Assembly (NCBI GenBank): GCA_031261565.1
Contig: JAISJK010000014.1
Location: 1 to 33,342, forward strand
Reading direction: 5' to 3'
Origin: Candidatus Adiutrix sp.
GTDB taxonomy: Bacteria > Desulfobacterota > Desulfarculia > Adiutricales > Adiutricaceae
Length of the DNA stretch: 33,342 bases
Part shown: positions 1 through 33,342 of the stretch, piece after piece
How the letters are laid out: each line of letters begins with the position of its first letter
Numbering within the stretch: the stretch's first letter is position 1
The notes under the pieces: generated by a model
Database searches by the model: none
What the model was told of the DNA's origin: nothing
The model's input: the letters and a program-made list of their open reading frames with translations, nothing else
Position numbers and translations under genes: made by a program

Positions 1-1422
1 TACGCCCCGGCTGAACAATACACCGCCGCCGCCGCCAATCAGGGGCCGTGGACGGATTTATACGCTTTAGGCGCGGTGATATTTCGTTGTCTCACCGGGG
101 CCGAACCCACAGACTCAACTGAGCGGCAAGATACCATCACCAATGGAGAGCCCGCCCCGCTTGTTCCTAAATTGCGTAATCTTGCTGGGGTGGCCAGCCC
201 GGGGTTGGCCAAAGCTGTAGAAGGCTGTCTGCGGGTGGCCCGGAAAGACCGCATTCAGGGAGTGGCTGAGTTAAGGCAGGTTCTGAACAACCGACTGACC
301 CCGAACCCCGAGAGTATTAAGCCTACTCCAGTCAGGGAAGAAACTGAGACTACTCCTGGCCATCGTTCCAATGGGTATGCTTATGTTTCCAGTCAAGATC
401 AGAATCTTGAGTTTCAGATGAGTTTCCCATTGGCCACCCGCTGGCCTCGATTTTTTGCCCGAATTTTCGATGTCTGGCTGGAAATCATGCTCGTGTCCAT
501 CGTCCTGGGCGTAGTGTTGGGCTATTATTCTGCCGGTTTTATTGAATGGATCAATGATCCAGGCGGAAGTCTGTTTTTGGGGATAATTTGCCTACCTATT
601 GGGCTCATGTTGGATGCGGCTGTTTATCGACTCATTGGAAATACGCCAGGCAAAGCTTTATTAGGTCTGAAAGTCAGCACTCTTGATGGCAGAGCCTTAA
701 GCTTTGGACAATATCTTTACCGGAATTTCTCAATATGGATAGCTGGACTTGCTTTTGGGCTTCCCATAATCTATCTTATCACTATGGCTCGCCAGGGGCA
801 GAGACTCGCCAGGGGGCAACAGACAAGTTATGACGAATCCACAGGGTATAGAGTGCGCGCCAAGCAGATTGGCTGGATACGCAGGCTGGGCTTTGGTTTA
901 GTCTTCACTGGCCTGCTTTTAGTTATGGCAGTGTTCAATAGCATGGAGAAAGCCGCCCAACGTGAGCAAATCTTGAGTAGTATTTCCCCAGACTACTCTT
1001 GGGAAAACCCGATCACCCGGATCAATGCGAAGATTGGCTCTCAATGGAAGAATTCCACCCAACAAAATGATGATGGCCAACCGGTATATATGTTCTCGGA
1101 GCGAACCGGACATGCTGTAATTATTCTCGCCTTAGAGAGTGTGTCTGGATTCACCCTAAACGACTATGTTCAAGGATTTCAGAAAAACACGACCGCGCAT
1201 ATGCGCTTCTCAGACGGTGGCCGTTTCTCTGAGAAAAATAACTCCCCAGTCTGGCAGGGCTCAGGCAGAATGGTCGATACCTCTGGTAGCCGCCTTAACG
1301 TGCAGATCATGCAGGTTGGTTCCGACTTTTGGCGAGTGGTAACGATTCAAGTAATGCCCTATGACTACTCTGACCGACTGGTGGCCCAACTTCAAGCCGA
1401 GCTTTGGATGACGGTCAAGTAG
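1..1422 (+). CDS. Ser/Thr protein kinase-RDD membrane protein, 5' end cut by the window
   Basis: The reading frame is open from base 1, so the true start lies upstream. The first ~95 residues are the C-lobe of a Hanks-type kinase: they open with the YAPAEQY activation-segment end and match the neighbouring kinase almost residue for residue. A linker follows, then an RDD-family membrane domain from about residue 140 to 280, with three hydrophobic segments and the typical GNTPGKALLGLKV motif. A fourth membrane span lies near 297-315. The last ~140 residues form a domain I do not recognise, probably outside the membrane. It most likely phosphorylates proteins in response to a signal sensed through the membrane part; the substrate is unknown. 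A downstream ATG at 76 would begin inside the kinase fold and is not a credible start. The kinase paralogue begins 14 bases after the stop, so the two are probably co-transcribed. Confidence 0.85.
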   Translation, partial: YAPAEQYTAAAANQGPWTDLYALGAVIFRCLTGAEPTDSTERQDTITNGEPAPLVPKLRNLAGVASPGLAKAVEGCLRVARKDRIQGVAELRQVLNNRLTPNPESIKPTPVREETETTPGHRSNGYAYVSSQDQNLEFQMSFPLATRWPRFFARIFDVWLEIMLVSIVLGVVLGYYSAGFIEWINDPGGSLFLGIICLPIGLMLDAAVYRLIGNTPGKALLGLKVSTLDGRALSFGQYLYRNFSIWIAGLAFGLPIIYLITMARQGQRLARGQQTSYDESTGYRVRAKQIGWIRRLGFGLVFTGLLLVMAVFNSMEKAAQREQILSSISPDYSWENPITRINAKIGSQWKNSTQQNDDGQPVYMFSERTGHAVIILALESVSGFTLNDYVQGFQKNTTAHMRFSDGGRFSEKNNSPVWQGSGRMVDTSGSRLNVQIMQVGSDFWRVVTIQVMPYDYSDRLVAQLQAELWMTVK

Positions 1423-1436
1423 CCCAGGCAAGGTAA

Positions 1437-3560
1437 ATGATGACTGAATCAATCAACAGCCAGAGCGCCCTCCCGGCCGGAGCCAAGCTCGGCTCTTACC
1501 GCATAGCCGAGGAACTCGGCCGGGGCGGATTCAGTATCACTTACCGGGCTTTAGATCTGAATCTCAATCGCCCGGTAGCGGTTAAGGAGTTTTTCCCAAA
1601 GGATCTGGCCATACGTCGTTCCGGCCAGTCTGTGGGGCCGCATTCAGAGAGCGCGGCCCAAAATTTTCAAAATGGCCTGGATTCTTTCCTAAAGGAAGCC
1701 CAGACTCTGGCCCAATTCAATCACCCAAACATTGTCCCGGTGCTGAACTTTTTCAAAGCGGCCAATGATACGGCTTATCTGGTAATGCCCTTCCTGGCGG
1801 GAGATACTTTAGCGAACAGCTTGGCGAAGCGCCCAGACGGCCGAATGAGTGAAGCTGAAGTTTTGATTTGGCTAAGGCCTTTATTAGATGGTCTCCAAGC
1901 CATACATGCCGTTGGCTTGCTGCATCGCGACCTGAAACCGGAAAATATATTTTTACAGGAAAATGGCAACCCTATCCTGATCGACTTCGGCGCGGCCCGG
2001 AACGCCCTGGCCAATCACAGCCGCAATCTGAGCGTGGTGCTGACCCCCGGTTACGCCCCGGCGGAGCAATACACCTCCTCGGCCGCTAATCAGGGGCCGT
2101 GGACTGATTTATACGCTCTGGGGGCGGTGATATTCCGCTGCCTGACTGGAAGGGAACCCATAGACTCAACCGAGCGGCAGGATGCCCTCACTAATGGGGA
2201 GACAGACCCCTTAGCTCCCGAACTTAGGAGTCTTTCTCAAGTGGCCAGCCCGGGCTTGACCCAGGCTGTGGAAGGTTGCTTGCGGGTGGTCAGGAAAGAC
2301 AGAATTCAGGGTGTGGCGGAGTTGAGGCAAATTCTGAGCACCAATCAAGCTCAGCCCGGTAAAGCCTCTTCTGATTTTACTCAGGTTCTGAATCACACGG
2401 CAAAGCCCTCGGTTCCTCCGAGTTTTCAGCAGGTCGAAAATGAGGACGAGAGGCATGGCAAGATGGCCATAATCTGCGCCCTCATTGTGCTGGCAATAAT
2501 TGGAGCTTACTCTTTTTCCCGGTTTAACCGGGTGGAATATTCCCCGCAAGTCAAAGCTCCAGATAACAGCGGCTATGGCTCCCACAGCACTACCCCTGAA
2601 GAAACAGAACAATACCCAGCTCAGAGCGATGTTGAGAGAGAGGCGGAGCGGGCCAGGGAGGCGGAGCGGGCTAGGGAGGCCGAGCGAGCCAGGGGAGCGG
2701 AACGAGCCAGGGAAGCGGAACGAGCTAGAGAAGCAGAACGGGCCAGAGAGGCGGAGCGAGCTAGAGAGGCGGAACGAAAATCTGAGGCTCTCTTTAATTT
2801 AGGCCGGCAATACGTTAGCGGGACAGGCGTAGCCCAAAATATGGCTATGGGCGTTCAATACTACCAGCAGGCGGCCGATCTGGGCCATGCTGGAGCCCAA
2901 GGCAGTCTGGCCTGGATGTATTTAAAAGGGCTCGGAGTTCCTCAAAACAAAACGCGGGCCACTCAATTATATCAACAATCGGCCGATGGGGGGTATGCCA
3001 ACGCTCAATTTGACCTGGCCCGAATGTATCTCAAGGGCGATGGGGTCACCCAAAATATATATTTGGCCGCCAAATATTTCCAAATGGCGGCGGGTCAGGG
3101 ACACGCCGGTGCTCAAGCCAGTTTGGGCTGGATGTATGCAACTGGGTCAGGTGTCCCCCCAAATGTGACCTTGGCTGCGCAATGGTATCAAAAAGCGGCC
3201 AATCAGGGAGATGCCAACGCTCAATACGACTTGGGTTTACTTTATGACGGCCAAGGCGACTATGCCAAAGCAGTCTCCTGGTATCAAAAAGCGGCTGGGC
3301 AGGGCCATGCTAATGCTCAATGCGTCTTGGGCGTCAAGTATTACTTGGGAAAGGGCGTGGGCAAGGATTTAAAGAAAGCTGGTGTGTGGTTAAAAAAATC
3401 AGCTGATCAGGGCAATGCCCATGCTCAATTCTGTTTAGGTGTGCTATATGAAAACCCTCCTGGTTCCTATAAAATGGCTCTCTTTTGGTACCAAAAAGCG
3501 GCCGCGCAGGGGCACTCAGACGCTCAAAAGGCTGTAAGTCGCTTAAGGCAATATCGATAA
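1437..3560 (+). CDS. Ser/Thr protein kinase with transmembrane segment and Sel1 repeats
   Basis: A complete 707-aa Hanks-type kinase. Visible kinase elements are the glycine loop (G28-G30-G31), VAVK with Lys50, the helix-C Glu87, HRDLKPEN with Asp165 and Asn170, DFG at 183-185, and the APAE segment near 207-210, so it should be catalytically active. A single hydrophobic span sits at about 343-361. After it come eight six-residue EAERAR-type units (402-449, likely a charged helix) and about seven Sel1 repeats (roughly 450-700) with typical GxGVxxN and AxxGHAxAQ features. The Sel1 part is probably periplasmic and binds proteins or cell-wall components; that is inference. It starts 14 bases after the kinase-RDD gene. 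A second ATG directly follows the first, so the start could be one codon later. Confidence 0.93.
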   Translation: MMTESINSQSALPAGAKLGSYRIAEELGRGGFSITYRALDLNLNRPVAVKEFFPKDLAIRRSGQSVGPHSESAAQNFQNGLDSFLKEAQTLAQFNHPNIVPVLNFFKAANDTAYLVMPFLAGDTLANSLAKRPDGRMSEAEVLIWLRPLLDGLQAIHAVGLLHRDLKPENIFLQENGNPILIDFGAARNALANHSRNLSVVLTPGYAPAEQYTSSAANQGPWTDLYALGAVIFRCLTGREPIDSTERQDALTNGETDPLAPELRSLSQVASPGLTQAVEGCLRVVRKDRIQGVAELRQILSTNQAQPGKASSDFTQVLNHTAKPSVPPSFQQVENEDERHGKMAIICALIVLAIIGAYSFSRFNRVEYSPQVKAPDNSGYGSHSTTPEETEQYPAQSDVEREAERAREAERAREAERARGAERAREAERAREAERAREAERAREAERKSEALFNLGRQYVSGTGVAQNMAMGVQYYQQAADLGHAGAQGSLAWMYLKGLGVPQNKTRATQLYQQSADGGYANAQFDLARMYLKGDGVTQNIYLAAKYFQMAAGQGHAGAQASLGWMYATGSGVPPNVTLAAQWYQKAANQGDANAQYDLGLLYDGQGDYAKAVSWYQKAAGQGHANAQCVLGVKYYLGKGVGKDLKKAGVWLKKSADQGNAHAQFCLGVLYENPPGSYKMALFWYQKAAAQGHSDAQKAVSRLRQYR
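2640..2783 (+). repeat. Eight in-frame 18-bp tandem repeats encoding EAERAR
   Basis: Eight imperfect 18-bp units lie head to tail inside the Sel1 kinase gene. Each encodes EAERAR; one unit reads GAERAR and the last reads EAERKS. Unit length is a multiple of three, so gain or loss of a unit changes linker length without shifting frame. Synonymous differences between units (gcg/gca, cgg/cga, gag/gaa) show that they are not a very recent expansion. Confidence 0.9.
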
Positions 3561-3579
3561 CGACAGGAGGCTATAAGCT

Positions 3580-4755
3580 GTGGAAAGTCAAATAATTGAA
3601 TGGAAAGAATCGTGGCGCGACGACTATCTGAAATGGATCTGCGGCTTTGCCAATGCGCAGGGCGGCCGATTAGAGATTGGCCGGAACGACAAGGGCGAAA
3701 TTGTTGGGCTTTCTGACGCTAAAAAGCTACTCGTGGAACTGCCGAACAAAATTCGCGCGACAATGGGCATTGTGGCCAACGTGAATTTGGGCCGCGAAGC
3801 CGGGCGCGAGTATATTGTGGTTGAGGTCGGGGCACATCCCAACGCGATCAGCTATCGGGGCAAGTATTATTTTCGCTCCGGCAGCACCAATCAGGAACTG
3901 ACAGGTTTTGCGCTTGATGAACTGATATTCCGCAAATATGGGCGAACATGGGACGCTGTGCCCGTGCCTCATGTCAGGGTCGATGATTTCTACCACGATG
4001 CTTTTGACATTTTTCGCAAAAAAGCTGTGGCCAGCAATCGCCTCACCAAGGAGGATGTTGCGGGAAGCGACGCAGACCTATTGAAAGCTTTGAAACTGAC
4101 CGAGGGCGATTATCTGTTGAAAGCGGCACTCCTTTTGTTTCACCAAGACCCTGACCAGTGGTGCTTCGGCTCGTTTATTAAAATAGGCTTTTTCGCCAGC
4201 GATGCCGATTTGCTGTATCAGGACGAAATCAACGGCCCGCTCATTGGTATAGCCGACCGGGTGTTGGATACTATTTATATAAAATATTTCAAGGGGTTGA
4301 TTCATTATGAAGGTATTCAGAGAGTTGACCACTACCCGATGCCCCGTGATGTTTTGCGCGAGGCTGTTTTGAACGCCATTGTGCATAAAGATTATATTAC
4401 TGGCAATCCAATTCATATCAAGATCTACGATGACAAAGTGATCATCTACAATGATTGTCAGCTTCCAGCCAATGTTAAGCCCGAAAACCTGCTGGCCGGG
4501 ATTGGCTCAAAACCGCATAACCCGCTGATAGCCGGGACATTTTTTCGTTCAGGACAGATTGAGGCCTGGGGGCGCGGCATTGAGAAGATGAAAACCGGCT
4601 GTGCCGCCGATGGCTTGCCCGAGCCTGAGTTTGATATTAGACCAACTGACTTTGCGATTTGCTTCCGAATCCGGAATAACAATAACGCCCATAACGGAGA
4701 TATAATTTGTTCCTCTAATGGTAGCGGAACAAATGGCGGAACAAACGATATTTGA
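3580..4755 (+). CDS. AlbA_2/Schlafen-type ATP-binding regulator, apparently truncated at the C-terminus
   Basis: This 391-aa protein starts at GTG with a strong upstream Shine-Dalgarno (acaggagg, 3563-3570). The N-terminal ~130 residues are an AlbA_2 (Schlafen-like) nucleic-acid-binding domain, recognisable from the ESQIIEWKESW opening, GFANAQGG and the YYFRSGSTNQEL segment. Residues ~240-360 are the RecG-related HATPase_c_4 domain, with the signature around LREAVLNAIVHKDY and the GRGIEKM segment. Family members usually continue after an NGGTN-rich linker into a winged helix; here the protein stops just after that linker (NGSGTNGGTNDI). An in-frame ATG follows the TGA immediately, but what it encodes does not look like a winged helix. 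Its GC content is visibly lower than that of the genes after 4.8 kb, suggesting horizontal acquisition. Likely a transcriptional or stress/defence regulator; target unknown. Confidence 0.82.
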   Translation: MESQIIEWKESWRDDYLKWICGFANAQGGRLEIGRNDKGEIVGLSDAKKLLVELPNKIRATMGIVANVNLGREAGREYIVVEVGAHPNAISYRGKYYFRSGSTNQELTGFALDELIFRKYGRTWDAVPVPHVRVDDFYHDAFDIFRKKAVASNRLTKEDVAGSDADLLKALKLTEGDYLLKAALLLFHQDPDQWCFGSFIKIGFFASDADLLYQDEINGPLIGIADRVLDTIYIKYFKGLIHYEGIQRVDHYPMPRDVLREAVLNAIVHKDYITGNPIHIKIYDDKVIIYNDCQLPANVKPENLLAGIGSKPHNPLIAGTFFRSGQIEAWGRGIEKMKTGCAADGLPEPEFDIRPTDFAICFRIRNNNNAHNGDIICSSNGSGTNGGTNDI

Positions 4756-4810
4756 ATGCAAATAATTGATTTAATGTCTAAAGAAGAAACCACCCCGGCC
4801 CTGCAGGCCA

Positions 4811-4827
4811 CCCCTCCACGGGAGGGG
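4811..4827. terminator. Short GC-rich hairpin between convergent genes
   Basis: A perfect 7-bp inverted repeat (CCCCTCC, loop ACG, GGAGGGG) lies between the convergent AlbA-type gene and the tRNA nucleotidyltransferase gene. It could act as a bidirectional terminator. No clear T-tract follows on either strand, so intrinsic termination is uncertain. It could instead be the remnant of a repeat element. Confidence 0.4.
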
Positions 4828-4829
4828 AA

Positions 4830-7478
4830 TCAAGATGCCGCGTCCGTTACAGAAAGTTTCACCATCTCCGCCTCCTCGGCTTTTGTTTTGACCTGGCCGT
4901 CCAGCCGGGCCCGGCGGAGGCCGTCCAGCGCCTTCTTGACGCCTGGCCCCTCGGGCACCCCCAGGACCATCAGGTCGCGGCCGTTTAACTCGGGCTTGAC
5001 CTGGCGGTAAGAGGTCAGGTAGGCCACCCCGGCCTGGGCCAGCTCCCGGTTTTCGGCTTTGGCCATGATAAACAGGATGGTGGGCAGGCTGAAGGGAGCC
5101 AACAGGTCATAAATCCGGCTGGGGGGCAGGGCAAAGCTCTTCTTGTAGCGCATCAAAAGCTCATCGGCCGCCGGTCGCTCGATGGTCAGCATCAGGGCTT
5201 CGCTCTTTTTAATGGTCAGGGACTGAGCCATCTCGGCCAGATCAACGGGCCGCAGGAGGTCGGTTATGGCCATCAGATAGACCATCCAGGCCTGGGGCAG
5301 ACAGGCCGGAAAGGTCAGGGCCAGCCAGTCGCGCACCCGGCGGACTTCGTTTAAGAGCCGCTGGCAGTCCGGCCCCAGGACAATTTTGGGGTGGACATAA
5401 GGCAAAAGGCCAAATTCGCCCAGGCGCCTGATGGCCGGCCCGGGGTCGTCTTCGCTCAGGATGAGCTTGAGCTCATGGAGCAGCCGCCGGCGGTCGATGC
5501 TGGTCAGAAAGTTGTTTTTGACCGCCCCGTCCAGGAGGCTGGCCGTCATCTTGCTGATCTTGAAACCCAGGCGGGCCTCAAAGCGCACGGCCCGGAAGGC
5601 CCGGGTGGAATCCTCGACAAAGCTGAGGTTGTGCAGCACCCTGATGTATCCGTCTTTGATATCCTGATAGCCCCGGAAAAAGTCGATGAGTTCCCCGAAG
5701 CTGGGCGGGTTGAGCGAGACGGCCAGGCTGTTGATGGTGAAATCCCGGCGGGAGAGATCCATGCGCAGGGATCCGGTCTGAACCACCGGCAGAGCCCCGG
5801 GGCGCTCGTAATACTCCCGGCGGGTGGTGGAAATATCAATGGTGTAGCCATCGGCCGTGGTCAGGGAGGCCGTTTTAAAGCGGGGGTGGCGGATGACTCG
5901 GGTGATCTGGTGATCCTGCACGGCCCGGCTGACCAGATCGTTGATATCGCCGTCATAAGACAGGTCAATATCGTGGCTGGGCTTGCGCATGATCAGATCC
6001 CGCACGCAGCCGCCGACGGCGTAGAGATTGGCCTCTGACTGTTCGGCCGCCTGGCCCAGCCGCTCCAAGATAAATAAAATAGGCGGGGCCGTCCGCTCCC
6101 GCAGCAACCCGGCCAGGTTCCGGCGGCTGGCCTCGGCCCGGGCCTGGTGGCCCTGGCCCTCCAGTTCTCCGCCGGCCTCGGCCAGAGCCTGCAACAGATC
6201 CGTCCGGGTGATGACCCCCACCGCCCGGCCGTCTTCCACCACCGGCAGCACCCGCTGCTTGCGATCCACAATAATCTTTTTAATCTCCGGGAAGTCGGCC
6301 TCCGGGCCAACGACAGTAAACTCGCTGTTCATAAAAGCGCTGATGGGGTAGTCGAGGAGGCCGTGGTGGAGGGCTTTGGAAACATTGTGCTCCGAGATGA
6401 AGCCGATGACTTTTTCTTCTTTGTCCAGCACCAGCAAAACATTGATGCTGAGCTTGATCAGCAGATCCCGGGCCTCGGCCAGGGTCTGCCAGCCGCCGAT
6501 GGCGATGGGCGGGAAGACCATGAGATTTTTGGCCCGGTAAAAGGAGCCCAGGGCGTCAAACAATATTTCATCCAGCCGCCTTTTGGCCTGGGCCAGGCTC
6601 ATGTTTTTAATGCTGGCCGCCGCCGCCGAGGGGTGGCCGCCGCCGCCGAATCCCCTGGCCACCAGGGCCGCGTTGACTGTGCCCAGGCGGGAGCGGATGA
6701 CCAGCTGCACTTTATTGTCCATGCCCACCAGGATAAAGAGGTTGGAGAGGCCCATGATCTCCATCATCTTATGGGCCAGCACGGCCACATCGTCAATATG
6801 GCGCTCGGTCTCCGCCGTGGCGATGACCAGGCTCAGGCCCCGGGTCTGCCGGGTTTCAGCCGAGTCAATGAGGGTATTCAAAAGAGCCAGCTGGTCGGTA
6901 TTGAGCTCCCGCACCACCAGTTGAGCCACCACGGCCAGGTCAGCCCCCCGGGCCAGCAGTTCCGCCCCGGCCAGGTAATCCCGCTTGGTGGTGGAGTTAA
7001 AGGTGAAAGAGCCGGTGTCTTCGTAGAGGCCGACGGCCATCATGGTGGCTTCTTCCGGCAACAGCTCCAGCCCGAGCTCGCTGAGGAGGCCGGTCATGAT
7101 GGTCACCGTGGCCCCGACGGTCTCCACCACCTCCACCTGGCCCTCCAGGTCGCCAGGGGCGTCCGGGTGGTGGTCGTAGAGGTGAATCTCCAGCCCGGGA
7201 TTGTCGAGCACGGCTTTTAAATCCCCGATGCGTTCCGGCTGGCGGGTGTCCACCACCACCAGGCGGCCAACTTGGTTCAGGTCAAGATCCTTGAATTTGG
7301 TCGGGTTGAGCAGGTGGATGAGCGACTGGATAAAAAAGTGGCGCAGATTTTTTTCCGAGCCCCCCGGGAAAACCAGGAGGGCGTCGGGATAGAGCCGGCG
7401 GGCGGCCACCATGGAGCCCACCGCGTCATAGTCGGGGTTTAAATGGGTGGTGATAATGGTTAAGGGCCGGCTGGTCAT
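4830..7478 (-). CDS. DHH phosphoesterase-CBS pair-tRNA nucleotidyltransferase (CCA/A-adding) fusion
   Basis: A three-part 882-aa cytoplasmic protein. Residues ~1-310 form a DHH/DHHA1 phosphoesterase: metal-binding motif HLNPDYDAVGS (12-22), VVVDT (Asp77), DHH at 102-104, and the GGGGHPSAAAA motif of DHHA1. A CBS pair occupies ~320-435 and may bind adenine nucleotides. From ~480 on is a class II tRNA nucleotidyltransferase: AVGGCVRDLIM followed by the DIDLSYDGD metal motif near 503, then RRDFTINSLA and the RAFRAVRFEARLGF motif. It should add A or CCA to tRNA 3' ends. The fusion is known from deltaproteobacteria; in Geobacter, as I recall, such proteins are A-adding enzymes. Which nucleotides this one adds cannot be read from sequence. 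The gene follows xerC by 7 bases and is probably transcribed with it. Confidence 0.93.
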   Translation of the reverse strand: MTSRPLTIITTHLNPDYDAVGSMVAARRLYPDALLVFPGGSEKNLRHFFIQSLIHLLNPTKFKDLDLNQVGRLVVVDTRQPERIGDLKAVLDNPGLEIHLYDHHPDAPGDLEGQVEVVETVGATVTIMTGLLSELGLELLPEEATMMAVGLYEDTGSFTFNSTTKRDYLAGAELLARGADLAVVAQLVVRELNTDQLALLNTLIDSAETRQTRGLSLVIATAETERHIDDVAVLAHKMMEIMGLSNLFILVGMDNKVQLVIRSRLGTVNAALVARGFGGGGHPSAAAASIKNMSLAQAKRRLDEILFDALGSFYRAKNLMVFPPIAIGGWQTLAEARDLLIKLSINVLLVLDKEEKVIGFISEHNVSKALHHGLLDYPISAFMNSEFTVVGPEADFPEIKKIIVDRKQRVLPVVEDGRAVGVITRTDLLQALAEAGGELEGQGHQARAEASRRNLAGLLRERTAPPILFILERLGQAAEQSEANLYAVGGCVRDLIMRKPSHDIDLSYDGDINDLVSRAVQDHQITRVIRHPRFKTASLTTADGYTIDISTTRREYYERPGALPVVQTGSLRMDLSRRDFTINSLAVSLNPPSFGELIDFFRGYQDIKDGYIRVLHNLSFVEDSTRAFRAVRFEARLGFKISKMTASLLDGAVKNNFLTSIDRRRLLHELKLILSEDDPGPAIRRLGEFGLLPYVHPKIVLGPDCQRLLNEVRRVRDWLALTFPACLPQAWMVYLMAITDLLRPVDLAEMAQSLTIKKSEALMLTIERPAADELLMRYKKSFALPPSRIYDLLAPFSLPTILFIMAKAENRELAQAGVAYLTSYRQVKPELNGRDLMVLGVPEGPGVKKALDGLRRARLDGQVKTKAEEAEMVKLSVTDAAS

Positions 7479-7485
7479 GGAGATT

Positions 7486-8406
7486 TCATTTCTTCCTGGG
7501 CCGGGGCTCGGCCCGGGGGTGGTATTGGCGGTGGACGCGGGCCAGACGCTCGGCCCCGACTTTGATATAGATTTCCGTGGTGGCCAGGCTGGCGTGGCCC
7601 AGCATCATCTGCACCGCCCGGAGGTCGGCCCCGCCTTCCACCAGATGGGTGGCGAAGGAGTGGCGCAGGACATGGGGGGTGACCCCGGCCAGGCCCAGCC
7701 GTCCGGCGTAATCCCCTAAAATGCGCCAGAAATATTGGCGGGAAAGGCGGCCGCCCCGGTGATTGAGAAAGACCACGGCCCCGCTTTTGGGCCCGGCCAG
7801 ACGGGGCCGTCCGGCCCTCAGGTAACTGGCCAGGAGGTTGGCCGCCACTTCGCCCATGGGGGCCAGGCGCTCCTTGTCGCCCTTGCCCCGCACCCGCAAA
7901 AAGGATTCGTCGAGGTTGACCTGGGCCAGGGTCAAGTCCAGCAATTCCGAAACCCGCAGGCCGGCGGCATACATCAGCTCAAACATGGTTCGGTTGCGCA
8001 GCCCGAGGGGCGTGTCCGTCTCCGGGGCGGTGACCAGCCTGAAAATATCCTCCGGCGACAGGGCCTTGGGGAGGGTTCGGGGCAGTTTGGGGCTTTCAAA
8101 ATTATGGGCCGGGCTCTGGGCCACAATTTTTTCCTCTTCCAGAAAGCGGAAAAAAGACCGCACCGCCGCCAGAGATCTAGCCCGGCTGCGCGGGGAGAGG
8201 CGGTCGGACAACTCCAGGAAATAGCCCATCAGGCAGTTGCGATCCACCCCGGCCCAGTTGACCACCTCCCGGGCCGCCGCCCAGCCCAGAAAAGATGACA
8301 GATCCCGGCCATAGGCCATGATGGTGTTGGGCGACAGGCTTCGCTCCACCCTCAGATGGCCCAGGAACAAATCCAGGGCCTGGTCAAAACCGTCCGGGAT
8401 ATCCAA
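7486..8406 (-). CDS. xerC: Tyrosine recombinase XerC/XerD family
   Basis: This protein resolves chromosome dimers by site-specific recombination. An N-terminal SAM-like core-binding domain spans ~10-95. The catalytic domain shows the full set of residues: Arg151 (AAGLRVSELL), Lys175 (GKGDKERL), His245 and Arg248 (HVLRHSFATHL), His271 (LGHASL) and the nucleophile Tyr280 (TEIYIKV). I place the start at TTG 8406, giving 306 aa, because AAGGGGGAAG lies just upstream; a longer form from TTG 8427 has no ribosome-binding site. XerC and XerD cannot be separated from this sequence alone. Nothing nearby looks like a phage or integron, so a housekeeping role is most likely. The tRNA nucleotidyltransferase gene follows immediately. 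Confidence 0.9.
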   Translation of the reverse strand: MDIPDGFDQALDLFLGHLRVERSLSPNTIMAYGRDLSSFLGWAAAREVVNWAGVDRNCLMGYFLELSDRLSPRSRARSLAAVRSFFRFLEEEKIVAQSPAHNFESPKLPRTLPKALSPEDIFRLVTAPETDTPLGLRNRTMFELMYAAGLRVSELLDLTLAQVNLDESFLRVRGKGDKERLAPMGEVAANLLASYLRAGRPRLAGPKSGAVVFLNHRGGRLSRQYFWRILGDYAGRLGLAGVTPHVLRHSFATHLVEGGADLRAVQMMLGHASLATTEIYIKVGAERLARVHRQYHPRAEPRPRKK

Positions 8407-8431
8407 ATAACTTCCCCCTTGTTTCAAAACA

Positions 8432-8459
8432 TTGCGCTAAGTTTTGATTATTGTATAAT
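8432..8459 (+). promoter_or_regulatory. Possible divergent promoter for rnhB-yraN
   Basis: A perfect TATAAT (8454-8459) follows a weak -35 (TTGCGC, 8432-8437) with a 16-base spacer. It overlaps the divergent xerC promoter, so the two could compete. The weak -35 keeps confidence low. Confidence 0.35.
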
Positions 8460-8476
8460 ATGGCTAAATTTGTCAA
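8450..8476 (-). promoter_or_regulatory. Sigma-70-type promoter for xerC and the tRNA nucleotidyltransferase gene
   Basis: Reading the minus strand, a perfect TTGACA lies at 8476-8471 and TACAAT at 8455-8450, with a 15-base spacer in an AT-rich stretch. Transcription would begin near 8443 and leave a short leader before the TTG start at 8406. The spacer is short, so activity is a prediction. Confidence 0.55.
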
Positions 8477-8494
8477 TTGAGGAATGGCCAAACT

Positions 8495-9499
8495 GTGAGA
8501 GAAAATCTTTTGGGGCCCGAGCCGGGCCCGGCCGCTTTTGACGCTCTCTACCGGGCCGGGGCCGAACCCCTGGCCGGGACTGACGAAGCCGGGCGCGGGC
8601 CCCTGGCCGGCCCGCTGGTGGCCGCCGCCGTCATTTTGGATCCCGGCCGGGAGTATCCCGGGGTGACTGATTCCAAAAAGCTGAGCCCGGCCGCCCGGGA
8701 GCGGGCCTATGAGCTCATCACGGCCCGGGCCCTAGCCTGGGCCTGGGCCGATCTCCCGGCCGAAGAGGTGGATCGCCTGAATCCGCTCCAGGCGGCTATG
8801 ACCGCCATGGCCCTGGCCGTGGACAAATTGCCGCTGAAACCGGCCCTGGTGCTGGTGGACGGCCACACTAGGCCGGCCCTGGCCGGAGCGGTCAAAACCG
8901 TGGTGCGTGGCGATGGCCGCTCGCTTTCCATCGGGGCGGCCTCCATCGTGGCCAAGGTGGTGCGGGACCGGCTGATGCTCGAGTGGCACGAGCGCTATCC
9001 CCAATATGGTTTTGACCGCCACAAAGGCTATGGCACGGCGGCCCACCTGGCGGCTCTTCGCTGCCACGGCCCCTGCCCCTGCCACCGCCTGTCTTTCCGG
9101 GGCGTTCAGCCTGAGACTGAAGCGCCGACTGCGGATCCGCGCCATGAGCTGGGCCGCTGGGGCGAGGAGCTGGCCGCCCGCTACCTGGAGGGCCTGGGCT
9201 ATCGGGTGGTGGAACGCAATCTGACCAACGCTATTGGCGAGCTGGATCTGGTGGCTCTGGACGGGGCCACGGTGGTGGTGGTGGAAGTCAAGACCCGCCG
9301 CCGGGTTGAGCGGGCTCCGGCCGAGGCGGTCAATTTTCGCAAACAGCGCCAGTTGACCAGGGCCGCCTCACTCTTTCTGAAAAGCCGCCGCTGGCTGGAG
9401 CGGTCGGCTCGCTTTGATGTGGTGGAGGTGTTCTGCCCAGCCGGGGCCCCGATGCAAATCCGCCATATCAAAAACGCCTTTGAGGCGGCCGGGTATTAA
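8495..9499 (+). CDS. rnhB: Ribonuclease HII fused to a YraN (UPF0102) nuclease-like domain
   Basis: Residues ~10-205 are RNase HII, which removes ribonucleotides and RNA from RNA-DNA hybrids. The catalytic acids are visible: Asp30 and Glu31 in TDEAGRGPLAGP, Asp122 in LVDGH and Asp158 in VVRDR, plus DSKKLS and the FDRHKGYGT region. Residues ~218-334 are a YraN-type domain of the restriction-endonuclease-like fold, with GRWGEELAARYL, IGELDLV (Glu249, Asp251) and VEVKTRRR (Glu264, Lys266). The two are usually adjacent separate genes; here one uninterrupted frame covers both, with no stop or internal start with a clear ribosome-binding site at the junction. GTG 8495 is preferred (GAGG 8479-8482 upstream); TTG 8477 is an alternative giving 340 aa. 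rsmI begins 3 bases after the stop. Confidence 0.92.
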   Translation: MRENLLGPEPGPAAFDALYRAGAEPLAGTDEAGRGPLAGPLVAAAVILDPGREYPGVTDSKKLSPAARERAYELITARALAWAWADLPAEEVDRLNPLQAAMTAMALAVDKLPLKPALVLVDGHTRPALAGAVKTVVRGDGRSLSIGAASIVAKVVRDRLMLEWHERYPQYGFDRHKGYGTAAHLAALRCHGPCPCHRLSFRGVQPETEAPTADPRHELGRWGEELAARYLEGLGYRVVERNLTNAIGELDLVALDGATVVVVEVKTRRRVERAPAEAVNFRKQRQLTRAASLFLKSRRWLERSARFDVVEVFCPAGAPMQIRHIKNAFEAAGY

Positions 9500-9502
9500 A
9501 GC

Positions 9503-10360
9503 ATGGCCGAGGATCGGCCGCGCCCCGGCGAACTGACCCTGGTGCCCACCCCCCTGGGCCACCTGGGCGACTTGACTCTGCGGGCCGTTGAAACGCTCAG
9601 AACCTCCGACCTGGTGGTGGCGGAGGACACGCGCCGCAGCGTGAAGCTTCTGAATCACCTGGGGCTGCGCGTGCCCCTCCAGAGTTACCGGGAGCAGAAT
9701 CATCACCGGGCCTGGCCTCGAATCGCCGGGGTGCTGGCGGGCGGGGGGCGGGTGGCCCTGCTGACTGACGCCGGGGCCCCGGGCGTCTCTGACCCCGGCG
9801 CGGCCCTGGTGACTGCCGCCCGGGCCGCTGGATATGCGATTGCGCCTCTGCCCGGGCCCTCGGCGGTCATCACCGCGCTGATGGCCTCCGGCCTGCCGGC
9901 CGGCCGCTTCACTTTCGCCGGCTTTCTGCCGGCCCGGGCCCGGGAGCGGCGCGAGTTCATAGCCGCCTTGACCAGCCATCCCTGGACCCTGGTTTTTTTT
10001 GAAACGCCCCATCGGCTGGCCGGGGCCCTGTCCGACCTGGCTGAAATCCTGGGGCCGCGCCCGGCCCTCCTGGCCCGGGAAATGACCAAAGTCCATGAGG
10101 AATATCTGGCGGCCAGCCTGGCTGAGCTGGCCGTCGAGGTTAAAACCAATCCCCGCAAAGGGGAGATGACCATTGTGGTTGAGGGGGGCAGGGCGATCGC
10201 CCCCGGCCCCCTGGATCTTGGCTATGTGCGGGACTTGGCCCGGCGCGACCCCCGCTCCACCCGATCCCTGGCCGCCAGCCTGGCCGCCGAGACGGGGCGG
10301 GGTCGGGGCGAAATTTATCGGCTGATCCTGGCGGCCCGGGCGGACAATGGCGGCCAGTGA
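9503..10360 (+). CDS. rsmI: 16S rRNA (cytidine-1402-2'-O)-methyltransferase
   Basis: RsmI uses S-adenosylmethionine to methylate the 2'-O of C1402 in the decoding centre of 16S rRNA. The 285-aa length is normal. Family motifs are in order: LVPTPLGHLGDL near 13-24, VAEDTRRS at 39-46, LTDAGAPGVSDPG at 87-99, PLPGPSAVITAL at 115-126, and FFETPHRL in the middle of the protein. The tetrapyrrole-methylase fold is complete. It lies immediately after the YraN domain, the usual genomic neighbour of rsmI. Its last 14 bases overlap the start of the RnfC-like gene, suggesting shared transcription with the Rnf-like pair. Confidence 0.95.
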   Translation: MAEDRPRPGELTLVPTPLGHLGDLTLRAVETLRTSDLVVAEDTRRSVKLLNHLGLRVPLQSYREQNHHRAWPRIAGVLAGGGRVALLTDAGAPGVSDPGAALVTAARAAGYAIAPLPGPSAVITALMASGLPAGRFTFAGFLPARARERREFIAALTSHPWTLVFFETPHRLAGALSDLAEILGPRPALLAREMTKVHEEYLAASLAELAVEVKTNPRKGEMTIVVEGGRAIAPGPLDLGYVRDLARRDPRSTRSLAASLAAETGRGRGEIYRLILAARADNGGQ

Positions 10361-11438
10361 GGTTATCAAAGAGTGGGCCGCCGAGGGGGAGGTGGCCGTC
10401 CCCCTGGCCGGAGCTGAGATGCTCAGGGGCCTGAGGCGGGGCCGGCCGGTCTCGGCCGGGGAGCGCCTGGCCCGCCACCCGGATCCGGCCGCCGGCGATA
10501 TCCACGCCTCAGTCAACGGCTGGATCAGCGAAATCAACGAATGGGAAATAGTCATCGCTCGCGATGAGGCGGCCGTGGGCCGGCCGCCGGAGCCCGTCAG
10601 CCTGGCCGCCCTGGAGAGACCGGAGCTGGGGCCGGCCCTGAAAGAGCTGGGGCTGGCCCGGCCGGCTGTTCAGCCCGGCGAAACCATTATCATCAGCACT
10701 CTCGACCCGGAGCCCGGCCTGACCCTGGCCCGGCCCCTGTTTGGCGAGCACCGGGAAACCATGCTGGCCGGGGTGGAGGGCATCGCCCGCCTCTACCCCG
10801 GCCGGGATCTCCTCTGGGCGGTCAACCGGGCCGAAGAGGCCCCGCCCGGCACCGAGTTTCACCTTATTAAAGGCGATTACCCCCGGACTCTACCCTCCCT
10901 CTTGAAAAAGAAAATAACCGGGCGGCTGGATCGGGCCGGGAGCGGCGTCCTGACTGGGCGGGCTATCTTCTTTCTGGGCCGGGCCTGGCGGACGGGTTTG
11001 CCGGTCATCCGCACGCCCCTGACCCTGGGCTCGGCCAATTATCTGGCGCCGGTGGGCGCCCGGATTATGGATCTGTTGACCTTTGCCAACCTGGCCCCCG
11101 GGCCCGGCGATCTGGTGGTGGCCGGCGGGCTGGTGCGGGGGGTGACCCTGGCCCGCCTGGAGCGGGGGGTTAGCCCGGCGGTGGCCGCCCTGCATCTGGT
11201 TCGCAGCGGCCGGGCAGCGGCGGACGATATCTGCCGGCAATGCGGCGAATGCGCCCGGGTCTGCCCGGCTGGTTTGCCCATTGACCGCCTGGCCCGCCGT
11301 GACCCGTCCGCCTGGCTCAGTCAACCCGGCTGGGAGGCCCTGACCGGCTGCCTGGTCTGCGGGGCCTGCGCCCTGGCCTGCCCGGCCCGGCGGCCGCTCC
11401 TGAGTCTGATCCGGCTGGTTGAAGGGCTAAAGCTATGA
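10347..11438 (+). CDS. RnfC-like 4Fe-4S protein, reduced form
   Basis: This 363-aa protein keeps the order of an RnfC subunit. An N-terminal barrel-like segment ends in IHASVNGWISEI (the HAxxxGxV region of RnfC). A middle region follows with DPEPGLTLAR in place of the usual ECEP motif, then a central domain. Two ferredoxin-type sites come last: Cys296/299/302/306 and Cys335/338/341/345, each followed by Pro. RnfC normally takes electrons from NADH through FMN. The glycine-rich start of the barrel and the YPQGGEK-like motif of typical RnfC are absent or changed (YPRTLP here), so NADH oxidation is doubtful. The protein is also shorter than usual. It overlaps rsmI by 14 bases and the next gene by 4 (ATGA), so it probably forms a complex with that gene's product. 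Confidence 0.75.
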   Translation: MAASEVIKEWAAEGEVAVPLAGAEMLRGLRRGRPVSAGERLARHPDPAAGDIHASVNGWISEINEWEIVIARDEAAVGRPPEPVSLAALERPELGPALKELGLARPAVQPGETIIISTLDPEPGLTLARPLFGEHRETMLAGVEGIARLYPGRDLLWAVNRAEEAPPGTEFHLIKGDYPRTLPSLLKKKITGRLDRAGSGVLTGRAIFFLGRAWRTGLPVIRTPLTLGSANYLAPVGARIMDLLTFANLAPGPGDLVVAGGLVRGVTLARLERGVSPAVAALHLVRSGRAAADDICRQCGECARVCPAGLPIDRLARRDPSAWLSQPGWEALTGCLVCGACALACPARRPLLSLIRLVEGLKL

Positions 11439-12664
11439 CCCCGGCCGATCCCTCCGGGCGGTCGCTGGCGACCGGCCCTTATCTCAGGCCGGGCGGCCTG
11501 GCCGGTGATAATTTAAGGCTTCTGGCCCTGATGGGGCCAGGGCTGTTGTGCAGTCTCCATCTGCGCGGCTCAGCCTCGGTCTGGGCCTGGCCCCTGGGGC
11601 TGGCCGGAGCCTTGCTGGGCCTTTTGGCCATAACCCGGGAGCGCCGCCGGGCGGTCTGCCGACTGGATTGGGCCGTGGCCGCCACCCTGCTGGCCCCGGC
11701 CCTGGAATTCAGCGGTTTACCCGAGCCGCGCCTGCTGGCCGCCGAGCTCATCGGCGGTTTGGGCTGCGGATTGCTGATCAGTCGGCCGGGCTGCGGTTCC
11801 CGGCTTTGGTCAAGGCCCGGCCCACCGCCCCTTCTGGTCTGGTTGGCGGCCTTCATCGCAGCGGGGCTGACTCTAGAAATCTGGCCGCTTGAGGGCCAGG
11901 TCACCTGGGCCGAATTGGGGGCCTGGGCTACCGCCGGGCTAGGCTTCGCGGCCGGCTGGCGATCGGGCTGGCCTCTGGCCCTGCCCGGGCTGGCCGCTCT
12001 GGCTCTTCACCTGGCCTGCCCCGGCCCGGCCTGGGGTTGGCTGGCCAGCCTGCCTCCCCCCCTGTTTTTTATCTTCATCTGGCCCCGGTCTGACCGTCTT
12101 GGTAACAGTCTTGGGTGGCCGGCTGAGCCGGCCGCCCCGGCTCTTTCAGCTGATCGGGCCTGGCTCCGCTGTGGCCATCAGGGCCGGGCCCCGGTTCTGG
12201 CCGAGTGGCTGGGCCTGCCCAGTTGCCGCCTCAACGCCTTAAACGACGACGGTCACCTGGTCTGCCCCTATGGTTGCTCCGGCCTGGGCGACTGCGTCCG
12301 GGCCTGCCCCCGGGGGGCCATCAGCTTGGAGCAGGGGTTCCCCCAACTTGACCAGAGCCGTTGCCTGGGTTGCGGCCGGTGCCGGGCCGCTTGCCCCAAA
12401 GGCCTTTTAATCCTGGCCCAGGGGAAGGTCAGGGCTTTTATCCCCTGCGCCTCGCGCTCCAGCCTGAAGAAAAGCGCCGCCTATTGCCCCGGAAGCTGCC
12501 TGGGCTGCCGCCGTTGCCGGAAAGCCTGTCCGGCCCAGGCCATCACCCGGGACGAGAGCGGGGTTTTAACCGTCAATCAGGCCCTCTGCCAGGGTTATGG
12601 CGATTGCGGGCGGCCCTGCGCCGCCGCCTGTCCCCGCCGCATCATTCAGCCTCAAAGCATTTAA
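11435..12664 (+). CDS. Membrane domain (degenerate RnfD-like) fused to RnfB-type polyferredoxin
   Basis: Residues ~28-217 form about six to eight hydrophobic spans whose layout resembles RnfD, although the RnfD sequence motifs, including the flavin-attachment Thr segment, are not recognisable. Residues ~245-405 closely follow the RnfB ferredoxin region. The motif CPYGCSGLGDCVRACP has the unusual RnfB spacing (Cys277/281/287/291). It is followed by Cys310/313/316/320, Cys351/355/358/361/365 and Cys385/391/395/399, enough for up to four 4Fe-4S clusters. The N-terminal NCGACG-type cluster domain of normal RnfB is missing. It probably passes electrons between a soluble partner and the membrane together with the RnfC-like protein; whether ions are pumped is unknown. 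The start overlaps the upstream stop (ATGA). The 3' end overlaps the convergent kinase gene by 23 bases. The RnfD relationship is my inference; the RnfB part is clear. Confidence 0.75.
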   Translation: MTPADPSGRSLATGPYLRPGGLAGDNLRLLALMGPGLLCSLHLRGSASVWAWPLGLAGALLGLLAITRERRRAVCRLDWAVAATLLAPALEFSGLPEPRLLAAELIGGLGCGLLISRPGCGSRLWSRPGPPPLLVWLAAFIAAGLTLEIWPLEGQVTWAELGAWATAGLGFAAGWRSGWPLALPGLAALALHLACPGPAWGWLASLPPPLFFIFIWPRSDRLGNSLGWPAEPAAPALSADRAWLRCGHQGRAPVLAEWLGLPSCRLNALNDDGHLVCPYGCSGLGDCVRACPRGAISLEQGFPQLDQSRCLGCGRCRAACPKGLLILAQGKVRAFIPCASRSSLKKSAAYCPGSCLGCRRCRKACPAQAITRDESGVLTVNQALCQGYGDCGRPCAAACPRRIIQPQSI

Positions 12665-15467
12665 GATGGTCTCCGATAACGTCTGCAGCCCTGATAAACT
12701 CGGCTCTGAGGACGAGCTCGGCTATCGCGGCTGCGGCTTCCCGGGCGGCGTGATCGAGGGGCAGGGCCTGCAGGGCCTGCAACTCCCGGTTTATCCCGCC
12801 TATGTTTTCCCCTTCCAGCTCCTCCCGAAGCCGGGTCAAAGCCGCGCGGGCCAAGCCGGCCTCCAACTCCCCGCCCTCAGGCCGGGCGGCCACCAGACCG
12901 GCTTTAATCCGCGAGACCAGTCTGCCCAGGGCTTCGAGGAAGGGGGCGAAATTCAGGTGGACGAAGGCCGCGTCTTGGCAGCGGCTGGCCTCTTCCAGCC
13001 GGGCGGCTCTTTGAGACAGGGCCTCAGCGCCGATATTGGCCAGCCCGCTTTTCAGAGCGTGAAACTGGGTGGCCAGGGCCGGCCTCTCGGCGTCGGCCGA
13101 CATCCGGCCGAGGAGCGACCAACGAGCGGCTGCGTCCCGGCCAAACATTTCCAGCACGTTCAGATACTGCTCCCGCGAGCCACCGACCCGGCTCAGCCCG
13201 ACGGCCAGATCTATCCCTTCCATGTATAGCCCTTCCAGCTTCAGATCAAAAGGCGGCTGGATCGCCGACGGGTTTGGGCCGGTTTCCGGGCCGGCCAGGC
13301 GCTTGGCGGCGGGGATCCATTTCTCCATAATGGCGCTTAGTTTGGGTATCTCAATGGGTTTGGACAGAAAATCGTTGAAACCGTTCTGCAAAAACATCTC
13401 CTCCATGCCGGCCATGGCGTTGGCGGTCAGGGCGATGATCGGCAGGCGGCGGTAGCGCTCGCCCTCCAGAGCCCGAATGGCCCGGGCGGCCTCCAGGCCG
13501 TCCATATCCGGCATCATGTGATCCAGGAACACCAGGTCGAAAGATTGTTCCCGCGCCAGGGCCAGGGCCTCGCGCCCACTCAGGCAGGTGGTCACCCGGG
13601 TTTGCCAGGGGGCCAGCAGCCCTTCGGCCACCAGCAGATTGCTGGGCAGATCGTCCACCAGTAGCAGACTGACCTCCGGGGCGATAAAGGGGGCGCGCCA
13701 ATCCCCGGGCAGGTCGGCTTTGGCCGGGGGCATTTCGCCCAGAGGCGTCCAGTCCCTGACGCTTTGCCTCAAGGTGGCGGTGAAGGTTGAGCCCCGGCCG
13801 TATTCGCTCTCCACGGTGATCTCGCCGCTCATGGCCCGGCACAGGTTGCGGGCGATAGTCAGACCCAGGCCGGAGCCCTCAATGTTCTCGTGCTTTTCTT
13901 CCTCCAGCCGCACAAAGTCGCTGAACAGCGAATTTATATCGGAATCCTGGATGCCTCCGCCGCTGTCTTCCACGGCGAAGACCAGTTTTATCCCGGTTTC
14001 GCCGCAGCGCTCTCCGGCGGCGGTGAATCTGATGAAGCCCCTGTCCGTATATTTCACGGCGTTGGACAGCAGATTGAGCAAAACTTGCCGGACGCGGGTC
14101 GCATCGCCGGTCAGCCGGCCGGGGAGGGCCGGAGAGATGTCGGTGATGAATTCTACGGGCTTGTCCAGCAGTTGCACCCGGATGGTGGCCAGGGTATCGC
14201 TCAGGAGGGCGGACATTTCATACGGGGCGGGATGGAGCGGGAAATTGCCCGCCTCTATTTTGGAAAAATCCAGAATATCATTGATAATGGCCAGCAGATT
14301 CGCGCCGGCCTGGCGAATGCCCGCGATATACTCCCGGGCTTTGGGCGGGTAGGGCTCTCGGCGGGCCAGATCGCTCATGCCGATGATGGCGTTCATGGGG
14401 GTGCGGATTTCATGGCTCATCCGGGCCAGAAAAGTATTTTTAAGCATGACGTTTTTTTCGGCCAGGGCGCTGGCCAGGGCCAGAGCCCGGTTGGCCTCTT
14501 CCGCCCGGAGCCTGGCCTCGTCCATATGCAGAAGAATATAGCCTAGAACCGCCATAAAAACCGCGCCCAGAATCATCAGGGCCGCGCTGGCCTGATACAT
14601 GCTCCGGTAGTAATCGTCAACGGAGACGACCAGGCCGACCTGCCAGCCGTTAAAAATGCGCTTAAAAAAAACTATGGCGGGTCGGCCGCCTGCGTCTTTG
14701 ATTTTCATGGCCGAGACCTCCCGCCCGGCGGTGAGCGATTCGGCTATTTTTTGATAGTCGGGCCCCAAATCCCTAAGAGGCCGGCCGATCCTGGCGCTGT
14801 CCGGGTGGGCTTGAACATCAAGATTCTGATTGACGATAATACCGTATCCGTTGGCCGTCTCGCCTAAGGCGCAAATGCTGTTCAGCAACCAGGTCATGTT
14901 CAGGTCGAGGGCCAGGACGCCTTCAATCTCGCCTTGGTCGTTGTCCAGCGCCCGGACGGCGCTGATGATCATTTTTTTGGTTCGGGCATCAATATAGGGA
15001 GGCGTGAAAACTGTTCGGCCTCCGCTGTGGAGGCCCGCCTGATACCAGGGTCTGGTTCGCGACCGAAAGGATTGGCCCGGATGGAGCCCGATGCTGTCTA
15101 TCAATTCTCCATCCATGAAGCCGTAAATTCCGGTGAAATAGGTCATCAGCCCGTCGCGCCGGCGCATCCAGTCAGTGACTCTGGTCAGGTAGCCCAGGAT
15201 GGCTTCCTGGCGATGGTCTTCCCGTTTGAGGCCCCGGACGAGAATGGCCGCGTGGGACAGCACGGCATCCGCTTCCGAGAAACAGCCCATGATTTGTGAT
15301 TCAGCGGTGTTCAGAGACTCCCCGGCTGCGTGGGAAAGCTCTTTGCCCATGATATTGTTGATGGCCAGGCAACCAGCCAGAGCCATCAGGAAAAAGGCGG
15401 CGAAGACCAGGCCCAGTTTGGCGCAATTTTCCCGGAGCATGCGCGGCCAGCGCGGGGCGGAAGTCAT
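12642..15467 (-). CDS. Cache-domain hybrid sensor histidine kinase (HisKA-HATPase-REC-Hpt)
   Basis: A 941-aa membrane sensor. The first membrane span is at ~13-36 and the second near 290-313. Between them lies a periplasmic double-Cache-type sensor (TRPWYQAG, later GVLALDLNMTWLL), which usually binds small molecules such as amino acids or organic acids. No HAMP domain is evident; a short helix leads to HisKA with His352 (MSHEIRTPMNAIIG). The HATPase shows the N box (LLNLLSNAVKYTD), DSGGGI and GSGLGLTIA. A receiver domain has its phosphorylated Asp at 649 (FLDHMMPDMDG), and a C-terminal Hpt domain carries His803 (FHALKSG). This is a full phosphorelay, His-Asp-His. The adjacent REC-HD-GYP gene overlaps it by 4 bases (ATGA) and is the obvious target. 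Its 3' end overlaps the convergent polyferredoxin gene. Confidence 0.93.
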   Translation of the reverse strand: MTSAPRWPRMLRENCAKLGLVFAAFFLMALAGCLAINNIMGKELSHAAGESLNTAESQIMGCFSEADAVLSHAAILVRGLKREDHRQEAILGYLTRVTDWMRRRDGLMTYFTGIYGFMDGELIDSIGLHPGQSFRSRTRPWYQAGLHSGGRTVFTPPYIDARTKKMIISAVRALDNDQGEIEGVLALDLNMTWLLNSICALGETANGYGIIVNQNLDVQAHPDSARIGRPLRDLGPDYQKIAESLTAGREVSAMKIKDAGGRPAIVFFKRIFNGWQVGLVVSVDDYYRSMYQASAALMILGAVFMAVLGYILLHMDEARLRAEEANRALALASALAEKNVMLKNTFLARMSHEIRTPMNAIIGMSDLARREPYPPKAREYIAGIRQAGANLLAIINDILDFSKIEAGNFPLHPAPYEMSALLSDTLATIRVQLLDKPVEFITDISPALPGRLTGDATRVRQVLLNLLSNAVKYTDRGFIRFTAAGERCGETGIKLVFAVEDSGGGIQDSDINSLFSDFVRLEEEKHENIEGSGLGLTIARNLCRAMSGEITVESEYGRGSTFTATLRQSVRDWTPLGEMPPAKADLPGDWRAPFIAPEVSLLLVDDLPSNLLVAEGLLAPWQTRVTTCLSGREALALAREQSFDLVFLDHMMPDMDGLEAARAIRALEGERYRRLPIIALTANAMAGMEEMFLQNGFNDFLSKPIEIPKLSAIMEKWIPAAKRLAGPETGPNPSAIQPPFDLKLEGLYMEGIDLAVGLSRVGGSREQYLNVLEMFGRDAAARWSLLGRMSADAERPALATQFHALKSGLANIGAEALSQRAARLEEASRCQDAAFVHLNFAPFLEALGRLVSRIKAGLVAARPEGGELEAGLARAALTRLREELEGENIGGINRELQALQALPLDHAAREAAAAIAELVLRAEFIRAADVIGDHLKCFEAE

Positions 15468-16555
15468 TGCGGTGGCTCGGCCTGATTGGCGATCTCATCG
15501 GCTACCCGTTCAAACAGGCTGACCAGGGCCGGGTCAAAATGGGTGCCGCTGCCTTCCCTGATGATGGCCACGCTCGTCGAGTGGCTGAAGGCTTTCTTGT
15601 AAGGCCGGTCGGAGGTTAGGGCGTCATAGACGTCGGCCAGGGCCATCAGGCGGCCCAACAGCGGTATGGCCTCGCCCTTCAGCCCCCGGGGATAGCCGGA
15701 GCCGTCCCAGTTTTCGTGATGGTAGCCGGCGAAAGTTTCAGCGTAGCGCAAAAAAAGGCTGTCGTCCTCCTCGTCTTCCAGCCTCTCAATGAAGCCGATG
15801 CCGTAGGCCACATGCTTTTTCATCTCCTCAGCCTCGTCCTCGGTCAGTTTGCCCGGTTTTTTAAGAATGACGTCATTGATGGCGATCTTGCCGACATCGT
15901 GCAACTGCGATGATTGAAGCAACAGCTCCATATCCCAGCCGGAGGCTTCCTCCTGATAGAGACCCTCCTCCAGGACGCGGGCCAGCAGGATGCCCAGAGT
16001 GCGCCGGGTGCGCTCTATGTGGCTGCCGGTGATGCTGTCGCGGCCTTCCACCAGCTCGGCCATGGCCGTCAGCAGTTTATTCTGGAGTTTCAGCACGGTT
16101 TTGGTCTTGGCCTCGACCATTTTCATCAGATTGTCGTTATAATTCCGCAGCTCCTGCCTTTGCGACTCCACCAGCAGATGCATCTCAATCCGCTTTTTCA
16201 GGAGCGGAGGCGAAAAGGGCTTGGCCACATAATCTATGGCGCCGAGGCTCAAACCCTCTATTTCATTTTCAGCATGGCTCAGGGCCGTCAGAAAGATAAC
16301 GGGAATATCCCGGGTCTTGGCCCGGTTTTTAAGCAGCTTGATGGCCTCAAAGCCCGACATTTCCGGCATATCCACATCCAGTAGAATCAATTTCGGCGTG
16401 TGCCTCTCCAGCAGCTCCAGCATTTTGCCCGGTGAGGGCACGGTGAGCAGCGCATAATCATCCGAAAGGGCGCTTTGGGCCGTCGCCAGATTGGCCAGAT
16501 TGTCATCCACCATCATGATCAATTTACGGGAATCATTTGAGGTCGGGGCGCTCAT
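15464..16555 (-). CDS. Response regulator with HD-GYP cyclic-di-GMP phosphodiesterase domain
   Basis: An N-terminal receiver domain is followed by a coiled helix and an HD-GYP domain that should hydrolyse cyclic-di-GMP. Counting from ATG 16555, receiver residues are Asp17-Asp18, the phospho-acceptor Asp60 (LLDVDMPEMSG) and Lys112. HD-GYP residues are intact: HDVGKI (His219-Asp220), the HH pair near 279-280, DGSGYP with GYP at 287-289, and the following LADVYDALTSDRPYK segment. I choose ATG 16555 because GGAG lies 8 bases upstream; GTG 16564, overlapping the upstream LRR stop (GTGA), would add three residues. It sits between the LRR genes and the hybrid kinase, pointing to control of cyclic-di-GMP by the kinase phosphorelay. 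Confidence 0.94.
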   Translation of the reverse strand: MSAPTSNDSRKLIMMVDDNLANLATAQSALSDDYALLTVPSPGKMLELLERHTPKLILLDVDMPEMSGFEAIKLLKNRAKTRDIPVIFLTALSHAENEIEGLSLGAIDYVAKPFSPPLLKKRIEMHLLVESQRQELRNYNDNLMKMVEAKTKTVLKLQNKLLTAMAELVEGRDSITGSHIERTRRTLGILLARVLEEGLYQEEASGWDMELLLQSSQLHDVGKIAINDVILKKPGKLTEDEAEEMKKHVAYGIGFIERLEDEEDDSLFLRYAETFAGYHHENWDGSGYPRGLKGEAIPLLGRLMALADVYDALTSDRPYKKAFSHSTSVAIIREGSGTHFDPALVSLFERVADEIANQAEPPQ

Positions 16556-16560
16556 AAAGG

Positions 16561-18195
16561 TCACTCCACGTCAATCCAGCCGGTGCAGGCCTTGACCTTT
16601 TGCGGTTGGGGCTGGCCGGCCAGGCGGGAGACCACCCGGTCATTGCTCATCATAATCCGGTAGCGTCCCTTCTGGTGAAAAGTGATCAGGCCGCCGGCGA
16701 CCTCAGCTTTTTCCGGCGGGGTCGGCAATTTTTGCTCATTGAGGATGGTGAAGGTGGTCGGACAGCCGTCCAGGCTGGCTTCGGCGCTGAGATCCAGCCG
16801 CCGGGGCCGGTCAGGGGTCAGGGTCAGGCGCTCAAACAGCACCCGGGTCTGGGGGCCCAGGACAGTCTGGTCTTTGCCCCGGCCCACGCACTGGATCAAA
16901 GCGCTCAGGGGCAGACGGCAACCGCCCAGGTTGAGCTCTTTTAAAGAGGCCAGCTGGTTCTCCCGGATAATGATTTCCCCCAAAGGGTTATTGTCCGCGA
17001 TGAGGCGTTCCAGACTCTCATTATGGCTGATATCCAGCCTGGTCAAGCGGTTTTTGGAGGCGTAGAGGCGCTGGAGCTTGAGGTTGGCGGTCAGGTCAAG
17101 CTCTTCCAGCCGGTTTTGGGACAAATCCAGGATCATCAGTTGGCTGTTGGCCGACAAATCAATCCGGCCGAGGCGATTGACGGCCGCGTAGACATACCAC
17201 AGACCGGTGTTGCGGCTCAGATCCAGAGACTCGATCCGGTTGTCGGCCAGATCCAGCGTCCGCAAATCCCGGCTCTGGCTGACCACCAGCCGCTCCAGAA
17301 CATTGGCCGAAACCACCAGATGGGTCAGGGCCGTCTGGCTGGTCAGATCCAGCTCCCGGAGGCGGTTGCCTGAAGCCGCCAGATACCACAGCTTATTATT
17401 GCGGCTAAGGTTCAGGTCTGTGAGGTTGATATTGGAAAGATTGGCGTAGGCCAGCTCGGTGTTTTGGCTGAGATCGAGTTGGCCGCTCTCCAGATGGTTG
17501 TCGGCGAGGTTCAGGGTTTCCAGGCGCGGGCAGAGGCTGGCCTCCAGCCCGGTCAGCCGGTTTTCATAGGCGGCCAGATAGGCCAGGTGGCGGCAGGGGC
17601 TCAGATCCAGCTCAGTCAGGTGGTTGGTGTCCACGATCAGACGCCTGATTTGGGGGGTGCCGGACAAGTCCAGGCTGGTCAGGCGGTTGCGGCCGACGCA
17701 CAGGGTGGCCAGACTTTTGTTCCGGGAGAGGTTGATTTCCGTCAACTGGTTGCCGGTGGCGTCCAATTCCACCAGATCCGGCGCTCCGCCGAGGTTGAGC
17801 TTAACCAGACGGTTGCCGCTGCAGTGCAGTTCCCTGAGGCGGCGGTTGTCATCGATAATCACCGCCTCCAGCCGGTTTTGAGAGATATACAGCCGCTCCA
17901 GAGAGCTCAGGCCGCTTAAATCCAGCACTGATTTCAGATCGGTCTGGCAGAGATTGAGGCCGGCCAGGTATTCCTGGCTGCCGCTAAACCACTTGACGCC
18001 CCGGTTCCAGCGCAAATCTTCGACCACTTCCCATTCCTCGGGCCGGTCGGCCGGCCACAGGGTCAGGCCGTTATTCAAGGTCAGACGAAGGATGAACCCC
18101 AGGGAGAGGGGGTCGTAGGCCAGATCCGTATCCCGGGTCAGGGAGCGCCAAAAAAGGCTCAGCAGCTTTAAGCGCTTTCTCAAAGGGTTGGTCAT
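16561..18195 (-). CDS. Leucine-rich-repeat protein without a signal peptide (21-residue repeats)
   Basis: A 544-aa protein with about sixteen 21-residue repeats, LxxLxxxxNxLxxLDLSxxxx, from ~80 to ~420. An N-terminal cap contains RGVKWF. A C-terminal domain of ~125 residues begins at LNLGGCRLPLSAL and ends near TGWIDVE, including the motif GRYRIMMSND. The same cap and C-terminal domain occur in the other two LRR proteins of this window. The start of the protein (MTNPLRKRLKLLSLFW) is basic and only weakly hydrophobic, so I see no convincing signal peptide, unlike its two relatives. It may be cytoplasmic or exported another way. Its start overlaps the upstream LRR stop (ATGA), and the HD-GYP gene follows directly. 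LRRs bind proteins; the partner is unknown. Confidence 0.88.
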   Translation of the reverse strand: MTNPLRKRLKLLSLFWRSLTRDTDLAYDPLSLGFILRLTLNNGLTLWPADRPEEWEVVEDLRWNRGVKWFSGSQEYLAGLNLCQTDLKSVLDLSGLSSLERLYISQNRLEAVIIDDNRRLRELHCSGNRLVKLNLGGAPDLVELDATGNQLTEINLSRNKSLATLCVGRNRLTSLDLSGTPQIRRLIVDTNHLTELDLSPCRHLAYLAAYENRLTGLEASLCPRLETLNLADNHLESGQLDLSQNTELAYANLSNINLTDLNLSRNNKLWYLAASGNRLRELDLTSQTALTHLVVSANVLERLVVSQSRDLRTLDLADNRIESLDLSRNTGLWYVYAAVNRLGRIDLSANSQLMILDLSQNRLEELDLTANLKLQRLYASKNRLTRLDISHNESLERLIADNNPLGEIIIRENQLASLKELNLGGCRLPLSALIQCVGRGKDQTVLGPQTRVLFERLTLTPDRPRRLDLSAEASLDGCPTTFTILNEQKLPTPPEKAEVAGGLITFHQKGRYRIMMSNDRVVSRLAGQPQPQKVKACTGWIDVE

Positions 18196-19523
18196 GGCCG
18201 GGCACCGCCGGGGGCGGCTACTTCAACTAGGCCGGTGTGAGCCTTAACCTTGAAACGGCGCTGGTGGCCGGAGAGGCGGTTGGCGTCGAGTACCGAATCA
18301 TTGGTCATCATCACCAAATAGCGGCCGGGCTGGAGAAAAGTCAGCCGGCCGCCTTCCTCATGATAGACCTCGGGTTTGACCCGCCGTTTTTTATCGGTCA
18401 GCACAGTATAGATCGTGGCCGACCCTCCCAGTTGGGCCTCGCTGGAGAGATCAAGGGTCGCGCCCAGATCCAGGCGGAGATGCTCAAAAAAAACCTTGTC
18501 CTGCGAGCCCAGATGGTTGCGTCTTTGCGCCCGGCCCACCAGAGGCAGCAACTGGCTCAGGGGCAACCGGCCCCCGTCCAGATTCAGGTTGAGCAGCCCG
18601 GCTAACGGGTTATCGCCCAGGGTCAGAGAGGTCAGTGGGTTCTGGGCCGCGTCCAGGCTGGTCAGGTGGGGGCAGGGGCTGATATCCAGGCTGGTCAGCT
18701 GGTTGCGGCTGACGGCCAGCTCGGCCAGCTTCGGTGTGGGGCGGAGATCCAAGCTGGTCAACTGGTTGCCGCGCACCGCCAGTTCCGTTAAATGGGGCTG
18801 GCCGGAAAGATCCAGACCGGTCAGCTGATTATAAGAAAGGGTTAAATGGGTCAGGGCCTGATTCGGCGACAGATCCAGGGTGGTCAGGTGGTTGTTGGCC
18901 GCCTGCAGGCTGACCAGTTCCCGGTTGTGACTTAAATCCAGCTCTTTTAACTGATTCTGGGAAATGGACAGCTCTTTCAGGTGGGGGGTGGCTGCCAGCT
19001 CCAGACGGGTCAGCTTATTGCCCGACAGGGCCAGGGTGGTCAGCGCCGGCGTTTCCTCAAGTTGCAGGGTGGTCAGCTGGTTGTGCTGGGCCATCAGATT
19101 CGCCAGGGCCGAGTCGCCGGCCAGATTCAGGCCGCGCAAATGATTGCCGTAGACTTCCAGCCGCTCCAGGCTGGTCAGGCCGCTGAAGTCAGCCGCCCGG
19201 CTGAGGCCCTGGTTGGCCAAAAGGAGGGAGGTCAGGCGGGCCGGAGCCTGGCTGCGATCCCAGCGGACGCCCTGGGCCGGCCGCTCCGGGGTGAAATTAT
19301 CCGGCCGGGCCGGGCTCTCCGGCCAAGTGGCCGGGGCTTGGGGTGCCCAGCCGCGCAGACTGTTGAGCCTAACCAGATTCTCCAGGACTTCCTGAGCCCG
19401 CTTTTCGTAATCCTGATCCCAGCCCTGGGCGGAGAGGGGCCGAACCCAGACCGCCAGGGCCAGGAGAAGGCCGACCAGCCCCAGGGCCGGTTCCAGTCTG
19501 GTTAGGGCCTTAATTTTGGTCAT
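18192..19523 (-). CDS. Secreted leucine-rich-repeat protein (21-residue repeats)
   Basis: A 443-aa protein with an N-terminal signal peptide: basic residues, then LVGLLLALAVWV, and a likely cleavage after LSAQG or nearby. After a cap containing GVRWD come about ten 21-residue repeats (LxxLxxxxNxLTxLDLSxxxx). The C-terminal domain shared with the neighbouring LRR protein starts at NLDGGRLPLSQL and includes LTFLQPGRYLVMMTND. No LPXTG, Por-type sorting tail or lipobox is visible, so it is probably periplasmic or released. Its first 14 bases overlap the end of comM, and its stop overlaps the next LRR start. The two LRR genes probably arose by tandem duplication and then diverged in repeat number. 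Confidence 0.9.
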   Translation of the reverse strand: MTKIKALTRLEPALGLVGLLLALAVWVRPLSAQGWDQDYEKRAQEVLENLVRLNSLRGWAPQAPATWPESPARPDNFTPERPAQGVRWDRSQAPARLTSLLLANQGLSRAADFSGLTSLERLEVYGNHLRGLNLAGDSALANLMAQHNQLTTLQLEETPALTTLALSGNKLTRLELAATPHLKELSISQNQLKELDLSHNRELVSLQAANNHLTTLDLSPNQALTHLTLSYNQLTGLDLSGQPHLTELAVRGNQLTSLDLRPTPKLAELAVSRNQLTSLDISPCPHLTSLDAAQNPLTSLTLGDNPLAGLLNLNLDGGRLPLSQLLPLVGRAQRRNHLGSQDKVFFEHLRLDLGATLDLSSEAQLGGSATIYTVLTDKKRRVKPEVYHEEGGRLTFLQPGRYLVMMTNDSVLDANRLSGHQRRFKVKAHTGLVEVAAPGGARP

Positions 19524-21066
19524 CCACTGGCCCCCGGCCGGCGAACTGCTGACGATCCAGGGCCCGATAACTGATGGCCTCGGCTAAATGAGCCGGAGAG
19601 ATGGTTTCGGCCGCTTCCAGGTCGGCGATGGTGCGGGCCAGTTTCAGGATGCGGGAATAGGCCCGGGCCGAAAAATTCAGCCGCTTCATGGCCGTCTCCA
19701 GCAGTTTCCGGCCCTGATCGTCAATGGCCGCCCATTGACGGAGCTGGCCGCTGGTCATCTGGGCATTGACATAGAGTCCGCGCCCGGCCAGGCGGCGGGC
19801 CTGGATGGCCCTGGCCCCGGCCACCTGGGATCTGATGGTTCGGGAATCAAGGCCGGGGGCGGCGGCGGTTAAATCCTTAAACGACACGGCCGGGGCTTCC
19901 AGGTGGATGTCGAGCCGATCCAGAAGGGGGCCGGAGACGCGGGAGCGATATTTCTGTATTTCCCGGGCCTGACACCGGCATTGCTTTTTGGGATCGCCCA
20001 AGTAGCCGCAGGGACAGGGGTTCATGGCCGCCACCAGCATGAAGCGGGTTGGAAAGGTCAGATGGCTGGCGGCCCGGGCAATGGCCACCCGGCCATCTTC
20101 CAGGGGCTGGCGCAGGACTTCCAGCACGCTTTTTTTAAATTCCGGCAACTCGTCCAGAAAAAGCACGCCATTGTGGGCCAGGGAGACTTCGCCCGGCCGG
20201 GGAAAGCGGCCGCCGCCAATGAGGGCCACATCGGAAATGGTGTGGTGGGGGCTGCGGAAAGGCCGGGTCGAAATCAGGGGGCGATTTTGGGGGGATTGGC
20301 CCAGGGCGCTGTAAATTTTGGTAGTCTCCACCGCCTCCTCAAAGGTCAGGGGCGGCAGGATAGTGGGCAGACGCTGGGCCAGCATGGTTTTGCCGCTGCC
20401 GGGAGGGCCGATGAGCAGGAGGTTGTGACCCCCGGCCGCAGCTACGGCCAGGGCCCTCTTGGCCCGTTCCTGGCCCCGAACATCGGCCAGATCCAGACCG
20501 TAATCCTGGTCATCGCCGGTGACCCTGGCCGGTGGGGGCAGGGGAGGCAGATCAGCCCGGCCGGCCAGGTAATCTACCACCTGGCCCAGGGTGTCGGCCG
20601 GGCGCACGGCCACTTCAGCCGCCACCGCCGCCTCCTGGGCGTTGGCCCGGGGCAGAATCAGGCTGGTCAGGCCTCCGTCCCGGGCGGCAATGGCCAGGGA
20701 CAGAGCGCCGCGGATGGGCCGAACCGAGCCATCCAGCCCCAGTTCCCCAACCATCAGGTGTTTGGCCGCCTGATCCGGCTCAATCAGCCCCTGGGCCACC
20801 AGAAGAGCCACGGCCATGGGCAGGTCAAAGCCGGCCCCATCCTTGCGGATGTCGGCCGGAGCCAGATTGACGGTGATCCGGTCGCCGGGAAAGGGGTAGC
20901 CCTGGTTTTTCAGGGCGGCTTTGACCCGATCCTTGCTCTCCCGCACCGCCCCTTCCGGGAGCCCCACCGTGTCGAAACGGGGCAGACCGCCGGAAATATC
21001 CACCTGCACTTCAATCTTCAGGCCATCTATGCCCAGAAGCGAGCCGCTGACTACCTGGGCCAGCAT
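19510..21066 (-). CDS. comM: YifB/ComM-family Mg-chelatase-like AAA+ ATPase
   Basis: ComM is a hexameric helicase that drives branch migration during natural transformation. The 518-aa length is typical. The N-terminal ChlI-like domain is recognisable from PRFDTVGLPEGAVRESKDRV and VNLAPADIRKDGAGFDLP. The AAA+ core has Walker A GPPGSGKT (220-227) and Walker B VLFLDELPEF near 300. MNPCPCGYLGD and QCRC follow, then the C-terminal Mg-chelatase domain ending in SYRALDRQ. All motifs look functional. ComEC in the same window supports a DNA-uptake role. The gene lies 49 bases after the M23 peptidase gene and overlaps the secreted LRR gene by 14 bases. Confidence 0.95.
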   Translation of the reverse strand: MLAQVVSGSLLGIDGLKIEVQVDISGGLPRFDTVGLPEGAVRESKDRVKAALKNQGYPFPGDRITVNLAPADIRKDGAGFDLPMAVALLVAQGLIEPDQAAKHLMVGELGLDGSVRPIRGALSLAIAARDGGLTSLILPRANAQEAAVAAEVAVRPADTLGQVVDYLAGRADLPPLPPPARVTGDDQDYGLDLADVRGQERAKRALAVAAAGGHNLLLIGPPGSGKTMLAQRLPTILPPLTFEEAVETTKIYSALGQSPQNRPLISTRPFRSPHHTISDVALIGGGRFPRPGEVSLAHNGVLFLDELPEFKKSVLEVLRQPLEDGRVAIARAASHLTFPTRFMLVAAMNPCPCGYLGDPKKQCRCQAREIQKYRSRVSGPLLDRLDIHLEAPAVSFKDLTAAAPGLDSRTIRSQVAGARAIQARRLAGRGLYVNAQMTSGQLRQWAAIDDQGRKLLETAMKRLNFSARAYSRILKLARTIADLEAAETISPAHLAEAISYRALDRQQFAGRGPVDDQN

Positions 21067-21115
21067 GGATGAGTCTCGCGTTCCTGGTTGGCTGTCGCTG
21101 ACAAAGGCCGCCCTT

Positions 21116-21973
21116 TCAGTTTTTTGGCAAAAGAGCGGTGAGGCGCTGAAAGGGGATGGGGTCGAGGCGGGCCTGATGCAGATAGATGCCGTAGTGGAGA
21201 TGGGGCCCGGCCACTCGTCCGGTGGCCCCGGACAGGGCCAGAAGATCGCCCCGCCTGACTTTATCGCCGGCTTTGACCTTGATTTGGGATAGATGGAAAT
21301 ACATGCTGATCAGCCCCTGGCCGTGGTCAATATAAACGGAGCCCCCGGCGAAAAAGTGAAAACCGGTTAAAATCACCAAGCCATCGGCCGGGGCTTTGAC
21401 TTCTGTCCCGGCCGGCGCTTCCAGGTCGGCCCCCAGGTGGGGGCGAGGGTTCAGGACGCCGTTAATCCTGGTCTGGCGGCCAAAGGCACTGGAGACCGAT
21501 CCGCCCACCGGGGGCGTCCAGGGGCCGCTCCACAGCCGAACCGGGCTTTGAGTGGCCAGGGCGGCCTCAACTTCCCGCCGCTCTCTGGCCGCCCGCTCCT
21601 GGTCGGCGGGGGAGAGATCGACTTGGTTGGGGGGCACCTTAATGGAGCGCACCCCATAGGCCCGGTCGCGCACGGTCACTTCCACCGTGGTCTGGCCGCC
21701 CTCCCAGGTCAACACCAGTGGGTAGCGGCCGGGGCTGAGCAGGACATCGGCGCCGAGCAAACCGATTTGGCGGCCGCCGGCCGTGAAAAATAAAACCGGG
21801 CGGTGGTCAAACTCGCCCCGCAGATTGGCCGCCTGATCCAGACCCTCCACCACTACCCGGGCGGCTGTCCCCCGGTCCAGAGGCGAGGGCAGAATCTTGA
21901 CCACCGGGTCAGCCAAGGCCGCCGCCGGCCAGATTAAGAGGCCCAGGGCCAGGGTGATGACGGTCTTGAGCAT
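21116..21973 (-). CDS. Periplasmic M23-family metallopeptidase
   Basis: A 285-aa protein with a signal peptide (LITLALGLLIWPAAALA-like region, cleavage near residue 21). Residues ~20-145 form a beta-rich N-terminal region of unknown role. The C-terminal LytM/M23 domain carries the zinc and catalytic residues: His179 and Asp183 (HLGADLEA), and His258 and His260 (HLHYGIY). It should cut peptide crosslinks in peptidoglycan or, if it binds without cutting, help regulate amidases; the intact residues favour catalysis. It starts 2 bases after the stop of the small 90-aa gene and precedes comM. Confidence 0.92.
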   Translation of the reverse strand: MLKTVITLALGLLIWPAAALADPVVKILPSPLDRGTAARVVVEGLDQAANLRGEFDHRPVLFFTAGGRQIGLLGADVLLSPGRYPLVLTWEGGQTTVEVTVRDRAYGVRSIKVPPNQVDLSPADQERAARERREVEAALATQSPVRLWSGPWTPPVGGSVSSAFGRQTRINGVLNPRPHLGADLEAPAGTEVKAPADGLVILTGFHFFAGGSVYIDHGQGLISMYFHLSQIKVKAGDKVRRGDLLALSGATGRVAGPHLHYGIYLHQARLDPIPFQRLTALLPKN

Positions 21974-21975
21974 GG

Positions 21976-22248
21976 TCAGATTTGACGCGGGCCTTCGGGC
22001 CAGTCGCGCAAAAACAAGCGGTGGTATTCTTCTTCGGTCAGATGACGGCGGAGGCAGATCCCGATGAGGTCAAAAAAACGGTCTAACTCCTCTTTTTTCA
22101 GGCGGGGCAGGAGATGATCCATCAGCTCGTCGTCCGACAGTTTTTGGAGATAGACCCGGAGGGTGGCCAAATCGGTTTCTTCGTCCAGGCCCTGGGCCAG
22201 CAACCCGGTGTAAGTTTCCGCGAATTCGTGGCTGTGCTGTCTTTTCAC
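21976..22248 (-). CDS. Small conserved helical protein of unknown function
   Basis: A 90-aa, charged, predicted all-helical cytoplasmic protein with the segment DDELMDHLLPRLKKEELD and a C-terminal RRHLTEEEYHRLFL. I recall similar short proteins annotated only as cytoplasmic protein in deltaproteobacteria, but no function is established. It begins at GTG, 3 bases after the preceding stop, and ends 2 bases before the M23 start. This tight spacing and the non-random sequence support a real gene. Confidence 0.75.
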   Translation of the reverse strand: MKRQHSHEFAETYTGLLAQGLDEETDLATLRVYLQKLSDDELMDHLLPRLKKEELDRFFDLIGICLRRHLTEEEYHRLFLRDWPEGPRQI

Positions 22249-22251
22249 TGG

Positions 22252-22848
22252 TCAGTTATCCCACCAGCCGCCTTTTTTGGGGCCGGCTTTGGCCGCCGGC
22301 TTTTTAGCTTTGTCCAGGTTAAAGAGGTCTTTTTTGGCCGCCCCGCCATCGTCGCCGCCCCCCCACCAGTTGGCCGCCGCCGGTTTGGCTGCGGCGGCCG
22401 CCGCCGGTTTGGGCGGGGGTGCCAGCATCCGGTCGAGCAGGGGCCGCAATCGCTGATAGCGCTTTTCGCCCTCGGCGATGAAGTGCCACCCCGGGCCCTG
22501 CAGAATGTCCTGGCTGAAAGTGTTCCTGATGCCCGTCGGTTTAAAATCGTCATCTAAAACAACCATTACCGCGCTCTGCTCGGCCACGGTCAGAGTCACC
22601 CAGAAGGTGCGGTATTCAGTGGGCTTGGCCGTGCCGGCCGTGCCGATGGTGCTTTTTTTCTCCTCCAGGTAGATGCCGGGTTTAATCCCCGTCTCCCCGG
22701 CTGACCCGGCGGCGCTGCCCGGCCCCTCGGGACTGTCTGCTGTGACCATCTTTAGCGTCCTTTCGCCTATCCGCAAAGTTACCTGAACTGCTCTCCAATT
22801 ATTACCATACATCGGCCCGGATGCCAAGCCTTTTTGGGCATTTGACAT
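22252..22848 (-). CDS. Uncharacterised protein with WW-terminated Ala/Pro/Lys-rich tail
   Basis: A 198-aa protein I do not recognise. ATG 22848 is preferred because AGAGG lies just upstream; an earlier in-frame start at 22911 would overlap the divergent nuclease gene. Residues ~10-150 look like a folded domain (NNWRAVQVTLRIGERTL; later FWVTLTVAEQSAVMVVLDDD and GPGWHFIAEGEKRYQ). The last ~50 residues are low complexity, rich in Ala, Pro, Lys and Gly, with two WW-Gly blocks (NWWGGGDD and a final KKGGWWDN). There is no signal peptide. It heads the long minus-strand run leading through M23, comM and the LRR genes. Confidence 0.75.
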   Translation of the reverse strand: MSNAQKGLASGPMYGNNWRAVQVTLRIGERTLKMVTADSPEGPGSAAGSAGETGIKPGIYLEEKKSTIGTAGTAKPTEYRTFWVTLTVAEQSAVMVVLDDDFKPTGIRNTFSQDILQGPGWHFIAEGEKRYQRLRPLLDRMLAPPPKPAAAAAAKPAAANWWGGGDDGGAAKKDLFNLDKAKKPAAKAGPKKGGWWDN

Positions 22849-22868
22849 CAGGGCCTCTTTCTGGTAAT
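22842..22868 (+). promoter_or_regulatory. Possible sigma-70 promoter for the YhaM-type nuclease gene
   Basis: A perfect TTGACA (22842-22847) is followed after 15 bases by GGTAAT (22863-22868). Transcription would start about 20 bases before ATG 22898. The -35 box overlaps the start codon of the divergent 198-aa gene. The -10 matches only four of six positions. Confidence 0.4.
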
Positions 22869-22897
22869 GGTGGTGGGAAGTGACGAGGGCGGCGAAT

Positions 22898-23962
22898 ATG
22901 GGGACTGGCAAGCAAGTTTTTGTTCAAAATCTGGTTATCGGGAGCGATCAGGAAGCGCCTTTTCTGGTCTTAAATCTGACTAGGGGGCGGACTAGCCGGG
23001 GCAATCCCTACCTGAATGTCGAGCTGGGCGACCGCACCGGCCGCATTCAGGCCAAAGTCTGGGAGGGGGCCGAATCTCTGGCCGGCCAGTTGGCCGAGGG
23101 CACGGTGGTTCTGGTGCGCGGCTATGTGGACAGCTATCGCGGCGCGCCTCAACTGGTGATCAGGGAAGCCCGGAGTCTCGACCCGGCCGACTTTGACTGG
23201 GCCGACTATTTAAAGGTCGCCTCCCGGCCGGTGGGGGAGATGAAGGCCGATCTCTGGGCTCTGATCAATGACTTGCCCGATGATGATTTCCGCCGTCTGA
23301 CCACGGCCGCCCTCAAGTCGCCCCGGGTGGAGCCCCGCTTTTATGAGAGCGCGGCGGCCAAAAATTTTCACCACGCCCATACCCACGGTCTTTTGGAGCA
23401 CAGCCTGTCGGTCGGCCGTCTGGCGGCCAGGGCGGCCGGCCACTATCCCCATTTAAATTTCAGTCTGCTGGTGGCCGGGGCCGTCCTCCACGATCTGGGA
23501 AAAATCTGGGAATTATCGCTGCCGCCCCGGGTGGATTACACCACGGCCGGCCGGCTGAAGGGCCATCTGGTCATGGGGGCTGATTATCTGGCCGAGGCGG
23601 CCGCCGGGTTGCCCGATTTTCCGCCGGCCAAACTGGAGCTTTTACAGCATCTGATCCTCAGCCACCACGGCGAGCCGGAATTCGGGGCCGCAGTCAAGCC
23701 GCAAATTATGGAGGCCCTGGTTCTCCATCACCTGGACAATATCGATGCCAAGGTCGAGGCCATGGGCTCTTTTCTGGATCAGGAAACCGATGGCCAGGGC
23801 TGGAGCCCCTATCACCGCCTGATGGGCGCTTATTTTTACCGCCCCCCTGATTTCCCCGAGTCTCTGGGCCGGCCGGAGGCGGAGCCGCCCGAGCCGGAAA
23901 AACCGCTGGTGATGGAAAAACCACCCGAACCTGAGGCGCCGGATAAAGGCCGTCTCTTCTGA
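22898..23962 (+). CDS. YhaM-type 3'-5' exoribonuclease (OB-fold plus HD domain)
   Basis: A 354-aa cytoplasmic protein. Residues ~8-95 are an OB-fold nucleic-acid-binding domain (NPYLNVELGDRTGRIQAKVW). An HD phosphohydrolase domain follows, with HTHGLLEHS near 160-168, His198-Asp199 in HDLGKIWEL, and the HHLDNIDAKVEAM motif typical of YhaM/CBF1 proteins. Family members degrade RNA, and sometimes single-stranded DNA, from the 3' end. ATG 22898 is preferred over GTG 22880 because GAGG lies at 22884-22887. The C-terminal ~35 residues are Pro/Glu-rich and probably disordered. The stop overlaps the holB start (TGATG), indicating translational coupling. Confidence 0.88.
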   Translation: MGTGKQVFVQNLVIGSDQEAPFLVLNLTRGRTSRGNPYLNVELGDRTGRIQAKVWEGAESLAGQLAEGTVVLVRGYVDSYRGAPQLVIREARSLDPADFDWADYLKVASRPVGEMKADLWALINDLPDDDFRRLTTAALKSPRVEPRFYESAAAKNFHHAHTHGLLEHSLSVGRLAARAAGHYPHLNFSLLVAGAVLHDLGKIWELSLPPRVDYTTAGRLKGHLVMGADYLAEAAAGLPDFPPAKLELLQHLILSHHGEPEFGAAVKPQIMEALVLHHLDNIDAKVEAMGSFLDQETDGQGWSPYHRLMGAYFYRPPDFPESLGRPEAEPPEPEKPLVMEKPPEPEAPDKGRLF

Positions 23963-24984
23963 TGGGCTGGGGTCTGCTCGGGCTGGAGTCGGCCACCCTG
24001 ACTTTGGCCAGGATGATGCGGGCCGGCCGTCTGCCCCACGCTCTCCTGTTGACCGGCCCCCGGGGCGGCGGCAAAAACAGTCTGGCCCGGGCCCTGGCTG
24101 CGGCTCTTAACTGCGCCGGGCCGGATCAGGACGGCGGGCCCTGCGGCCAATGCCCCTCCTGCCTCAAAGTGGCCAAGGATATTCACCCCGACCTCATCAC
24201 CCTGGCGCCCGTCGGCAAGAAACGCCAGATCAAAATTGATGATGTCAGGGCTCTGCGCGGCCAGATGGCTTTCCGCCCCTTTGAAGGGCGGGTCAAGATT
24301 TTCATCATCCGCGAGGCCGACCGTCTCAACCCGGACTCGGGCAACGCTCTGCTCAAGACTCTGGAAGAGCCGCCGCCGGATTCGGTTCTCATTCTCACCA
24401 CGTCTTCCGCGTCCGAGGTCATGACCACCATTCTGTCCCGCTGTCTGCGCCTCCGGCTGCCGCCCCTGCCTCATCAGGCGGTGCTGGCCGCTCTGGCCGA
24501 AAAGCGCGGCCTGAGCGGGCCCCAGGCCCGCCTCCTGGCCTCATCTTCGGCCGGGGCTCTGGGGGCGGCTTTGGCTCTGGATCCGGAGGAGACCTGGCGG
24601 AAGTGGGCCGGGCTGAACGCCGTCCTGGGCGCGCCCGCCGGCCCGGCCCGGCTGGAAGTTGCCTGGCGGTGGGTTAAAGATATGGTCAGCGCCTCAGAGC
24701 CGGCGGCTGAAGATGAGGGCGCGGCCGAGCGTTTTTATGAAACTCTGAATCTGATGCGCCTGTGGTGGCGGGAGACCGCCCGGCTGTCGGCCGCCGGGCC
24801 GGAGAGCCTGGAGGGCCCGCCGCCGGCCCCGGCTCAGTTCCTCTGGGCCGAGCGACTGTCCCCCCCTGGTCTGGCCCGATCTCTAGCGGCTTTAAATAAG
24901 CTGACCGACAGCCTGAGCCGTTTCGTCAAACCCGAGCTGGCCTTTGAAAATTACTGGCTCAGCGTCTTCGCCCTCTGGCGGTGA
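23962..24984 (+). CDS. holB: DNA polymerase III subunit delta prime
   Basis: Delta prime is part of the clamp loader that places the beta clamp on DNA. The 340-aa length is normal. Residues 32-39 match the P-loop position but read GPRGGGKN, with Asn instead of Ser/Thr, consistent with a subunit that need not hydrolyse ATP. Four cysteines (51, 61, 64, 67) form the zinc module. Other family landmarks are IKIDDVRALRGQM, IIREADRLNPDSGNALLKTLEEPP and LSRCLRLR. The start overlaps the upstream stop by one base. The stop is directly adjacent to the stop of the convergent comEC gene. Confidence 0.93.
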   Translation: MGWGLLGLESATLTLARMMRAGRLPHALLLTGPRGGGKNSLARALAAALNCAGPDQDGGPCGQCPSCLKVAKDIHPDLITLAPVGKKRQIKIDDVRALRGQMAFRPFEGRVKIFIIREADRLNPDSGNALLKTLEEPPPDSVLILTTSSASEVMTTILSRCLRLRLPPLPHQAVLAALAEKRGLSGPQARLLASSSAGALGAALALDPEETWRKWAGLNAVLGAPAGPARLEVAWRWVKDMVSASEPAAEDEGAAERFYETLNLMRLWWRETARLSAAGPESLEGPPPAPAQFLWAERLSPPGLARSLAALNKLTDSLSRFVKPELAFENYWLSVFALWR

Positions 24985-27489
24985 TTATCCCGGCCCGGTC
25001 AGGATCACCTCTCCACCTCTCTCCCGGACTTCAAAGACAGCGGCTCCCTGCCGGTCCGTCCGCCAGGTTTCGGCCCCGGACTGGCGGGCCCGTTCCACTG
25101 CGGCCGGGTGGGGCAGGCCAAAGGCGTTGTGGCGGCCCACGCTGAAGACCACCCATTGGGGCCGAACCCTGGCCAGAAAAGCCGGGGTCAGGGACTGGCC
25201 GCTGCCGTGGTGGGGGCTGACCAGCACGGCGGCCCGCAAACCCGCCCCGTAACGCTCCACCAGGGCGGCCTCAACCTGGGGGCCGAGGTCGCCGCAGATG
25301 AGAAAAGTGGCCTCCCCCCAGCTGATTTTAAGGGCCAGACTGTGATCATTGGCCCAGTGGTCGCCGGAGGGCGTCTTTTCCGGCCAGTCATAATCCGGCG
25401 GCGGCCAGAGCAGCCTGACCTCGGCCGGGCCGAAACGGCGGCCCTGGTAGAGAGTTTTCAGCGCCGTCCGCTCACTCGCGGCCGAGGCCGCCAGGAACCG
25501 GCCGTAGAGGGGCGAATAATCCGGCGGCCAGGGGGCGCACCAGATTTCCCGGGGCCGAAAATTTTTGGTTAAACTGACCAGGCCCTTGAGATGATCCTGA
25601 TCCGGGTGGGTCAGGACGGCCAGGTCCAGGCGCTGGAGCCCCTGGCGCAGGAGATAGGGGGTGATGATCCTTTCACCGGGGTCGAAGTTGTAGCTGCCCC
25701 CGCCGTCCACCAGCATCTGGCGGCCGTTGGGCAACTGGAGATGAATGGCCGCCCCCTGGCCGACGTCAAGGACGGTGAAACGCAGAATGTTTCGCTCCCC
25801 AAGAGGGGCCAGCAGACCGGGCAGGAGGCCAGCCGCCAGGATGGCCAGGCTGAGCTTCAGGCGAGCTGGCCAGGGCCGGGCGCTGCGCAGCCAGACCCAG
25901 CCGGCCAGGTAATAGCCGGCCAGAAAGACCGGGCCGGGGGCCGGCCAGAGCTGGCCCGGGCCGGCCAGCTCAGACAGCCGCTCCAGGAGGGCCATCAGGC
26001 CCATCTGGCAGTGGCCGGCCCAGGCCAGGGGCCAACTGGCCAGGCCGGGGGAGCAGGGTAAAATAGCCATGCTTAAAAGTCCGGGCATCAAAACCAGGGC
26101 GGTGAGCAGGGGGGTGAAAACCAGATTGGCGGCCAGACCGGCCAGAGGCAGTCGGCCAAAGTGCCAGATCACCAGCGGGGCGCTTCCCAAAGTCCCGGCC
26201 AGGGCGGCCAGGCCGGTGTCGCGCAGGAAGGGCCAGCGGGAGGCGGCTTTAACCGGCCCCGGCCGAGCTCCGGGCTTGGGAGTGAAGACGGCCAGGAGGG
26301 CGGCTGTGGCCGCGAAACTCAGCTGAAAAGAGGCGGTGAAGAGGCGGGCGGGCTCGGCCAGCAAAATTGCCCAGGCGGCTACGGCCAGGATGTTCCAGGG
26401 GTCGTTGCGCCGCAGGGCCGGAATGGAAACGGCCGCCGCAATCATCATCACTGCGGCCCGGATGACCGGTGATTCCGAGCCGGCCAGGCCGGCGTAAAAC
26501 AGAGCCGGAATCAGGGCCAGCAGGGCGGAGGCCGGGGCCAGGAGGCCCCGGCTGGTCAGGCTCTTCAGGTGGCGCAGCCCCAGTCTGGCCAGCCAGAAAC
26601 ACAGTCCATACCAGACCGCCAGGTGGAGCCCGGACACGGACAAAATGTGGCTCAAACCCAGGGCCCGATAGGTTTCTTCGCTTTTTTCGCTCACCGCTCC
26701 GCGCTGACCGGCCAACTGGGCAGCCAGGAGCCCGGCGGCCGGCTCCGGCGTCCGCTCGTAAATAAATTGCAAAGATGCCCGGCGCCAGCGGGACAGGAAG
26801 CCGGCCGGGGCCGCTTTAGGCCAGGAGGTCACCAGTGATGGCGATTTGATGAAGCCGCCCGCCCAGAGACCCCGGGCGGCCCAGGCCTGGGCCGGATCGG
26901 GGGCACCGGGGTTGCGGAACCCGGCCAGAGGCTGGAGAGTCACCGGGGCCCGCAAATAATCCCCGACCTCAACCTTCAGGTGGCCGCCGACAGTGAGGCG
27001 GGTCGGCCCGCTGACCGGGGTGGTCGCCAAAGCGCCCTCCGGCCCGGGCCTGATTATTTCCCGGGCGGCCAGAAACAGATAGTAAGTCTGACCCGGCCGG
27101 CCGCCGGAACCCTCCAGCACCGTTCCCCCTAAAATGACCGGGTAGCCGTCGTTATCATCATCATCTGCGGTATAATTCAAAATATGATCAGGGGCCTCGG
27201 GCCGGGCCAGGGAGCGGCCGGTCAGGCCCAGGCCCAGGCTGACCACCGCCGGGATTAATAACAGAATCGACAGACTGGGCCAGGCCCGGAAAGGCCGGCA
27301 GCGCAAAAGGAGAGCGGGCAGGGCCAGAGTTGGCGCCCCGGCCAGAAACCAGCCGGGGGAGATGGCCTCAGAGGGCCAGCTGGCCCAGCCCAGGGCCACC
27401 CCGGCCAGATAAAAGGGCAGGAGCCAGATTAAGGGGCGGTCGGCCAGGGCCGCCTGAGGCCGACCGGGGCCGAATTTTAATGGCAACAT
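24985..27489 (-). CDS. comEC: ComEC/Rec2 DNA-uptake channel
   Basis: ComEC forms the inner-membrane channel for single-stranded DNA in natural transformation. The 834-aa protein has the complete three-part architecture: N-terminal membrane spans with a soluble OB-like region, the Competence domain (LSHILSVSGLHLAVW near 280) with many spans, and a C-terminal metallo-beta-lactamase-like domain (DVGQGAAIHLQLPNG, THPDQDHLKGL near 628, SPHHGSGQS). I prefer ATG 27489, with AGG five bases upstream, over GTG 27495. The ATG lies on top of the opposite-strand sigma-54 promoter. It converges with holB with no gap. ComM in the same window fits a competence role. Confidence 0.95.
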   Translation of the reverse strand: MLPLKFGPGRPQAALADRPLIWLLPFYLAGVALGWASWPSEAISPGWFLAGAPTLALPALLLRCRPFRAWPSLSILLLIPAVVSLGLGLTGRSLARPEAPDHILNYTADDDDNDGYPVILGGTVLEGSGGRPGQTYYLFLAAREIIRPGPEGALATTPVSGPTRLTVGGHLKVEVGDYLRAPVTLQPLAGFRNPGAPDPAQAWAARGLWAGGFIKSPSLVTSWPKAAPAGFLSRWRRASLQFIYERTPEPAAGLLAAQLAGQRGAVSEKSEETYRALGLSHILSVSGLHLAVWYGLCFWLARLGLRHLKSLTSRGLLAPASALLALIPALFYAGLAGSESPVIRAAVMMIAAAVSIPALRRNDPWNILAVAAWAILLAEPARLFTASFQLSFAATAALLAVFTPKPGARPGPVKAASRWPFLRDTGLAALAGTLGSAPLVIWHFGRLPLAGLAANLVFTPLLTALVLMPGLLSMAILPCSPGLASWPLAWAGHCQMGLMALLERLSELAGPGQLWPAPGPVFLAGYYLAGWVWLRSARPWPARLKLSLAILAAGLLPGLLAPLGERNILRFTVLDVGQGAAIHLQLPNGRQMLVDGGGSYNFDPGERIITPYLLRQGLQRLDLAVLTHPDQDHLKGLVSLTKNFRPREIWCAPWPPDYSPLYGRFLAASAASERTALKTLYQGRRFGPAEVRLLWPPPDYDWPEKTPSGDHWANDHSLALKISWGEATFLICGDLGPQVEAALVERYGAGLRAAVLVSPHHGSGQSLTPAFLARVRPQWVVFSVGRHNAFGLPHPAAVERARQSGAETWRTDRQGAAVFEVRERGGEVILTGPG

Positions 27490-27506
27490 TGGCACCTAAA
27501 TTGCAT
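27489..27506 (+). promoter_or_regulatory. Sigma-54 (-24/-12) promoter of the lytic transglycosylase gene
   Basis: The sequence TTGGCACCTAAATTGCAT has GG at 27491-27492 and GC at 27503-27504, separated by exactly ten bases, and matches the YTGGCACg-N4-TTGCW consensus at nearly every position. The predicted start is near 27516, leaving a ~55-base leader before ATG 27571. Sigma-54 promoters need an enhancer-binding activator; no such gene is in the window. Confidence 0.75.
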
Positions 27507-27570
27507 TCTTGTTGGCAGGTCAGTATTTGACCGCTGACCATCATTTCGCTCCAGCCGGAGAGAGGGAGAT

Positions 27571-28716
27571 ATGACCATGATGACTGATGTTCAGACCACA
27601 AGTCAACAGCTCAAAGAGGCCATGATCCAGAACAGCCTGAGACGCCACCCTCTGGCCGCCGGCCTGGGCCTGAGCGGCGGGCGCGGGCCGGAAGGCTTTA
27701 TGATCGGCGGTGAAACATCTATCCCGGCCCTGGGCCAGGGCAACACAGCCACCGGGTTTCAGGATCTCCTGGCCAATGTTGAGGCTAACGCCCAAGCGGC
27801 GGCCGCCGGAGCTCTCTCCAGCCGGCCGGTCGAGACCGGGCCCGCCCGCAACCTGGCTCAAGTCAAGGCCATGAATCTCCGCAATGAAATGCTGAGCGGC
27901 CTGATTGACCTGGATCAGGGCGGTGAAGACGGATCCAAGGGCCTGGTCGGCCATATGAACCTGGAGGCCCTGGTCAGCTCCGGCAATTTCGGCAATCTGC
28001 TCGGTCTGCGGGGGAGCCGGCCAGGGGTTGACACCGGAAAAACTTTCACTAAAGAGCAGATGAGTTCCTACCGTCAAAAAAATGGCCAGCTTAGATCGGA
28101 CAAGCAGGGGGCTAGTCTGGCCGGTTTCGATCTGGAGGCCGGTTTGAAAATGGCTTCCGGCCTGATCAAGCCGTCCAAGCCGCCCCAATCGCCCGACTCT
28201 GACCAGTGGATTGAAGACCCCCTGGCCACCGGCCGGCCTCTGGAGCAGGATCTGCCCGCCACCGCCGTATCCGCCTCGGCTGAGGAGGATGACGATGATT
28301 TCAGCCGCCGAGATCTGGAAGAACTGGTGGAGCAGGTCAGCCGGTCAGTGGGTCTGGATGCCAACCTGATTATGGCGGTCATCAAAACCGAGTCAAATTT
28401 CAACCACAAGGCGGTCTCCAAAGCCGGGGCCAAAGGCCTGATGCAGCTCATGCCCGGCACGGCCAAAGACCTGGGGGTCACTAATCCTTTTGACCCGGCG
28501 GAAAATGTCCGGGCCGGGGCGACTTACCTAAAAAGGATGCTGAACCGCCACAAGGGCAATATCAATAGCGCCCTGGCCGCCTACAACTGGGGCCCGGGCA
28601 ATTTTTCACGCTACGGCCAGGGCGGTAATATGCCCGGCGAAACCAGGCGTTACATTAAACAGGTCAATCAGCACTACGCCAGTTTCAAAAAGGCCGACAA
28701 CGGCGCTCAGGCTTAA
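27571..28716 (+). CDS. Lytic transglycosylase (SLT domain) with long unstructured N-terminus
   Basis: The C-terminal ~130 residues of this 381-aa protein are an SLT/goose-lysozyme-like domain. Its catalytic Glu274 lies in IKTESNFN, followed by [29 protein letters not shown] and [10 protein letters not shown]. It should cleave peptidoglycan glycan strands. The first ~240 residues are low in hydrophobic structure, with no signal peptide or lipobox, so export must use another route. Flagellar rod/hook assembly enzymes of the FlgJ type use the flagellar export system, and the sigma-54 promoter upstream would fit flagellar regulation; both points are inference. GAGGGAG precedes ATG 27571 at good spacing. 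The stop codon shares the TTAA palindrome with the convergent LRR gene. Confidence 0.88.
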
Positions 28717-30182
28717 TCGTCGCTTCTTTCCGGCCCGGGGCTGAAGAGGGCCTGGAGAGCCCTGACCCGCCCGGGGTCGGCGGCCGGCGCCTCCACATAG
28801 CCCCGGCTGGTCAATTCCCTGACCAATTCCCGGTTTCCCGGCCTCTTTAAAGTCTCCGGCTCGGCGGTCACCCCCTCCACTATCAGGAAATAGCCGGTGG
28901 TGGACGAGGCCCCGGCTATCCGGCTCAGTTCGCCGCTGGTCAGGGTCAGACGGTAGAGGCCGGGGCGCTGAAAGGTCAGGCGGCCGGGCTGGCCGGCCTT
29001 TTCCGGCGGGGCATAGGCGGCCCCGCCCGGGTCATCGCCCAGCACCCGTCCGTCACTGGCCACCTCCCCGATCAGGGCGTCTTCCGGCGGAACATCAAAG
29101 CGGTCAAGTTTGCTCAGGAGTTGAACCCTCAGCCCGAAATAGACGTATTGCTGATCGCGCAGAGAGAGGTTGACTCCCTCGGGCAGGGCCCCCAGCACGG
29201 TTTTCATGGCTTTTAAGGGGAGGCAGTTGTTTTGCAGCTCCACCACAGTCAGATTTTCCAGACCGGCCAGCGCGGCCACCGGGAAGCGGGCCAGGTGGTT
29301 GCCGGAGAGGTCGAGGAGTTTGAGGGCTTTCAGTCCGGCCAGGGCGGCCGGGGCCAGGCGGGTGAGGCGGTTATGGCCCAGGTCTAGAATTTCCAGCCGG
29401 GTCAGGCCGTTAAACAGCCCCTCGCCGATTTCGGTCAGGCGGTTGTCCGACAGTTGCAGAGAGACCAGAGTTTTCAGCGGGGCCAGGAGCCCCGGTTTTA
29501 TTTCGGCCAGGCGGTTGCGGCTCAGATTCAGGGTTTCCAGGGCGGTCAGGGCCGGCAGCGCCAACCCGGCCAGGGTTTCAATCTGGTTGTGGCGCAGATC
29601 AAGGCTGACCAGGGGGGGCCGGGCCGGCCAGGAGCCCTGGAGCCTGGTCAGGCCGCCCCCGGTCAGGGTCAGGCTCAGAAGGCGGCTCAGGCCGGAAATG
29701 GTCAGGCTGGCGAAGGGGTTGCCCTCGGATTTAAACTCGGTCAGGGCGTCAGCCCCGGAGATGTCCAGGTCGCCGGTCAGGCCCAGCGGCTCCAGGGTCA
29801 GGCGGCTCAGGCGGCCTTCGGGGTCGGCCTCCAGGCCCTCCCCGGACAGATCCTCGGAACCGAACCACTTCAGTCGGCCGTCAGGGTCGTTTTGGTGCCT
29901 CAGTTTTTTTAAGAGGGCCACATCCCCCGGGTCAGTGACCAGATGGGGCACCCGGCTTTTCGACAGAGAAGTCTGCACTTCTTCAGGATAGATGGTCAGG
30001 GCCGGGACGGCTTCGGCCGGCATCTCAGAGAGGCCCCCTAAACCAGGCGGGGGGGTGGTGGGCGGCAGGGGCGCCCCCGCCGGGGCCTGGGCGGCCAGGC
30101 TGGCTGGAGCGGCCAAAGCCAGGCCGCAGAGCAGGAGCAGGGCGAGAGCGGGCCGGCGATTCTGATTCCTGAAGCATCGCAT
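28713..30182 (-). CDS. Secreted leucine-rich-repeat protein (longer 23-24-residue repeats)
   Basis: A 489-aa protein counted from ATG 30182, which gives a good signal peptide (basic start, then [19 protein letters not shown]). An ATG at 30227 would place 15 residues before it and is unlikely. A Pro-rich stretch and a cap containing RLKWF lead into about eight to nine LRRs. The later ones follow the longer LxxLxxLxLSxNxLxxI form rather than the 21-residue form of the two LRR proteins at 16.5-19.5 kb. The C-terminal region (NNCLPLKAM, later [18 protein letters not shown]) is clearly related to theirs, followed by an extra tail of about 50 residues. It is monocistronic as far as visible. Partner and function are unknown. 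Confidence 0.88.
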
Positions 30183-30234
30183 AATAGTCCCAGAATACAA
30201 TTGGGGCCGGTAACTGTCAACCGGCAATGATGAT

Positions 30235-30264
30235 TTGCCACCAGCCGGATCAATATGTTAGACT
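30235..30264 (+). promoter_or_regulatory. Possible extended -10 promoter upstream of the sstT remnant
   Basis: TTGCCA (30235-30240) matches five of six -35 positions. After 18 bases comes TAGACT (30259-30264), preceded by TG at 30256-30257, an extended -10. It would drive the sstT remnant and probably cobO downstream. Confidence 0.4.
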
Positions 30265-30305
30265 GCTCCTCTAGCGCCGGATCACCTAAACCTGGGAGAC
30301 ACATT

Positions 30306-31416
30306 ATGCGGTTTTTGAAAAAATTGGCCTCAGACTGGAACAGGCTAAGCCTCATTTTACGCATTGTTTTAGGGCTGCTGGCCGGCTCGGCGGCCGGCTT
30401 GGCCTTCAGCGAGACGAGCAACCCGGAATGGCAGTGCCTGGGGCTCTTGGGCGATCTTTATATCGGCCTCTTAAAAGCTATCGCTCCGGTTCTGGTTTTT
30501 GTTCTGGTGATAAGCGCGATTTCCTGCGGCGGCCGGGCTCGGGAAAAAAAAGGCAATATAAGAAATATCATAATTTTGTATGTGACAAGCTCCTTTTGCG
30601 CGGCGGTCTTTGCCGTGGCCTGCAGTTTCGTTTACCGGGTGACCTTGCCCGGATTACACCCGGATCCAACCTTGGCCAGCGTGGAGACCAATCTGTGGAA
30701 AAGCATTTCCAAGGTGCTGTCCAATGTCGTCTCCAATCCCATAGCCGGCCTCGCCAATGGAGATTATCTGCCCATCCTTTTTTGGGCCTGTGTCCTGGGG
30801 GGGGGTCTCAGAAAAGCCTCCGACCAGACCAAAACAGCCTTAAACGATGTGGCTGACGCAGTAACCGGAGCGGTGCAACTGGTCATCTCCTTTGCTCCCT
30901 TTGGCGTGCTGGGATTGATTTTCACCGCTATTTCCACCAGCGGCCTGGCCATCTTCGTTGACTACGGAAAATTAATCATCCTGCTGGTTATAGCCATATT
31001 GTTTGTGGCTCTGGTAATCAACCCGATTATAGCGGCTTTTTGCCTGCGGAAAAATCCTTACCCGCTTGTTTTCAAATGCCTTAAGTACAGCGGCCTCAAC
31101 GCCTTTTTTACCCGTAGCTCGGCGGCCAATATCCCGGTCAATCTGGAGCTTTGCAAGAGCCTGGGGCTCAGTGAGGAAGACTATTCCGTGACCATACCCC
31201 TGCGGGACAGCCGGCACGGCCGGCGGATCGCTGATGCTGATCCCACTGGCCTGCGAGATGTTTGGGATTCCAGTGGACATAGCCTGGTTCACCGTGGGCG
31301 TGGGCGCCCAGATCGGCGTTATTCAGGACTCCTGCGAAACAGCCCTCAATTCGTCATCTGATGTTTTGTTCACTGCGGCCGCTGAGTTTCGGCACAGACG
31401 GCTTTTGAAGATCTAG
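30306..31416 (+). pseudogene. sstT: Serine/threonine:sodium symporter SstT, broken by an internal deletion
   Basis: From ATG 30306 (GGGAG upstream) the frame encodes a dicarboxylate/amino acid:cation symporter closely resembling SstT. The first ~300 residues are convincing, including the FFTRSSAANIPVNLELCKSLGL motif. At about 31200 the frame leaves the family after YSVTIPL and runs into unrelated residues until the stop at 31361. In another frame, from about 31201, the family sequence resumes ([18 protein letters not shown], then [18 protein letters not shown]) and ends at 31416. By comparison with remembered SstT sequences, about 44 residues that include the GATINMAG substrate/sodium-binding motif are missing, i.e. 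about 134 bp. That deletion also shifts the frame. The transporter should therefore be inactive unless this is an assembly error. A nine-G tract also lies in the gene (30797-30805). Confidence 0.88.
30797..30805 (+). repeat. Nine-G homopolymer within sstT
   Basis: Nine consecutive G residues encode Gly-Gly-Gly within CVLGGGLRKAS. The frame is intact across this tract. Such runs are prone to slippage and to sequencing error. Confidence 0.9.
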
Positions 31417-31429
31417 AAGGGCGGGCGCG

Positions 31430-31957
31430 ATGAGCACTAAAGGGTTGGTACTGGTCAATACCGGGCCGGGCAAGGGCAAAACCACGGCCGCTCTGGGCGT
31501 GGCCGTCCGGGCTCTGGGGCAGGGGTTTAAAGTGGCTTTCCTGCAATTCATCAAAAACCAGGAAACAGGCGAGAGCCGGTTTTTAAAGGAATACGCTGAA
31601 AATCATCCGGGCCGCCTCTATTATAACCGCCTGGGCCTGGGTTTAATCCTGGGTCAGCCCTCGGCCGGGGATCGGGCTCAGGCTGAGGCGGCCCTCAAGG
31701 CCGCCGGGGAGCTCCTGGCCGGGGATTATGACCTGGTGGTGCTCGATGAAATCTGTGTGGCCGTCTCTCTGGGGCTGATTGAGGCCCAGGCCGTGGCCGG
31801 GCTGATTACCAGCCGGCCGCCCCGCTTGAATCTCATTTTGACCGGGCGGGGCTGCCCGCCCGAAATCATTGACCTGGCCGATACCGTGACCGAGATGACC
31901 CTGGTCAAACACGCTTATCAGGCGGGCCTCCCGGCCAGCCGGGGTATTGAATTTTAA
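31430..31957 (+). CDS. cobO: Cob(I)yrinic acid a,c-diamide adenosyltransferase
   Basis: This enzyme (CobA/CobO/BtuR family) transfers the adenosyl group of ATP to cobalt in corrinoids, making adenosylcobalamin or its precursors. The 175-aa length is typical. The P-loop GPGKGKTT sits at 12-19 and is followed by VAFLQFIKN. The Asp-rich strand reads YDLVVLDEICVAV, and the C-terminal signature LTGRGCPPEIIDLADTVTEM is followed by VKHAYQAG and GIEF. Start ATG 31430 has AGGGCGGG upstream. It lies 13 bases after the sstT remnant, so it may depend on the same promoter. I saw no cobalamin riboswitch in the short upstream space and no other cobalamin gene. Confidence 0.93.
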   Translation: MSTKGLVLVNTGPGKGKTTAALGVAVRALGQGFKVAFLQFIKNQETGESRFLKEYAENHPGRLYYNRLGLGLILGQPSAGDRAQAEAALKAAGELLAGDYDLVVLDEICVAVSLGLIEAQAVAGLITSRPPRLNLILTGRGCPPEIIDLADTVTEMTLVKHAYQAGLPASRGIEF

Positions 31958-31965
31958 CAGCCTCC

Positions 31966-33342
31966 ATGGGTCAGGCCGCCCTGATAATCGCCCTCGGTCT
32001 GCTCCCGGCCTTTCAGCCGGGGCCTGATCTGGCCCCTCGCCCCCTGATGTGGGAAACCCCGGTCTCCTGGAATGTCCCTCCGCCCCCGGCCGCCCCGGGT
32101 CTGGCCGGAAGCCCGGAGCTGGAGTCAATCCTGGCCCGGGCCGCCCTCCAACTGTCGGCCGGCGACCTGAAAAGCGCCCAGACCGATTATGAAAAAATCC
32201 TGGCCTCGCCCAACCGCACCGCCCCCAGGGCTCTGGCCCTGGCCGGTTATAAAAACGTGTTGCGCCGACGGATCGCCGGCGGCGAAAAATTTCTTTACCG
32301 CCACCTGATTCAGGCTCTGAAGGATGAATGGCGGCTGAGCGAGGCCCTGGCCCTGCTGCCGGTCATTGGGGCTGACCCGGCCGCGCCGGAGGAAGTTAAA
32401 AAATTTATCCGGTCTCAGGCGCCGATCCTGGCTCTGCGCCTGGGCCGCTACGACCAGGCGGCGGCCTGGTGGGCCCGGCCGGCCGGCCGTCAGGAAGCCG
32501 GGTGGCTGGCCCGGACTGAGCAGCGCCGGGGCCGCTTTGGCCGGGCCGCTGAAATCTGGCTGGGTTTGGCCCCCAAAGCCGGTAAAAGTCCCGGTCAGGA
32601 GGTGGTGACCGCCTGGACTTGCCTGGCCAAGGGCGGCCTTTTCCCGGAAGCCGCCCAACTGGCCGAGAAATATCCGGCCCTGAAAAAAGCGGCTGATTAC
32701 TCCTGGCGGATGGGGCTGGCCGCCCTGGCCGCCGGCGATCTGGCTCAGGCGGAAATATATTTTAAGGCGGTTCTGGCCGAGGGAAAAGCTCAAAAGCCCC
32801 GGCAGCCCGGGGCCCGCTATTTTCTGGCCCGCACCCTGGCCGAGGCCGGCCGGGCGCCGGAAGCTTTAGCCATCTATGCCGAGCTGGCCGAGGGGCCGTT
32901 TAATTATTATCATGTCCTGGCCAGAGGCCGTCTGGCCCTCCAGGCCGCGCCCCCTCAACTGGCCGGCCGCCTGGCGGCTCTTTTGGAGACCGGCCCGGCC
33001 GGCCGGGATCAGGACAGCCTGGGCTATCACCTCTGGATTACCGAAAAGGCTCTCAGCCGGGAGGGTATGGAATCCTCAGCCCGCTATCTGCTGGAGTCGG
33101 AGCCGGCCAAGCCGGGGAAGGGAGGGGCCTTTCCAGCCGGGCTGGCGCGGCTGGTCGGCCAGGGGCAATGGGCTGAGGTTTCGGATCTCCTGAAAAAAAA
33201 TCCGGGCGATTTGGCCGCCCTCCGGCCGCTCCAGCCCGCCCTGGCCGCCTCTCTGGCCGCCTGGCGCAGCGACTATCGCCAGGCCGTCAGCTATCTGGCC
33301 GACCTGCCCAGCCCTGATCCCAAAGGGCTGAAAAAATGGAGC
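31966..33342 (+). CDS. Helical-repeat protein, probably N-terminal part of a soluble lytic transglycosylase; runs off the window
   Basis: From ATG 31966 the frame stays open for 459 codons to the last base, so the 3' end is missing. It begins with a weak hydrophobic stretch (AALIIALGLLPAF), a possible but poor signal peptide. The remainder is an Ala/Leu-rich helical array with TPR-like helix pairs (for example SAGDLKSAQTDYEKIL, ALAIYAELAEGPFNYYHVLA). The FNYYHVLARGRLAL segment resembles the FYGxLAxxRL motif in the alpha-superhelix of Slt70-type lytic transglycosylases. The closing region (SYLADLPSPDPKGLKKWS) resembles the stretch that precedes their catalytic domain. That catalytic domain would lie outside the window, so the function is unconfirmed. 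It starts 8 bases after the cobO stop. Confidence 0.65.
   Translation, partial: MGQAALIIALGLLPAFQPGPDLAPRPLMWETPVSWNVPPPPAAPGLAGSPELESILARAALQLSAGDLKSAQTDYEKILASPNRTAPRALALAGYKNVLRRRIAGGEKFLYRHLIQALKDEWRLSEALALLPVIGADPAAPEEVKKFIRSQAPILALRLGRYDQAAAWWARPAGRQEAGWLARTEQRRGRFGRAAEIWLGLAPKAGKSPGQEVVTAWTCLAKGGLFPEAAQLAEKYPALKKAADYSWRMGLAALAAGDLAQAEIYFKAVLAEGKAQKPRQPGARYFLARTLAEAGRAPEALAIYAELAEGPFNYYHVLARGRLALQAAPPQLAGRLAALLETGPAGRDQDSLGYHLWITEKALSREGMESSARYLLESEPAKPGKGGAFPAGLARLVGQGQWAEVSDLLKKNPGDLAALRPLQPALAASLAAWRSDYRQAVSYLADLPSPDPKGLKKWS

Follow-up and report, generated by a model that had tools for sequence, protein, structure and literature searches.

Does a two-gene locus of Candidatus Adiutrix, encoding an RnfC-like protein and a membrane-bound RnfB-type polyferredoxin, specify an Rnf complex, the remains of one, or something with a different task? 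Rnf is usually seen as an all-or-nothing, six-subunit pump, and the Adiutricaceae, which live in the guts of insects and millipedes, are putative acetogens that do not reduce sulfate (PMC9137090, PMC10823672). The locus lies in the window, by which we mean the whole stretch of 33,342 nucleotides that was analysed. An ORF reading of the window reproduced the coordinates of both genes given in the original prediction, together with the ATGA by which ORF1 and ORF2 overlap. The features referred to below are:

9503–10360, forward strand: rsmI-type 16S rRNA methyltransferase gene, the upstream neighbour, which shares 14 bp with ORF1
10347–11438, forward strand: RnfC-like gene (ORF1, 363 aa) without the NADH/FMN loop, assigned from TIGR01945, the PDB RnfC profile, the fold match and motif loss
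11232–11264, forward strand: RnfC-like [4Fe-4S] site 1 (C296, C299, C302 and C306)
11349–11381, forward strand: RnfC-like [4Fe-4S] site 2 (C335, C338, C341 and C345)
11435–12664, forward strand: fusion gene (ORF2, 409 aa) for an RnfD-like arm, a membrane domain and an RnfB polyferredoxin
11435–11497, forward strand: N-terminal arm with a G-P-[YF] motif, by RnfD alignment the counterpart of the RnfD arm buried in RnfC
11498–12100, forward strand: membrane domain, probably a shrunken RnfD (hhalign against controls; weak Foldseek match)
12170–12631, forward strand: RnfB polyferredoxin with 20 conserved cysteines, C246 to C399, equivalent to five [4Fe-4S] clusters

ORF1 matched TIGR01945 with an E-value of 2.8e-20, far under the curated cut-off of that model, and a family profile of the RnfC-like protein matched the RnfC of PDB entry 7zc6 with an E-value of 2.2e-31. 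The AF2 model of ORF1 was confident (pLDDT 89). A Foldseek search with this model yielded an RnfC match at 3e-21 (TMq 0.80), and its top PDB matches were RnfC chains of C. tetanomorphum, A. vinelandii and A. woodii, with TMq values of 0.80–0.84. All eight cluster cysteines, four in each site, are invariant in an alignment of 18 family sequences. Profiles, fold match and cysteines thus bear out the proposed RnfC-type protein with two ferredoxin sites. A motif check revealed that the RnfC NADH/FMN motifs GGAxFP and NGxECEP, which canonical RnfCs do carry, are missing from every family member, in agreement with the degraded or missing NADH and flavin motifs described initially for RnfC.

The second half of ORF2 proved equally clear. 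Residues 240–405 matched NF005503 (E 2.5e-39, under the curated cut-off), and the profile match of the RnfB part to PDB 9eri_B had an E-value of 1.2e-42, which supports the predicted RnfB ferredoxin region. The original prediction had counted up to four cluster sites, a number that has to be corrected because 20 conserved cysteines suffice for five. Across the 30 family fusions these 20 are kept in every copy of the region, the sole exception being one F substitution in genome G006, and the same 20 occur in the RnfB of a Desulfovibrio-type full Rnf. The RnfB of C. tetanomorphum comprises two two-cluster ferredoxin domains and a fifth cluster, to which an RnfC-interface segment and a linker contribute two cysteines each (PMC9588780). 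In the family, C246 and C264 lie ahead of the first ferredoxin domain, and C338 and C351 fall in the segment that separates the two. In alignment order this pattern fits the C. tetanomorphum layout, which argues that the fusion polyferredoxin likely carries five rather than four [4Fe-4S] clusters. Apart from the G006 substitution, the retention of all cluster cysteines (20 of RnfB and eight of RnfC) therefore holds. So does the loss of the RnfB NCGACG domain: the NCGxCG (NCGACG) motif is absent from the fusion family and no conserved cysteine precedes C246, so that the RnfB FdI cluster is missing. RnfB's own N-terminal TM helix is missing as well, and the membrane domain occupies its place.

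The origin of this membrane domain is more difficult to establish. Hydropathy predicted between 3 and 8 spans among homologues and 3 in ORF2; a membrane domain is thus present, but a firm number of six to eight spans, as first proposed, is not upheld. None of the 18 fusion members scanned had an RnfD Pfam match. Local hhalign comparison of 29 family members with 43 RnfD sequences gave a score of 36.3 and an E-value of 3.1e-4 (for a single comparison), aligned N-terminus to N-terminus; control scores were 13–14 for reversed sequences, 11.5–12.3 for RnfA, RnfE and MFS, and at most 14.0 for 100 column shuffles. Global alignment with 58 RnfDs spanned both proteins with an E-value of 2.8e-5, against 0.27 for the reversed control (again single-comparison values). 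The result depended on the input: few or unclean RnfD sequences gave marginal E-values of 0.017 and 0.09, which improved to 3e-4 with a cleaned RnfD set and added family members, and Desulfovibrio-type RnfDs alone brought no improvement (local E 0.041). Much of the RnfD signal sits in the arm, as dropping the first 21 residues weakened the E-value to 0.06. The AF2 model of the fusion was of low confidence in the membrane part, and its best membrane-type Foldseek matches, with E-values of about 1, were RnfD (8rbq_D, prob 0.85) and urea transporters (prob 0.91), the latter being known relatives of RnfD (PMC12174285). Because of the poor model, the fold matches there lend weak support only; the fold in question, that of NqrB/RnfD and the urea transporters, is a ten-helix inverted repeat. 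The suggested RnfD homology of the membrane part thus stands at profile level and in one weak fold match, not in recognition by Pfam, and descent of the domain from RnfD is probable, not proven. A single rnfD-into-rnfB deletion leaving the N-terminal half of RnfD was at first favoured and then dropped as the sole reading; the proteins aligned better globally than locally, which suits a whole but shrunken RnfD equally well.

Every sequence in the alignment of the fusion family has the proline of the [GA]-P-[YFH] motif within the arm. The fusion of Deltaproteobacteria bacterium Smac51 has zero predicted membrane helices, yet it begins with the arm. In C. tetanomorphum, RnfC encloses the corresponding RnfD arm at its interface with RnfB (PMC9588780). 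The invariant proline and the retention of the arm in the helix-free Smac51 protein give good reason to think that the fusion is shaped to hold RnfC through its arm.

The remaining Rnf subunits are absent far beyond the window. A search for RnfA/RnfE (PF02508) gave no match in any of 37 family genomes, the source genome included, but was positive in 15 of 23 relatives at order and class level and also in control genomes. The FMN_bind domain of RnfG (PF04205) was detected in none of 28 family genomes and not in the source genome, which also had no match to RnfD/NqrB (PF03116) and no ApbE, the flavin-attaching enzyme, whose occurrence within the family is sporadic. No full rnfCDGEAB operon was therefore found elsewhere in the source genome, and at its completeness of 95% a hidden one is very unlikely. 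The family-wide lack of RnfA, RnfE and RnfG is moreover independent of any one assembly. A complete Rnf could still be present in disguise, with RnfA, RnfE and RnfG too divergent to recognise, as the membrane domain is itself divergent enough for Pfam to miss RnfD. However, the same search readily picked up RnfA/E in related classes, and the covalent-FMN domain of RnfG is missing along with ApbE; we regard a disguised Rnf as highly improbable. With RnfA, RnfE, RnfG, the NADH site and FdI all lacking, the pair is not an Rnf complex.

Where the pair came from is indicated by the RnfC tree, in which the Adiutricaceae form one clade, sister (100/100) to the RnfC of phylum relatives (denoted f45) that carry a full C-D-G-E-A-B operon. 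The f45 RnfCs likewise have neither GGAxFP nor NGxECEP. All 15 further RnfC copies from the f45 class adjoin D, G, E and A, most of them behind a 4–10-haem cytochrome. This operon with its cytochrome matches the RnfCDGEABF operon of D. alaskensis with its decahaem DhcA, which is needed for ion-gradient energy conservation (PMC4215793), and on that ground we take f45 to be Desulfovibrio-like. Short second and third RnfC copies had hinted at reduced pairs in this class too, a possibility ruled out by the 15/15 copies with adjoining D, G, E and A. The RnfB tree did not resolve the sister full Rnf and does not contradict the RnfC tree. Besides the RnfC features, Desulfovibrio-type Rnf shares with the pair the last-cluster pattern of RnfB and the gene order C-D-...-B. 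It differs in having RnfD, RnfG, RnfE and RnfA beside C, in most cases with cytochrome c, and an RnfB that retains the TM helix and the NCGxCG cluster. As judged from these sequences, the pair is a reduced descendant of Rnf. Because the NADH motifs are already missing in the sister full-operon Rnf, the NADH site was the first to go, while the Rnf was still cytochrome-linked, and the loss of the pump core followed. The idea of a slimmed-down, Rnf-derived unit is thus sustained by the shared protein families, the family-wide occurrence and the absence of RnfA/E/G from the genome, but the loss of the NADH site was not part of the slimming.

Neither an assembly artefact nor a gene pair in decay would be expected to persist in the way that this pair does. 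RnfC-like and RnfB-type genes are adjacent, mostly overlapping or abutting, in 28 family genomes (a count that takes in the window itself), so that the fusion recurs beside RnfC-like genes in relatives; this and the purifying selection described below rule out an artefact. The RnfC-like profile matched strongly in 22 of 25 family genomes scanned, no homologue being found in G008, G011 and G020, of which G011 is 93% complete. The four nearest named loci to the RnfC-like protein belong to Candidatus Adiutrix MAGs, Ca. Adiutrix intracellularis and Smac51; ORF2 as a single-sequence query against genome contigs gave zero matches. In Ca. A. intracellularis the two genes are split over separate contigs, with C complete and the fusion running off the end of its contig, which indicates that both were retained after separation. 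In five pairs of relatives, dN/dS was about 0.23–0.49 for the RnfC-like gene, 0.18–0.38 for the polyferredoxin and 0.37–0.68 for the membrane domain. The pair is thus under purifying selection, weakest on the membrane part. It might nevertheless be a decaying remnant on its way out: in G002, a genome of 1.5 Mb, the C gene is split between different frames and the fusion protein was not found, and the membrane domain evolves fast (about 0.4–0.7) and is lost in Smac51. Against this stand the conservation of the cysteines in some 30 species, the purifying selection to which both C gene and polyferredoxin are subject, and the 28 genomes with the pair. Decay is the remotest of the readings considered here and is largely refuted for the Adiutricaceae as a whole. 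The specific proposal of a decaying paralogue of a complete Rnf fails, since the genome has no complete Rnf, the dN/dS values lie well under 1 and the cluster cysteines have been kept.

The rsmI gene also lies directly upstream in G001, G003, G004 and G006, which are of the same genus; in other genera an MFS-type transporter gene, called by sequence, takes its place. It is therefore unlikely that rsmI belongs to the unit, and the conserved entity is the pair, not its neighbourhood. Comparison of the gene neighbourhoods of family pairs revealed no conserved partner gene beside them. One possible partner is complex I, for which the pair would serve as a ferredoxin input (or output) module. In the source genome, the part of the complex I operon that was read encodes NuoA, B, C, D and H as well as more membrane subunits, and E, F and G are missing from it, which is what makes complex I a possible partner; the sole NuoF-type gene is located elsewhere, beside NuoE-like and hydrogenase-like ORFs. 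One NuoH was present in each of 19 family genomes searched (19/19), and RnfC is related to NuoF (PMC9588780). However, the complex I genes are distant from the pair, G011 has complex I and no RnfC-like gene, and the RnfC-like protein is without the flavin/NADH site that makes NuoF useful; we judge such a module quite unlikely. Alternatively, by analogy with the Rsx system, which acts on SoxR in E. coli, the pair might have a signalling or maturation role and reduce an iron-sulphur regulator or enzyme. Such a role requires no pump, and the pair has no fixed metabolic gene neighbour, but E. coli Rsx retains all six subunits. A regulator-reducing Rnf homologue is on record (Rsx/SoxR, as cited in PMC4215793), and a role of this kind appears unlikely rather than far-fetched.

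The reading that we favour, tentatively and with a chance approaching even, is that the pair is a membrane-attached, flavin-free, non-pumping ferredoxin relay to a putative partner, reduced from Rnf. The RnfD-type arm of the fusion would plug into the RnfC-like protein and the polyferredoxin would pack on it, both as in Rnf structures, to give one membrane-attached complex. Low-potential electrons from ferredoxin would enter via the RnfB clusters and be passed to, or taken from, a putative partner docking at the RnfC/membrane face, and the relay would run without flavins, NAD(H) or ion pumping. Somewhat more doubtful is the fuller version, a two-protein, lineage-specific membrane oxidoreductase, flavin-free and non-pumping, in which the five RnfB clusters feed the two of RnfC directly and then the putative partner, a primary ion pump having been converted to a ferredoxin relay. 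In Rnf, electrons reach RnfC only via RnfA/E, RnfG and RnfD; in C. tetanomorphum, the shortest distance between a carrier of RnfB and one of RnfC is 25 Å (PMC9588780). This gap is too wide for direct transfer, so that either the packing has changed or the RnfC clusters serve another partner.

Known systems provide partial parallels for such a relay. With canonical Rnf (Clostridium tetanomorphum 7zc6, Acetobacterium woodii 9eri and Azotobacter 8ahx) the pair shares the RnfC fold at the TMq values given above, the two C-terminal RnfC clusters, the five-cluster core of RnfB and the RnfD-type arm. Unlike canonical Rnf, it lacks the [2Fe-2S] switch of RnfA/E, the FMN of RnfG and the NADH/FMN site of RnfC, flavin sites of RnfD are not recognisable, and its membrane domain replaces the FdI and anchor of RnfB. 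The Rnf of Methanosarcina acetivorans sets a precedent for NAD independence, and its RnfB has been proposed to act as a 'wire' leading from ferredoxin to RnfC (PMC4023990), but RnfG and other subunits are present there and cytochrome c is the outlet. Na+-NQR is a descendant of Rnf whose RnfC counterpart, NqrA, lost the NAD and FMN sites (PMC4014512). NQR dropped RnfB and its clusters and kept the pump core, whereas the pair did the reverse and so mirrors the origin proposed for NQR. We found no account of a reduced Rnf of this kind among the open-access papers searched.

Taken together, a match to rnfB or rnfC in an annotation does not prove a sodium or proton pump. The pair makes it possible to test whether electrons can pass between RnfB and RnfC when the membrane shuttle is missing, and what task is left to RnfC once NADH is unusable. 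The route by which the Adiutricaceae conserve energy is of interest because they include putative acetogens, and of Rnf the whole family has only the subunits for iron-sulphur input and docking, with every 'wire' cluster except one and without recognisable pump, flavin or NADH parts. This remnant has been retained over long evolutionary time and so probably does a job that is as yet undescribed.

The RnfC-like gene (10347-11438) and the fusion gene (11435-12664), which joins a membrane domain to an RnfB polyferredoxin, share the contig with the following features:

1437-3560 and 3580-4755: Sel1-repeat serine/threonine protein kinase and adjoining Schlafen/AlbA_2 protein
8477-9499: RNase HII and a YraN-type domain, apparently fused in a single ORF (read from the sequence)
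16561-19523: first group of leucine-rich-repeat proteins (16561-18195 recognized by eye, 18192-19523 by Pfam)
28713-30227: leucine-rich-repeat protein (Pfam)

Several leucine-rich-repeat proteins are encoded within 33 kb; the first group has a hybrid sensor kinase as well as an HD-type response regulator next to it. RNase HII of Ca. A. intracellularis is a standalone ORF of 232 aa.

The complex I operon of the same genome (G000:C10; L130:5191-16001) encodes NuoA, B, C, D and H along with additional membrane subunits; NuoE, NuoF and NuoG were not found in the stretch read. The sole NuoF-type gene of this genome lies on a different contig (L131), adjoining NuoE-like and hydrogenase-like ORFs.

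Phylum relatives with a six-gene cytochrome-linked Rnf, which we call Desulfovibrio-like from their operon (L139-L148), frequently have more than one complete Rnf operon per genome (two or three). These differ in their cytochrome (4-5 or 10 CxxCH motifs), and RnfB reaches ∼700 aa in some.

In G002, a 1.5-Mb genome of the Adiutrix genus, the RnfC-like gene is broken across two frames (L125:449-1508), followed downstream by an HdrA-like gene that includes an extra pyridine-nucleotide oxidoreductase part; no fusion gene was found in this genome.

Fusion proteins from genus g7 (L120, L121, L122, L123) are encoded by ORFs of 661-1655 aa owing to a long, repetitive, low-complexity N-terminal extension. 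The RnfB-type protein of Deltaproteobacteria bacterium Smac51 (L106:9146-9844; 232 aa) retains the RnfD arm, the N-terminal counterpart of the RnfD part buried in RnfC in Rnf structures, and has no predicted membrane helices. This protein may represent a soluble form of the complex; if so, it would be suited to biochemistry.
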